A DNA stretch of 64,000 nucleotides. Source: Rhypophila decipiens. Taxonomy: Eukaryota; Ascomycota; Sordariomycetes; Sordariales; Naviculisporaceae. The notes beneath the pieces are model-generated. The model worked only from the letters and a program-made list of their open reading frames with translations, searched no databases and had not been told where the DNA came from. Made by a program: the position numbers and the translations under genes. The stretch's first letter is position 1. The number at the start of each line of letters is the position of its first letter. The DNA lies in NCBI GenBank assembly GCA_033297075.1, contig MU858051.1, positions 647,186 through 711,185 on the forward strand. The letters are read 5' to 3'. This document shows positions 1 through 64,000 of this stretch, in pieces.

Positions 1-501
1 GCATACCTTGGTATTGGGCTTCACCAGACCTTCCAGTTCACTAATATCCGGGATGTACCCATTTTCTTCCTTCAACTTCCAGAGCGAAACTTCTGCCCCG
101 AGGCTCTTGGGCACATCATAGAGCTGCTGATAGGTTGGGTAGACACAGATCACATGGTCTCCGGGTCCGATGAGCGTATAGATGAGGAGGAAGTTGGCCG
201 AGATGGCGCCCTGGGTGATGATCACATTCTCGGGAGGAAAGGACCTTGTTTCTGTGAGAGATGCCCCACGGTCTAGTAACGAGGCAACGCGCTCACGCAG
301 GGCTTTGGATCCGGGTATGGCTCCGTAGGTGAGTTTCTTGGACGTGTCCAGAGGCCCGGGGGCCGTTTTGTCCCGGGACAGGTCTACCAGCTCATCGATG
401 GACACGGAGGCTGCGCAGGTTTCGGCGATATTGATCACACCTGGTGTTACCTCGTAGCGGTCCATCCATTGCTCTACTTCGAAGGGTTCGATCTTGACCA
501 T
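1..501 (-). CDS. PLP-dependent class I/II aminotransferase, 5' part (runs off window start)
   Basis: The reading frame starts at the ATG at 499-501 and stays open to the window edge (about 165 residues). The N-terminal half shows family hallmarks: a Y-G-A-I-P-G-S segment near residue 70, followed by a V-I-I-T-Q-G-A-I-S-A-N segment and G-P-G-D-H-V-I-C-V-Y-P-T-Y, the usual order in fold-type I aminotransferases. It resembles the fungal branch annotated as capreomycidine-synthase-like or 'aminotransferase class I and II'; the substrate cannot be read. The coding exon probably ends at 7, because AAG is followed by GTATGC, a good fungal donor, just where the conserved N-N-P-x-N-P-T-G segment is expected next. 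The PLP lysine lies outside the window. It is divergent from the ABC transporter, with a TATATAA-rich stretch at 588-620. Confidence 0.8.
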   Translation of the reverse strand, partial: MVKIEPFEVEQWMDRYEVTPGVINIAETCAASVSIDELVDLSRDKTAPGPLDTSKKLTYGAIPGSKALRERVASLLDRGASLTETRSFPPENVIITQGAISANFLLIYTLIGPGDHVICVYPTYQQLYDVPKSLGAEVSLWKLKEENGYIPDISELEGLVKPNTKVC

Positions 502-1652
502 TTTGGCGGTTATATCTCTCTGTGTTTTTGAAGATGATATGATTAGCTGAAAAAGTTGTATTGCGTAGGTTCTCCTTGTAGTAGATGATATATAATCGCT
601 ATTTATATACGGGAGGAATGATAAGCAGTAGTCTATGGAGTCTCGCTAGCATGTCTCTCGAAAGGCGCAATGAGGAGTTCGTTGATTGACATCCTCGATT
701 GTCATGTCCGAAATGGGCAACATTGTTCGTGAACTTAGATGACATGGGAGATATGCCCGCCGGATGAAATACATAACTCTTTCATCTCTCATCTTAGATA
801 ACAAGTCTGCATCTCGGGATTGAAGCACGCCGAGTGTTGAGCTCCTCTTGGCTGCTTCCTTCATTGATCCCGTGTTGTTACCTCAGTGATGTCCAACTCC
901 ACTCACAGCCCCCAAACTTTGAGGGGAAGTCGCCTGGACGCAACCACATGATAGCGATTGGAGAAATAACACACAGTGCGGCTCCGATCGGGAAAGCCAT
1001 TTGTTACGCAATACGTAATGCTGTGCACTGTATCCGTACACGTCCTTTACACCGGTTACCTGGTAAAGGTAGCCGAACCAATGAACGTTGGAGAATGACC
1101 GCACGATCAGGCAGTTTGAATCCTCGGTCCCAGGGGCCGATACAGCGACACAGCTGCTCCACAACAGAGCATCATCGTCACCGTGGAGCGGAGACAACAG
1201 CTGGACCTGCGGCCGTTGAGGTTTCTTCCATCTTGCATCATCGCTCTCCCCAGGACTGCGTTTCAACCCGGAACGATAAACTTCTGACCATTTAGATCCA
1301 TTGATCTTTAACCCGTACACATTCTAGTAGCATTGTTGTTCATTCTGCAGTCGACTGTGGCGTTTGAGATTCGTGTCCCACGCCAGCGGCGACCTAGGTC
1401 CAGGCCTCTATCGCTATCGGTTACGTACCATACATGCGGATAATTGGAGCTCTCCAATCCCGCACCCAAGCCGATTCACTACCAAGATCGTTGCGCCACC
1501 AACTGCCTGCCTGTGCCTTGTTCCAAGTCGCCGATCCCATCAAGCTAGACCATCAACACCATCCAGGAACCGTTAACCGTCGATTGTAACTCATCCTCAA
1601 AGACGACAGCTACCATCAAATAACCGACGTCGACCTGGTCTACCCAGCGACC
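502..1652. other. Intergenic region, divergent promoters
   Basis: Spacer between the divergently transcribed aminotransferase and ABC transporter. TATA-like AT-rich sequence lies at 585-615 on the aminotransferase side. Overlapping open frames at 834-1320 occur on both strands but have no recognisable family or splice logic, so I see no gene here. Confidence 0.6.
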
Positions 1653-4600
1653 ATGGTATTAACGACAATACCCCGCGCGCTGGCCGTGGCCGCCTTGTCC
1701 TTGTCCTGTGCCGCATCAGCATACAGAAACTCGTCTTCTGTTGAGCTGTTAAAATCACAACGAGATCTGTTTGGCGATCGTCCTGATAAATGTCCTCCAT
1801 GGTATGTTGATATCCGTCAACGCCCCCGTCACTCGTCGCAGCTCACAACCAGGTTCGCTAACCTTCATGACCCTCGTTCAGCTTCAACTGCAACGTCGAC
1901 CCATGGAAATGCAGCCAGTACGGAGAATGCAACAAGTTCACTGGAAAATGCATATGTCCTGCTGGCTTTGGTGGCGATGACTGTCTAGAACCATGTACGG
2001 AGCTTCTGCCACTCACTCGTGCCAAACCCATGTTCCGTGATGATTGACCATCTCTCAACAGTGTGCGGTTCGCTGGCCGACGGCGACAATCGACCGATTC
2101 GAGAAGGAAAAGAGTGCGAATGCAAAGAAGGATGGAAGGGCATAAACTGCAATGTATGCACCGACGACAGGGCATGCGATGCCCTCATGGAGACGGGTGA
2201 CGGCGGAGTATGCTATACCGGCGGCGAAATGGTCAAGCAAAACTACCAGATGTGTGAGGTCACCAACAGGGCGATTCGTGACATGCTCGAGACAAAGGTC
2301 CCCCAGGTGACCTTTACATGCGAGAAACAGACTGGCGAATGCTCATTTCAGTGTAAGCTCCAAACTCGCTGTCCATGTCATGATCTGGTTCAACTAACAA
2401 CGTCAAGTCTGGGTTGACCAGCGCGAATCTTTCATGTGCCACCTCGAAGAGTGCCAGTCCAGCGCCGACTACGATCCTTCCTCAAACAAGAACTCGACCT
2501 CGTACAAGTGCGACAAAGTTGAATGCGAGTGTGTGCCGGATCGAATGCTATGCGGAGAAGAAGGCTCAATCGATCTTACCGAATTCTTCATCTACGAGAT
2601 TGTTGGTCCCGCCACTTTCGAGTGTACCCAGCTGCCGGGACAAGGAAAGAAATGCGCCTTCAAGGAACCCGGCCTGGACAACATGGTCAACAATGTCTTT
2701 GGCGACGCCAGCATTCTCCTCACCTGTGATGCTGGCGAGTGTCTGTACCATACCGAAGTGCCTGGATACGCACCACACGTGCCCAAGATCAACACGCCCC
2801 TCATTGCTGGAGCCATTGCGGCCTGTGGTCTCTTCCTTGCTGCCGCCATTTCTGGGACCTGGTATTTGTCCAGAAGGAAATTCAGATATGGCGCAATCAG
2901 TCTGGACGACTCGGACGATGAGGCCATTAAGCTCATGGCCGATCATAAACCTGCGTCGCTTTACTTTGAGAACGTATGCTATGACCTGAATGGGAAGCAG
3001 ATCTTGACCAACCTGCAAGGCATGGCACGCCCAGGAGAAGTCACGGCTATCATGGGAGCCTCCGGAGCTGGAAAGACGACCTTTTTGGATATCTTGGCTC
3101 GCAAGAATAAGCGAGGTCGGGTCACAGGAGACTTCTATGTGAATGGCGAAAAGGTGGACGACGTTGCGTACAAGAATGCTGTTGGATTCGTTGACCAGGA
3201 AGACACCATGCTGCCCACTTTGACGGTTCACGAAACAATTCTTACGAGCGCCCTGCTCCGACTTCCTAGGGACATGGGACGGGCAGCCAAGGAACAGAGA
3301 GTTATCGAGGTTGAGAAGCAGCTTGGCATCCACCATATCCGTGACTCGTTGATTGGATCTGAAGAGGGTAAAGGACGCGGTATTTCCGGAGGAGAGAAGC
3401 GTCGGGTCGGTATTGCCTGCGAGTTGGTCACCAGTCCATCGATCCTTTTCCTCGACGAGCCGACCAGCGGTCTCGACGCGTACAATGCTTACAACGTCAT
3501 TGAGTGCCTTGTAACTCTGGCTAAGACGTACAAGCGAACGGTCATCTTCACAATCCACCAGCCGAGATCCAATATTGTCGCCCTCTTCGATCGCCTGATT
3601 CTTCTTGCCCAGGGCAAGACTGTGTACTCGGGTCCTCTTCATCAGTGCCAGGACTATTTCGATCACATTGGATATAGCTGCCCTCCTGGATTCAACATCG
3701 CCGATTATCTAGTCGACTTGACAATGCATGCCGGCTCCATGACATCTTTCGACGACGGAACGGTCTCGGTTGATGCATCGAGCCTTGGTCCGAGCAGTAC
3801 GAGGGCTGTGAAATCGATCGCCAGCGTTTCGGGCAGCGTCGGCGACGACAGCCTCGTCGAATCCTCTTCATCACGTCCGAGAGGCATGCGCCGAGACTCG
3901 ATCAGACGTCGGCAGGAACGTGAGCTGTTTACCAGACGCAGGAACACTGTAGACACTGCCGCCTCGTCTGACGCCGGAGATGAGATTGGGGCCTATAAGC
4001 TCCGGAAACAAGCACCAGGGACTGCACCACCTGTCACCGAAGATCTCGATGACCTACCTCCACCCGCTTACCCTGCCAGCGATCTTGACGAATTGGTTCG
4101 TTCATTCGCCGACTCTGACATCGCTACCAGCATCCATGACGAAATCCAGCAAGCTGTTACCGCAGCCACGACCGTGAACGGCCAAAACTCCAACGGCTAC
4201 ACACCCGAGGGCCCAAATATCAACCTGGGAACAATGGGCAAGGGTTACGCCCGTGTTGGATACACGCGGCAGTTCATCATTCTCTCCCAGCGCACATGGA
4301 GGAACCTCTACCGCAATCCCATGTTGATGCTTACCCACTACGCCATCGCCATTCTCCTCGCAGTCTTTGCCGGCTACTTGTTCTATGGCATGACGCTTGA
4401 CATTGCCGGCTTCCAAAACAGACTCGGTCTTTTCTTCTTCATCCTCGCCCTGTTTGGTTTCTCCACCTTGACGAGCTTGGGCGTCTTTTCTCAGGAAAGA
4501 CTCTTGTTCGTCCGCGAGCGAGCGAACGGATACTACTCACCCATCACCTATTTTGCCGCCAAGGTTATTTTCGATATCGTTCCGCTCCGTATCATCCCGC

Positions 4601-5091
4601 CTATCCTGCTAGGCGCCATCGTCTACCCCATGACAGGCCTTGTGGCCGAGCCATCCAAGTTCTTTGTCTTTATCCTGGTCCTGGTCCTCTTCAACCTGGC
4701 CGCGGCAGCCATCTGCTTGTTTATCGGCATTGTGTGCAAGGACCACGGCGTGGCTAACCTGATTGGCAGCTTGGTGATGCTCTTCAGCTTGTTGTTTGCC
4801 GGTCTGCTGCTCAACCACAATGCCATCCCAGCTGGGGCGCTCTGGCTGCAGTGGCTGTCCATCTTCCATTATGGATTCGAGGCCCTGATTGTAAATGAGG
4901 TCACGCAGTTGACCTTGGTGGATCGGAAGCATGGCATCGATATCACGGTTCCTGGGGCTGCTATCTTGAGTGCCTTTGGGTTTGATAACATGGCCATGTG
5001 GTGGGATATTGTCAATCTCGGCATTTTCGGGGTGTCGTTTATTATCCTTGCGTATGGAGCTATGCATATCCTGCTTGTTGAGAAGAGGTGA
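1653..5091 (+). CDS. ADP1-like ABCG (WHITE/half-size) ABC transporter with cysteine-rich ectodomain
   Basis: Four exons: 1653-1801, 1882-1994, 2062-2352, 2408-5091, giving 1078 residues in one frame. A signal peptide is followed by EGF-like cysteine motifs ([12 protein letters not shown]; later [12 protein letters not shown]) and more cysteines. One membrane segment comes near residues 315-338, then a cytosolic ATPase domain with Walker A GASGAGKT at about 401-408, signature ISGGEKRR, Walker [17 protein letters not shown] and an H-loop Q-P-R context. A Ser/Arg-rich linker leads to about six C-terminal membrane spans ([12 protein letters not shown] motif). This order is that of yeast Adp1 and its filamentous orthologues, whose length is close to this. 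The substrate is not established for the family. The splice joins restore the family-like C-P-P-C-F-N-C and L-C-G-S-L-A-D-G stretches, which supports them. Confidence 0.92.
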
Positions 5092-5932
5092 GGTGATTTA
5101 GTTGGGTTGGAAATGGGGTTTCAGGGTTTGTTTGAATGGCACTTGAGGCCGTTTATTATTGGTAAACTTATATGTTATTATGCATTGTTTTCCTTTGGTC
5201 TGGTATGGAGTTCAAGGCGAAGGATTTTTCATCTGTCTCGCTGTTTGTCTGTCAGGGAAGGAGAAAGACTGAGCTGAGGTTCTAGTCGGGGTATGGGTCA
5301 GCCGAGGATGAGGAAGCGTTAAGTGGGAACAAACTTGGGTTAGAAACGTATTTTCTTTTCTCTCTTGTTTGTATACTACCATAGCATCATAAACGTATTT
5401 CCTTTGTTTGTTTGTGCTACTACGGTATTGCTTTTCTTTCCTTTGGTGTCAGGCATATAGGTACCTTGGGCATTAACAATCGGGAGGGTGGTTAGGTAGG
5501 TATTCTTCCCTAGTTTCAAATATAAATCTGGACATTCACACACATGGCGTATAGATGCAAGACTTGACTTTATTATCTCTTTGTCTTGCATGTTTCGAGT
5601 GTTTTGTACAGTACATTTGGTTTTGCAGATCTTACAAGGCACGCTGCGTCGCTCAGTTACGTGATGGTGTCAGTAAAGAAAACGAAAATGCTTTATAAAA
5701 TTACAAAGGCTTCTTCTCCTGGCCCTTTTAAATACATGGCCCATATAGACTCTTACACATGTACATTCCATACAGAAATGACAATCCGGGTACGCTTGGT
5801 AGTGGCTGTCTAAATGGGAGGGCCTTCTACCATTTCCCTTTCCCGGGTCTTCTACTTGTCATATCCCAGTCCTCGTCCCAGTCTCACTCAGCTGTTCATT
5901 TACAGGCTGAATCCGACACCCGTTGCCCTTCC
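5092..5932. other. 3' flanking region between convergent genes
   Basis: Gap between the stops of the convergent ABC transporter and mitoribosomal genes. It is T-rich after 5092 and A-rich before 5932, as expected for two 3' UTRs. Short open frames here have no coding character; I see no gene. Confidence 0.6.
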
Positions 5933-6874
5933 TTACAACTTGCCACCAGTCAACGCCTCAGCAACAGCCTTCTGCCTCAACACCGTCCTGTTGGAATCCT
6001 TCCTTCTGATATCAGCAACATTGTAGTGGACATTGGCAGCCTCCGCGGCGAGGGTAGGCGGCTCGCCGTGCAGGTTCCAGATGCTCTCGGCGGCTTCCCG
6101 CTGGTTCTCGCCAAAGACGGAATGGATCCTCGCCTCGAGCTCGTCCTCGTCGACGATGAATTTCCCCGCGGCCATGTACATCTGACAGAGCGCGTCTCTG
6201 CGGGCGTCGGCCTTGACGGCTTGCTTGGCATCGTGGGCGAGTTTGGCCTTTTCTGCGTCTTCGAAGCGGTTCGGGTCGAGGGGCACTTCTGTGACTAGCA
6301 CGTGGGCGCCGATGGATGAGCTGGTCAGGACTTCGTCTGGACGCTCGGGGCGCGAGGCGGCGGCTTGGTTGTTTCTTGCGCGGGTGAAGGAGCGCCTGCG
6401 CTCTTCTTTGTCGTGGGTTCTTTTTCGGTCCCAGAGGCCTTGGAGACCTTCGGTGAGGGCTTTGCGACGGGTCTCGGCGAGCTCCCAGCGCCGGGCCTCG
6501 TGGTCGTTGCGCGGGCGCTTGCCTGCTACTTGGCGGGCGGTTTTCGGCTTGATGGTCGAAACGTAGGCGGGGGAAACTCGCCGGGGTCTGTTGCCGTCGC
6601 GCGAGGTGAAGACTTGTCGTGGGACCGGGACGTGGCCGCGGATTGGGGGCAGTCTGGGCTCGGAGGACTGTGGTGGCTCGTGAAGCTTGATGTAGTTTGG
6701 TGACTCGGGAGGCACGGGGACTGGGCCGGAGCTGCTAGAAGTTTCTTGGGTTGCGGTTGAGGTGCTATACCGGGAGATGAGGCTTGTTGCTGGTGATGCT
6801 GTTGCGCGCCATGTTGACGGAGTGGCTGCCCTAAGGGCGGCTTGCACGCCGGCTATCGCTGGCCTGGGAGGCAT
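5933..6874 (-). CDS. Mitochondrial small-subunit ribosomal protein, mS26/Pet123-like
   Basis: Single exon, 313 residues, start chosen at the ATG 6872-6874. The frame is open upstream, but that part reads as 5' UTR, and M-P-P-R-P starts a classic mitochondrial presequence (Arg/Ala/Ser-rich, few acidic residues over the first 45). The middle carries R-R-V-S-P-A-Y-V-S-T and K-P-K-T-A-R-Q-V-A-G-K-R-P-R-N-D-H-E-A-R-R-W-E, then a long charged helix rich in Arg, Lys and Glu, and a C-terminal acidic/helical part. This looks like the fungal mS26 (yeast PET123) family of the 37S subunit, a helical rRNA-binding protein; I rely on pattern memory, so the exact family is less sure than its mitoribosomal nature. 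It is divergent from NOG2, so two ribosome-related genes share one promoter region. Confidence 0.65.
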   Translation of the reverse strand: MPPRPAIAGVQAALRAATPSTWRATASPATSLISRYSTSTATQETSSSSGPVPVPPESPNYIKLHEPPQSSEPRLPPIRGHVPVPRQVFTSRDGNRPRRVSPAYVSTIKPKTARQVAGKRPRNDHEARRWELAETRRKALTEGLQGLWDRKRTHDKEERRRSFTRARNNQAAASRPERPDEVLTSSSIGAHVLVTEVPLDPNRFEDAEKAKLAHDAKQAVKADARRDALCQMYMAAGKFIVDEDELEARIHSVFGENQREAAESIWNLHGEPPTLAAEAANVHYNVADIRRKDSNRTVLRQKAVAEALTGGKL

Positions 6875-7382
6875 TGTGATCGTGGATTGTTTGCAGATTC
6901 TGTATCCCCTTATGCTGCTTGAAGGGGACAAGAAAGCTGAAAACTTGGAATTCGGGCTGTTGGGATGGGGAAAGAATGGACCACGACGTCGCTGGACTTG
7001 ATGGTCCGGATTGGAGATTGGGAAATTCTGCAAGCTCGGACCAGTCTCGTCTCCAGGAGCCAATCGCGCTAAGCTGAGTTCGGCATGGCGGGCCAGCCGC
7101 TGTCGCTGAATGTGCCTCTGTTCACCGCCAAAATTTCTCAGATGCGATTTTGCATGCCCCACCTCGCCGCCAAAAAACTTCATTTCCCGACCTCCTTCAA
7201 AAGAGTCCTTGTTCCTCCTCTACACCACCATTTCCCCCTTTTCTCTCCTCGTACACTCTGTGTACCAACACAGAACGTCGCCAACATATTGAAGAAGCAA
7301 GATCGTTGACTGCTTCTCGCGGGCGAGTTTTTCTCTTCTCTCCTTTCTTTAATTCCATTTTTGTTGGGGACAATCCGTCAAG
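6875..7382. promoter_or_regulatory. Shared promoter between mS26-like and NOG2 genes
   Basis: 508 bp separates two divergent starts. The NOG2-proximal part (7180-7382) is strongly pyrimidine-rich (CCTCC/TTTCTC runs), a common fungal core-promoter feature. No clear TATA box. An A/T-rich CAAAATTT block near 7128 loosely resembles a ribosome-biogenesis RRPE site, but the match is imperfect. Confidence 0.4.
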
Positions 7383-9691
7383 ATGGGTACCGGTAAGACC
7401 TCTCAACGCCATTGAAACCTTATTTCGTTCTCGTTGACTGACTTTTTCCCAGGAAAGAAGGAAAGGAGCCGCATCGCCCGGCAGGGAAAGGTAACTGGCG
7501 ATCCCAAGGTCAAAGGCGAAAACTTCTACCGATCGGCCAAGAAGATCAAGACCCTCAATATCTTGAAGGAAGGCAGGGCAATCCACAACAAGGAGGGCAA
7601 GGTGGTCAAGGCCGCTTCGTACCAGAGCAAGGAAGTCCCCAAGGCTGTCGTCGAACCGAACCGGAAATGGTTCAACAATACCAGAGTCATCGCCCAGGAC
7701 ACCCTGAAGGCTTTCCGGGATGCCATGGAGGAGAAGAAGAACGACCCATACACTGTTCTTCTCAAGTCAAACAAACTGCCTATGAGCTTGATTCGAGACG
7801 GCGCTCCGGATACACAGGACGGACCCCTCAAGAAGCACAAGGCCAAGATGGCCATCGAGGCCGAGCCATTCGCCTTGACCTACGGCCCCAAGGCACAGAG
7901 GAAAAAGCCCAAGATTGACTTTACCACCATCGACGATCTTGCCGCCAACACAGACACTGATCTCGATGCCTACCATGCCCGGATGGAGCAGAAGAAGTTG
8001 CTCGCCGGACTCGCCGCGCCAGTCGCCGGTGAAGGAGATGCTGTCGAGGCGGAACCCGACTTCAGCATCTCTACGGCCAAAGAAGCCATTTTCTTCAAGG
8101 GTCAATCAAAACGTATCTGGAACGAGCTTTACAAGGTGCTCGACTCCTCAGACGTTGTTCTCCATGTTTTGGATGCCCGCGATCCCGAGGGAACGAGGTG
8201 TCGTCACGTCGAGAAGTACCTCGCTACCGAGGCACCACATAAGCACTTGGTGTTTGTGCTCAACAAGATCGACCTTGTTCCGAGCAAGACAGCTGTAAGT
8301 TTTATTCACCTTTTCCTCACATTCCCCCAACAACACTCCCTGCAATCCAGGGCCCCAGAGCTTTTGTCAGGACGCCATCCCGCAATTCATCTTGTTTTGC
8401 ACCACACTGTGGAAGGGGTCTGTTACAGCGCTGGAAGATCGATATCCACCTCCTACCGTCCTTGGTCTGGTCATCAGACTGGGGACTGAGGCTCGCCGTT
8501 TTGGAGGGCCTCACGGGATACCGGACGTGTCTCTGAATAGAGTTGAAGACCACTACTATCCGTCAAGGGTAGCTCGTGGCGGTCTTCTTAGTATTGATTC
8601 ATACATTTCCCCAACTTTAACTTGAAGCAATCTGCTTATATTGTGCCAAATGCTAACTGGTGCAGGCTGCCTGGATTCGTTCCCTATCCAAAGACCACCC
8701 GACATTGGCTATGAGAGCTTCGATGAGGAATCCGTTCGGCCGTGGATCCCTGATCGACCTCCTGCGCCAGTTCCAGATTCTTCACAAGGACCGGAAACAG
8801 GTCAGTGTGGGTCTTATTGGCTACCCTAATGTTGGCAAGTCATCTGTCATCAACGCGCTCCGTGGCAAACATGTCGCCAATGTCGCTCCCATTCCTGGTG
8901 AGACCAAGGTCTGGCAATACATCACCCTCACCAAGCGCATCTACCTCATCGATGCCCCCGGTATCGTACCTCCCAATCACAGAGACACTCCCAAGGACCT
9001 TCTCCTACGAGGTGTTGTCAGAGTGGAGAATGTGGACAACCCGGAACAATACATCCACTACGTATTAGAAAAGGTCAAGTTGCATCACATGGAGAGAACG
9101 TACCAGCTCAAGGGTTGGAAAAATCACATTGAGTTCCTTGAACTGCTTGCCCGGAAGGGAGGCAGGTTATTAAAGGGCGGCGAGCCGGATGTCGATGGCG
9201 TTGCCAAGATGGTCTTGAACGATTTCATGCGCGGCAAGATTCCTTGGTTCACACCTGCGCCAGCCATGGACGGAACCGAGCCGGATGCCATGGAGGGACG
9301 CGAAGGTCGCCTCGGTGAAATGAGGAAACGTAAACGCGAGGAGGGCGCTTCAGAGGCGGGTGAAGCGCCAACTACCGTGGGAGATGAGAGCAACGTGGCC
9401 GAAGATGATGAAGAAAACTTTGCCGGCTTCTCCAGTGATAGCGACTCTGAGGCGGGAGACGAAGCCGAGGCGGAAGTCGGGGAAGACAAAGAGACCAGCA
9501 AGGCTGAAGATATGATTCCCCTCGATGACTCGAGCGACGAGGAGGCCGAAGAAGGCGACTCCTCTGAGAATGATGATGGGGACGAAGGCGCCGAACTCGA
9601 CGATGTCTCAGATATAGAAGGCGCAAGTGACGTTGCAGACTCTGAGGACGAAGCTGCGCCGCAGCCGAGGAAGAAAAGGAGGGCGAAATAG
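7383..9691 (+). CDS. NOG2: Nucleolar GTP-binding protein 2 (60S ribosome assembly GTPase)
   Basis: Three exons: 7383-7392, 7453-8294, 8666-9691; 625 residues. The start exon encodes only M-G-T-G. The N-terminal NGP1NT region (K-x-R-x-R-x-A-R-Q-G-K-V, N-R-K-W-F-N-N-T-R-V-I) is followed by a circularly permuted GTPase: the G4 motif NKID at about 274-277 precedes the P-loop G-Y-P-N-V-G-K-S-S at about 336-344 and DAPG at about 380. A long Asp/Glu-rich tail ends in K-K-R-R-A-K. Nog2/Nug2 acts on nucleoplasmic pre-60S particles, where it occupies the site later used for the export adaptor Nmd3. The length matches fungal orthologues. The second intron (8295-8665) is unusually long for this window and is listed separately. 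Confidence 0.95.
8295..8665 (+). other. Long second intron of NOG2 (371 nt)
   Basis: Starts GTAAGT and ends with branch site CTAAC plus TGCAG, so the boundaries are firm; the flanking protein reads straight through with no missing family residues. It is five to six times longer than the 55-80 nt introns seen elsewhere in the window. It contains a GGTCTG-gtcat-CAGACT hairpin and, further on, an AGACCA sequence followed about 50 nt later by ACA, separated by a CTATCC-gtcaa-GGGTAG hairpin. A hosted H/ACA-type snoRNA is possible but unproven. Confidence 0.6.
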
Positions 9692-10912
9692 AGGACGAAT
9701 GTTCTAGTCTAGCTGTCTGAATATGATACCACGAGGGTGGACACCTCTTGCAATGATACCATTGTTCCCAGATGCTACGTTGAACTGACACTGTATGCTA
9801 TGCTATTGGCCTGATGCCAGTTCCCGTTTGGATGGCCGCCGGGTAGGTTTGAGACAAGCTCATGTCAGGTTGAGTTGGCAGTACCTGTCATGTACCACGA
9901 CCTCGTGCCTGTTGGTCCCGAAGGAGTATCTCCGATTCCAAGCATCCCTGTGCTCCATGCTTTACTGGGATGAAGTTTGTTGCTGTGTCCGTTGTCTTCA
10001 GTTACCGTTACTCGTTGTTCGTCGCATGGCCCTTTACCCGTTGATTCCAGCGCCCTTCATGCCCGGATGTTCTATTTTCCGTTATTTTATTTAGACGCAG
10101 AGGACAGCATCTCTGCAGTGGTTTCCGCAATGACTCTTATTTTCGTTCTGCGTCAAACTTGAACCTCGCATCCAGTCTACCGGGTTCTCGGTCAGTGACG
10201 TGACCTGTCCGTTAATCTGGCACTCAGTGCTCGAGGTCTTTGTGCAAGCCAAACCATCATCTTGACCACCAGATGGGGCAAGATCTAGCGGTTCCTCGCC
10301 TCGAGTTTCCGTGTCGTGCGATAGAAGAAGCTGGTCTTTATAAGCAACCATCAACATACCTAGCTTGGGTAGTCACTCGGATATGTAAATAATATCAGTG
10401 GGATGCATGGGTGGCTGAATTGTATGTTATCAATCACCTTACCGGTCACCATGCTTGCTTCTTTATTTTTTATTATTCGCGAGCTTCGGATTTGTTCTTT
10501 TATCCAAGGTAGTCCATTCCCCCTGATGTATGGCCTGCTGGATATCAAGCCGGCTAACCGAAGGATGACCCAGGCATATTATACTCTCTGGGACCAAACT
10601 TTATTCTCACAGAACCGAGCTATTCCTCGGCTTCAGACCGCCCGGATGGTCATGTACAATGATCACGACAAATAAATACAGGAGACTGATAGGACATAAA
10701 CAACCACGAGGAGACTCCCATCTCATTCATTCTCAGCAGCACTCAGTCCACTCACTACTCATTCGCTCAACACGCCTCATCTCACGCCAAATCCTGGTAA
10801 TTGCAAACCTCGTTCATTTTCTGACTTGACAAGCATACATCAACAACTTCGATACACCACCACTCAACGAAAACATAAAACCGTCTACTCCAGCACCGTG
10901 TGTGGCCTCGAA
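9692..10912. other. Intergenic region
   Basis: Tandem-gene spacer holding the NOG2 3' end and the promoter of the small gene at 10913. Short open frames (for example 10403-10675) show no family and no splice context; I see nothing else. Confidence 0.5.
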
Positions 10913-11315
10913 ATGGACCACCCCGAAGACCACGACCTCCAATCCATCATCAAAACATGGATCTCCAAAGGCTGCAGCATATCCAAAACCGGCCACCCAA
11001 AGCGTGACAAGTCTCGGTCCGGCAACAAGATTTTTATCTCGGGCCAAAGCCTCGAAGCCATGTCTGAAAAGGATATCCACGAGCTGATGCGGTATTACAA
11101 GGGGAGATGGACCATTGCTGGGACGGTGAGTAGTATACATCTCAACCCCCTCCCTGCCTTATTACCCCTGAATAGTTGTTGTTCTTGTGTGATTAAATAC
11201 CTGTTAGTAAGAACAATAGGGCCAAGACCAGAATGGCAAGACTCAAGTCTGGCTTTACGATGTCGACCCAGATGACATGGTTGATATTGACTGGATGAAT
11301 CAACTCGCCAGATGA
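10913..11315 (+). CDS. Small hypothetical protein, 102 residues
   Basis: Two exons, 10913-11125 and 11220-11315, separated by a 94-nt intron (GTGAGT ... AATAG) in phase 0. The product starts M-D-H-P-E-D-H-D-L and ends W-M-N-Q-L-A-R. It is hydrophilic and soluble, with no signal peptide or membrane segment, and contains K-T-W-I-S-K-G and Y-Y-K-G-R-W-T-I-A-G-T motifs; exon 2 is acidic (D-V-D-P-D-D-M-V-D-I-D-W). The clean intron and the even composition across the join make it a real gene more likely than not. I do not recognise the family. Confidence 0.6.
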
Positions 11316-12464
11316 GGAACTTGAAGAAGAAGGGGAATTGGATACCAACATTGTACTTGGATCCTGGCCGTGGTTCACAATGTATCGGAGAGTAATTGTA
11401 TTTTAAAATAAAAGATGAATGGCATATGCCCGACCGACCTAGTTCGCATCAATGAAGGGGTCTGTCTCGAACTCAATTTACAAACGAATACCCTACATCT
11501 CCCGCATGAGTCTTTATAGCCCTAATAGGAAGCCATATATCTTGCGCGGAGCAATGAGTGTCTACACAACAAAGCGACATGTCCCTTTTTTTCTCATGCA
11601 TTTGTCAAGGGGGCGTGGGTAGTGAGCAAAATGATAGGGGCTCCACCAGGAAAGCGGTAAACAAGGACAAAAAAAACATACAACACCAGGGATTCGCTGG
11701 TGGTCACCCACCCAACTACTAGTCTGGCGGTCGCTGGCTTATCTATGGGAGAGCGGACGGGATCCCGAGTTTTCCAGTGCCTATGGTCGTATGTGCTTGT
11801 TTGTCTTGACTTGCGGGTTGATAAGGTGAGGCGGCTAGCCGACTCAGTGACAGTCACCCACCCCCTTAATGATTGAGATGCTTGCTTGCTTTTTTGCATG
11901 AGAGATAACCTTGCTGCCGTATTAGACAATGAGCTTTGTTGTGGAATTGCCCGTTTCTTTGTCCTGAGCCTTTTGTTCTTGAGCATGCTGAGAGAATAAC
12001 AATTGGATTGTGATAGAAGACGGGGTAGAGAGAGCTCAATGGCTTTGTTGATAATTTCGTGAGAGTGCCTAACAAAGAAGCATGTGCATTGTCAACCTCC
12101 CTCATTATCTCTGTACGAACACAACAATACCTATTATGATATTGATATGGGTCTTTGAACGTGAACAAAACGTACATCTGCAATATGACACGAACGTTGT
12201 CTAGAGAACAGCAACTCATATTCACATAAGTAGGAAGCCTCGTTCTTAGGATCTCGCAAGTATATAAACGAGATGAAGACGTGTCCTGTTGGTTCTGTTG
12301 TCTTACTTAAACCAGAGTCTCAAACACACAGGCAATCATCACAAGTCCCTATCTTGAACCATCTCCTTTCTAATAGAGTCGGAGCAACTTAGGAATTTCG
12401 ATAGTTAAACACCGTCTGGAACGGAAACCTGTGTATATAAATAAACCAAACCCCCTCAAACAAA
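11316..12464. other. Intergenic region with one copy of a 68-bp repeat
   Basis: AT-rich, no convincing gene. It contains repeat copy A (11731-11798) and two short CACCCACCC stretches near 11705 and 11856. A TATATAAAT box at about 12434-12442 lies 25 bp before the metalloprotease ATG, and TATATAAAC occurs at about 12261. Confidence 0.5.
11731..11798 (+). repeat. Direct repeat, copy A
   Basis: About 68 bp, starting TCGCTGGCTTATCTATGG and ending near ATGTGCTT. It is nearly identical to 14198-14266; differences are confined to a few positions around GAGTTTTCC versus GAGCTTATCC and one base near the end. The two copies lie in the same orientation on either side of the 12465-13508 gene. Confidence 0.9.
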
Positions 12465-13508
12465 ATGAAGTATTACTGGATAGATCCGTCCTGTAACGGA
12501 AAATACGGTAAGAAGAATATCATGTTTGATAGCTACATCTGTGAGGCTCGTGCTCTTGCTAAGCGTGCTCTCGAGAGGCTAGAAAGCCCCACCGACACCG
12601 ACTTTGCCAGAGTGTTCAACGTCTTGTTCAAGACGCCCAAGACTGCCACACAAAAGAAATATCCCCTCTCCGAGTTCTGGCATTTTATGCGCGGCAAGCC
12701 GAATCTGCCCCTTGACAAAAAAACCAAAGTCTCTATCCCCGAGCACGTCATGGCTACCCTCGCGGACTTTGCCTCCGACTGGGAGCTCACCGACGACCAG
12801 AAGAAGGCCCACGTCCGGATCTACGCCGACAACGGTGCCCGGTTCTGTGTCGACGCCGCCACCGGCGAGATGCATGACCCCATCAACCACATAAAACCAA
12901 CCAGCAATCCCGCCGATTTCATGCTCATGGGCGTGTCGGGGCAGGTTATCTGCAACGACCTTGTGAATCGGGGGCCTGACGATGACGAAAACCCCGAGCG
13001 TGTCATCATGGATTTTTACCCCAACACCTGGATGGGCATGACGTCCAAGCCTCCCATGCCATGGTCGATGCGGACTCGCATACAAGCCACCGCGAGCAGG
13101 GGTTACTCGGGCGAGCCCTTGAAGCTCGAGTACTGGGACATAATGAACCTCGTCACCTCCACCGTCGCGCACGAGTTCATGCACACGTACGCGTACGCCT
13201 TCTCCGACGGCTCGAGAACGCACAACGACGCTAGTATGGCCACCGCAGGGTGGCAGTACATCATGTCCGAGAAGAAGGAGATTTGCTGGCACAACGCCGA
13301 CGCCATGGCCCTGCTAATGATGGCCGCCGGCTTTGCCGACATGCGGCCCTATGGCGAGACCAAGGGCGGCTACACTCTGCCCAGAAACTGGGACAAGATC
13401 CCGGGCAGCAATGACCCCGACGTCACCAACGAAAAGTGGGATCCTGACAGCGTTTTTAATGATGCTGCGAGAGGTCGGTTCATCTGGCATTCTGACATGA
13501 CTAATTAG
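12465..13508 (+). CDS. Putative zinc metalloprotease-like protein (HExxH)
   Basis: Single exon, 347 residues, ATG 30 bp after a TATATAAAT box. It carries H-E-F-M-H at residues 236-240 inside T-V-A-H-E-F-M-H-T-Y-A-Y-A, the gluzincin/aspzincin active-site pattern, with a Glu next to the first His as catalytic base. The N-terminal part (Y-Y-W-I-D-P-S-C-N-G-K) resembles fungal deuterolysin-like/lysine-specific metalloendopeptidase-type proteins. The third zinc ligand is not obvious; candidates are H or D residues in the C-W-H-N-A-D segment about 40 residues later. There is no signal peptide at this start, so it is either cytosolic or mis-started, unlike secreted M35 enzymes. The gene is bracketed by direct repeats. 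Confidence 0.75.
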   Translation: MKYYWIDPSCNGKYGKKNIMFDSYICEARALAKRALERLESPTDTDFARVFNVLFKTPKTATQKKYPLSEFWHFMRGKPNLPLDKKTKVSIPEHVMATLADFASDWELTDDQKKAHVRIYADNGARFCVDAATGEMHDPINHIKPTSNPADFMLMGVSGQVICNDLVNRGPDDDENPERVIMDFYPNTWMGMTSKPPMPWSMRTRIQATASRGYSGEPLKLEYWDIMNLVTSTVAHEFMHTYAYAFSDGSRTHNDASMATAGWQYIMSEKKEICWHNADAMALLMMAAGFADMRPYGETKGGYTLPRNWDKIPGSNDPDVTNEKWDPDSVFNDAARGRFIWHSDMTN

Positions 13509-14077
13509 CTTTTGCTAACCTAAAGCAGGCTTAAACTAACCTGCTTCTTAGACACTACACAAGGGGATGTAAAGAAAGGTGAGCTGGTCTCTCTGAAAAT
13601 ACATTTCTCTTGAATTAATAATACAATATATCTTAAAACTACACAAGTAATCCAACCCCCGTATCAGTGATTTGAAATGTGATTATAAATAAGCTTCTTT
13701 CTAGTATATGTACGTACGATATCCCGCATATAGATTATGCTGTTCTCGTTACGCGTATTCAAGCAGGTTGTTATTGCGTACAAGGTGTGACAAGTCCTCA
13801 TTCTCTCCTCAACACACTTAGGTTGTTCATCACACAAGGAGGACCCTCCTTCATGTTCCGAGACAGTATGTATTGCTTGCCTGTGATTTGTGCGATTTGA
13901 TATCACTGGCGACTGAAAGAGCGTCATAATTCAGGCTTCGAGCTTCGGATCACTCGTTTACCTAGCTCTGATTCCAGACCAGTGAAGATACGATATTGTC
14001 GCCAGAAGAGACGAACACCACAGGACGAGACAAGCTCAAAACGGAAACATGGCTTCTCGGCGGGAGAGTCCACAGAT

Positions 14078-14190
14078 ATCTTTGACTTTGGCCAAGAAGG
14101 ATTCGACTTCAACTTGCAGTTCGAGCAAGTCTTTTTCTCAATAATTCCCCTGGTACTCTTCATCGTATCGTCTCTATGGCGGACCATCTC
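14078..14190 (+). pseudogene. Relic of an ABCC (MRP-type) transporter N-terminus
   Basis: A 38-codon stretch reads I-F-D-F-G-Q-E-G-F-D-F-N-L-Q-F-E-Q-V-F-F, then S-I-I-P-L-V-L-F-I-V-S-S-L-W-R. This matches the pattern that opens fungal full-length ABCC transporters (C-R-x-G-F-D-F-T-L-x-F-E-x-x-x-L-S-I-x-P). No initiation context or transporter body follows; the frame soon runs into the repeat and then antisense to the CorA gene. It is therefore a truncated fragment, perhaps left by a duplication or recombination that also left the direct repeat. The assignment is from a short motif only. Confidence 0.45.
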
Positions 14191-14197
14191 ACAGCCA

Positions 14198-14266
14198 TCG
14201 CTGGCTTATCTATGGGAGAGCGGACGGGATCCCGAGCTTATCCAGTGCCTATGGTCGTATGTACTT
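14198..14266 (+). repeat. Direct repeat, copy B
   Basis: Second copy of the repeat at 11731-11798, same orientation, directly after the ABCC relic. One base longer than copy A around GAGCTTATCC. Confidence 0.9.
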
Positions 14267-14346
14267 ACTACATGTACGGGTAATACTTTGATATATCAAG
14301 CGTACCCAACCCGCGCGTTTACTTGGGCTGGTAGCAGGTATGATCC

Positions 14347-17149
14347 TCAAACACCCTTCTCAGGATCAATCTCCATCTGTCCCATACCCCTAGGTGTCCT
14401 CCCATCCACAATAACGCCCTCTCCAAGATCCTCCCTCCGTTTGGAACCACGGAACCGCATCCCGAGCCCGCCCCGGGACCCCTGGAATCCACTAAAAGGC
14501 CAAATACCCGGCTGCTGGCCTGCTTTTCTTCCTGTCGTCTGGCGCCGCTCCTTGTTGCGCTGCCTGACCTCGAACGCCTGATATAATTTGTAGAGAGCCC
14601 ACATTAGTACGCAGAGACCGGCGGTACCGAGAGTTGCGAAGCCTGTGTTTATTTTGTTAGTGAGACGGAAAGACGGTATGGTACCTGAACATGGAAGACT
14701 TACCAAAGACCTTTGCGAGGGGTGAAGCGTCCCAAGACTCGGGGAAGCCGGCGACCGGCATAGCGAGGATACCGCAGACCAACGAGAGCGGCGAGAACAG
14801 GACCGTGACGGTCGTGAAGATAAACAGCATAGTGGACTGCTCACCCTGGTTTAATGTGTCCTCAATGGCTGCTTCCCGCTGACGGAGGTCAAGAATCGTG
14901 ACCGCCATGGCTCGGACCCTCTCGGCCTCTGTCTCGAGCTGTTCAAACACCTCAAAAGCGGGAAACTTCTCCTCCAGACCCCCAACTATCCATTCACGGT
15001 CTGGCCAGACCACCCGCCGAAACATGTCAATCGTCCTAGTCTGATTCCGAAGAATGCGCTTGATCATGTTGATTTCGGCAATGTTGTCATCGGCATTGAT
15101 GAGAATTTTAGTCTCCTCTTTGACCTCACGGTAGAATTCGGTTGGGTCCTTGCTGATGGAACCCAGACCTTCCTTGAGCTTTTCGAACCGGTCGCAAAGT
15201 TGCATGTACATCTCCGCGATGGAATTTGCGTACCCCTTGCTATAGGTGACCTCGACATCGTGGAACTCTCTGGGATTTCGTGGGTTTGGGCATTTGGCAA
15301 ACGCCTTGGCCTCAAAGGAGAGGCAACTCTTCAGGATAGTGGCGGCGACATTGTCTGAGAAATTCGCTGTATAAATGTTGCCACAGTTGCTGTTTACGAG
15401 ACCGAGGACGTGGTCGTGAAGGCGTGATTCGTTCTCGTTGTCCCAGCGCTCGGGGTAAAGAGTGATGATGGTGTTGCTATCAATCTTGAACAGCCAGAAA
15501 TGCGGCACAGTAATGAGATCGTTATGTGCAACATCTTTGTCCTCCGCTGACCCCAGGTCGTTGGATATCTTTTCTTTGGAACTATTGGTCCTGAGTCGAC
15601 CGATGTAGCGCGCCAGGACCTGATCGTGGTCTAGCCTCTGAATCTTGTCATTGTCGAGGTACTCATGGTAGGACTGATCCAAGCTCCGTGGGAGAGGGTG
15701 GTTGAACAAGGTGCTCAGCTGCATCATGTTTTTCAGGTGCGGGTCGTCAGGATCGCTGTGATGAGTTCGGGCGAGATGGAGGTAGCCCTGTTTGTCCACA
15801 TCGATGATGGGAAGTACGACGGCATACATCTCGTCTTTGCCGAGGTCGCAATGGTCTGACCATTCTCGCTGCGTGCCCGAAACTTGTCAGTTACCCAAGA
15901 GAACTTTCCGCAATAATTGACGAGCATGAGAGGGTCAACTTACATCGAAATGATGCTTTCTTATCGGACCTTCGTGATCCACGTCCTTGAATACCTCGGC
16001 CATGTACCTGCAAATGTCCTTACTTTGCTCACCCGTGCACCCTGATCTCTCGGCACATATGTTTCTGGCCAGGTCCTTTGCCCAGTCTATGCTGGTGGCC
16101 GACAAATGAAACCACTTTTTCCCGGCGCCTCTCCTTCTAACCGCTTCGTCTCCGTCGTCATACACCAGATCCCACACAGATCCATGTGTCCACATGGGGT
16201 CCCCATTGGGCTCCCAAAAGCTGCCCTGGAACGCCTCGCACAGCTTCTTTTGCATGCCCTGGGGAGGGGGCGCTGGCGTAGCAGCGTCTTCATCGTCCAA
16301 GTCCTCTGACCCAAGTCTACTTTCATCGTCCTCCTCTCCTTCCTGCTCCCAGTCGGCGACCTTCCCCTCCCAGGAAGGATTATACGTCTTGGCCTGAGCC
16401 TTCTCTACCGAAGCTGTCGTGAACACTACCTCGGGCACTGAGCTGACCGAACGGATGTTTGGCTCGTCAACCGCTTGAATGGACTGCACCGTCATTTCCG
16501 GCACCGAAGAGGTAACTGCACCACCATTCTCCTCCTCCTCGTCACTCACACGAACCGCAGAGCAAGCTTCAAATTCGACTTCAGATCTGTTTTCCTTCCC
16601 TTTCCCTTTCTTCTTCCCACCACCGCCTCGTTTGACCACCCTAGGCGGATTATCAAACAAATCCCTCATCTCCTGTCCTTCCTTCCCCTTGGGAACATAC
16701 CACCTCGCCAGATGGCCTTTATCATCCACCAGTTGCGCATCCGCCCCGGCCCTCAACAATCGTTCAACACATTTCCTCGACCCATTCGCCACAGCCAAAT
16801 GCAGCGCCGTCTGTTTACTGGAATCCACAGCGTCAATATCAACTTCCTTCCGCGTAATCAGCATGTCCAGCGCCGCCGTGCGGCTCAGTTCAGCCGCCGT
16901 GTGAAGCGGAGTGCGGCCATTTTCGTCACGGGCTAAGGCAGCGTGTGGACTTTTACTGAGGAAAGACTGGAGGGCGGTGGTGTCGGGGTCAGCGCTTTTT
17001 AGAATAGATTGAATGGTTGAGGCAAGCTCTGTGCGCCGGGTTTGCTCTGCTTGGGCTTCGCGCTGGTAGGAACCGGATAGGCGCGACGTGGTGAGGTCGG
17101 TGTCGGAGGGGCGGCGGGGGGCGGCGGCTGATGAACGAAGGAGGTCCAT
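14347..17149 (-). CDS. Ankyrin-repeat protein with C-terminal CorA-like membrane domain
   Basis: Three exons (15944-17149, 14704-15868, 14347-14642), 888 residues. Residues about 60-145 form two to three ankyrin repeats (N-G-R-T-P-L-H-T-A-A, Q-T-A-L-H-L-A-V). A charged, low-complexity linker (K-K-K-G-K-G-K, E-E-E-D-D-E-S) leads to a helical domain typical of fungal CorA-like proteins, ending in two membrane spans at about 749-774 and 792-813. The canonical G-M-N selectivity motif of bacterial CorA is absent; the loop after the first span reads A-M-P-V-A-G-F. Fungal ankyrin-CorA fusions of this kind are common, and their transport activity is untested for most. The C-terminal tail is basic and Gly/Arg-rich. 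Both introns keep frame and restore H-H-F-D-R-E-W-S-D-H and K-V-F-G-F-A-T-L. Confidence 0.85.
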
Positions 17150-17598
17150 TTTTGCAACTTACTCCCAATGGAGGATGCCAGGATTTGTAGACTGCGGCGC
17201 CTGACTGTTGTTCTGACTGACTGATGGTGGTTTATTTCTTTGCCGGACAACGGTGGCCGTGGGTTCTCCGCTCAGTCCGCTGCTCAAAAACGGCACTGAG
17301 TGGAATATCATGATGGGTGAAGGGCGGCGGGTGAACGACGTTTAATATTCGAATATGTACGATTTGATGTACTCGGATTGTTCTCTGCCGTTGTGCGCGA
17401 TGCGAGACGATCAGCTGTGATAATCAACGCCACTTACACCATTTTGGGCAAATCCCAAACTGCCAGCTGAAGCCTGCAGGAGATCATCTCTGCATCTGGT
17501 AGAGAAGGGTTTAGGCCTCACAGCTGCGCTCCCTGTAATGTCTCAGGCATAGCCTACCAGCGAGAAGAATTTAAAGCCTCTGACACGCGGTATAGATA
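17150..17598. other. Intergenic region
   Basis: 449 bp between two minus-strand ankyrin genes, holding the promoter of the ankyrin-CorA gene and the 3' end of the next. No gene seen. Confidence 0.5.
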
Positions 17599-20234
17599 TC
17601 ACTTCCATGATAACGCAGCCGCTGATGGAAGTTCTACCGCATCGAAGAACTCATCGTCATCACTGTCGCCTACCCAGCCACCGGTGGACTGGTTTCCCTC
17701 GAGTCCCCCAGTCCCGTACAGATTGTGAGCCGTTGCAGCTGCATCGATATTCTGGTTGACACTTGCCAATAACGCCCCCCATGCCTTGACAAGCTTTCCA
17801 GTCTCCTCGTCCTCGCCAGATCCGCTGTACAGATCAACACGTCTCCTGAAAACATCCACAGCTGTCTGGCCATAGCAGTCTCCAAAGTCCTCAGGATCAG
17901 GCAAACCTGTCATTTTGATACTCGCGAATAACTCCATCATCTCTTTGTCCCCATGATTGGCAAGGTGATGTAAAATGCTCCAACCCCGTGATCCATTTAT
18001 CATTCGGTATCTCTCATGCACCATCATCACCCCCTGCCTGTTACGTGTCGGTTCATCTATGCTGCTGCTGATGCCCAAAAGCGGTCTTACAGAGCCGTGC
18101 GAGCCAACCTCGATAGCGATATGCAGCGCCGTATCACCATCCTCGTCCATAACATTGATGTCGGCCCCGCGGGCGATCAAGAGCCTGACTCCATCGATGT
18201 TATCATACATGACTGCCTTTATGAGCGCTGTGCACCCGTGGTAGTCTACAGCGTCCATATCCAGGCCCAGTCCATGTTCGTTGTCGAGAAGGATATCGAC
18301 CAGCCCGGTCAGATTAGCGTACTCCCGCTTAACCCTCATGGCATCATGTAATGGAGTCATTTCCAACGTGCCGCGGTTGGTAGTACCAAGGCTCCGTGAA
18401 GCCCCCGCCGAGATCAAGGCCCTGACGCTCGAACCGTTTCCTGCGCCCTTACACGCCCAGATCAGCGGAGTCGACCCGTCCCCGCCAAACATGCTGTTTG
18501 GATTGGCGCCGGCTTCGAGAAGCAGCCTGACCTCTCTATCTCCAGGGCAGATCCGGGCGGCCAGGTGGAGCGGTGTAATGCCGTTTGCAGTCCTGCTGTT
18601 AACCTGGTTCCGGAATGTTGGGCTCATTAGCGCTACACCGAGGTCTAGCGGGAGGACACCGGTGATTATACGATGCAAGTCGCTGTAGTCGTCTTCTTGG
18701 TAGAGTCGGGCAATGGGCATCACCTCGGCTATTCTCTGAGCAGCGGAATCACGAGTGGAATTGGATTGTTGTAGAGAACAAAGTAGGGCGTGCTGCGCTG
18801 GACTTGTCTTCATGGTGTTTTGCTGAAAGGGGTCGGCGCCGGCTTGGAGGAGCAGTTGGACCATTGATGCGTTTTGGGAATTGACTGCGTACATCAGGGC
18901 CGAGTTCTGAGTTTCACCGAGCATGTCGTGCACTGATGACGGGCAGGAAATTAGTAGGCCTCGGACGGCTCGTATGTCCTTGGTTATGACTTTGCCCAAG
19001 ATGCTTTGTGAGTATAGCTTTGGATCGATGAGGCGATGGATGCGGATGAGGAGTTCGGGGTGGATGTGCCGCAAGAAGTACAGTGATATGATTGATGTTC
19101 CTAACCAAGATGGAAGCCCGTATTGGATTACGGCCCGAGTATATTGCTGCGCGGTGTTATGCTCTTTGCAACGCGGGGACCGGCAGAGAACCGGGGGATT
19201 GTGGGTTGGGCTGGAGTAGGAGACCTTCAATGCACCTAGGAGAGGCTCAAGAAATGAGAACTCCCACCTGCTGTTGTACCTTGTGATGGCAGCATGACAG
19301 GTACAGGAGTAAACTGGCTCCCAGTCAGCCCCAGCCCCAATCCCAAGGCTGTTGGGACTAAGAGCCGGTCCGGGAAATGCCGATTTTATGCCACTATCAT
19401 GCCGAATCGTACTTTCGTGGATGGGATGATTGGGATTGGCTTCATGTTGTAGACCGCCCCGGTACACTGATGACAAGCCGTTCTCAAGGCTTGAGGACAT
19501 GCCGGGCTGTGCCTCTTCCAATTGTCGAGTTATACGGGACCGCATGGTTTGTTCAAGTGGCATCCCCAATTCTTCCTTGGACGACTCCAACGCGTCCGTC
19601 ACGCCTGTGATGATACTGGCTTCGGCTTGCTGCAGCAACGCTCTATTCGAAGTACCCTGCGCGGCCATAAGAGTGATCTGTCTATGTAATTCCATCAGCG
19701 CGAGTGGGAAAAGATTGTGCATAGCCAAGCACATAACAGGATGAGCAAACCAACAAGTACTTACACGTTGAGCATTATCAGACAGAGGGCTATGTTATCT
19801 GTCGTCCTCGAAAGCATCTTTCTCAGGTTGGACACGTCATCCATGCGCCTCAGCCAGAGCATCCTTTTGCGCAAACCAAGTCGTGCTTGGGAGCTCGTTC
19901 CGCCTCTTGTACCAGCATTTCCTGCTTGGTTCCCAATGAGCTCAACCAGAATACATCCTAAGCTGTGGGTGATACTCGCACCTCTTTCCAGCAGAAGCCC
20001 GAGTTGTTCGCGTTGCGCCTCCACAAACTCCTGACCGAGGGGAAGGTCACTGAGAGCTGAGGACTCGACGATCGCGGTTTGAATGGAAACGAAGAATGTC
20101 TGGCAGGTGTCAAGCTGGTCGCGAAGAAAAAAGACATCTCGTGGTGCATCTTTCCAAGTCATACACAGCTGGCGGGCATGCAAGGTGGTTGCCGTAGTGG
20201 CCCGGACAAGGGCAATAATTCCAGCTGCTTCCAT
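17599..20234 (-). CDS. Ankyrin-repeat protein with fungal STAND-type N-terminal domain
   Basis: Two exons, 19765-20234 and 17599-19681, joined over an 83-nt intron; 850 residues. I chose the ATG at 20232-20234 because M-E-A-A-G-I-I-A-L-V is how the fungal N-terminal helical domain of NLR/STAND-like proteins starts; an upstream in-frame start at 20297 would add 21 residues. That domain (about 1-155) is followed by a linker, with no NACHT or NB-ARC P-loop seen. From about 420 on come ankyrin repeats (N-S-A-L-M-Y-A-V, G-I-T-P-L-H-L-A-A-R, G-C-T-A-L-I-K-A-V, G-D-T-A-L-H-I-A-I). It may act in self/non-self or immunity-like recognition, as this architecture often does, but that is inference. Confidence 0.8.
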
Positions 20235-20841
20235 GGCTATTGCGTGGGCCTTGACTTTGGGGCACCGACTCGACGGCTTGGGTTCGTTGTGTATCAAAGT
20301 TGTGGTTGAAGGTCGAAGGTCCGTATTGAGCTGAGCTCAGGCTGGGGGCTAATACCATCAACATTATATAATAAGCTGCCCGAACCGTTATCCGAGGGGT
20401 TACACAACCATTGTTGATATGACGGATAAATTAATAACACCCGACGGTTTTAGAGGACCCGTATGCATGATTTGTGGTGGTCGAGTAGAGGATTATGCTC
20501 TTGAGAAATCTCAACTATGAGACAAGACGAAAAGGCTTTCGCTAATAGATCAATACATGGATATCATAAGACGGGAATATGATGAAAGGGGCCAGCTGGC
20601 AGAATCGAGATAACTGGAAGAGAAGCGCATTTGTTAATATCAAGACATCTAGTTGATGTTTTGCGGTTTAAATGGAGTTAAGAGCTGGGGGGATATTATT
20701 ACCATGATCTCGCCAAATATCAGGTTTAAGTTACCTATGCAGACACCTCCGATCGGTACCCGGCGCGGCGAATCATGGTGCTGGAAAGCCTCAAACAAGA
20801 CATCTTTCCATGTTCATGCCGGCAACTAACAACCCTTTTGT
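20235..20841. other. Intergenic region
   Basis: Spacer between two minus-strand genes, with the ankyrin gene promoter on the left. AT-rich 20360-20720; nothing recognisable. Confidence 0.5.
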
Positions 20842-22835
20842 CTAAAGGTCGACCTCTGAGACTTCACTTGTCTTTGTCACGGTCCCTTCATGTTCATGCC
20901 CTAAGCTCCTACTTTCCTCTACCATCGCCCTCCCCCTTGCCAAAACAACATCGCCCAACTCCGTCTTAGGCGCGATATACGGCCTCACTTTCTCCCTAAC
21001 CAAGGTCCTCTGCTCAAAAGCATACGCCAAACCAATAAGTTTCTCCTCACTAAACCGCTCCGCAAGAAAGCTTATCCCAAACGGCATATTGGGCCCCCTG
21101 ATCACCAAGTTTCCAAGCCCATTCATCTTGACGGGTGTGTCACTCGGGTATCTTCCCATGGGCACCGAAATCACCGGAGACCCAAGCCTCGCAGGCAATG
21201 ACGACTCAAATATACTAGGAACCACCAGCGCGTCAAGGGTGTAGTTTTCCAGGGCGCCTGTAATACCAAGTCTTCCTGAAAGGTCGAGTTGAGAGGTGTA
21301 ATTACCCCATAGCTCGGCCGACAGCGACGAAGTGCCGTTGGCCGTGAGATTCAATGCGCCTTCCCATCGTTGAATATCTCTCTGTGGCCATTCCTCCGAG
21401 GCGTGGGTTTGGGTGAACCGCTTCATATCGAGAAGGGAGGTGATGTTGTGCGGGTTGTGGGACAATTTGGAGAAGTACGACTTGAGATTGGCGACAAAGT
21501 CTATTTCTATGACGTTGGTCTCGTACCATCGGCCTCGGTTCTCGGGATCATAGCCTGGGAGGTTGATCGCGTCGACGATTGTTGCGCCAGCTTCGCGTAG
21601 GACATCCAGGGACTCGTTGAACGACGCTAGTATGGGACTGTACTCGGATGATGTATCTATCAGGTTGCGAGGGACCCCAATGCGTTTGCCTTTGAGGGCG
21701 GAAAAGTCACATGCTGAGACGTAGTCTGGGATCTTGTTTGTTTCGAAGGGGATGGATGATGTGTAATTGTCGTTGATGTCCTGGCCGGCAATTGCCGAGA
21801 GCATGTAAGCGGCATCTTTGACAGTCCTTGCCATTGGCCCAATCGTGTCTTGATGCTCTGAAATGGGAATGACTAGATGCCGCGACGTCAGTCCGACAGT
21901 AGGTTTAATGCCCACGATGTTGTTATGGTCTGCGGGGGAGATGATGGAACCATCAGTCTCGGTGCCGACAGTTGCTGCGGCAAGACCGAGCGACGCCGCC
22001 ACGCCACTACCAGAAGACGAGCCAGAGGCATCCTGTTGGGGATAGTAAGCACCTTCGACTTGACCTCCATGCGATGACCAGCCATTACTGGAATTGGAAC
22101 TCCGGTAGTTTGCCCATTGGGATAAGTTTGCCTTGCCGAAGATTATAGCCCCAGCCATTCGCAGCTTTGCGGCTATCGTACTATCCTCGGGCACCTTTGC
22201 TCCGAGCAAAGAGTACGAGCCAGCAGTGTTGTTCATTTTGTCCAAGGTGGCGATGTTGTTCTTGATGAGAATCGGAATACCATGTAACGGGCCGTGTACA
22301 GTGCCGGAAGCCCGGCTAGCATCCAGGGCGGCGGCGATTTCGAGGGCATCGGGGTTGATCTCCGTGACTGCCTTGAGAATCGAGTTGACTTCTTCGATGC
22401 GGGCAGTGTATACGGTTACCAAGTCCACGCTGGTGAAAAGACCAGACTCCAATCCGGCAGCCAGGTCCTCGATGCTGGCGTCGATCAACGAGGGAAATGA
22501 CTACTGGCGGCGTTAGCAACGGCGCACATTGCAGGAATGGCAAGAACTGGGTCGACACATACCCCAAGTTCAGTTGAACCAAGTATCGTGCCTTCCTGGG
22601 CAAAGCTGGAAAATAAGAATTGTTCATGTGCGAGTTCGCAAGCCTCCGATACGAATATGTAGACGCCGACCAGGCTCAGTATGAAGATAGAGAGACGGTT
22701 CAACATGACGCGACGTTTCCAGCTTTGCACTTGAGAGTCTGGCCTTTCTTCGAGACGATGGTTGGAGGGGAAGACCGTTGGGAGATCCATTTCGGTTTTA
22801 TTCTCGTGCGGTTCGCAATGGGTTATCTCCGGCAT
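20842..22835 (-). CDS. Amidase-signature hydrolase with N-terminal membrane anchor
   Basis: Two exons, 22563-22835 and 20842-22500, joined over a 62-nt intron (GTATGT ... GTAG), 643 residues. The N-terminus is cytosolic and charged, with one hydrophobic segment at about 47-63 preceded by K-R-R (signal anchor, type II). The catalytic domain shows the amidase-signature triad: Lys in L-I-K-N-N-I-A-T, the cis-Ser in the G-S-S-S-G-S-G-V-A-A-S stretch, and the nucleophile Ser in T-E-T-D-G-S-I-I. Length and order match fungal amidase-signature enzymes that cleave carboxamides. Several N-x-S/T sites in the catalytic part fit a lumenal or extracellular location. The substrate is unknown. The first exon was found by splice logic: the frame at 22488 has no ATG of its own. 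Confidence 0.88.
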
Positions 22836-23352
22836 GACCCATTCATTGAGGAGGAAGGAGAATTGCCGGCCAGCAATTGAGACGGAAACAAATGAGCAGT
22901 CACCCCGCCGACTCGGTGGAAGTGGTTATACACAAATAACAAATGACTTTGGGCTACTCATGCTCTTTGCCTTTTTAAAGCCATTTTTGTCGACCATGGA
23001 TGAAATGGAAAGAGAGAGAAATGAGAGGTCCGGGCCAAGTTTGCTGCCTCAACGTCGGACATGCGTCGGGTTACACAGCCGGGCTGCCATTAAAGTTCTG
23101 CCGGTTCGCCGTTCCTTCCGAACCACGCACATCCGATCGTGGATTGGGGGTCTGGTCCTCATTTCCCGTTGGTGATTGCATGATCAGTCGTGGAATTAGA
23201 TCTTTATCTCCCCCAACACTGATTGCTCACCTGCTTGAGGTCGTTAAATTCGGATGGCTACAAGATTTGCTCCGACCTGCTGTCACATACCTTACCGAAT
23301 CAACGACAGTCCATATTTTTGAAGTCGAAAATTATTTATAAGTTATTGGTAT
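22836..23352. other. Intergenic region
   Basis: Amidase promoter and the 3' flank of the WrbA-type gene. A TTTTTAAAG stretch lies near 22973. No gene seen. Confidence 0.5.
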
Positions 23353-23526
23353 TTACTGAATAAGACACTTGTTGGGCAAGCCACAAGGCCCACTCTTGTC
23401 CTTCTTGGCCGGACTTTCCCTTGGCTCATCCTTCTTTGCTCCGTTCGTCCCCGCCGCAGCTCGGTCGGCCGCCGGAGTTGGCTCCGTTACAGCCGCAGCA
23501 TGTGCACCCTCACTGCTATCTTCTAG
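23353..23526 (-). other. In-frame readthrough extension of the WrbA-type gene, ending in a CaaX box
   Basis: Directly after the TGA at 23527-23529 the same frame continues for 57 sense codons to TAA at 23353-23355. The first two codons are CTA GAA, so the stop context is TGA CTA G. The extension is Ala/Glu/Lys/Pro-rich (low-complexity tail with A-K-K-D-E-P-R-E-S-P-A-K-K-D-K) and ends P-C-G-L-P-N-K-C-L-I-Q. The last four residues form a CaaX prenylation motif (C-L-I-Q), with a second cysteine six residues upstream that could be palmitoylated. An untranslated 3' UTR would not be expected to keep 57 open codons with this ordered ending. Confidence 0.75.
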
Positions 23527-24263
23527 TCACGCACCAGTCCCCTTGGCCACAGCCTTGTAGAACCACTCGCCCTGGATCGTCGCCAGTTCCTTCTCCTTCT
23601 CAGTAGGTTGTCTGCTGCCGTCGGGACCGGCAAAAGTGCCAGCGCCCCAAGGGCTGCCGCCGTGGATCTCGGTCAAGTCGGTCTGGAGCGCAAATGACTT
23701 GGCATAGCCGAGAGGGACGTAGATGATGCCGTGGTGGGCGAGGGTGCTCATGGCCGCAATGGCTGTTGACTCCTGCCCGCCACCCAAGCTGGCGGTAGAG
23801 ATGAAGACGCCAGCGTACTTGCCCCAGAAGCCTCCCGTCGACCATTGCTTGCCAGTCTTGTCCCAGAATGTCTTCCATTGTGCGGGAAAGTTGCCATAAC
23901 GTGTCGGGATGCCAAGCAGAAAGCCGTCGTAGGCCTCGAGTGTGGTAGGGTCCTCGAGCACGGGAATGTCTGTGGGCTTGGGGGGCGCGTGCATCTTGGC
24001 GAGCACATCACCGGGGAGGGTCTCTGGGATTCTGTCATGCCATTGTCAGTTCTGCTTGGCATCTCTAGCTGGGTCTTGAATAACATACTGGAAGATATCG
24101 GCGGTGCCGCCAGCCTTCTCGATGCCGGCCTTTTCTGCCTCGGCGAGCTGCTTGATGTGCCCGTACATCGAGTACTGACCAATGCGTGTTAGTTGCCATG
24201 TTTCCTGAGGATTGGGAGCCGTCAGGTGTGACGTACATAGACGATAGCAATCTTGGGAGCCAT
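23527..24263 (-). CDS. WrbA/Pst2-type flavodoxin, NAD(P)H:quinone oxidoreductase
   Basis: Three exons (24237-24263, 24089-24174, 23527-24031), 205 residues to the first stop. It starts [17 protein letters not shown], the FMN phosphate-binding loop; then [25 protein letters not shown] and [11 protein letters not shown], all standard for the family (fungal members include the Alternaria minor allergen Alt a 7 and yeast Pst2/Rfs1/Ycp4). These enzymes reduce quinones by two electrons and guard against oxidative stress, often at eisosomes or the plasma membrane. Both introns are short (62 and 57 nt) and phase-consistent. The stop is TGA followed by CTA G, and a conserved-looking 57-codon extension follows in frame; see the separate entry. 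Confidence 0.93.
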
Positions 24264-25768
24264 GTTTGCTGTTAGGTGTGGTATTGTAGGATAAAGTGTT
24301 GTCGGATGGTATCAGAGGCGAATGCTATGGGGGTATCAAGTGTGTAGGGGAATGTTGATGGACTGAAGTAACGGAAACACGGGAGATACTGGCGATGGCC
24401 CGGCTATATATATTGTTGGCACCAGCATGGAATGCGGTTGCCATTGTCACCACATTGCAGATCTGCCCCGAGGAGGTCCCACGACCCGTCACTGGGACGA
24501 GAGCTGTTACATTCGTCATGATGAGATAATCGGCGACAGCCACCCTTGTTCTTCCCCCGACGGTGTGTCAAGTAGTTTGACAGCGCTTTCGGGACCCATT
24601 AACGATAACAAAGCCCACATCTGTCAGGCCTCAGTCAGCAACAGCTTGAAGCTTTCATCAATAGGGAGCTCTTGATCAATAATACCCGTGCCTGAACTTC
24701 CGGGTAGGTACCAGGTAACTTGGGAGCCGCAGAGAGCACGAATACCTGACCTCTCACTCGCTATCAAAGGCCGATTAACAAGCCCCTGATCGGGAAGGGG
24801 CATCATGTTTTGTGAACAAGATCTCGTCTGTTAATGCACCAGGCTATTTTCGGCTCCACCCGAAGTACCCTTTACCCCTCAATCAACCGAACGAGTGCAG
24901 CTCCCCACTGTAACCCCTCCAACAAAGCGCCGAGCCATGGTGAGTGAACGTTTGAATTGGGTGCTTAATAAGGGCTGACAAGCCCCTATTGGTCCTTCTA
25001 GGCGTTGCGGTCCTCTTGCGTGATCATTAGTCACCTTGACAAATTGACCACGCCGTGAAACACCAAATTATCTTTTCTTCACAATCCATCTTATCTACAC
25101 AACGCAATGCGAGCAAGAAAGTCTAGCTAACCGTATTTCGGGTTGGTTAACGAGATGTTCCATTACAGACATCCATCAGGCGGTTTGCCCATGGTTCGGT
25201 GCTACTCGACTCCCCAATCTCTGGCTTGGGAGAGCTACCGTAGGTGCATCGCAGGCTCGTGATCCACTCATCAGTCAGCGACAACCAAGCGGAAGACTGC
25301 CCGTCCTCTCAGCCGTCCGACGTCGCTCCGTCTGCCGAACTTGACAGACGCCATGGACAGATGTTTGATGTTTACGCAAGTTTGTCCGTGAACTGTTTCA
25401 TCAGCTTTGTGTTCTGCAATGTTCAATGTCTTTACCGTTTGATCGGTAAGATCGGCCGGAGATTTATTACGTGCCCCCGGCAACAGACTTTCACAAAAAC
25501 ACACCGTCTACATGCCCACGCCCCTTTTTCGGTTCAGTTTCCGGTTGACATCACGACGGCACAAGATACTATAAGACTCTAATAAATAGACAGATGCAAT
25601 ATTCTATATTTATTAATGCTACTATATACTATTCGTCTATTCTCCCGCGAAACCATGAACCAAACTCCAAACGCCCGATGCTCCGGGGGTCGAGCAAGTA
25701 TTGTTATACCCTGATGCGCTGCAACTTTCACCGCCCATGCATCTCGGATCTGAGCCGAGTGTCTCCCA
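24264..25768. other. Intergenic region
   Basis: 1.5 kb holding the WrbA gene promoter (TATATATA at about 24411) and the 3' end of the MFS gene. Short open frames are scattered on both strands with no family; nothing else seen. Confidence 0.5.
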
Positions 25769-27364
25769 TCACGCCTTCAAGCTCTTGTCCTTCTTGTATG
25801 CCGCCAATCTCGCGCCGATAAACAGCACAACGGCAAGAACCAAGCCAGCAGCACCATACCCCATCATGCCCAGCCACTCTGCCTGCGTCATGTCACCAAG
25901 AATAGCACCAGCAATCGGCGTCCCGATCATGATCGAAAAGCCCAGCACCAGGAAATTCATGCCCATCCTCGTCCCCAACAACCTCATGTCCTCCGTCAGC
26001 CCAAACAACACACTCGGGCAAAGACTAACCACTCCCCCCGAACTGGCACCATACAACAACGCAAAAACAATCGATCCCGCCTGATTCTCAATCCCCATCC
26101 ACCCAAACGCCAAAACCGCACTGACAACAGTACAAACGAGCATGACATTCAAGCTCCCCCAGCGATCCGCCAGCGCATTCGGCCCAAGTCGTCCAATAAT
26201 GCTCCCGGCATTCAAAATCGTAACCAAGTACGGCGCGAAATCGGGTGTCGAAATCCCATGAGAAGTCGCAAAAACAGTGATGTAAAAAAACGGCACATAT
26301 AATGCCAAAAACGCAAAAAACCCGCCCAAGGTAAACAGCACCAAGGGCGCATCCCTCACGGCCGTGGGATCAAAAAGCGCCCTCTTCTTCCCACTAACTG
26401 GTAACCGTGTCTTCATAAACACCAACGGAATGACTGAAATGCCCAACAAAATAAAGGCAATAACCCGCGTCGTCCAGCCAAACCCGATTTTCGGCTCGAG
26501 CCTGCTGAATATGATTGGAAAAACGATTCCAGCCACCGGAGATCCTGCACTCGCAATCCCAATAGCCAACGCCCTCCTCTTGTGAAAGTACTGACTCACT
26601 ATCGCGGTACTCGGAAGAAACAAGAATCCCATCCCAGCCCCGATACAAAACCCCTGCGCCAACAAGACCTGCCAGTAGACGCTACACAAAGACGTCATGA
26701 ACTGCCCGAATACGACCAGAAAGATACCTGCCCAAAGTAAATGGCGAAAATATCCCGCGTCGAACAACGGGCCGGATATTACCCCCACAAGGAAAAGGAA
26801 CGAAGCCTGGACCGAGCCGATCCAGCTTATTTGGCTAGAGCTTGAGGAAGGGAGGAGAGTGGACTCGTAATACTCTTGGTAGACGCCAAAAGTGTTTATC
26901 AGACCCCAGGTTAGGACTAGGATTATTGTTGAGCCGAGGACTTGGAGCCATGCTTGGAGGCCACCGTCGGGATTGGGCACGTGGTGGTGAGGCCCATTGG
27001 ATTCGTTTTTTGGGTGGTGGCCCTCTGGGGAGGTTGACTTGGTGGTGGATTTTTGGGGTCTGGAAGATTTGTGAGATCGGGCTGTTGTTGGGCGGGATAG
27101 TGTGTTGTGGCCATGATGTTGCTGGTGCTGGTGGGTTGGGGTATGGATTATATCCGCGCCGGGGCCTAGTTCTTCGAGGATTTCTTCGAGGTCTTCTTCT
27201 TCGCTGTTGGTGGACGATGAGGAAGAAGATGGTGAATTAGGGACTTCACTCTGTTTAGACTGTGGTGGTGGTTGAGTGGATTCGAGCTGGGCCTTTTCTT
27301 TCAGGGAAGATGAGGATGATGAAGTTGCGGGTGAGTCGCCCCCTATCCTGGGACCTTTCTCCAT
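25769..27364 (-). CDS. MFS permease, monocarboxylate-porter-like
   Basis: Single exon, 531 residues. About 130 hydrophilic N-terminal residues include poly-Ser runs, an acidic E-E-E-D-L-E-E-I-L-E-E-L stretch and a His-rich segment. Then comes P-D-G-G-L-Q-A-W, the entry motif of fungal monocarboxylate-transporter-like (MCT/Mch) permeases, and twelve predicted membrane segments, with the central loop around K-T-R-L-P-V-S-G-K-K. Conserved G-V-Y-Q-E-Y-Y and G-R-L-x-P-N-x-L-A-D-R-W-G fit this family. The substrate is not predictable; many such proteins in fungi do not carry monocarboxylates. It sits alone, without a neighbouring biosynthetic gene. Confidence 0.9.
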   Translation of the reverse strand: MEKGPRIGGDSPATSSSSSSLKEKAQLESTQPPPQSKQSEVPNSPSSSSSSTNSEEEDLEEILEELGPGADIIHTPTHQHQQHHGHNTLSRPTTARSHKSSRPQKSTTKSTSPEGHHPKNESNGPHHHVPNPDGGLQAWLQVLGSTIILVLTWGLINTFGVYQEYYESTLLPSSSSSQISWIGSVQASFLFLVGVISGPLFDAGYFRHLLWAGIFLVVFGQFMTSLCSVYWQVLLAQGFCIGAGMGFLFLPSTAIVSQYFHKRRALAIGIASAGSPVAGIVFPIIFSRLEPKIGFGWTTRVIAFILLGISVIPLVFMKTRLPVSGKKRALFDPTAVRDAPLVLFTLGGFFAFLALYVPFFYITVFATSHGISTPDFAPYLVTILNAGSIIGRLGPNALADRWGSLNVMLVCTVVSAVLAFGWMGIENQAGSIVFALLYGASSGGVVSLCPSVLFGLTEDMRLLGTRMGMNFLVLGFSIMIGTPIAGAILGDMTQAEWLGMMGYGAAGLVLAVVLFIGARLAAYKKDKSLKA

Positions 27365-29577
27365 CTTGTGATGTGGTAGGTTTGTTTTCTGTCTTCGATA
27401 AGACTGTTCCTGCAGCTGTGATTAATGTTCCGCCTTATGGCCGCGTGAATCCTTGGTAATAGTATCTCGAGGTGTCTTTATCAGATCTTCCGGAGAACTT
27501 GAGTAAAGAGCAGGCCGAGGTTGGACGTCGTCGAGAGAAAGACCTGAAAATCTTCCTAGGGCAAAGCCAAGAAACGTCAAATCCAAGCCGTTTCGAAACG
27601 TCTAACAATGCTTCCTCTCAAAAATCAAGAGGCTTGTCTTGGGTGAATCGGCGATGAAAAAAGACAAAATGGAAATATTGTCAACCCAGAAACAGAATGC
27701 GGGGGAGGAGTTCGCCCCTTTCGACTTCCGTTTGTTTTTTATTTGCTCAAGTACCGAGCTGTTGGATGGTGTGGATGCTATCTCCTCCACTGTTCCTTTC
27801 CTAAAGGGGGTTTAGCAGCGTCGTATGGCGCCCGTCTTTGTTTGATTCTGCGGGAACGAGATTCCGGGTGGTGTGTTGTTTGGGTGCTTGTTTCGCCTCT
27901 CTGCTGCTTTTCTTGGATTTTGTGTGGTATACACTTGTACCGATATTGGATGAAACAAGCCCTGTCCGTAGGATGTGATGAACTGTTGGTCTGTTCGAAG
28001 TTGGTGCCGAGGTTCCTTCCAGTGCCTACTAATCAACCCGGCTCAGGTCATGAGAATGCGTGATGAAATAATTGTATATAGACGAAGAGAGGTGAGAGCA
28101 GTTATGAAGAATATTACGATTTAAAGAACAAATATTGTGATGCAAGCAAGCTTGGAAATGTAGAATACAGATGGCCCTGGACGGAACTGATAGCAACTAT
28201 TTACAGCGAGAGCTTGCCAAGATGAGGGTCAGATGTGTTTATATAATATTCTGAGCATGTTCATCAAGACTGATACCTTTCCCACATCGGTACTGTATTG
28301 AGGTCAAGGACTAACAAGTCAGTGTAAGGTATCTACCTAGATAATTCTGATCACTCATCACCTTCATCCATTTCCGAGGGAAATGGGCAATTACGTACGA
28401 TCAGTGTATGTACTCTGGAGTGTTGTCAGGCAGGCGGTTGACATTACAAATCTGGGATAAAATTGAATCTGGCCTACTGATTATCAATCTGACGTTTGGC
28501 CCTGAGTCCAAATTTTGTCACTACTTTCTCATAATCGTTGTGACTTTAAATATCTTAACGATAGTCGTGTGAATTCTTGCTCATAAATGATTCGGGTGAT
28601 TTCACAACGAGGGACTGAGACATTCGGTAACGCGTATGAGGCTTTCGTTAGAGGACATGACGTCAACCTTGGCGGAAAAAAGAATAGCCTCCAAGTAGAA
28701 GCTCAAATACATCGTAAATATCATGAGATGATTTCCGCGGAAAATAGAGTTAATCTGCAGCACTGTCATTGAATGCAATGCCATGTGTAACAAAGGGAAG
28801 ATGTCTCAATACCACATGGCCCCCGGAGCTTCGGCCTTCGGGGCTTCGGGACTCCACCTTTGCTTCCGCTCCCACCACGGAACTAATCGTACCGTACAGC
28901 GCTGTGTTGTCCCGATTCTGTATCTAGTATAATATCGTATTCTGGGATAACATCTCTCCTGGCATCCGCAGGCTCAGGTCGCCGCCATATTCCATGCCTT
29001 ACCCAAGAAAAATCAAAACATCGGGAAGAACTTGGTCCAAGTCGGGATCCGGAAGATGTTCGGGGCCAACAGTGACAAAGCAAACCACAATCCGGTAGTT
29101 GCCTCGGGAATTCTGAAATTCGAAGGTAGTGTTGGACAAAGGCGGGATGTTGCTCTAGTCGAGCGGAATTTGTTGAGAGTATAGCTATCGTTTCCTGGTG
29201 AAGATGCAAGTAATGTTCAATTGAATAAAGAGGAGCATCACTTTGCTATATTCGCTTAGAGTTAGACCGGTGTGGTGGATAGTGAGACAAAGGAAAACGC
29301 ATTCCAGCCAGACAATCCCAAAACTCCATTCCGGTCCGGTAACAAGAAACTTTTATACCACAGTCCATTTCGCCATATCCGAAAGATGATTCATTATACG
29401 AGAATACAGAAAATATCCAAAACGCCGGTGTAGGGATATGCCCCCGGTTACTGTTTCTTTGCTTGTCCTCCTGTCCTCTGCGCCTACCCCTAGACGAACA
29501 AAAAGTCATCACTTCGATCACTCCATGGTATCATGTATTGGTTCCACTCAGTACTGCACTTCCACCGACCTCCAAAA
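27365..29577. other. Long intergenic region
   Basis: 2.2 kb between two minus-strand genes. It contains the MFS promoter, an AT-rich centre (28050-28790) and a short GC-rich cluster of repeated TTCGG at 28821-28857. No open frame here has a start, splice sites or composition that would make it a gene. Confidence 0.5.
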
Positions 29578-31236
29578 CTACCTCGACGCGCTGCCCGTCG
29601 CTGGGTCAATCACAATCTGCGGTAACCGAAGTTCAGGCAGCCTCATTGGCGTCCCCGGCACAGCAGGCGACGGCATGGGCGAATTTCCCCGCGACCGCGC
29701 GGCCGAAAGCTGCGAAACCACCATCCCTTCCATCTGTGCCGACAACCTGTTATTCCGTATCCTCCCGGCCCCCGAGTTCCCACTTCCACCAGGATACTCC
29801 GGCGGCGGGTCATCGTACGGGCTATTCCTCCCCGATCTCGCAGGCGTAATATCGCCCAAGCTGACGGTTTCATAATCCGGCGGTGGAGGCATATTCAAAT
29901 CTCCCGAATCACCACTTCCCCTTCCATCGGCCTCAAACGAGTCAATCATCTCGGGACTCGACCCAGCGCGGGGCGTGTTCAGTCCCGAGCGGGAGTGCGA
30001 ATTGGAGCGTATCCTCCCCATCCCCAGACCGCCAGTGCTGCTCGCCAGACTAAAGGTACTGCTCCCTGCGCCGCCCGTGAATATAGATGGCGACTCGGGG
30101 GCCAGGTCCCCGTTACTCCTAGCCGTATCGATCGAGATAATCGACTCGGACGACCGATCTCTTCTGTGCTGAAGACCATTATCCCCAGCCGCTGCAGAAC
30201 CCGAACGCGCCCTTTGCCCAATGCTCGCCGCGTCACTGAGCAATCCGACCCGTTCACTCTCGGTACTATTCGCCCTGATCCTCGTCCCATCCGCCCTAGC
30301 CACTCCCAGATCCGCATAACTCACGCTGCTCACGGCCCTTTGTCTCGCCGCCTCCCTGACACGCTCATGTTCAGCGCGCAAGTCTTCGATAGCCTCATTA
30401 TTCCTGCCCGCCGAATCCCTCGTCTGACGGCGCAAGTCCTGCAACGCAAGGATATCATTGTTTTCGCGGGCCTCGCGGCGCAGACGCCTCCGCTCTTCGC
30501 GCTCGGCGATCTGCTGTCGTCTTGTCAGGCGGATCTGGTACAACGCATTCATTTCCTCCTCCCGAAGGGCTTCTTCCTCCTCGGCGGTCGGCATCTCGAC
30601 GACTACATCAATACCGTCGCGCTCGCCCTCGCGACCGAGAACTTGTTCGTTTTCTGTCGGGCGGGGACGATACACTGGCAGAGTCATTACGCTCCGTACG
30701 GATGTGTTTCGGTCGACTCCTGCAGCGGCGTTATTGTTGGCCGTAGAGGCGCCGCGCTCGAGGGTCTGAGATGGGTAGGTGACGCTGGTATCTGGAGTTG
30801 TGCGGGTCTGTCGCCGAGAGAGGTCATCGTCGCCTACGCTGCTGCGGGTGGGTTCGTAGGCATGGCTGTTTCGCGCGGTTTTATAGTTTGGGACTTTCCA
30901 GTTGCTCCATGCTCGCTTCAGGAACGGCGTGGGTATGTATTTCGGGTTGGGGTGGCGGCTGCGGAGCGTGCGTACTCCAATGATTATGCCGAGAAGGAGG
31001 ACGATGCCGCCTACGACGCCTGCGATGGCCTTGCAAGCACGAAGGGGTGGTAAGTATTGGGTTCAAACAGGAGGTGCGTCGGCAAAGAGTCTTACAATTG
31101 TTGTCGGTTTTGGCTTGTCGGCTTCCCGCCGAGGTGATAATATGTGCGCTGCCGCGGATGCAGCCTCGAGGTTTGCGGGAGCCCGGTACGGTTGCCCTGG
31201 GACCGGGATTGGTATTCGAAAGAGAGGGCCAGGCAT
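29578..31236 (-). CDS. Single-pass membrane protein with coiled coil and two PPxY motifs
   Basis: Two exons, 31096-31236 and 29578-31029, 66-nt intron, 530 residues. The start ATG (31234-31236) is the first in the exon-1 frame; the frame is open further upstream but without another ATG. Residues 48-67 are one hydrophobic span (A-I-A-G-V-V-G-G-I-V-L-L-L-G), followed by basic residues, so the long C-terminal part is probably cytosolic. That part has a highly charged coiled coil (E-E-E-A-L-R-E-E-E, R-E-E-R-R-R-L-R-R-E), Ser/Gly-rich linkers, and two WW-domain ligands, P-P-D-Y (within about 428-434) and P-P-E-Y (about 456). Membrane proteins with PPxY motifs are often adaptors for Nedd4/Rsp5 ubiquitin ligases; here that is inference. 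No known family recognised. Confidence 0.75.
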
Positions 31237-33521
31237 CTTCGCCTCGAGCCCTTGTTGGTCACGACGAAATGCTGGCAATGGATTTTGGTCCGGGTGGTGT
31301 GGTTCAATCCGTCCTTTTGCTTTTCTGTCTGATCTCGGTCTGCGGCGGCCTAGAATGGCGATGGAGACCGAAGCGCCTGCATTGCGCTCCGTGGAGCTTG
31401 CGATGAAAAACAAGCGTAACAGTGACTCGAGGTATGTTTTCGGATCGAGTACAGTATCTTTCGTCCGAAGATTCTTCTTGGGGTTTGCTTTTCTCTCAAA
31501 AGAAGAGCAAGAGTTTGCTAATGCTGCAAGAAAGGCTGTTGTTGGGTTGCGTTGATGGGGCAATCGCTCCAAGAATCAGCTAATGGATCCGTTCCGTGGT
31601 GTCGTAGTCTCGTTCGCTGGCAAGGCAGTCCGAGGGCTCGGGTATCACATCTCGATTCGTCGCGAATACCGGGATAGAATAAGACAGCAAAATGTAAAGG
31701 TGAGATTGACAAATTAAGCAGTGAAAAGACGGCGACAAGATGAATGAGAATTGATATTATTTGCAAAAACAAGCATGCAACTTACAAGTAAAACATGGGG
31801 CAAGGCTTCTCTCAATCAAGCTCCTGTCTCGTTCGGGGACCCGCCCAAGATTTTGGCAAGGCAAGCCGATGGCTGGGGTCGGCAGGCTAGCGCTGGGACT
31901 GGGCGACCAGGGGTTCTATTTTCAGGCGGCGGTGCAGGCACTTTTTACGGCGGTTCTTCTCTCAGACTCTCACAGATCTATCATCTGAACCTGAGGGCCT
32001 GAAGCTGGCCTGACCCTGACAAGGCCATGAGATTTCTTCCTCACCTCTCCACTTTAACGTCAGCTGAGGTGGATATAGAGAATATCATCAAATGCAGGAT
32101 CTTTTTCAATGCATCCACGTTTTTCCTCCTCCTGAAGAAATTGACAGGAGCTTGACGGGTTGTTTCAAGCGTGGACCTTTCCTAAGGAATTCTCCTTGCT
32201 GTAACTGAAGGTGGGGGAGCACGGGAGACGGCAAGAGGGGCACCCAATCGTCAAGCTCCAACCACAAGCATTGGGGAACCTTGACAACACATCAAAACGG
32301 GATTGTGGCACCCAGAATACGAAGACATCATTCTTGTCCTTTCGTTGGCGTCGAACACTTGATCAACGAGGTTTTATCCTGTTTTTCACACAGTTATCAT
32401 CCATGACGGTGATCATGCTGATTGCCTCGCTCTCACCAACACAGCTGACTTCAGCTCTGGCTCGCTATAAAACCAGTGCCTGGAAGGATCACTGAATAAC
32501 CAGAACCAACAGGTCAATATATACTCAGCTGAGGAGAAGCAACTGGGCGATCACCTCAAAAATGAACTTTTGCCAGGATTCCACATCAGTTGCTGCAGTC
32601 TCTCATCCTCAAAGTGCCCAGTCTGCCTCGCATTGTATCCTTTTTGGGTCAACGGTGAAAATCGATCCCGAGTGGCTGGGTCGTCCAAGTCTCGCATACC
32701 CCTGCACTTGTACGCCGCGTACCACCGCCACGATTCTACGAAACAGCACATCACCCGAAGGCTGAGCAACGGGGCCAAGCCGGAGATCTCAGCATCATCA
32801 CCGTCGCTGTTGAGCTCGCCAAACCCGTGATCAATATTTCTTTCACTGTCAACTGTCTATCAGATCTTCATTCTCGACGGTACCTGACATGAAGCAAAGC
32901 CTCCACACCATCTCCAGAGTGAAAGACGCCCAGTATTAACCGGAAGTCGTGTAATACAACATGAACACCTCCATTCCTCCAGCTTTATCTCATACTCGTA
33001 TTCGGTCTTCAATATCACATTGACGGAATAGGCAAAATAAATCGCAAGAACAAAACACCCCAAAGGCTAAAACCGACTCCTGTTCTGGAGTTCATCCAAT
33101 CCCCTCGCCCAGCCCTGATGCGACTCTGGTGAGACACTGTCGCTTACCCACCAAGTTCGCTTCGCATCTTGACATCCGTCATATCCCATCTACGGCCTCC
33201 CGTTCGTCAATGATGACGGGAACATCTTATTCCAATTCATCACGCCGCAGTTGCGCAAGGATTGCACATTCGGGTCGGAGTTGACGTCAGATTTGGTGAT
33301 ATTTCTGACCAATCATATCGCCCCGTCGACAACCCTTGATTCAAATTCACGATGCATGTATAACCCTAACCCTATGCATGCTATTTCAACCATAAGTTCA
33401 GATGCTGATATCGCTTCCATGCCATGTTCATGTACCCCAGCATCGTCATACTATGTCTGTCCTTATATCTCCTCTTCATACTAGATATACTCACTGCTCC
33501 ATTATATGCTCATAAATAAGA
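31237..33521. other. Long intergenic region
   Basis: 2.3 kb. In the minus-strand frame leading into the gene at 31236 the sequence stays open to about 31575 without an ATG, so an upstream exon cannot be ruled out. Elsewhere only short scattered frames. A telomere-like TAACCCTAACCCTA lies at 33361-33374. Confidence 0.45.
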
Positions 33522-35915
33522 TCACTTGCGGTTCAATCTGCCAAAGAAACTCGTTAGCATCACCGTAACCTCAACGACGCACGATAGTTCAGGAAGCAAA
33601 GGACCAAAAGAGGCGAAAACTCACGCATCCAAAAACAACTTCCACAAAATAGAAAACAACAACCCCTGCAACCCATTACACAAGATCCGTGTCTTGAGTC
33701 CTCTTCCAAACAAGCCGACAATCCCATCCGCCCGGATAACGTTCGTCGCCGCCTGGGTATACGACACCTCGACGTCGTTAACCTGGCGGTAGGTCTTTAC
33801 CACTCGCAGCGAATTCGACACCGAGTCGGACACTACACTCGCCACAAACCCAATAAATGCCAGCCGGAGGAGCCACAGTAACAGCTCATCGTCTTTTGAT
33901 GGGGTGGGGATCGCGCCGTCTAGGGTGTTGTACTACAAATTTTACAAGTTAGTTGAGAAACCGAAGCAAGTGAATTTGGGAGAAGGGAAGTGAAGGGAAA
34001 AAGATTGTACGGTAGCAAACCACGGGTAATTGCCCACAAAGGTAGCCAAAGCAGTAGCGATGGCTCCCCACCAGAGGCTGGTTATCCCGTCTTTCTTGAT
34101 CCTTCGGCGGAGGAGCGCAGTTCCCCTGGCGCCTTGGGTTTGCAGAGTCGTCTTGAGCGTGTCGATTGGTGTGAGTCCTATTCTGAATCCTGCGGCGCTG
34201 TTTTCATTATTGAGGTTAGCTAGGATGCTTGGAATAACGGGCTTTTCGTTGTCAGTAAGCAGGTCCAGGGAGGTTATGTTCTCTGCCTCGCAGGAATAAA
34301 AGCCTCCGGCGATGATAACTGCGTTGCCGGTCGAGTCGGCACCCCGCGGATCATCCTCGGGACCCGTGGTGGCTCAATCTCATCCTTCCCTCCAATGACC
34401 CGCCGTATCTGCCTGACCAAACAGCCCGGCCGGTCGCACCTTCCATCCTGAGGTGAATGCAAGCATATAACCCCTCTTTCCGACACAGCTTTCAACGAGG
34501 GGTGAGGCAGGACAAGCAATTGGGCCGTTGGCTCAGTGGTTAAGCGTCTGCCTCTTAATATCCCCTCTAGCGTTCCCGAGCACAGAATCAATGTTAAGGC
34601 TCGGGTTCGACTCCGCCGTCCATCCCCCCAAGTAAAAGCCGCCGAGAGGCTTTTCATAGGGGCATCCCTTCGGGGGTGCCCTGAATAAAAAAACTTTATG
34701 CCAGTTTGATGGTTTTTGGTTTTTTCCTTTTTTTCCTTTTTTTCTTTCTTTTCCCAAACCAGAGTTGCAAGTAGGTAGGGAAGGTAAAAAGCGGCAGGTA
34801 AAAGAAAAGCCAGACTTACCAAAACGAAACAAAGATAGTCTGGAACCATTTTGGCGAGTCTTTGAGGTAGGCATTCGAAGCAAGGATCGCGAGGATGCCC
34901 GCGTTCGCTGCCGTGTCCCCGAAGCGGGCAAGCGGTCCTGAACGCAGTGTCAGTCAGTCAACTTGCTCATGAGGTTCGCAATATCCAATGTTCAATGAAT
35001 CAAACGGAAGAACATCCATCCATGCCGCATAAGCGATGCTTGCTGGCCAAGAGAGGAGAAATAATATGACATCTGCAACCGTTCACCAACCTTGGAACAA
35101 AGCAGCCCCCAATCCCTGATAATACCTCCCGAACCCGCCATCATGGTACAAGGTCTTGGTCGCGGCTGTGAACGAGGATCCATAGCGGTATTGGTAGTTC
35201 ATTATCGTCCGAAGGGGCTGTTTTTCAGTGCCGGTTCTGATTAGTCTTGCTCCCACCGACCCGAGTAGCTACCAACCAGAGGTAGTGGAATGTACTTACC
35301 ATCAACAACAGCACCTGAAGAAACATAGCCGCTGCTCCGGAGACCCCACCTCGAAATGCCGATGCCAGGGCTTTACCGAACTGAGTCAAGGAGATTTGTC
35401 AGTTTGCTGATTTCAAATCTATCATCTTTACGCTTCCTCTCGTTGTCCAGACCATCATGAGAACCACATAAAATGGACCAACTCCAAGCACAGCACCTCA
35501 GAAGGGAAGGGCTGAAAGTATAAAAACTCACATCAACATCCCCATCAACACACCCCTTGATGAAAATCGTCGCCAACAACGCCGTCACGATGAAAACAAC
35601 CGCCCGCCAGATATACCACCCGGCCCCACGTGGTTTCTTTTCCTCTTGTTCGTCGTCAAGCTCATCTTCCTCCTGGCGGTCTTCACGAGGTCCTTCTTCC
35701 GACAGAAGGGGTGCTTCTTCATCCGGGGCCACCGAACGATTCCTCGAGGATGAGCCATTCCCAGCAGCATAACTGGCAGGATCAGGTGAGAAAGGCGATG
35801 ACAAGAGGGGTGTGTCCTCGTCGAAATAATCGGTGGGTATGACTTGGACTTTTGAGTTTGATTTAGAGACTTCCTCGGGTCGTTCGGGAGCACCGGGGTT
35901 GGGGGGGACTGTCAT
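33522..35915 (-). CDS. Mitochondrial-carrier-family-like membrane protein (seven exons)
   Basis: Exons 35532-35915, 35300-35380, 35091-35217, 34820-34937, 34011-34197, 33625-33932 and 33522-33537 join in frame to 406 residues. The N-terminal 110 residues are hydrophilic and acidic (D-E-D-T-P-L-L-S, E-E-K-K-P-R-G), followed by a first span (W-R-A-V-V-F-I-V-T-A-L-L-A-T-I-F-I). The body carries a carrier signature P-I-D-T-L-K-T (P-x-D/E-x-x-K) and repeat-like segments Y-Q-G-L-G-A-A-L-F-Q and L-F-G-R-G-L-K-T-R, which point to the SLC25 fold. It is an uncommon member with an N-terminal extension; its substrate is unknown. The fourth intron (34198-34819) is 622 nt and contains a tRNA-like element on the opposite strand. 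The last exon adds only L-N-R-K. Confidence 0.8.
34529..34725 (+). ncRNA. tRNA-derived Pol III-type element (SINE-like or novel ncRNA) in carrier-gene intron
   Basis: A perfect A box (TGGCTCAGTGGTTA, 34529-34542) and a perfect B box (GGTTCGACTCC, 34604-34614) lie 75 bp apart. Downstream are two hairpins, AAAAGCC/GGCTTTT at 34634-34654 and a 10-bp stem with a TTCG loop at 34658-34682, then T runs at 34713-34717 and 34720-34725 that would stop Pol III. A cloverleaf can be started (anticodon-like CTT in a TCTGC stem), but the T stem is broken and no acceptor stem closes, so it is not an intact tRNA gene. It lies antisense inside the 622-nt intron of the carrier gene. A tRNA-derived SINE fits best; a stand-alone Pol III RNA is the alternative. 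Confidence 0.5.
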
Positions 35916-37617
35916 TTTGCAACGACGACCGGGCCTCGGTGAGAAGATAAGAACGAAATCAATTGACAGTCCGGTGGTTCCGAGGAGCCTTCGAGTCGGT
36001 TATAATACCCGAGAAACCCTTTCCAAAGACAAGTAACCGGCGTGTTATCCCAGCGTGAATTCGGGAGAATGCAGTGATGTTGATGTCCGGACCGGTTGTG
36101 TCCCGGATGATGTCGTGAAGAGGATTTGTAAGCCTACCCCACGTTTTACAGGCCCCACGTTACGGTATTAGTGGGATGAGCTGATTGGCTGGGAGAATGA
36201 CGTGCTGTCATGTGAACATGTATAACAAACACATCATTTATCTCTTCTCTCGTAGGCGGTTTCTGTAGTAACTTGTTATACACGGTTACAGAACAAGTAG
36301 TGGGAATAAGTCACTCTTGAACTCATGGTAGGAGAGGGCCGTGAAGTTGTTCTGTTTAGAAGTTGTTTAATTAACTTGATCACTTGTCCCTTGTAACAGA
36401 ACCTACCGCCGACTATTGCAACAGTTCGTCTTCTGAGGGACGAATTTTCATGCGTTTTAATCTTTTCATAGCCGGTATTCCGAGTTCAAGGGCAGACATG
36501 TTAGCTGAAAAGGGGAGGTAAGAGGTGAAACGTTTCTCATTCGACGTGTCATAACTCAGTGCGTATTGCGTCAGGAGGAACCCAGAACATGGTTTCGAAG
36601 AAGCAAATCAATTCCATTCCTGCATTGGTTTGAAATAGTCTAACATAAGGCAGAGTTATTGATTTGGACTCCTTGAGTGACTTAACGGTTGGAAGAGTGG
36701 TTACATGTAAGGATGAATCCGTTCTCGGTTTTCAGGGGCTAGACACAACCTGGAAGTCGGGTTAAGGTTAGGGTTATGTATGGTAGCCCACCTACTTCCA
36801 GCCATCCAAGTGTTAGTTGAATTGCGTTGAATTGGCATTATTCTCGGCATCTTTGGAATTGATTGCGTTCAGATGATATAGCGTTGCTTGATTGACTTTG
36901 GAATGCCCTCGCCAGAATTGGCCTGACTTCTGGGGGTGATGTGGCAGTGATAGATAAGGAGATGGCTGAGCTGGAATCAGGTTTTCCAGAACCGCCACAG
37001 TAACGAGAGGCACTGTTACTGCTATCATCTATCAAAGCAATGACGTACATTGATGCTTCGGTCAACAACTCGGAGACGGCGCAGCATACAGATGTTGCTC
37101 ACATGGCTGAACTTTGACTTGGAATCAGCTACCACCTTACTATCAAGGCAGGAGGTCCATAACCACATTTTGAACCGGATTCCTGGATTGTACAACATTA
37201 GAGAGCCAACGGTAGAGTTGGATCAAATTAAAAACCGTGGCTGCTCGGTAGGCCGCGTTTGTATAAGATAACATGGTTAAACTGGTCCCCCTTCTAAACA
37301 AATTGGACACCATACCGCAGGACTGTCACGCAGATACGTAACGTGCCTTGTGGCTTTGGAAGGGGCCCATTTTCGCTTAGATTGATAGCCTGGTCGCCTT
37401 GTCGGCAATTTTGGATGCAGTTCGCAAGGTTGTTCGAGAAGTACGCCTTGTTGAACACAGAGAAACACAGGAGCGATTCTGGACCTGAAAGAGCATCGAT
37501 AACAACACTATAAGAATCGAAGATCTCCTGCGAGATGAATCCTTCCCGCGAAAGACCCGGCCATTTCAGTACTCATTCCTTTTATTGTGGAAGGCACAGT
37601 TTTGGTATCGGGTAATT
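35916..37617. other. Intergenic region between divergent genes
   Basis: 1.7 kb, AT-rich, promoter side of both the carrier-like gene (-) and the membrane protein (+). It contains a telomere-like GGGTTAAGGTTAGGGTTA at 36759-36776. No gene seen. Confidence 0.5.
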
Positions 37618-39558
37618 ATGACCCGCAAACTCATCACCCGAGCGCAGCGGGTAGGCGGGCTTTCCTTATCAGCTCTGTTTGTCGGCGGCACAACTCTCGT
37701 CTTTTTCTGCATCAACTCGTCTACCACCTACCGACGCCCAAACGACGCGGTAATCGGCTATGACTACACCAACGCCGTGTTCCGTGTCGGAGCCGACTGG
37801 GGTGTCGAGACATGGCTCTCGATCCTCGGCGTCACTTTTGGACTTCTCTCCTTCGGATACGTAGGCACCTACACTCACATGTTCGACTTGTGGTGCAGCT
37901 TCCGCTCTACTGGCCGCTCGTCTGGTCTAGACTACGCACGCTATCTCAACTCGCAGCCTTATGCACCGGTGACAATTGGCTTCAGAGGCTTTCCAGCCTT
38001 TATTCTGGTCCGGTACATGATATTGGCCCTGGGACTTCTTGCAACGGTTGGATATCCCTTCGCGGTCATTGAAGTGACGCTTCTCAATCACCAGAGTATA
38101 CAAGAGTCACTAGTGACCCTCCGAGTTCCACCCATGAGGGCCCTCTTTCAAAATGGCACAACGAGCCCTTGGCTTGGTGACAGTGCTCACTCGAGTACCA
38201 ACCGTGCTTTCCTTCATCAGCATCAAGGCAGCGGCATTGAAATGGACGATCACCTCATACCACCGACAAGCATTGTCATGGCTGGTTGGGCAGACTGCGG
38301 GGATATCTTTGATGCCCAAGACGAAGGCATGCTCTACACCCGAGAGATTATCATGGTTGCCGACCAACAAAAGACAAGCGTTGAAGATGGAGACACCCTC
38401 ATGTCTACCAACAATACCGGTTGGCTCAGGGGTGAAAGCTCCAGTCCCAACTGGTTCAGCAACGGAACAAAGCCATCCCAATCCCAGGGAGTCGTTATCG
38501 ACTACAGAATCTCTGAACCAGGGACAGTAGAGATCCGGTGGGCTGAGAATGGAGACTGGGTCCAAAACGGTTCCCTCAAGCAACCTGTTGCCCAGAGACT
38601 TACCTATAACGTTCACTTGACCGTTGGGGTAGTTCAACGGCTCGTATCAGGAGGCGACTGCTCGACCCTATCCGACCAGGATGGCAGTTTATCCTCGGTC
38701 CGGATCGTCGTCAACGGTACCGCCACGGTTAACACTGAGCGATATGGCGAGCCTCTTCAACTGTACAGGAGATGGATTGAAGCTACGTTGCTTGACAGCA
38801 AGGCCAGCCCTCGCGAGGGGGTAAGCGCTTTGCTTCGAAGCATCATGGCCGAATGGGGGATGCAGCTGCAAGACAACCATACATCCAGCAACAATACTAA
38901 CGTCGGCCTAGGCCATGCGCCCCTGAATCCTCCACGGCGACCGTTTAGCCCGAATCATCTCCCTTTATCCCAGGCCAGTTCAAATCTCACCCTAAACTCA
39001 TTGAACTCAACACAAAATTGGATCAATGAAAAGGAATACCATGCCTCCTTGACCCCTTTCATATCAATATCAGGGCCCCTCTGGAACCACACCAAGTTCA
39101 GCACGACCCCAGTTGACATCGGTAGCAGCCGGAATATCCACGTCCGATATCCTGTCTATTCTGGGACCCGAGCTACAGGTCAAGCAGGGAGCTATTACAA
39201 CGTGACATTTCTGTTTGGCAGCCTAGCAGTCATCACTTATGTAGTGATTGTCATCAGGATGGCGCTTGGTCCAGCCGAGCTGACGAGTTGGATGGGACAG
39301 CACGTTTATCTGGCTTTGGCAGGCAACTTGAAACTAAAGAAACAAGATTTGGGCGTTTCTTCAGATGTAGAAAAGACGGGAAAGTGTGGGCTGGATACTG
39401 GTAGCAATCTTCATACTCTCGAGAGGCTGGCGTGTGGGTTTCAGCCTGCGAGGGACCTCGGGATGCTAAGGATGGAGCCCCGGCCAAAATCGCCCATCAG
39501 GTTCCCAGACGGGTGGGCCTTTGGGATGAACCGATCAGGAGTGGCTACTGCACTCTAA
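37618..39558 (+). CDS. Large multipass membrane protein of unknown function
   Basis: Single exon, 646 residues, start at the ATG 37618-37620 (the upstream part of the open frame lacks an ATG). Three membrane spans in the first 150 residues (L-S-A-L-F-V-G-G-T-T-L-V-F-F, L-S-I-L-G-V-T-F-G-L-L-S-F-G, I-L-V-R-Y-M-I-L-A-L-G-L-L) and one near 555-575 enclose an ectodomain of about 390 residues with ten or so N-x-S/T glycosylation sites. This layout is typical of fungus-specific proteins of unknown role found in Pezizomycotina. The C-terminal tail is cytosolic, basic and ends R-S-G-V-A-T-A-L. No enzyme motif is visible. Confidence 0.75.
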   Translation: MTRKLITRAQRVGGLSLSALFVGGTTLVFFCINSSTTYRRPNDAVIGYDYTNAVFRVGADWGVETWLSILGVTFGLLSFGYVGTYTHMFDLWCSFRSTGRSSGLDYARYLNSQPYAPVTIGFRGFPAFILVRYMILALGLLATVGYPFAVIEVTLLNHQSIQESLVTLRVPPMRALFQNGTTSPWLGDSAHSSTNRAFLHQHQGSGIEMDDHLIPPTSIVMAGWADCGDIFDAQDEGMLYTREIIMVADQQKTSVEDGDTLMSTNNTGWLRGESSSPNWFSNGTKPSQSQGVVIDYRISEPGTVEIRWAENGDWVQNGSLKQPVAQRLTYNVHLTVGVVQRLVSGGDCSTLSDQDGSLSSVRIVVNGTATVNTERYGEPLQLYRRWIEATLLDSKASPREGVSALLRSIMAEWGMQLQDNHTSSNNTNVGLGHAPLNPPRRPFSPNHLPLSQASSNLTLNSLNSTQNWINEKEYHASLTPFISISGPLWNHTKFSTTPVDIGSSRNIHVRYPVYSGTRATGQAGSYYNVTFLFGSLAVITYVVIVIRMALGPAELTSWMGQHVYLALAGNLKLKKQDLGVSSDVEKTGKCGLDTGSNLHTLERLACGFQPARDLGMLRMEPRPKSPIRFPDGWAFGMNRSGVATAL

Positions 39559-40529
39559 AAGGGGAGATGGCGAGACACCGAGGTTTGGAAGTATCCTGGG
39601 TGCCTATTGGAATCTAGACGATCGGTACTCAGACCATTTCTCAAGGCATATTAAGGATTAGACTGCCATCAACCGTGACACTAGACATAAAATATCAGCA
39701 GCACCTGGATAATAGAAATCATGTCTCATTTCCCTACGTCCAATACGTAGCGAGCTATAAGCTAGAACTAATGCATGTACCACTCATTGCTCTTTTTTTA
39801 TATCGACCGCCTCGTAGTATTCATCTTGTCTTGTTCACCAAAACTGACTTCCAACCCCGAACAAGAGTTCTTCCTGTTCCTGGCTCGGCCGGGTAGTTGT
39901 TTCAGCAGTACCAGAACCATCGTCGGATGTCTCTTTCGATGTCATGGTACTGGTGGCAGTGGTCGATTTTTCGGGCTCACATGCCATAGTGCTCCTATTT
40001 CTTGTATTTGGGGGCGGTGATTCTGTTTTGGGGGTCTGCGGATGAGGTTTCCTAAGAAGAAGACGAGTCAGACGACGGATGTGAGCGAGCCACTCTGTGA
40101 TTCCATTAGGGGTCTGGAAACATACTTGTTTATTGCCGTTGCTGGCTTTGATGAAGCCTGTCCTGTCGTATCAGGGGCCATTGTCGACTACTACCCAAGA
40201 ATGGTGTGGGACAGCTGATGTTTGAGAGTACCTACTATTAGACATGATTCGCTATTCCAATCAAGTACCCCGTAACAATGGTATCATGGTTAAGAGATGA
40301 TTCGTTCACACAACTCTAACTCAGTTGTGTCGGCCTGTGATTGGGCCCCGAGGCTGACAATCTAGGTAGTTTCGGACTCGACCTATTTGTAATCCGGTGA
40401 TTCCGGTCTTGAATTTCCCAAACACGTTGGAAAAGTTTCATCTGTAATAAGGTACTAGCTACCTTATTTTTGCTCTTCTTTTCTTTCTTGATAATTTTGT
40501 CCTTCCGCTCGACGGGACTCCACATTGCC
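39559..40529. other. Intergenic region
   Basis: 0.97 kb in a tandem (+,+) arrangement, holding the 3' end of the membrane protein and the promoter of the zinc-finger gene. Short frames only; no gene seen. Confidence 0.5.
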
Positions 40530-42886
40530 ATGGACCCCGGCTACGAGATACAGCAAGATAAAAACAAGCCGGATATACGGAAAGACCTAACGCGGCTGAA
40601 AGCGAAAGGTTCAGTGCTGTTTGCGTCTAACAATACATTATCATGCCTACTACTACCGGCTTCTCCAACTGATTCTAGCTGGTTAGATGAATCAGAGCAA
40701 ACCTGTGTCGAAAACGAGAAGGAAAATGATAATATATGCGAGAAAAAATGCAAGAGTATAGATGCGAATGAGTCCAACAACAAATATGAACCTATTGAGC
40801 GGCAGTATGAAGGCGAGGTTCAGGGCGAGGATGAGCGGGAGGATGAGAGCGGGGAGGAGAGCGCGGATGAGGACGACTGCGAAGAATACGCCAAAGATCT
40901 GTCCGCTTACAGCCAGAAATTCACAAACACAAATATCACAGAACCTGAACCTGAAAATGCCCCCTTTCAGCCCATCAAAGGTTCTGTTGAGAATCCAAAA
41001 CCAAGTCAGGATGAAGTCAACGATGTGACTATCCCAGCGGGGTACCTGGGCCGACAAATCGGAATTGCAACGATCCGCATGGAATTGATGTCACTAACTC
41101 GGCTATCCAGGGTGTCGAATTCCGACTCCGAGTCAGGCCAAGACTACCAAGACGAGATGAGGCCCGAAGAGGGGGACAAATATGGGCATACAACTCAAAA
41201 CGACAATCCCGAATCAGGACATGACCAGCCCGGTGGTGATGGCGGATACGACGTTTCGGAGCCTGGAGGACGTGAAAATGATGTGCCAGACACTCTTCCA
41301 GGGGCTGAACAAAATCGGAACAAGAGACTTCCCGGCGACGATGGTGGTGGTGGCAGCAGTGGAAACAGCCCCAGCAAACGAAGAAGGATAACTCCCAAAA
41401 TTTTGCAGCGTTTTGCTTGCCCTTATCAAGCTTATGAGCCGTTCCAGGATTGCCTCCAAAGGGGGCCCAGAAATCCGCAGGGCGGCTGTGATGGGATATA
41501 CCGACTAAAGTACGTACACGGGAAAGTTTGGTTGTGGCCAGTGGCTGACAAGAGTCCTATTTAGACAGCATCTCTGCCGCAGACACATGTTATCCTTTCG
41601 GTGCCACATGTGTTGGAGATCCTTTGATACTAAGAAAAGACAGATCGAGCATAGGACAGAAGGGGGCTGTAGACAGAAGACACAACCAGAAGGCGACCGA
41701 TTTATGGACATCACCCATGAGGCTGCGATTGACGAGCAGTGCGGCAACACGACTTTGGGAGAGGAAGACATTTGGTGGAAGCTATTCCGTATTTTGATTC
41801 CCGGGATGAGCGCTCTGGACGAGGATGCTTGGATGAGGGCACGTTCAAGTTACTACCCCTGTAAGTTGTTGCTGTTATCACATTCCACCAGTTTACTGAT
41901 GATAAGAGGAGTTGAGGACTGACATAGTTTGACTAGATTACATCGCTGGCGATCTGTCCTTGACCATCCCAAGTCTTAACTTTACCGACTTCACGTTGCC
42001 CGATTATCCGTCAAATATTGACATCCACACTTATGGTCAATATAATGTGAACACGTAAGTTGGGCTGCGGTTCTTGGAACACCACATGAAAAGGTCCAGC
42101 TCAGCATACTGACAGAAACGGCATTTGGCAGATTTGAACCTCCCTCTCAATCATTCCTCCCAGGTTTTAGCTCTCCGAGCTCGGGAAAAGTGAATCACAA
42201 CTCCATCCTGATGTCTCAGATACTCTCAGTGCCTGTCTTTGAAAACCCCGGGGACTCAAGATCTGATGCTCATACGATTAACCCCGAGGCGGCTCCTAGG
42301 AACCCCTGTGTGTATGGTGTTCCTCCCCGAAGAAGATCCAAGGTCGGTTTGGGTCCCGTCACCATTCAACCAGTCAAATAGCAATGACAGTGGCGACGGA
42401 AATGCTTCTGGTTTGTGGCACAACAATGCAGTCACACCAGCAACATCAAATCAAACGCCCGGGGACTCTTCCGTGGCCAGTTCTTCTTCTCGTCCATCTT
42501 CGATATCTCGGGTCGCATCCACGAACGGACTCCAGCGAGATCCGGAAAGTACAAGTGGACCTCCAAACATCAACAGTACAGAGAGCGAGACGGGTAATCC
42601 ACCCACCGGTTCTGTGCCAAACGTTGTCCAGATGCTTCGGCTGAACATTGGCCGACTCAAGGCACGGCAGCAACGGACAGAGATCGAGAATGTCGAGTTG
42701 CGAGAAGCGAACAGGGCGGCCAGGGCTGACATGTCCAGGGCAGACGAGATCGTCGAGGAACTTTTAGTGAGGGATCCTGTGGATCCAGCGTCATTTGACG
42801 CGGCGAGTCTGAGGCGGTACGAAAGGCTAATCGAGCTATCAACATTACTCGGGACGGCGGGTGAGAAGTTAAAGAGGGCCAGTTGA
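40530..42886 (+). CDS. Fungal C2H2-like zinc-finger protein with C-terminal coiled coil
   Basis: Exons 40530-41509, 41565-41860, 41937-42054, 42132-42189 and 42230-42886 give 702 residues; the first three joins are firm. The acidic, disordered N-terminal half is followed by S-K-R-R-R-I and a cysteine/histidine block: F-A-C-P-Y-Q-A-Y-E-P, G-G-C-D-G-I-Y-R-L-K-Q-H-L-C-R-R-H, F-R-C-H-M-C-W-R-S-F-D-T and H-R-T-E-G-G-C. This C-x-n-C-x-n-H-L-x-R-x-H layout is common in fungal proteins of unknown role. A Ser-rich stretch and a leucine/charged coiled coil (E-I-E-N-V-E-L-R-E-A-N-R-A) end the protein. The last intron would be only 40 nt; alternatively a frameshift lies there and the protein ends at 42378-42380. 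Likely nuclear; no target known. Confidence 0.6.
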
Positions 42887-45133
42887 CAGTACCGTGAGTA
42901 CCTTTAACTGAAGGGCTGAATCCGGAATCAGACAATCATCATGCAAGGTCCAGTGACTCCAGTAGCGGTATCATAACCACTCCTAGACTGGGATCGGCTA
43001 CCCTCCTCCCGCCCCCTCTTATTCCGGACTAGAGACAATGATGGGCGTGGCGTTCTAGAGACACATCAGACCAACTTAGCATACCATTCTCATGGAGTGG
43101 GTAGGTAGTTCGTTTGCGTAGCTCACATACACCGTGCAGGCCCGCCATACCTATAAAGGAAGTTCACATATCGTTCATATCTTACCTCACACTCAACACC
43201 TATCCGCGCCCACAGTCGAGACCGTCCTGTGCAGATAAATATGTGTGCTATGACATTTCGGCTGGATCAAAAAGATAAGACTGACTGAAGAGCGCTTATC
43301 TCGTGAATAAAAGTCACCGCCCTGATCCCCCATGGGCCCATGGGCATTGAATGCGTCTCATGATAAGCGCCGTAGCCCTTTGAGACAAGGTAGTGGAAAA
43401 TGGAACAAGTCACAAAGAGTTCTAGCTCCATTCTTCCTTCCCATCGTTCATCTTGGGCTTATCGGATCATGAACCGCGACCCAACCCCGCGACGACGACG
43501 GGAAAAAAAGGTCAGTGGAGCTCCTCCGGCCCCTTGTCTCCCCCTCTTCATGGTTCTTGGCAGGGCCGAATCTTGCCCTAGCGTTTGTTTCGACTACACG
43601 GTCGCTAGAGCCGATTAGGTATAGTCTACTTTACCTCTACAGATGGTCACGACTTCTAGACGTGAGGTTCTCCTGCAAGCGCTTGGACTTTTTCAGTTCA
43701 AGAAAGGCCTCACTTCAACGGCGACTTGATGAAGATTGCACAACCGATAGCTCGCGTTCTGGAAATATTTTCCGTATATGCATGTCTCGGTGGCCTTGTC
43801 AAGTCCATACCAACCTCACCCACTCCGAATGTGACTCCCATACCATCCCCGTCACAACCTCATAAGTGGCTGGTCTCATATAGCCGAACTGCGAATATCA
43901 TCCACGCTGTGTCGATGTCAATGCCACCGAGACGACAGCTCGTCTAAGTTGGGATGACAGGTTCGGTCAGGCTGGGGGGGTCATCTCCTGAACTGAGTCT
44001 ATCATTCAAAGATTCCACAGATCTCACATCCTTGATCAATGACGGCAGGGGTCATGGATGCCATGTGGTCAGCTTTCTTTTTTTTTTGAGCAGGGTCCAG
44101 ATGTCGTTATCTGACTGACAGGAGGCGTCCCTTCCTTGAAGTCATGAAACGGACCTGTAATGGCGTTGCCGGTTTCCTCTGATAACATACCCGGGGAAGT
44201 TGGTATCGGACAAGTGAACAGTGGCCTGCAATGGCATCACTGCACACTCTCATCTCTTATGAGGATACAACGAAAAAGCCTCATCCCAAAACATACATTT
44301 CATTCACACCTCATTGTCGTGGCGATACTAAACGAGCCTCAAAGCGATCCAGGTTTCCAGGAAAAGAACGACAAAAAATCTGGGTAACAACGACTGAGCA
44401 CACGGGATCTCAGTGAAAATCAATTTACCCACTACCGGGCTAATGTACATCTTCACACCCTCAAACCGACACACCAGAAGCAAGGCACCGAAGCGATGCT
44501 ACTTTGGGAGCACTCGCGAGGAGCTAACTGACCAATCATCGATCCGTAAGGTTTATCCTCAGCAACATCGACAATGGTAACCAGACTTTAGGATCTGAGC
44601 GTGCAGCGGAGCGGGAGGAAACCACAAAGTGTAAATCCGGGGAATCACTGCTCGACTAGTCTAAACAGTGGTTCGGGAGCCATGGTTTCTTCACAAGCCA
44701 AAGGGTGCGGGATAAAAAGCGGACCAAAAAAGGCTTGATTATCAACTTGTATCTCGCGCTTGGATGGAAACAGGAAAGTGACCAGACGTCGGTTAACGGT
44801 CGCCCCACCCCTGAACGAACCCCTGTCGTTGGGTGTAAGTGAGCAACATGGCTTCTCTACCAAAAGAGGAGGCGGGAGGTGGGAGGAAGCTCGACAAGAT
44901 GTGTATGTTACCCTTTGTGAGCAAACTGATACATATCAACGAACCATGATGTTGTATATGTCCTCTCCGTCCCCACCTCCCGAGGTTCTCTTCACTTACA
45001 TTTCATCACTTCTGGCCGGTCAAGTCGATTTCACAGTCTGTCGTTCCGTCTGGTCTGGATTGGACGGAGCATGACCGATAGCGTATAGGCGACGACGTTA
45101 TCAGATCCCAAGTTTCGATATCAAATCAACATC
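42887..45133. other. Long intergenic region
   Basis: 2.25 kb with only short scattered frames on both strands and no splice-supported gene. A T9 run lies near 44080. Promoter of the rhodopsin-like gene at the right end. Confidence 0.5.
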
Positions 45134-46621
45134 ATGTCCTCCGACCAGCCACTTCCAGAGTTGCCGCCCTGGGCCTACGAATCACGGGCCCATATACCAT
45201 TGATAGCCGTAGCCGTCACCCTGAGCATTGCCACCATCGCGGTCGGCCTGCGGACCTATACCCGCAAATACATTGTCAACCATGTCGGGCTCGACGACTT
45301 TGCAGCCATTGTCTCGCTGGCGTTTGCCCTAGGGAGCGGCATCATGGTGGCGTCCAGTATGTCTTTCTACTTGCCATCTCCCCCAAATCCCATGACCCGA
45401 GCATTTTGCTCACCATATCCCCATTACCACAGACAGCAAAAACGGAGCAGGCAGACACATCATGGTCGTTCCGCCAGAACTGATACCCAAATACTTTGAG
45501 GTAATTAACCCGTCCACTTCTCCTTGCTTACTCAAGCCTGTTTCTTCCTCACTAACATTTCCCCTTCAATTTACAAAAAGACATTCTGGACCTCAATAGT
45601 CCTCTACAACTTCTCCCTCTGGGCCATCAAACTAACCTTCCTCTTCCAATACTACCGCGTCTTCTCCTCCCAGCGCATGAAGACAATCATCTGCCTCGCC
45701 ACAGTCTTTATAATAATCTGGTCCATCTCGCAAATCCTCGTAGTGATATTCACCTGCGTTCCGGTGCAAAAATTCTGGCTCCCCGCCACTCCCGGCGCAT
45801 GCGTCGAGCTCGTCCCCTTTTGGTACGCCAACGCAGCAGGCAACATCGTCACGGACGTTCTCATTTTCTGCCTGCCGCTCCCGGTCATCAAGAGTCTGAA
45901 TCTGAGAAGACCACAGCGGATCTTGCTGCTAGGAATCTTTGGGCTGGGATTCTTCACCTGTGCGATTTCCATCATCAGGATCCAGTACCTCAAGCTCAGC
46001 CCAGACACGACATGGGACAACGTCGAAAGTTCGTGCTGGTCCATTGCCGAATTATGCTCGGGCATAGTTTGTTCTTGTCTACCCACCTTGCGACCGCTGC
46101 TAAGTCAATGGGTGCCCGGTTTACGATCGCGAGTCGGCCCGGGGAGCGGGTATGGCAACTACAACCTGAAAGATCAAGCTTCTTCTTCTGTCAATGGGGG
46201 CGGGGCAAGTAGTTCGAACGGCGGCAGGCGGAGCAGCAAAGCAGTAATCACGTACTACCCCGAGGACGTGGAACTTCAACCGACCGAGAGCGAAGAGCGA
46301 CTGAATGAGAGTTGTTTGCCAGGGCCAGGGCCAGGGCAAGGGTACACCAAGACGTGGATCAAGCCGCCTAGTCCGCCGCTTTATCCCCCGGAAAAGACGA
46401 CGCCTGGGCAGACCATGAGCATGGGAATGGGGATGGGGTTGAATGCTAGTCGACAGGCCTTGCACGGCAGTGACTTTGGCGATATTATTAGTACTCGGCC
46501 GACGGTGCATACCGAGATTCGGGCCGGCACTCCACGGTTGGGAGATCAAGCTGGTGGATGGCCACGGCCGTTGGAGATTAGGGGGATTGCTGTCAAGAGG
46601 GATGTCACGCTTACGAGGTAG
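45134..46621 (+). CDS. Rhodopsin-like (SAT4-type) integral membrane protein
   Basis: Three exons, 45134-45356, 45433-45500 and 45581-46621, 443 residues. Seven spans are predictable; the second, short exon encodes N-S-K-N-G-A-G-R-H-I-M-V-V-P-P-E, the G-x-G-x-H loop of the fungal 'rhodopsin domain' family, followed by L-Y-N-F-S-L-W-A-I-K-L-T-F-L-F-Q-Y-Y-R-V-F and the cysteine loop C-V-P-V-Q-K-F-W. The cytosolic tail (about 150 residues) is Gly/Ser/Pro-rich. The family includes Pth11-related and SAT4 proteins in filamentous fungi; they are not retinal-binding rhodopsins, and ligands are unknown. Introns are 76 and 80 nt. Confidence 0.88.
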
Positions 46622-46947
46622 ATTCCTAGGTAGCTTCTCTCTTCTTTCACCCATGCAAGAGATTAGTTGTATACGCAAATACTGATCAATTCCAGTATAA
46701 GGCCAATGTGATTGTTAGGTACTGAAGGGTGACGATTTATCAAAGGTTGCTGTGTCTATTATCGATGTTCGTACCTCCAGCCCTTGGAGGAACAGCCAGC
46801 CCGGACAATAAGGTATATGCAACAAACCCGAACCCTCTATAAACTCCTTTGAAATGCCCAAGACTCCCCACTGATGCATGGGTCCAGCGAGGACCATCTA
46901 CCTCTATAATATGCTCCATGGACAGTTTCCTTTCCTTGATCCTCACC
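46622..46947. other. Short gap between convergent genes
   Basis: 326 bp between the stop codons of the rhodopsin-like and PRM10 genes; 3' UTR sequence only. Confidence 0.6.
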
Positions 46948-49803
46948 TTAAAAACTAAACAGCCCACTCCTCCTCTTTCCGTACGGATACACAATAAGTG
47001 CGCTCAGACTCAATCCCACACTAATACTGATAGCCACCTGGATGACGCTCAGCAGGACATTAAACGCCGTATTGCTCAAGTCTCCAGGACCAACATCCGC
47101 GCTCGTAGAAATCGTCGTCCCGTTCGCCAAGACGGTCTCGTTCCGCACAATCATGTCCGCACTCTGGACGCCAGACAACAAACTGCCCCCGACCGCCAAT
47201 CCAGACGGCACCTGGACAAATATGCCAGGCAGCATGGCGGCGGCTGCCAATCCGAATCCTATCTGGCGGACACGGCGCGTCATCGGGACACCCTTCTCGT
47301 TGTCGCCCAGACCCAGTTCCGGGTCTTCCTCCTCCGTTTCGTCCGTATCCTTGCCAGCTTGCACCGGAGCACCTCGCCGCCTAACAAACTTTTCCTCCTT
47401 GTCATCGGATCCGTTTCCATCCTCATCCTTGGCATTGGCCCTCGCCCCCTCCCCGCCAAAGTAATACGGCCTCCGCTTCTTGAACAGCCGACGCGTCCTT
47501 GGCTCGATCTGCAACTCCCAAATGTCAAGCAGGTAGTTCTTAACATACCGGCCCAACCTCGCATACAGATTGGCCAGGACGCCCACGCAGAGCGCGCCAA
47601 GCGAGCTCGACAGCGTGGAGCTGCCCTGGAAATACCTCGACGAAAAATGATTGACGCAGAAGCCGGCCAGCGCAATCACCACCATGACCGGTGTTTGCTT
47701 CCACTTTGCCTGGTTGATGGCGCAAAGACAAAGCGTAAACGGAAGAACAAACAACAGATAAAAGTTGGGAGGTGGCTTCTGGAGATACCACTTGTCGCCT
47801 GCTGTGCAAGTCACCTCACTGACGGCATTCTTATCCAGGTAACCATACAGAACGGACCCGATCGTGATGCCGTAACCGAGGAAGAGGGAGTAAATCAATG
47901 CATAGACCATCCGAACACTTCCTGAAATCATCTGGTGTGACTGCAGCTCCAGAGATGCTGAGAGGACCATGTAACCAGGGAGAATCAAGGCAATCGACGA
48001 CTGTGCCAAGGTCGAAAAACAAAACAGGGTTCCTCCATTGATAGATCCTAGTACTCTGGCCAGGAAAGAGGTGGCCACTGCAGCAGTGATCTCGAACACA
48101 TTAGCGTATAGCTCGTTGGTCGGCGCGAGATAGAGCTGCAGGTAGCCAACGAGACAGCCAAGCACCACACACAGTGGCATGTCTATGTATCGACCTTGGA
48201 AACCGAAAGGCGAAACGAATGCCGAGGCAAGGCCATACAGGATGAGTCGCAGCCATCTGGGAAACTGGGGCTGGCGAGCAATGACGGCTTCTAGACGGCG
48301 AGTGGCCTCCTCAACACCTATACGATCGTGCACCACCTCCTTGTAGATCTCATGGGTATCTCGTAGTTTTCCCAGGTCGACCCCCTGAGGACTCCGCACG
48401 ATCTTCATCTCAGTCGTATGGGTGTTGCTGTCGTCGAAGGAAATCATCATTATTCCCGGGAGATACATGAACTGCCCCTCGATGCCGAGCACTCTGGCCG
48501 ACATCATCATGTAGCCTTCTAACCTATGAGTCGGAGCGCCGTACATCATTAGAGCCCTGCATAGCTTGACCAGATATCGGTGACGGTTGATGATCTCGGC
48601 GATGTGGATCGTGATCCTATATTCTTCCTTCTGGCGAGAGCGGGAGCGCTTCTTTGGGGCTTTTTGTGACTCGGCTTTCAGCTTGTCCGAGACAGCATCA
48701 CTAATGTCTTTGGAACTTCCGGGGGCCGCGAAAACAAATGAAGACTCCATCAAGCCGGCCAGAGTACTACTCGAGTGAGGACGGGGTCGGAGGTTTGGTC
48801 GAGTCGGCCTGCTTCCTGGTTGGGGAGTGCCAGGCCGGGAGGTCGGTGGAGTGCTGTTGGGAGTCCTGTTGGGCGTACCTCTCGGTGTGGTTAAAAAACT
48901 CGAGTCGGCTCCATCCTTCTTGGACTCGGCGTTGTATAACTTCAGGAGACTGCCTAGCACTCCGCCCTTAAACTTCTCGGGTCGTGGAACATATTCTATA
49001 TCCTCCAGGACTGGAGTGGCAGTGCCTGACACACCCCCTGATATTAGGCCTGTTGATGATTCCCCCATAGGGTTCAATCTTCCCCTTCTGGTATGGGTGC
49101 GAACGAGGTCTTTGGCAGTTTGGTGAGCCCCCTTACGGGATCGCAGGCCAGATAAAAAGCCAGGGCCTTTCGGTGGGACCGGTAGGAGAGAATCGCCGTC
49201 AAATGGCGTCTGCATCCCAGACTCGAGCTGGTCCGGGGAACTTCTCCCTGACGGGGGCACTGAAGAAGTGCCCACGGCATGAGCCAACCTGTCGGCTCTG
49301 TTTCTGGCTTCCAGCTCGGACCGATGGGGCGTGGTCGCCATCTCAATGTCACTGCCGACGCGGGTATGCTTCCGAATCGCGGGACGAGGGTTGGGACGGC
49401 TGGGTCCTCCATGATGCTCGGGCTGCAAGATCTTGGACAAGGCAGCTGCTAACTCGTCCTTGTTGAAAGAGTCTCTGTTCCCCGGTTGGTTCAACCCCGG
49501 TGGCGTCAGGGCGTGTGCCTGGTCGTCTTTACCGGGTGACGAGAAGTAGTCGCGCCCCGGGCTATCGTATTCTTCACCCGGTGTATTTCTCTCCGAAGTG
49601 TTGAGATCCGCATAACCACTGCCCTCGCCTTCCCCGTTTCCCACAAAACCGACTTTCTTCTTTCCTTTCCCCCTTGGAGGCGTCGACGTCGTGTTGGTAA
49701 TGTCTTCGAGCTCGATCCGGGGTATTTGTTGGGGCTGTCCCTGATCTACTGGAGACTCGTTGCTGGATGGACCTTGGTTCTCGTGTCCCTGTTGCGATGC
49801 CAT
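46948..49803 (-). CDS. PRM10: PRM10-like ThrE-family membrane protein
   Basis: Single exon, 951 residues, ATG at 49801-49803. The first 400 residues are hydrophilic and disordered (Pro/Ser/Thr-rich, with repeated S-P-G, R-T-P-N-S-T-P-P and R-P-G-T-P-Q-P-G). Then follows the DUF1212/ThrE domain: I-H-I-A-E-I-I-N-R-H-R-Y-L-V-K-L, L-M-M-Y-G-A-P-T-H-R-L-E, G-I-E-G-Q-F-M-Y-L-P-G-I-M-M-I-S-F-D-D, with about ten membrane spans in two blocks separated by a charged K/E/D loop. It matches the yeast pheromone-regulated membrane protein Prm10 group; ThrE in bacteria exports threonine, but the fungal function is not established. Intronless, as many orthologues are. Confidence 0.88.
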   Translation of the reverse strand: MASQQGHENQGPSSNESPVDQGQPQQIPRIELEDITNTTSTPPRGKGKKKVGFVGNGEGEGSGYADLNTSERNTPGEEYDSPGRDYFSSPGKDDQAHALTPPGLNQPGNRDSFNKDELAAALSKILQPEHHGGPSRPNPRPAIRKHTRVGSDIEMATTPHRSELEARNRADRLAHAVGTSSVPPSGRSSPDQLESGMQTPFDGDSLLPVPPKGPGFLSGLRSRKGAHQTAKDLVRTHTRRGRLNPMGESSTGLISGGVSGTATPVLEDIEYVPRPEKFKGGVLGSLLKLYNAESKKDGADSSFLTTPRGTPNRTPNSTPPTSRPGTPQPGSRPTRPNLRPRPHSSSTLAGLMESSFVFAAPGSSKDISDAVSDKLKAESQKAPKKRSRSRQKEEYRITIHIAEIINRHRYLVKLCRALMMYGAPTHRLEGYMMMSARVLGIEGQFMYLPGIMMISFDDSNTHTTEMKIVRSPQGVDLGKLRDTHEIYKEVVHDRIGVEEATRRLEAVIARQPQFPRWLRLILYGLASAFVSPFGFQGRYIDMPLCVVLGCLVGYLQLYLAPTNELYANVFEITAAVATSFLARVLGSINGGTLFCFSTLAQSSIALILPGYMVLSASLELQSHQMISGSVRMVYALIYSLFLGYGITIGSVLYGYLDKNAVSEVTCTAGDKWYLQKPPPNFYLLFVLPFTLCLCAINQAKWKQTPVMVVIALAGFCVNHFSSRYFQGSSTLSSSLGALCVGVLANLYARLGRYVKNYLLDIWELQIEPRTRRLFKKRRPYYFGGEGARANAKDEDGNGSDDKEEKFVRRRGAPVQAGKDTDETEEEDPELGLGDNEKGVPMTRRVRQIGFGLAAAAMLPGIFVQVPSGLAVGGSLLSGVQSADMIVRNETVLANGTTISTSADVGPGDLSNTAFNVLLSVIQVAISISVGLSLSALIVYPYGKRRSGLFSF

Positions 49804-52026
49804 GTTCGGGGCAGGACCTTCGACCGCCCGCGAGCGCGGAGAAGGTCAATTAAAATGGTCCTTCCAATACAAGACTGTTATCTGTTCGGCAATGTGAGTG
49901 AAACGAATCGGTGTCGAAATCGGTAGACTGGATCGACGTTGGGTGATCTGAGTGTTGGTGTGACTTGGCGATATTCAGTCTGTGGATCTAACAAGCGTCA
50001 AGACGGATGATCCTGCCCTCACCGGTGTCCTGTCTATCCCTCGGCGCCCTTCAGGTACCAGGCCCGCGGTTCCAGGCCCGCGAGATATCGGGAACGACAA
50101 AGAAAGCGGGAGAGGTGGCAGCCAATGTTGATCAATCCCGAGGTTTGAGCGAGCGTGGGAGGCGGTTTCGTCGTGAGAACAAAAGACGACAACACAAAGA
50201 AACGGGTAACAAGAGATAAAAATAAAATTCCTAAATCTTCATTGCGTTGGTGGCGTTACAAAGTATGACTGGTTCTAGCTCTGAGAGGGACTAAGAAGGC
50301 GAAAAGCTTGCTACCTTCATCTGTGAATGCTAAACGGAATCGCGGATAAGACTGAATGCCCATGCCCAAGAGGGTCCGCATCATGCAAGCCACTGGAACT
50401 GTCCATGGATGATGGCTCATGGCGGAGACAACGGGATGGAGACTTGCGGGCGTAGGTGGATCTCCCGAAGAGAGCAGGAAGGAGCGAAACCCCGGTGAAA
50501 TCCACAACCGATGCAAAGAATCAGAAACTTTGCTGCGTTGCTAACGAATTTGGAAAAGGGAAGATGCTCTGTCTTCCCCGCATGTCTTCAGAGGCATGCC
50601 TTCCCAGATGGTAGCTGGAATCAGCCCGGGTAGGTATTGTGAAGATGAGAAATCCGGAGAGGTGAAAGGTTTCGAGTTCTAGCATCTGTTCCTTGACAGC
50701 TGCAAGTACCTGAGTAGCTCGCAAGCTCGATCCTTGGGGCGCAGGCGAGGAAAGTTGTTTTGTTCCGTAGTGCCGCCCGGTGCGGTCTTGCCACTTGGCG
50801 GACCCGCCCGGGTTGAGCTTGCTCTCCACCGCTGCGACTGCCCGGCGTAACGCTCGGCGCATACGTCATCGGTTGATGAATCGATCTGCAGGTACGGATT
50901 GTTGATAAGGAATTGTGTTCAAGGACAGGAGTTCTGCAGTCATTGATAGCGAAGAGGGGCCAGCAAGAGTCACCTAAAAAAGTGTCTGAATCGCGAGGTG
51001 AATTGCCAAATATGCGGAGTGTGTTGACGACCTGGTTTCTTGGTGAAAATTTGCATGTCTCCCCTTGGGGCTTGTCCCTTCTCAGGGCACAATGAATTGA
51101 TCAACGATCCGGCGAAAATACGACCATAAAAAGCCCATTTTTAGGTAACCGTTATCGGCCCCTCCATTAGCACAATCACCCAACCTTGAAGCGAGCGACC
51201 CTATCCGCTCGGCAAGAAGGGTCCTGGGTGAATACGAAGTTGCATGGTGGCCAAGTTCACCAAGAGCTGTCCAGTCTGTGTCATTGCTCAACACTTTTTC
51301 CGTTTTGCCGATGCAGTCATCAAGCGATTCTAGAACTTCGACGCTCGTCTCGATGGGTAGGTGGTATGATATGTCGTTGATCCCGTTCCTGGTTCCTGCT
51401 GGATGACTCGTCGAACCGAGACCTCGATCGATCATGGATGCAACGGAAGTCGTTGGAATTGTCTTGTGGTGTGGATGCGGCTCTGTGTCGAGTTTCTGGT
51501 TCGCTTTGGCCCCCATCGTGCCCATGCAGGGACCAACGCACTTTGGTTCATAGGGCTCACAGGGCTCCTCCCTCGAGATATGATTCGCTATCGCCCCTGA
51601 AACAAGGCGCTATCTCCGGGTGAGCTTTGTGAAACCAGCTCCAACGTCATCTCTTCTTCTCGCAGCCCAGTCTGGTCAGATCGGCCACGTTAAATTGGAC
51701 CAGCATCTCGAATAATCTCGGCGCCGGACCAAAACTACCGACCTTGTGAACAAGCTCGATCATGTCCGTCCTCTTATAATAACTAACGATGAGGCTCCAG
51801 CATCGGCCTCGCAATGGGCTGTAAAATACTTCAAGAGACAACAGACTCTAAGCTGCGTTGTGATTCCCTTGGTGTGATTGGTCATGATATCGGAATATGG
51901 ATCGTTTTATCAATGAATAGGTAAACTTTGAGTATATTGGTCAGTCTCACAGACACATATAAACTTATAACCTCATTGCTCCATGTGTGCAGGGTATACT
52001 AAAACCTCTGTACTTATTCCGTAACA
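49804..52026. other. Long intergenic region
   Basis: 2.2 kb between the PRM10 start and the stop of the next minus-strand gene. It contains the PRM10 promoter and one weak candidate gene at 51082-51525, listed separately; the remaining frames (for example around 50256-50862) look non-coding. Confidence 0.45.
51082..51525 (-). CDS. Weakly supported hypothetical protein, 147 residues
   Basis: An ATG-started frame (51523-51525) of 147 codons with fairly natural amino-acid use: charged, few cysteines, an internal stretch I-E-T-S-V-E-V-L-E-S-L-D-D-C-I-G-K and a C-terminal L-W-S-Y-F-R-R-I-V-D-Q. No signal peptide, no membrane span, no known motif, no intron. It could equally be chance or an exon of a longer transcript. 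Confidence 0.25.
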   Translation of the reverse strand: MGTMGAKANQKLDTEPHPHHKTIPTTSVASMIDRGLGSTSHPAGTRNGINDISYHLPIETSVEVLESLDDCIGKTEKVLSNDTDWTALGELGHHATSYSPRTLLAERIGSLASRLGDCANGGADNGYLKMGFLWSYFRRIVDQFIVP

Positions 52027-53508
52027 CTAATCCTTCTGCTGCTCAAATGACAAATCCTTGCGTACAGAGGCTTGAGTGGACTCTGTCGTCCGTGTAACGT
52101 TAACCTTGTTGATTACATGTTCCAGATCCATAGTTTTCTCGACATCGATACCCTCATTATCCAACGCATTTCCATTATGGGTAGCAGTCCGCCCTCCATC
52201 TTCTTGTATGCCGTCAGAAGTTGCCGATCTCCCACCGGTCGACGACGACGACCAAGACGACAGTCTGAGCAACTGGCGACGGAAGAATCTGCCCACTCTA
52301 ATAAACGGGCCACTCCCCGGCAGTTTGTGGACATGAAAGACGGGTGCTGCCCCAGGCACGAGGAACACCAGCATGATGCAGGTCTGCTCTGCCAGCACCC
52401 ACAACATGGCCGGGCCGAGGAAGTACACCATGTCGGGGACGAAAGAGTCGATGGCGGATTTCAAGCGGCCGATGGCGCATATGCAGGTTCTGTTGTTGCC
52501 CAGTCAATGAGGGCATTCCTTGATGGTTCAGGAGACGGTGGACAGAAAGAAAAGAAGACTCACAAAATCCCCAACCCAAAGACAATCGACAACCCAACCT
52601 TCTTCGCCCTCCCCAGCAGTACCATGCCCCAAATAATCTTTTGCGGAATAATCATGGCTAGTATGTCAACTGCCAGATTAAGAGACACCGAAACAAGATC
52701 GATAGGCAGGTAATAGAAACACGACCCGTCGATCCAGCCTTTCCAGAACTTGTCGACGGGACTGCAGTCAAAGATGGTGAAGAAGGCGATAATCGTACCC
52801 GAGATAATGTTGATGGCTATGAGGGCGTGGGCGAGCCACCAAAAAAGTGGTCGTGTGCCGGCTGGGACGAATATTCGTACCCATTCGAGGAGGATGGCTG
52901 TTTTGCCGAATACTAGGAGGAAGAGGTATGTTACGAATACATACCAGAGGGCCTGGAATTGTGTTAGTGTTAGTAGGAGTTTATATTAGCTTCTGGAGAG
53001 TGTCTTACGAAAAAGGTCGGTTCCATGTCGCGGACGCGCAGCTGGTATGCGTGGACAAAGTACCCTGGATGCTCGGCATAGGCCGCAAAACCCCATAGGC
53101 TTGCAAAGTAGAAGGCCTAAAGTCCATTCGTCGTCAGTCAGGCGGTTCTGTTTCTTTGGCAGCGAGGAAGGATATACTCACTAATGCAACAAGTCCTATG
53201 ACTAGACGAGGGAAGCCAAATATAGGTTAATCTCAACTGATAGACCAAGACGGGGGCTAAGGCCTCTCACCATCTTCCAGGTAAACCCGCTTGACAAGAA
53301 ACAAACGAGATTATGTCCTCAGCATGCTCACGGCTATCACAATGATGGGACAGATGATCAGCAGTACTATGGCCGCTCGGTTTCCGGCCATCTGGTCGAT
53401 GGCGATGGGATTTACGACAACACCTGGAGGAGGCGCTAGTGCCGGCCCATCGAGTAATTCTTGCTGCACATCGGTTGGGAGACTGTCCCAGGGTGGTGCC
53501 GATGCCAT
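52027..53508 (-). pseudogene. Rhodopsin-like (SAT4-type) membrane protein gene with in-frame TAA
   Basis: Exons 53271-53508, 53182-53201, 53009-53116, 52564-52952 and 52027-52489 read as a seven-span protein of the same family as 45134-46621: F-G-K-T-A-I-L-L-E-W, C-S-P-V-D-K-F-W-K-G-W-I-D-G-S-C, D-I-L-A-M-I-I-P-Q-K-I-I-W-G. Near the end of the first span the frame reads V-S-M-L-R-T-stop-S-R-L-F-L-V-K-R-V-Y-L-E-D; the stop (TAA at 53311-53313) sits where the family has Tyr. Either the gene is dead, or a 42-nt in-frame intron (53290-53331, GTGAGC ... TCAAG) removes it, leaving 391 residues. The rest of the frame shows no decay, so loss would be recent. The cytosolic C-terminal tail is Ser-rich. 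Confidence 0.7.
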
Positions 53509-54279
53509 TACGTGCTAATGCTCGGTTCAAGCTGTTATGTTGGGGCCAGGTATATGCAAAAAAGTTCAGTATCACTGCTAACTTGCAGTTTGGACTTGGT
53601 TCATCCCAAGAAAAAGGGCTACCGTATTATCTCCCCTGGGTTCCTCCCAAATATATCACACCAACCCAAGTGTAGCAAAAGAATGTGAACGATCCAGGCG
53701 AGGCCAGGGTCTTGGCAAACAAAGCGGACACTTCCGCGCAGCTCGCCACGAGCTTTGCTTTGTTGACTTGTGAGACACAGGACCGACAAGGTAGGTCTGA
53801 CCTGCCGGCTTGCATTTAGAATTCTTTCAGTGTCCCTTTATAGAAGCGGTACACGTGCAGAACCGCACCGGGCCGTGACGTCGCACACGCCAGCATCCCC
53901 TAGTTCAGCGGCGCGATGTCGTCACTGCCTCACAACAAACTACCAGCTGACAAAGCCTGGTATCTGCATTCGCCTCGGCAAGTCCGATCTAGGTACTTAT
54001 CATTCTGGTCTATCAGATCCATCATTGGTTGTTTCAAGTTCAAGAATATTAACAATATTCTGGCATACATCCCCACAGCCCTCTCTGATGTAGGCCTTTA
54101 TATCTATGCACCATGTTACATGCACTGTTATAAGGGTATCAAGAAATAATCACTACCTTCTGTCTGTCTACCAGATACTTTATGCGCCTCAAGCACCTGT
54201 GAGACCCAAACGAAATTTAACCCCCCGCCCGAGTACAGAGCCTCGGCCCAAGTTTCTAGCTTCAAGTCTCTATCTCCTA
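53509..54279. other. Intergenic region
   Basis: 0.77 kb between two minus-strand genes; promoter of the rhodopsin-like gene on the left side. No gene seen. Confidence 0.5.
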
Positions 54280-55344
54280 TCATGATAGTAACTCCCCCCG
54301 CCCCTCACTAACAGCTAACTCAGTAGGCACCCAAGCAGGCGGCGACAGCCCATAATTTGGATGCGCCACCTCAGACGGGTACCGCTGATAATACTGTTCT
54401 TTGTACGGATCATCCCCATTCGCACTCGCTGCGGTCGGTTTTCGAGCCTCCTCCGCTGCTGCCAACGACCTCCTCAGCTTACGATTTTGCAGGAATATCA
54501 AGACCAAGGCTATCAGCGCTGCTAGGAGGAGGGTTCCTAGGATGCCGCCTGTTATAGCTGCTGTTGTTGTTGTTGTTGTTGGGTTCCCATTCCCGGCTGT
54601 TGATGATCCATTCTGCTCGTTCTTGTTATCGGTATTCGCATTGCTATCGGTCGAACAGGAACTCGGGTCGTTGTTGTTGCCAGGCAAGTCGGACGGTGTA
54701 CTCGTCGGTATGATCGCGACCGAAGACGTCTCAGAGACAAGAGCGTCATCCGGTATCATGATGCGCTCGATCCTGCCCGCTCCCCGAGAAGTCATGTTGA
54801 AATCGTTTGCGCAACAGTCTTCATCGCTGTCGTAGTATCCCGCGCAGCACCACGATTTGGCGGTACAGGCGCGAAGGGTCGGGTTCCAGACATCTCCTTC
54901 ATTTTGTCGTTAGCATCCGGCTGCTCACTCACTTGAACCAAACCCCAAGAAAGAATTAGAGAGCGTACTAGTAGACCCCACAGGCGGATTACAATACTGA
55001 GGACAAGCACGGTCTCGCCAGGTCGGGTCCGTACAGCCATTCAGCCAGAGGAGTCCGCTCGGTCCCTTGCTCCCTGTGTTGAGACATAGACCGGTGCTGA
55101 GACACACGTCGCCCATTTGTTGATTACAGCAGGACGAGTGCGATCCTGGCTCACCGCTGGCTGTCGCGTTGGGATTGCAGGGCACGACGTTCTTGTCCTT
55201 TATTAAGTTGCCGGCTGTGGAGTAGCATCTTGGAGGATCGGCGGCGAGAGTTGTTGTTGCACACAGCAGGAGGAGAAAGCCAGTTGATCGCAAAAGGTGC
55301 TTGTACTTGTAGTCAGAGTAAGGTTTTGGCCGCAATGAAGACAT
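54280..55344 (-). CDS. Secretory single-pass surface protein, Mid2/WSC-like layout
   Basis: Two exons, 54933-55344 and 54280-54896, 342 residues. The start is the ATG at 55342-55344. A signal peptide (R-S-T-G-F-L-L-L-L-C-A-T-T-T-L-A) is followed by a cysteine-rich ectodomain (C-Y-S-T-A-G, S-S-C-C-N-Q-Q-M-G-D-V-C-L-S-T-G-L-C, C-T-D-P-T-W, C-P-Q-Y-C, K-S-W-C-C-A-G-Y-Y-D-S-D-E-D-C-C), a Ser/Thr/Asn-rich stalk with a (GTT)n-encoded Thr run, one span (I-T-G-G-I-L-G-T-L-L-L-A-A-L-I-A-L-V-L-I-F-L) and a short cytosolic tail. This is the layout of fungal cell-wall-sensor-like proteins found in Pezizomycotina. The intron would be only 36 nt (GTGAGT ... GCTAAC ... AAG); a 44-nt version starting 8 nt earlier keeps the same frame. 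Confidence 0.78.
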
Positions 55345-56094
55345 TATGCCAATGATCACCGGTGGATCGGAAGAAAAGTAGTAGTTTGTACTCCCGTCTG
55401 ATCTCAGTCCGTCTGCAGCAAACTATGGATGAGCAAGAAAGAAGAAAAGAACAACAGAGTAGAGTAAGCAGTAAGCGGGAACAAGTAACTAAAGAAAAAA
55501 GACAAAGGGTGGAAACAAAAGTACCCGCTAGATAGGCCAGACCCCAACATGCGGCCCCTATTCAGACCAGGCATTCTCACCACGGCGGCACGGCCACAAC
55601 CTCTGGCTCCAAAACCCCGGATTAACCCCTATCTGCATCAAATCTCAGCCTTAAACGGCGCGGTCAATACACGCCAGGGTTATCTCTGAAACTTGTCGCC
55701 AAATTGAGCTTCTTGTACCACCTGAGCTGAAGCGCTTGGGTCTTGATCGTCGGTTGCTCGGGTGTTGATCCAATCATATTCGCTACAACAGATGAGGCTC
55801 GGATTCTGTGCCTCTCGGCTGAGGGCATGAATGGGGGAAATGGTCTACAGTATTCCACGGTAAATAGTCAACCTGCACTACCTGACCAGGCCCTTGCTCG
55901 CGACTTGAAAGGTCTTAATATATTGTTAAATAAGCCCTTTACAAGCCAAGTAAATGCGTTGTTTTTACAAGAAATATGCATTAACAAAGTCACTAATAGG
56001 CATAGTAATCTTGTTAAACAGATAACGTATACTAATTTGACTATATGTGGTGAAATGCTGTATAATCTAGGGGTAAAATTGCTCCTCGCTCGGA
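55345..56094. other. Intergenic region leading into repeat-rich DNA
   Basis: Promoter of the surface-protein gene, then AT-rich sequence from about 55900. A GGGGTAAAATTGCTCC motif at 56070-56085 recurs in variant form at 56430 and 56568, suggesting older repeat DNA into which the miniature element inserted. Confidence 0.45.
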
Positions 56095-56099
56095 CTTTT

Positions 56100-56154
56100 T
56101 GTTGCAATATAGACTCAGCTAGTCTTGGTGCGATTAACGTTTTACCGGATGACA
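56100..56154 (+). repeat. 5' LTR of miniature element
   Basis: 55 bp, TG...CA, identical to 56365-56419. Preceded by CTTTT. Confidence 0.85.
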
Positions 56155-56364
56155 GGTTATGAGCCCGGGTGGCGCGTTTGGTAACCGCTACACTCTTCCA
56201 AACTGCTATAGAGCTTATAAGCCCAGCGGAAGCGCAAGAGGTAGTGTGTTCGATCCAATCCGCAACCGAAAGAAAAAGACCTCCAGAACCGGCCACTAAG
56301 ACTACAAAGTTGTATTCATACACATAGAACCTATAGAGCTCCAAGACTATTGAGCCCGGGGGAG

Positions 56365-56419
56365 TGTTGCAATATAGACTCAGCTAGTCTTGGTGCGATT
56401 AACGTTTTACCGGATGACA
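56365..56419 (+). repeat. 3' LTR of miniature element
   Basis: 55 bp, identical to the 5' LTR, preceded by polypurine GGGGGAG and followed by CTTTT. Confidence 0.85.
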
Positions 56420-56549
56420 CTTTTAACTTGGCGGTAAAACTGAGAATATACGTAGGTATGTTTTAGCGCCTAAATCTCGAGCGCCTACTCTAACTCACAT
56501 CAAGTCTCGAAAGTAGGACGTGGTGCAAAGGTTCCCTAAATCTCCCATC

Positions 56550-57400
56550 TTAGCGACCATTGAACCGGCGGTAAAATAGCTCCACAGCTTGGTATCTTCG
56601 TATGTCCTCTCTGATCAGTGACCCCCAGCCCGAGGCGGAACAACAACAATTCTGTTCGACTTCGTGCTTGAGAAATTGGCTGAAGAAGAAAATGTGGTCG
56701 TCTATAGCAAGTGAGTCGAAGCTGGGAGTACCGTTTCTTGTGAGCTTCCTTGCTTGGTCCGCACTCAGCGGAGGATGGTAATCATGGTATGGCACCGGAA
56801 CCTGCGGCGACCGCTCAAGTTGACGTTTCTCTATCCAGATGTTCTCCCATGTGGGCCTGTTGTAACGTGAAGGGTTGCGGAATCGACAGCAATGTCGATC
56901 ATACCACTGCTAAAGGGGCTTGGGGATGGTCAGTACCACGAGAAAGTCATATGCTCTGGGGTAAGGGGTCAGAGCTTACGACTCTCTCCTGACAGGCGGC
57001 TCTGAGTCGACGACCGGACTTGCCGTCACGGTCTTTTTGGATTTCTCCTTCAGCAACGACATTTTTTGTCGGTACGGGATTCGCTGAGATGTTCTTTAGG
57101 TGGAGCGGAAACAAGTAGAAAGATGGATTCTGGGCCTGCAGCCTCTGAGTCGCTGCCTGAAGCCCAATTATTTGCTCGCCAGCCACATCATCCTGCTGCG
57201 AAGCCTTCCATCGGCACACTCCGTCCGGGCCGAGTGCCCACTGGGCGCCCCCCCGATATCAGCACAATTGTTTTGATTCATCCTGTGACGCCAACCGAAA
57301 CAGCAAACAATCTCATCCACAGTAGGCCTCACGGCATTGTGCATAAGAGAAGTTTTACCGGGCTCATCAGCTGCGACTGCAGCACACCATCATGAAAGCA
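56550..57400 (-). pseudogene. Broken or partial hypothetical gene between two retroelements
   Basis: A 3' exon (56550-56906, 118 residues to TAA) joins over a 73-nt intron (GTAAGC ... TTTAGCAG) to an exon at 56980-57258. The sequence is coding-like: R-P-T-W-E-N-I-W-I-E-K-R-Q-L, Y-H-D-Y-H-P-P-L-S-A-D-Q-A-R-K, F-F-F-S-Q-F-L-K-H-E-V-E-Q. Neither exon has an ATG, and the upstream exon is blocked at about 57258. Across a G7 run (57248-57254) coding-like sequence continues in another frame (V-D-E-I-V-C-C-F-G-W-R-H-R-M-N-Q-N-N-C-A-D-I-G-G) to about 57400, which suggests a frameshift in the G run. The solo LTR starts only 50 bp beyond. I do not recognise the family. Confidence 0.4.
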
Positions 57401-57448
57401 CGATAAGGCCGGCCCATAAGACCCAGGACATCACAGAACAAAGATTAG

Positions 57449-57913
57449 TGTCAACCTGCACTCAAGGTGGGTCTCAGACTGTAAGGCAGGATGCCTAACG
57501 GGGTTTGACAGTGATATAAGGAGGTTGATCGGACAAGTACGTGTGCACTGTTACTATAAGCAGGCTGCGCTAACTAAGAGCTTGTTGAGTGAACAAGATA
57601 GTAGACAATGAACTTTAGTTCGGAACTTGATTGCTTGCGTGAGGAGTCTAAGAATCCTCGGACGGGGAATGCTGCGCATTCCCCTAATATATAGAAAACT
57701 ATCTAGATGTAGTAACTATGTACCTATGTACCGGACCCGTGGACCCAACACCCCGGGTCTCCGGGTCCTGAGTCCCTTGTCCTAGGGGCCCGACCCCGGG
57801 TCACTCGGGTCCATTATAATTGGTCATACTTACTCAAGTAGGTCATGCACCTCAACCTTGGCTGATTGACTAGCAGGCCTTGTGTAGGGCTAGTCATGAC
57901 CTGGGTCGTGACA
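57449..57913 (-). mobile_element. Solo LTR candidate, Ty3/gypsy-type ends
   Basis: 465 bp bounded by a perfect 5-bp inverted repeat: on the minus strand it begins TGTCACGACC and ends GGTTGACA. TGTCACGACC is a common start of fungal gypsy LTRs. Flanks are ATTAG (57444-57448) and ACTAG (57914-57918), a target duplication with one C/T difference. Inside are a TATATA box, a perfect 9-bp hairpin GGGGAATGC/GCATTCCCC at 57665-57685 and a dense cluster of GGGTC/GACCC motifs at 57730-57812. No second copy or internal genes are in the window. Confidence 0.5.
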
Positions 57914-58142
57914 ACTAGCTTTCATGAAATACAGTGTTAGGAAGAAACTTTGAAGAATCCTAATCCTAGTTCTGGAGGGCAGTAAGCCGGACAGCCATTT
58001 TTAGTCTTGTGTTTTAAGAATACGTATTGTGGTGGGTTGCTGATTAGACGCGCGGTTAGAGAGGAACTTTCGTACGTGGAATAAAAATAGCTTTTAGGCG
58101 CGCCTATCCGAATACTATTGAAACTGAATCTACTTTCTGAAA

Positions 58143-58679
58143 CTAATGTTTCGTGTTTATCTTAAACAAACATCTTGGGTCATCGAGACTGAAATCCGTT
58201 TCTTTCCCTGGCAGTCCCCCCTTATTCCCCATTGATCTACTGGTGGATCTACTAGTTGTCTCTACCTGCTCTCGAGACGTCCTCCCATCTGAAGTGGACG
58301 GGCTAGCTTCGGTCTCCGTTTGAGGAAGCTCATGCAGCTCGGCCTCTTCTGCTTTGTTCGATCCCTCTGCATTGCCTTTGTCGATCGTATAAATCACCAC
58401 GAGCCGCGGACCTGATAGTCGATATTCTTGAACTTTGCGACCGGCCAATCGCTTGACGTTACGCAGTCGGTGACGCCTCACCTTCTCTGGGACTGTTTCG
58501 GGCTCGAGCATGAATACTCGGGCCTCGACGTGTGGGTGCTCGATGGGCGTGGAATCCGAGGAGTAGCGCATCACCCTGCGGACATTGCTGTGGGGCTCTT
58601 CCCTAACGAGACTTCCAAGCGCAAATTCCGCATCGAGTTGGGGAAAAGGGGTAGGTTGCTCCGGCAACGGATCGATCAT
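58143..58679 (-). CDS. Hypothetical protein, about 178 residues (start uncertain)
   Basis: Open frame to TAG at 58143-58145. The first in-frame ATG is 58677-58679 (M-I-D-P-L-P-E-Q-P-T); the frame is open 16 codons or more further up and a possible acceptor (CAATCAACAG) lies at about 58730, so an upstream exon near 58951 is possible. The product is hydrophilic with a basic centre (V-R-R-H-R-L-R-N-V-K-R-L-A-G-R-K), an L-V-V-I-Y-T-I-D strand and an acidic/Ser-rich tail. No signal peptide, span or known motif. It lies in the accessory end and could be an orphan or a remnant. Confidence 0.35.
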   Translation of the reverse strand: MIDPLPEQPTPFPQLDAEFALGSLVREEPHSNVRRVMRYSSDSTPIEHPHVEARVFMLEPETVPEKVRRHRLRNVKRLAGRKVQEYRLSGPRLVVIYTIDKGNAEGSNKAEEAELHELPQTETEASPSTSDGRTSREQVETTSRSTSRSMGNKGGLPGKETDFSLDDPRCLFKINTKH

Positions 58680-59934
58680 GGAGACGGGGACCGGGGTGTC
58701 GTGTATCACGGCCGTCAATTTTTGGTATGTCGACTGTTGATTGAAAAAGTTGGATGTTTATGATGCCGCTCTTCCTGATGAGGTGCAAACATGGCAAAGT
58801 TCCTGACGAAGTGAGACACTTCGGCGACTTTGGGCGCAGACTGCAGCTCTGGTAATTCGCTGCACCAATAGAAAGGCAGCAGGGACTCGGCAGAAGGGTG
58901 CTGTATCGGTACCTTTCCTCTATCGTCTCGATCATTACCCCGCCTCAACATGTGCCAAATGCTTCAAAGACAAATTTTGTGATTGGATTGTCGTCACGTG
59001 CATGTTAAACCACGATAAGAACATCGTACCTCAGAAGAGGCCCACTTCCTAATCTCGATTACTGTGTGCACACTCCGAATTACTTTGTTTTCACCGTGAC
59101 CAGTCATACCAGCAGGGCTACGTCGACTGAACTTACTTTCACACCGTTACCGCGATCACGGCTACGGGATAATGGCTCGAAGAATGGAATATCCATCCAC
59201 AATCGCACGCAACTCTGCCATCTGTTAAATCCGGTAACAGCTGTGATGAAATTTCATCTATGCGAGTAGATGAGTTCCTCGCTCCTCGTAGGTAATACAT
59301 CATATATGAGAGTCTTTTAAATGCCTTTTCAACCCCTGGAAAAGCGGTGCTTCATATAGCTGACCTTTGGATTTCCATTACTAGCTATACTTTTTTTTTA
59401 TGAAATGAAAATATTTGGCGGATGACAGTGAAAGCCAATTACATGCGGGTACACCTGAATACTTCTTGGTGTGTCACATGATTGCCCCACTCCGGCACGC
59501 CCCACATATCCTCCAACACAGGCAGCAGCAGGTCGCTGGCACGATTTGCCCCAACTTCACCTGTCCCCACGCGTCGCGGCAGCGTCCATGAAGTCTGCAT
59601 GAAAACGACGTTGCTACTCGCACTCTTTCTGCACGTCCGGTTTTCGCTGCCGATCTTGTCCTTTTCACGAATTTCCGGACACTATTCCTGTCTGCGCGCC
59701 TGACATTTGTTCAGCTTCTTCTCCTCCTGAATCACCAGACCCTGTCGAGCCTTACTTCTCCTTGTGTCTGCTCCTCCCTGAATCCACTTGAGTCAAAGAT
59801 CACTCCTAAAATGTGAGTATGACTAAGCGACCGAGCCCCAAATCAAGGAGATGGTCACCCAACAAGGACGCCAACTAACATCGGCAGCTCCTTCGCCTCA
59901 GACAAAGCGATAGACGTCGAACAAGACGTCGACC
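58680..59934. other. Intergenic region with 5' UTR intron of the F-box gene
   Basis: The right end contains GTGAGTATG (59814) ... CTAAC ... GGCAG (59887), a well-formed intron of about 74 nt in the 5' UTR of the gene starting at 59935. The rest is AT-rich without a gene. Confidence 0.45.
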
Positions 59935-61002
59935 ATGACTTCCCTTCCGCCTCCCCGTTATTGCTCTGTTGCCGAGTACCAAGTCTGTGAGGAAGAGGCC
60001 GAGGCCATTATACGAACAACGACATACCATCGCAATGAACTCCCTCGCTCAGTAATATGGTTCTCGCCTCGCCATCATACCAGCATTCATTCGTCAATAG
60101 CAACACCTTTCCCGCGCGCTCCTCAAGTGGGACTCGGCGCGCTTGGTCGGCTACCCCTCGAGCTCCTCTATGAGGTATTATTATGTCTGGACATGCGCTC
60201 GATATTCAAGTTACGACAAACAAATCTCAGATCCAGACAAGTGGTAGACTCTCTCAGGCAATATCACCTAGTCGTCTCGCATGGACTAAATCTTCTCTGC
60301 GCCTTATTACGGACACGACTTGCCATCGACGTTTCTCTATCCGACTTTTTCTACGCATTATGCACCAAGGCTTGTAGATTTTGTGGCGAGTTTGGCGGCT
60401 TTATATCCCTTCTTACTTGGGATCGATCCTGCTTTAGATGCCTCCAAGTGGCCCCGGAAACCCAGGTGCAAACCCTTTCCGCTGCTCGGAAGCAATTCCA
60501 CTTGTCCAAGGTCCAGTTGGGTCAACTGCGGTCCTTCAAGACTTTGCCTGGGAGATATACGCCCGAGGAATCCACATACAAATCCCACGTCACGGTCGTT
60601 TCTGCTTATCAGGCCTTGTTGCTCTCTGGGCAGCAGCCGAATTCACAAACGCGGGCACAACTAGTGAACTGGGGACGACAAAATCCAAGGTTCAACTTTA
60701 TGGGCTCGTGCGCGCTTCCTTATTATGATGGGCGAACCCGCAGAGTTGAACACGGTATGTCGTGTGGTGGGTGTCAACTTGCTGTCGAAAGGGACATTTA
60801 CGACTCCACGGTCCAGCTTCCGGACTCAGAATGGACACTCGCAGTTCGTAACAAGGTGTATACGCAAGATGGCTTTTTGGAACATTTCCGGTGGTGTAAA
60901 CTGGCACAGCTCTTGTGGATATTGAGTGACCAAGGTAACCGGCAGCCACCTGAGCTGCCGGAGGTTGTTCGAGTAAAAGGCTACTTCGGGAATAGAGAGT
61001 AA
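59935..61002 (+). CDS. F-box domain protein
   Basis: Single coding exon, 355 residues. An F-box sits at about residues 69-110 (L-G-R-L-P-L-E-L-L-Y-E-V-L-L-C-L-D-M-R-S, I-F-K-L-R-Q-T-N-L-R-S). Further on are cysteine pairs that may bind metal: C-R-F-C-G-E-F ... C-F-R-C at about 146-176, and C-G-G-C near 280. F-box proteins are the substrate receptors of SCF ubiquitin ligases; this family is expanded in Pezizomycotina and its targets are unknown. A leader intron lies in the 5' UTR. No repeats such as LRR or WD40 follow the F-box. Confidence 0.82.
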   Translation: MTSLPPPRYCSVAEYQVCEEEAEAIIRTTTYHRNELPRSVIWFSPRHHTSIHSSIATPFPRAPQVGLGALGRLPLELLYEVLLCLDMRSIFKLRQTNLRSRQVVDSLRQYHLVVSHGLNLLCALLRTRLAIDVSLSDFFYALCTKACRFCGEFGGFISLLTWDRSCFRCLQVAPETQVQTLSAARKQFHLSKVQLGQLRSFKTLPGRYTPEESTYKSHVTVVSAYQALLLSGQQPNSQTRAQLVNWGRQNPRFNFMGSCALPYYDGRTRRVEHGMSCGGCQLAVERDIYDSTVQLPDSEWTLAVRNKVYTQDGFLEHFRWCKLAQLLWILSDQGNRQPPELPEVVRVKGYFGNRE

Positions 61003-61155
61003 TTGACAAGAATCGTGCAAACTATTTGACCACTATATTACACTACATTGGCTTCCTATAAAGTGTTGTCCAAGCAGAAAGTATCCCGCAACCCGACAAA
61101 ATTGCACACCCTCTAGCCCATACTTCACCCCTCCCCACGGGCTACAAGCCCTGCT

Positions 61156-61358
61156 TTACTCCTCCATAACTTCTCCCATCTGGTTCATGTATTTCACGTC
61201 CGCATTTGGCTTGACCAGATGGTTTTGACAATAATTCTTGGAATCCTTGCCCCATTCCTTTGTAACGGGACTGCATTTGACGTTGGTTCCCGCGCGCGCG
61301 GCGCACTGGATGAACTCCATCTCTTTCTTGCACCCGCATGTGTACTTGATTGCTTGAG
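61156..61358 (-). CDS. Small cysteine-containing protein, 3' exon (tentative)
   Basis: A frame of 66 residues ending at TAA 61156-61158: Y-T-C-G-C-K-K-E-M-E-F-I-Q-C-A-A, V-K-C-S-P-V-T-K-E-W-G-K, N-Y-C-Q-N-H-L-V-K-P-N. Five cysteines and balanced charge suggest a real small protein. The frame is closed upstream by TAG; a CGCCAG acceptor stands just before 61358, and an ATG with a hydrophobic stretch (M-I-A-V-L-L-F-L) lies at 61431-61433, so a short signal-peptide exon is conceivable, but its donor (GTCGGT) is weak. It might be a small secreted protein; not proven. Confidence 0.3.
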
Positions 61359-61485
61359 TCTGGCGCCCCTATATAGGGGGGCTACTAAACTGGTCTGTCG
61401 AAACCGACCTAAGAATAGCAACACGGCAATCATCTGTCAAGTTCCATATCTCTTCATTTCACAAACCAGAATGAGGACTACAGTG

Positions 61486-61692
61486 GATCTACTGGTAGTC
61501 TGAGTCACAGAAAGCACCTCGAGTTTAGATAATGGATTTATATCTACCAGTAGAGTAGGTCTGAGTTGTAGAGAGCATTGGAAATTCAGGGAATGAGATT
61601 TGAGAATAGGATCTACCAGTAGATCTGCTAATAGGTCTGAGTCGCAGAGAGCATTAGGAATTTAGGGAATGGGATTTGGGAATAAAATCTAC
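61486..61692. repeat. Three diverged tandem repeats of about 55-76 bp
   Basis: Copies begin at about 61486, 61542 and 61611, each opening ATCTAC(C/T)(A/G)GTAG, then GTCTGAGT and AGAGAGCAT(T), with copies 2 and 3 sharing a longer tail (GGGAATG(A/G)GATTTG(A/G)GAATA). A further ATCTAC follows at 61687. Confidence 0.7.
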
Positions 61693-62630
61693 AAAACTGC
61701 GTATCTAGCCTTCCAACAACCCGGCTTAAGGCATGCAATTCTTTGTAACGCAGCTTGAGCGACCCCAGCGGTCGGTAGGGCGGTAGTATAGATGTTATAG
61801 GTTGGCTGGGTCGCCTGGCATACTTCTGCCGTGTTTTGTGCGGATTGACAGCTGGCATTGAGGATGATAGCTTTAATTGCATAGTAGGTCTATCTAAAAT
61901 AGTGCATGCAGACAGTGAGAATCTTATCCTTCTTTTTGGAACAGCCCCTGATGCTCTCCCGCTGAAGTCGCGCTGATTGCCTGGCTCTACCCTGCCCAAG
62001 GCTTTCCTGATCACTTTGACTGTGGGGAATCTCAGTCTGTCGGGATCACCGAAGTAAAGGAAGCCACCATGCTGGATTGTCAAGGTCACCGAACGTGATG
62101 AGCTCGCAGGTGTCGACCCAGTTCGGGTCCTGGCGAGCGAGGGCGGCTTGCCAGTCGAACGAGATATGCTTTGGGTATCGACAGTTTGGGAAAGGTGATA
62201 AAAAGGAAGGGGAAAGGGAAGGGAAAAGGGGGGAAAGGGAAGGGGACCCCCTATATATAGTCGCAGACACCAGTGACACAAGTGACAGCGCGACATCGGC
62301 GAACGTGCTCTCCCTCGCTTGTCTCCTCGGATAGTTGACACAACAAAGGAGTCGATGAAGCCGCCTCATTGGTGTTCTTGGCCCCCAGGGAATGGCTCTT
62401 GCTTGAAGACCCATCCAGCATCTCAAGGTGGCACATTCTTGATGGGTTGTCTATTTGAAGTTATAGAGAGTCTCGGCACCAACGGCCAAAATGTCCATTC
62501 GTGTGCTCCTGAGGGATCAGACTAAGAAAACCGCACCGGAGGACATGAGGGAAGAGAAAGGCCAGGAATATACAAAGGCACCTAGGCCAAGTTGGGCAGG
62601 AAAAAGAACCCACTTGAATAACCTACAGTT
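61693..62630. other. Intergenic region with a polypurine tract
   Basis: No convincing gene; minus-strand frames of 126 and 237 codons overlap each other out of phase. A pure purine run of 47 nt lies at 62200-62246, followed by CCCCCTATATATAG. Confidence 0.45.
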
Positions 62631-64000
62631 TTAGGACACAGTGCCGTGGATCCGACGGGCATGGTTTTGGAGATGCATTTTGTGGTCCAGCGGCATCGCG
62701 CAAACTCGGCATTGGAGCCTGTCATCCTCCCGGAGGTTTGCCAGGTGCCGTCGCCTGAAGTGTTTCGTCAAGTCACCAGAGGTGTAGAATAGGTGAATGA
62801 GTTTATCGATGCGGGGATCATCTGGCTCGAGACAGAGCGCTTCACCAACGCAAAGGAAGCACCTTCTTGGCCTGTCTTCGTCTCTCGTTATAAAGATGGA
62901 CATGGCAGCAACATGTAAACGGCTGCTCATAGGAGGGTCGCTTTTGACGGACTGCTGTGCAATATTAGCGGTAGAACTGTTATTGCGGCACGTAGCTGGT
63001 CCTTCCACCACAGCGCAGTAGGCCACAATCGCGTTGATCGCAGCATCTCTTCGCTGGTATTGACCTTCAATTGAAGCTTCGACTGGGGCCATGAGGGCAT
63101 CCACCAATCGCTTCTGAGCGGGGCGCATTGTGCAGTTGGAGGCCTCGACCGTCGAGTCCTCAACCAAGCCAAGGCCGTTGAGTTGGGCCTCGATGTCGAC
63201 TACGGCTTGTTTATCGGTCCACTCGTCCCTGATCTGCTGTTTAAGGGCTCGCTTGAGCCTCTGCTTCTCACTCCGGAGCTTGCGAACCGCGTCATTATAC
63301 TCGTCCATGGCCATGCGCGAGCGCTTTCGTCGTTGACGGAGTTCCTCGATGTGGCGGACCAGCTGTTTGATGGTGGGGTGGAGATTGATGGATGCCGCTT
63401 GGTCAGCTGTCAGATCTACGGGACGTCGTTTGCTGATGGAATGGCCGATGCTGCAGGATGCCTGTACCAAAGCATCCTGCGGCTTCAGTCCACGGATGAT
63501 TGCATATGGGTCTCCCACAATTTGACGCCCGAGGTAGTGCCTTTGGAACGGAGTCGAGTTTGCGTGGTCTAGCATAAGGTTCCTAGTCGCATCGCTCACC
63601 TCATCTGTCAGACCATTAGCTAGGAATTTTCTTAAGGTGGCGCGAGACAAAACCCACTGCTCCTGTCAAACACATTACCGGCATTGTACCGCAAATTATA
63701 CGGGATTGTCGGCACTTCCATCCCTGCAATCTCACCACACCTTTTGATCCAGCCTGCCATCATCCCGTAGCTGATGAGCTCGTTTGACGATATCTCGTAG
63801 CCAACCAGTGTCTTGATGGCGCGGCGGAAAATGTAGATATCCTTCATGCTAGCCTTCAGCGGTATAGTAACCGCATTTCATTCTCTCAGTCGGGAAATGA
63901 TCGGCATTGTTGTCAAGCTTGTTAAGAAGCATGCGTCGGAAATATTCGAATACGACGGTGTCCTTGTCTTTTTGATTATAGAAGATGGGCGGGTCGGCTT
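62631..64000 (-). pseudogene. DUF3435 ('FluG-domain') tyrosine-recombinase-like gene with C2H2 tail, frameshifted, 3' part
   Basis: Exons 62631-63604 and 63658 upward, with a 53-nt intron (GTGGGT ... CTGACAG), continue past the window end. Reading in: D-H-F-P-T-E-R-M-K-C-G-Y-Y-T-A-E-G, then M-K-D-I-Y-I-F-R-R-A, L-R-Y-N-A-G (the Arg box), and D-H-A-N-S-T-P-F-Q-R-H-Y-L-G-R, whose Tyr is the likely nucleophile. A basic coiled region and two C2H2-like fingers (C-F-L-C ... H-F-R-R-R-H; C-R-V-C ... H-A-R-R-I-H) close it. Between G-Y-Y-T-A-E-G and M-K-D-I-Y an extra T (63850 or nearby) makes a TAG and shifts the frame, so this copy is probably dead. The family is related to Crypton/Starship recombinases. 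Confidence 0.7.

What the first reader, a model, noticed from the sequence alone, without database searches (positions are those of the whole stretch)
23353..23529. Probable programmed stop-codon readthrough adding a prenylated tail to a WrbA-type quinone reductase
The gene ends ...A-K-G-T-G-A then TGA CTA G. UGA CUA (G) is the established high-readthrough context that yields peroxisomal isoforms of glycolytic enzymes in fungi and extended isoforms in animals. Here the same frame stays open for 57 codons, has low-complexity protein composition, and ends in C-L-I-Q, a CaaX box, with a second Cys in C-G-L-P-N-K-C. A random 3' UTR would rarely stay open this long and end exactly on a prenylation motif. 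The model: most product is a cytosolic flavodoxin, while a small fraction carries a farnesyl/palmitoyl anchor and goes to a membrane. I know of readthrough giving peroxisomal targeting, but not of readthrough giving a CaaX box.
Basis: partly seen in the sequence, partly recalled or inferred. Interest (0 to 1): 0.9.

Follow-up and report, generated by a model that had tools for sequence, protein, structure and literature searches.

The report
Probable leaky stop before lipid-anchor tail
A fungal quinone-reductase gene has a stop codon of a very leaky known type, followed in the same frame by a conserved tail ending in a lipid-attachment signal, so one gene may make a soluble and a membrane-anchored enzyme; relatives seem to add the same tail by splicing instead.

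Summary
The only clear WrbA/Pst2-type gene found in this fungal genome ends in TGA CTA G, and 57 further in-frame codons end in CLIQ. The tail is a conserved coding sequence. The nearest relative (Rhypophila sp. PSN 637) has it with 5 of 53 residues changed and no indel. Of 36 retrieved homologues of 210-300 aa, 33 end in G[PSA]CGLPxKC-xxx. A CaaX tail on this enzyme family is published for Candida Ycp4.

How the tail is reached is less certain. In relatives it appears to be joined by splicing a last intron whose retention gives the short protein; a long and a short form share 192/192 core residues. Here that intron seems collapsed: a matching donor-like GTGCGTGA survives, but 0 of 136 in-frame introns have a branch motif. 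The relative's database protein lacks exactly 15 nt, GT..AG, which I read as a gene-finder's bridge over the same stop. Readthrough at UGA CUA G is the best explanation (about 0.55), not proven: no RNA, ribosome or protein data, and no relatives' DNA, could be reached. Rivals: unusual splicing, or an unexpressed relic tail. New variant of a known kind.

The parts
24237..24263 (-). exon 1 of the WrbA/Pst2-type quinone reductase (ATG at 24263; MAPKIAIVY)
   Evidence: homologues start alike
24175..24236 (-). intron 1, 62 nt, GTACGT..CTAAC..CAG
   Evidence: its removal gives the frame of the aligned homologues
24089..24174 (-). exon 2
24032..24088 (-). intron 2, 57 nt, GTATGT..CTGAC..CAG
23527..24031 (-). 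exon 3 to the first stop; the short protein is 205 aa
   Evidence: Pfam FMN_red 40.8 bits (cut-off 24); PDB 5mp4 (Pst2) E 5.1e-72
23529..23534 (-). GTGCGT, good donor-like hexamer inside the last codons (G|GTGCGTGA), taken as the remnant donor of the terminal intron
   Evidence: 3.8 bits against 4.7 and 3.6 for introns 1 and 2; remnant status is inference from junctions
23527..23529 (-). TGA stop in context TGA CTA G
   Evidence: context published as high-readthrough, PMC4207609, PMC4359377
23516..23530 (-). GTGACTAGAAGATAG, the 15 nt whose removal gives exactly the tail junction of Rhypophila protein P0001
23356..23526 (-). 57-codon in-frame extension (A/E/P/K-rich linker plus lipidation motif)
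23383..23385 (-). second Cys of GPCGLPNKC, possible S-acylation site
   Evidence: invariant in the 20 long forms aligned; acylation is inference from Ycp4
23356..23367 (-). CLIQ, CaaX box
23353..23355 (-). TAA, second stop

Best explanation
The only clear Pst2/Ycp4-type flavodoxin-like quinone reductase gene of this fungus makes a major 205-aa soluble protein and, when a minority of ribosomes decode UGA in the leaky context UGA CUA G, a 263-residue form. Its tail is a low-complexity linker ending in GPCGLPNKC-LIQ, to be prenylated at the CaaX Cys and perhaps acylated at the upstream Cys, which sends the enzyme to a membrane (probably the plasma membrane, as for yeast Ycp4). In relatives the same tail is joined by alternative splicing of a terminal intron. 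In this lineage the intron has probably shrunk below a spliceable size and readthrough has taken over.

Shown: the sequence, the tail's conservation, the CaaX, no second good match to the core in the genome, and the absence of a good in-frame intron by motif. Inferred: actual readthrough, lipidation, membrane targeting, the splicing in relatives, and the intron collapse.
For: 1) Stop context UGA CUA G. CUA after UGA was sufficient for readthrough in Ustilago (PMC4207609, section read), and a G after it appears to correlate with the highest readthrough in human cells (PMC4359377, passages).
2) The tail is coding and conserved: tail-only search E 2.5e-21 to Rhypophila P0001, 5 of 53 residues changed, no indel, no stop. 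Of 36 homologues of 210-300 aa, 33 end in G[PSA]CGLPxKC-xxx.
3) No ordinary intron removes the stop: of 136 in-frame donor/acceptor pairs of 12-250 nt (36 with GT), 0 have a CTRAY, TTRAY or CTHAH branch motif 6-45 nt before the acceptor; 20 are at least 40 nt with a YAG acceptor and 0 of those have a positive donor score; only two (75 and 96 nt) have a positive donor score and at least 40 nt, and both need GAG|C acceptors (Fusarium splice statistics from PMC5677156, passages).
4) No second good match to the core in the genome at E up to 1 (next 0.007), and one match to the tail.
5) The short form seems the common one: 30 of 31 small contigs that look like transcripts encode short forms.
Against: No RNA, ribosome-profiling or protein evidence was reachable. 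The relatives' route appears to be splicing. P0001 lacks 15 nt that read GT..AG, which others might call an intron, or which might be a true deletion in that species. Five control genes of this genome (gpd, pgk, rpe and two TIM-family genes) end in TAA ACT, TAA ACC, TGA GGT, TAA TTA and TGA TTC: 0 of 5 show UGA CUA, so I have no independent sign of programmed readthrough here. Structure after the stop is no better than shuffles (z -0.89, 38 of 200 shuffles fold at least as well). Tail codon usage is weak: -0.08 bits per codon against 0.51 for the core (which was part of the training set), GC3 0.54 against 0.75, and two reverse frames score nearly as high. Tail residues change about five times as fast as the core (5/53 against 4/205).
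Confidence: 0.55

Rival explanations
1. Alternative splicing with a weak or unusual site removes the stop here too (for example 75 or 96 nt from G|GTGCGT to a GAG acceptor, or 51/54 nt from GA|GTGGTT to TAG/CAG); the short protein is the intron-retained form, as in relatives.
For: Relatives make both forms this way by inference (P0027 against P0067, 192/192 core identity). The donor-like GTGCGT is intact and scores as well as intron 2's donor. Three Fusarium long forms have a junction at the same codon as the 51/54-nt option, IQGD-S-QAK / IQGD-QAK (P0130, P0131, P0133).
Against: No branch motif in any of 136 in-frame options. GAG|C acceptors belong to the RAG|Y class at 2.18% of Fusarium introns. 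The GTGGTT donor scores -6.1 bits. The P0001 protein keeps the stretch that the 75/96-nt introns would remove.
Confidence: 0.18
2. The tail is a relic: the intron collapsed, the stop became constitutive, and the tail is now an untranslated, slowly decaying 3' region.
For: Weak codon statistics and low GC3 of the tail; faster tail change than core; no readthrough context in the 5 control genes.
Against: No indel or stop in 53 codons between two species, the CaaX and both Cys kept, and the stop sits in a published leaky context (17 of 4,497 window stops are TGA CTA).
Confidence: 0.16
3. A real 12-18-nt micro-intron (for example GTGACTAGAAGATAG) is spliced out, as the database protein P0001 would imply if its gap is an intron.
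For: P0001's tail junction equals exact removal of these 15 nt, which start GT and end AG.
Against: [quoted passage not shown] donor -4.4 bits and no branch motif. Gene finders insert such gaps to bridge a stop (recalled).
Confidence: 0.05
4. The TGA is an assembly error or a strain-specific mutation, and the true gene has a constitutive tail.
Against: P0001's exact GT..AG 15-nt gap suggests the same stop there (inference). 76 of the 148 retrieved homologues are short forms of 203-207 aa, ending within a few residues of this point.
Confidence: 0.03

Closest known systems
Readthrough-derived peroxisomal isoforms of fungal and animal enzymes (Tpi1, Rpe1, Art1, LDHB, MDH1)
   Same: UGA CU(A) context; a short cytosolic enzyme plus a minor extended form carrying a C-terminal targeting signal; species differ in using readthrough, splicing or a constitutive signal (PMC4207609)
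   Different: Here the signal is a CaaX box on a 57-residue extension instead of a PTS1, and readthrough is not demonstrated
Yeast Ycp4 (flavodoxin-like proteins Pst1/2/3, Rfs1, Ycp4)
   Same: Same enzyme family; C. albicans Ycp4 has an extension of about 90 aa ending in a CAAX box and lies at the plasma membrane (PMC4556627, passages); S. cerevisiae Ycp4 is palmitoylated and listed as an Erf2 substrate (passages)
   Different: There a separate YCP4 gene carries the tail; here one gene would serve both forms through a stop or an intron
Drosophila Syx17 readthrough extension
   Same: Readthrough extension with a predicted farnesyltransferase signal (PMC3840789 Table 2, passage)
   Different: Different protein and lineage; prediction only; no link to splicing seen in the passages
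Minor allergen Alt a 7 / benzoquinone reductase of filamentous ascomycetes
   Same: Homologues; deposited as 203-207-aa and as 241-266-aa forms
   Different: In those the tail seems to be added by splicing; I found no paper that describes the two forms (listings)

Membership tests
Functional translational readthrough gene | Stop in a known leaky context | tested here: met
   TGA CTA G at 23529-23523; literature
Functional translational readthrough gene | In-frame extension under constraint in relatives, with the stop kept | tested here: inconclusive
Functional translational readthrough gene | No splicing route around the stop | tested here: inconclusive
   No good intron by motif; relatives seem to splice
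Functional translational readthrough gene | Measured readthrough product | not testable with these tools
   needs reporter, ribosome profiling or mass spectrometry
WrbA/Pst2-type NAD(P)H:quinone oxidoreductase | Family profile and homology to solved members | tested here: met
   PF03358 40.8 bits over cut-off 24; PDB 5mp4 Pst2 E 5.1e-72, WrbA 2r96 E 3.3e-47
Ycp4-type anchored flavodoxin-like protein | C-terminal linker ending in a CaaX box, encoded in frame | tested here: met
   CLIQ behind the stop; same motif in 33 of 36 homologues of 210-300 aa
Ycp4-type anchored flavodoxin-like protein | Lipidated and at the plasma membrane | not testable with these tools
   wet-lab only
Terminal-intron alternative splicing, as inferred for relatives | Canonical in-frame intron of spliceable size spanning the stop | tested here: not met
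   0 of 136 in-frame options have a branch motif; 12-18-nt options are below the 42 nt seen in Fusarium

The most novel reading that the evidence does not exclude
An evolutionary switch caught in one gene: the terminal intron whose retention or removal chose between soluble and anchored enzyme collapsed so that its donor (GTGCGTGA) and acceptor (CTAG) fused into UGA CUA G. The choice thereby moved from the spliceosome to the ribosome. As far as my paper searches show, it would be the first fungal readthrough-made prenylated isoform.
Probability: 0.3. Interest if true: 0.82.

Novelty: new variant of a known kind. Interest (0 to 1): 0.6.

Why it matters
If true, leaky termination in fungi is not limited to peroxisomal signals but can also ration a lipid anchor, and a cell could set how much antioxidant enzyme sits at the membrane through termination efficiency. 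It would also show how splicing and readthrough replace each other at the same point of the same gene. And it suggests that gene models can hide such cases: the database protein of the nearest relative seems to bridge the stop with a 15-nt 'intron'.

Tried and rejected
Rejected as the whole story: a chance-open 3' UTR (homology).

Readthrough conserved throughout Sordariomycetes: not shown. A short and a long form with identical core, and junction residues such as Fusarium VAKFTG* against VAN-SQAK (different database entries, not one strain), fit a retained intron better.

Independent readthrough in this genome: the stops of gpd, pgk, rpe and two TIM-family genes are TAA ACT, TAA ACC, TGA GGT, TAA TTA and TGA TTC, so 0 of 5 are TGA CTA. 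It is a small control.

RNA structure as a stimulator: z -0.89.

Paralogue with its own tail: the tail matches one place and the core has no second good match. Other places with an FMN_red domain (contigs C137, C70, C53) were not read for their ends.

DNA of fungal relatives: the scan of genome contigs kept 80 loci, all with bacterial record titles, and the scan of viral contigs 1 weak locus; the genome search holds no relatives of this genome (stated).

Structure prediction was not run.

Literature: no paper joining readthrough with CaaX for this family in the listings. Searches listed 20 of 879 and 20 of 1,063; some searches listed all 8, 8 and 3. Of the papers I opened only PMC4359377. The library is open-access only, so absence is weak. 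PMC4207609: outline, one section and passages. Passages only: PMC3840789, PMC7943015, PMC6723945, PMC5364179, PMC4556627, PMC5677156, PMC4359377, PMC12233894. PMC4999894: term search without a hit (59).

Full report
The gene. The window lies in an unnamed 45.7-Mb assembly of 408 contigs. It is a fungus by its introns and closest proteins, near Rhypophila (Sordariales, recalled placement) by the best match. On the - strand a gene runs from ATG 24263 through introns of 62 and 57 nt, both with good donors and with CTAAC or CTGAC branch sites, to TGA 23529-23527, giving 205 aa. It belongs to the WrbA/Pst2 flavodoxin-like quinone reductases: PF03358 40.8 bits, yeast Pst2 structure 5mp4 at E 5.1e-72. 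The next match to its core in the genome is at E 0.007; three further contigs hold FMN_red domains that I did not read.

The observation. TGA is followed by CTA G and by 57 open codons ending GPCGLPNKCLIQ and TAA 23355-23353. Of 4,497 stops in six frames of the window, 17 are TGA CTA and 531 have an extension of at least 57 codons; 4 of the 531 end in a CaaX-like motif, 4 follow TGA CTA, and one (this one) does both.

The tail is coding sequence. A search with the tail alone scored 76 candidates and returned one protein, P0001 of Rhypophila sp. PSN 637, at E 2.5e-21. One search with the whole protein and one with an alignment of 20 long forms (so biased towards long forms) listed 120 each, of 6,278 and 6,224 matches; together they gave 148 different proteins. 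Of these, 36 are 210-300 aa long, and 33 of the 36 end in CaaX, each fitting G[PSA]CGLPxKC-xxx (CVVQ 18, CVIL 6, CTVQ 3, CEVM 2, CLIQ, CEIM, CVIM and CVVL 1 each). The other three (P0068, P0069, P0119) lack it; P0068 breaks off inside the motif. 76 are short forms of 203-207 aa, and the remaining 36, of 388 aa or more, lack the motif. Between window and P0001 the core differs at 4 of 205 positions and the tail at 5 of 53, with no indel apart from the junction. Codon statistics of the tail are only weakly coding (about 14 of 2,000 shuffles reach its score, but shuffles are penalised for stops; core 0.51, tail -0.08 bits per codon).

How relatives reach the tail. Short forms end at about one place (36 of 76 in GA, 17 in TG), and long forms diverge from them at or somewhat before that place. 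P0027, a 250-aa long form from a contig of about 1 kb, is identical at 192 of 192 core residues to P0067, a 205-aa short form of Podospora aff. communis. P0027 reads ..AKAFG-GIANG.. where P0067 reads ..AKAFGA*. This is expected if a last intron starts G|GTGCGTGA: retained it gives GA*, removed it gives G plus the tail exon. In Fusarium, VAKFTG* against VAN-SQAK, from different entries, fits a donor AA|GT in the same manner; S-QAK against QAK, again from different species, could be a NAGNAG acceptor or a 3-nt indel. That P0027 is a transcript, and that these are splice forms, is inference: I had proteins, not DNA. Of 31 transcript-like small contigs among the hits, 30 carry the short form and one the long form, so the anchored form seems rare; clusters are not counts of molecules, and a readthrough form would not appear as one frame.

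This gene. The donor-like GTGCGT is still there, inside the last codons of the short frame (3.8 bits with Fusarium frequencies, against 4.7 and 3.6 for introns 1 and 2). Yet the YAG acceptors that keep the tail frame with a donor at the stop lie 12 to 18 nt away. Among 136 in-frame combinations of 12-250 nt (36 with GT), 0 have a branch motif, 20 have a YAG acceptor and at least 40 nt but none of those a positive donor score, and the two with a positive donor score and at least 40 nt (75 and 96 nt) need GAG|C acceptors. The 51/54-nt option has a -6.1-bit donor. In Fusarium core genes introns measure 42-529 nt, YAG|R acceptors make up 94%, and branch sites are CTRAY in 91% (PMC5677156, passages). 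The database protein P0001 lacks exactly the residues encoded by 15 nt, GTGACTAGAAGATAG, whose ends are GT and AG. I read this as a gene finder's bridge over the same stop, not as a spliced intron; a true 15-nt deletion in that species is the other possibility.

Mechanism. With splicing poorly supported, the likeliest route to a tail that has stayed intact is the ribosome. CUA after UGA suffices for readthrough in Ustilago (PMC4207609, section read), and UGA CUA G is associated with the highest readthrough in human cells (PMC4359377, passages; named the high-readthrough motif in PMC12233894, passages). CLIQ would be a farnesyltransferase type of CaaX by its last residue (recalled rule). The Cys six residues upstream, invariant in the 20 long forms, recalls the acylated Cys of Ras-type tails (recalled), and S. 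cerevisiae Ycp4 is palmitoylated and listed under Erf2, which also acts on Ras. C. albicans Ycp4 carries a published CAAX extension and sits at the plasma membrane, with the family protecting against lipid peroxidation (PMC4556627, passages). So the sensible function is the same: put part of a quinone reductase at the membrane.

Evidence against. No molecular data; splicing in relatives; 0 of 5 control genes with UGA CUA; no stimulatory structure; weak codon signal and faster change of the tail.

Verdict. Known parts (a Ycp4-type tail, a leaky stop) in a combination I did not find described in the listings, apart from the predicted Drosophila Syx17 case and a human screen that looked for prenylation sites. 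New variant of a known kind. Readthrough 0.55; unusual splicing 0.18; relic 0.16; micro-intron 0.05; error 0.03.

Noticed in passing
window 23516-23530 and protein P0001: The nearest relative's public protein appears to come from a gene model with a 15-nt 'intron' bridging the stop; such bridges in fungal annotation could be mined as a signpost for hidden readthrough genes.
   Followed up: partly
P0040/P0041, P0130/P0131 (Fusarium long forms); window 23513-23518: Tail junctions of different Fusarium species differ by one Ser (S-QAK against QAK), which could be a NAGNAG tandem acceptor or an indel; the window has TAGCAG after the stop.
   Followed up: partly
window 30780-30980, + strand: Another open stretch of 66 codons after a TGA, ending GGGCGACVLQ, CaaX-like; the frame before it was not examined.
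   Followed up: no
window 20842-22488, - strand: Amidase gene (PF01425, E 2.4e-71) just downstream of the reductase; its listed frame begins with TTG, so an upstream exon is likely.
   Followed up: no
window 15935-17149 and 17599-19734, - strand: Two neighbouring ankyrin-repeat proteins.
   Followed up: no
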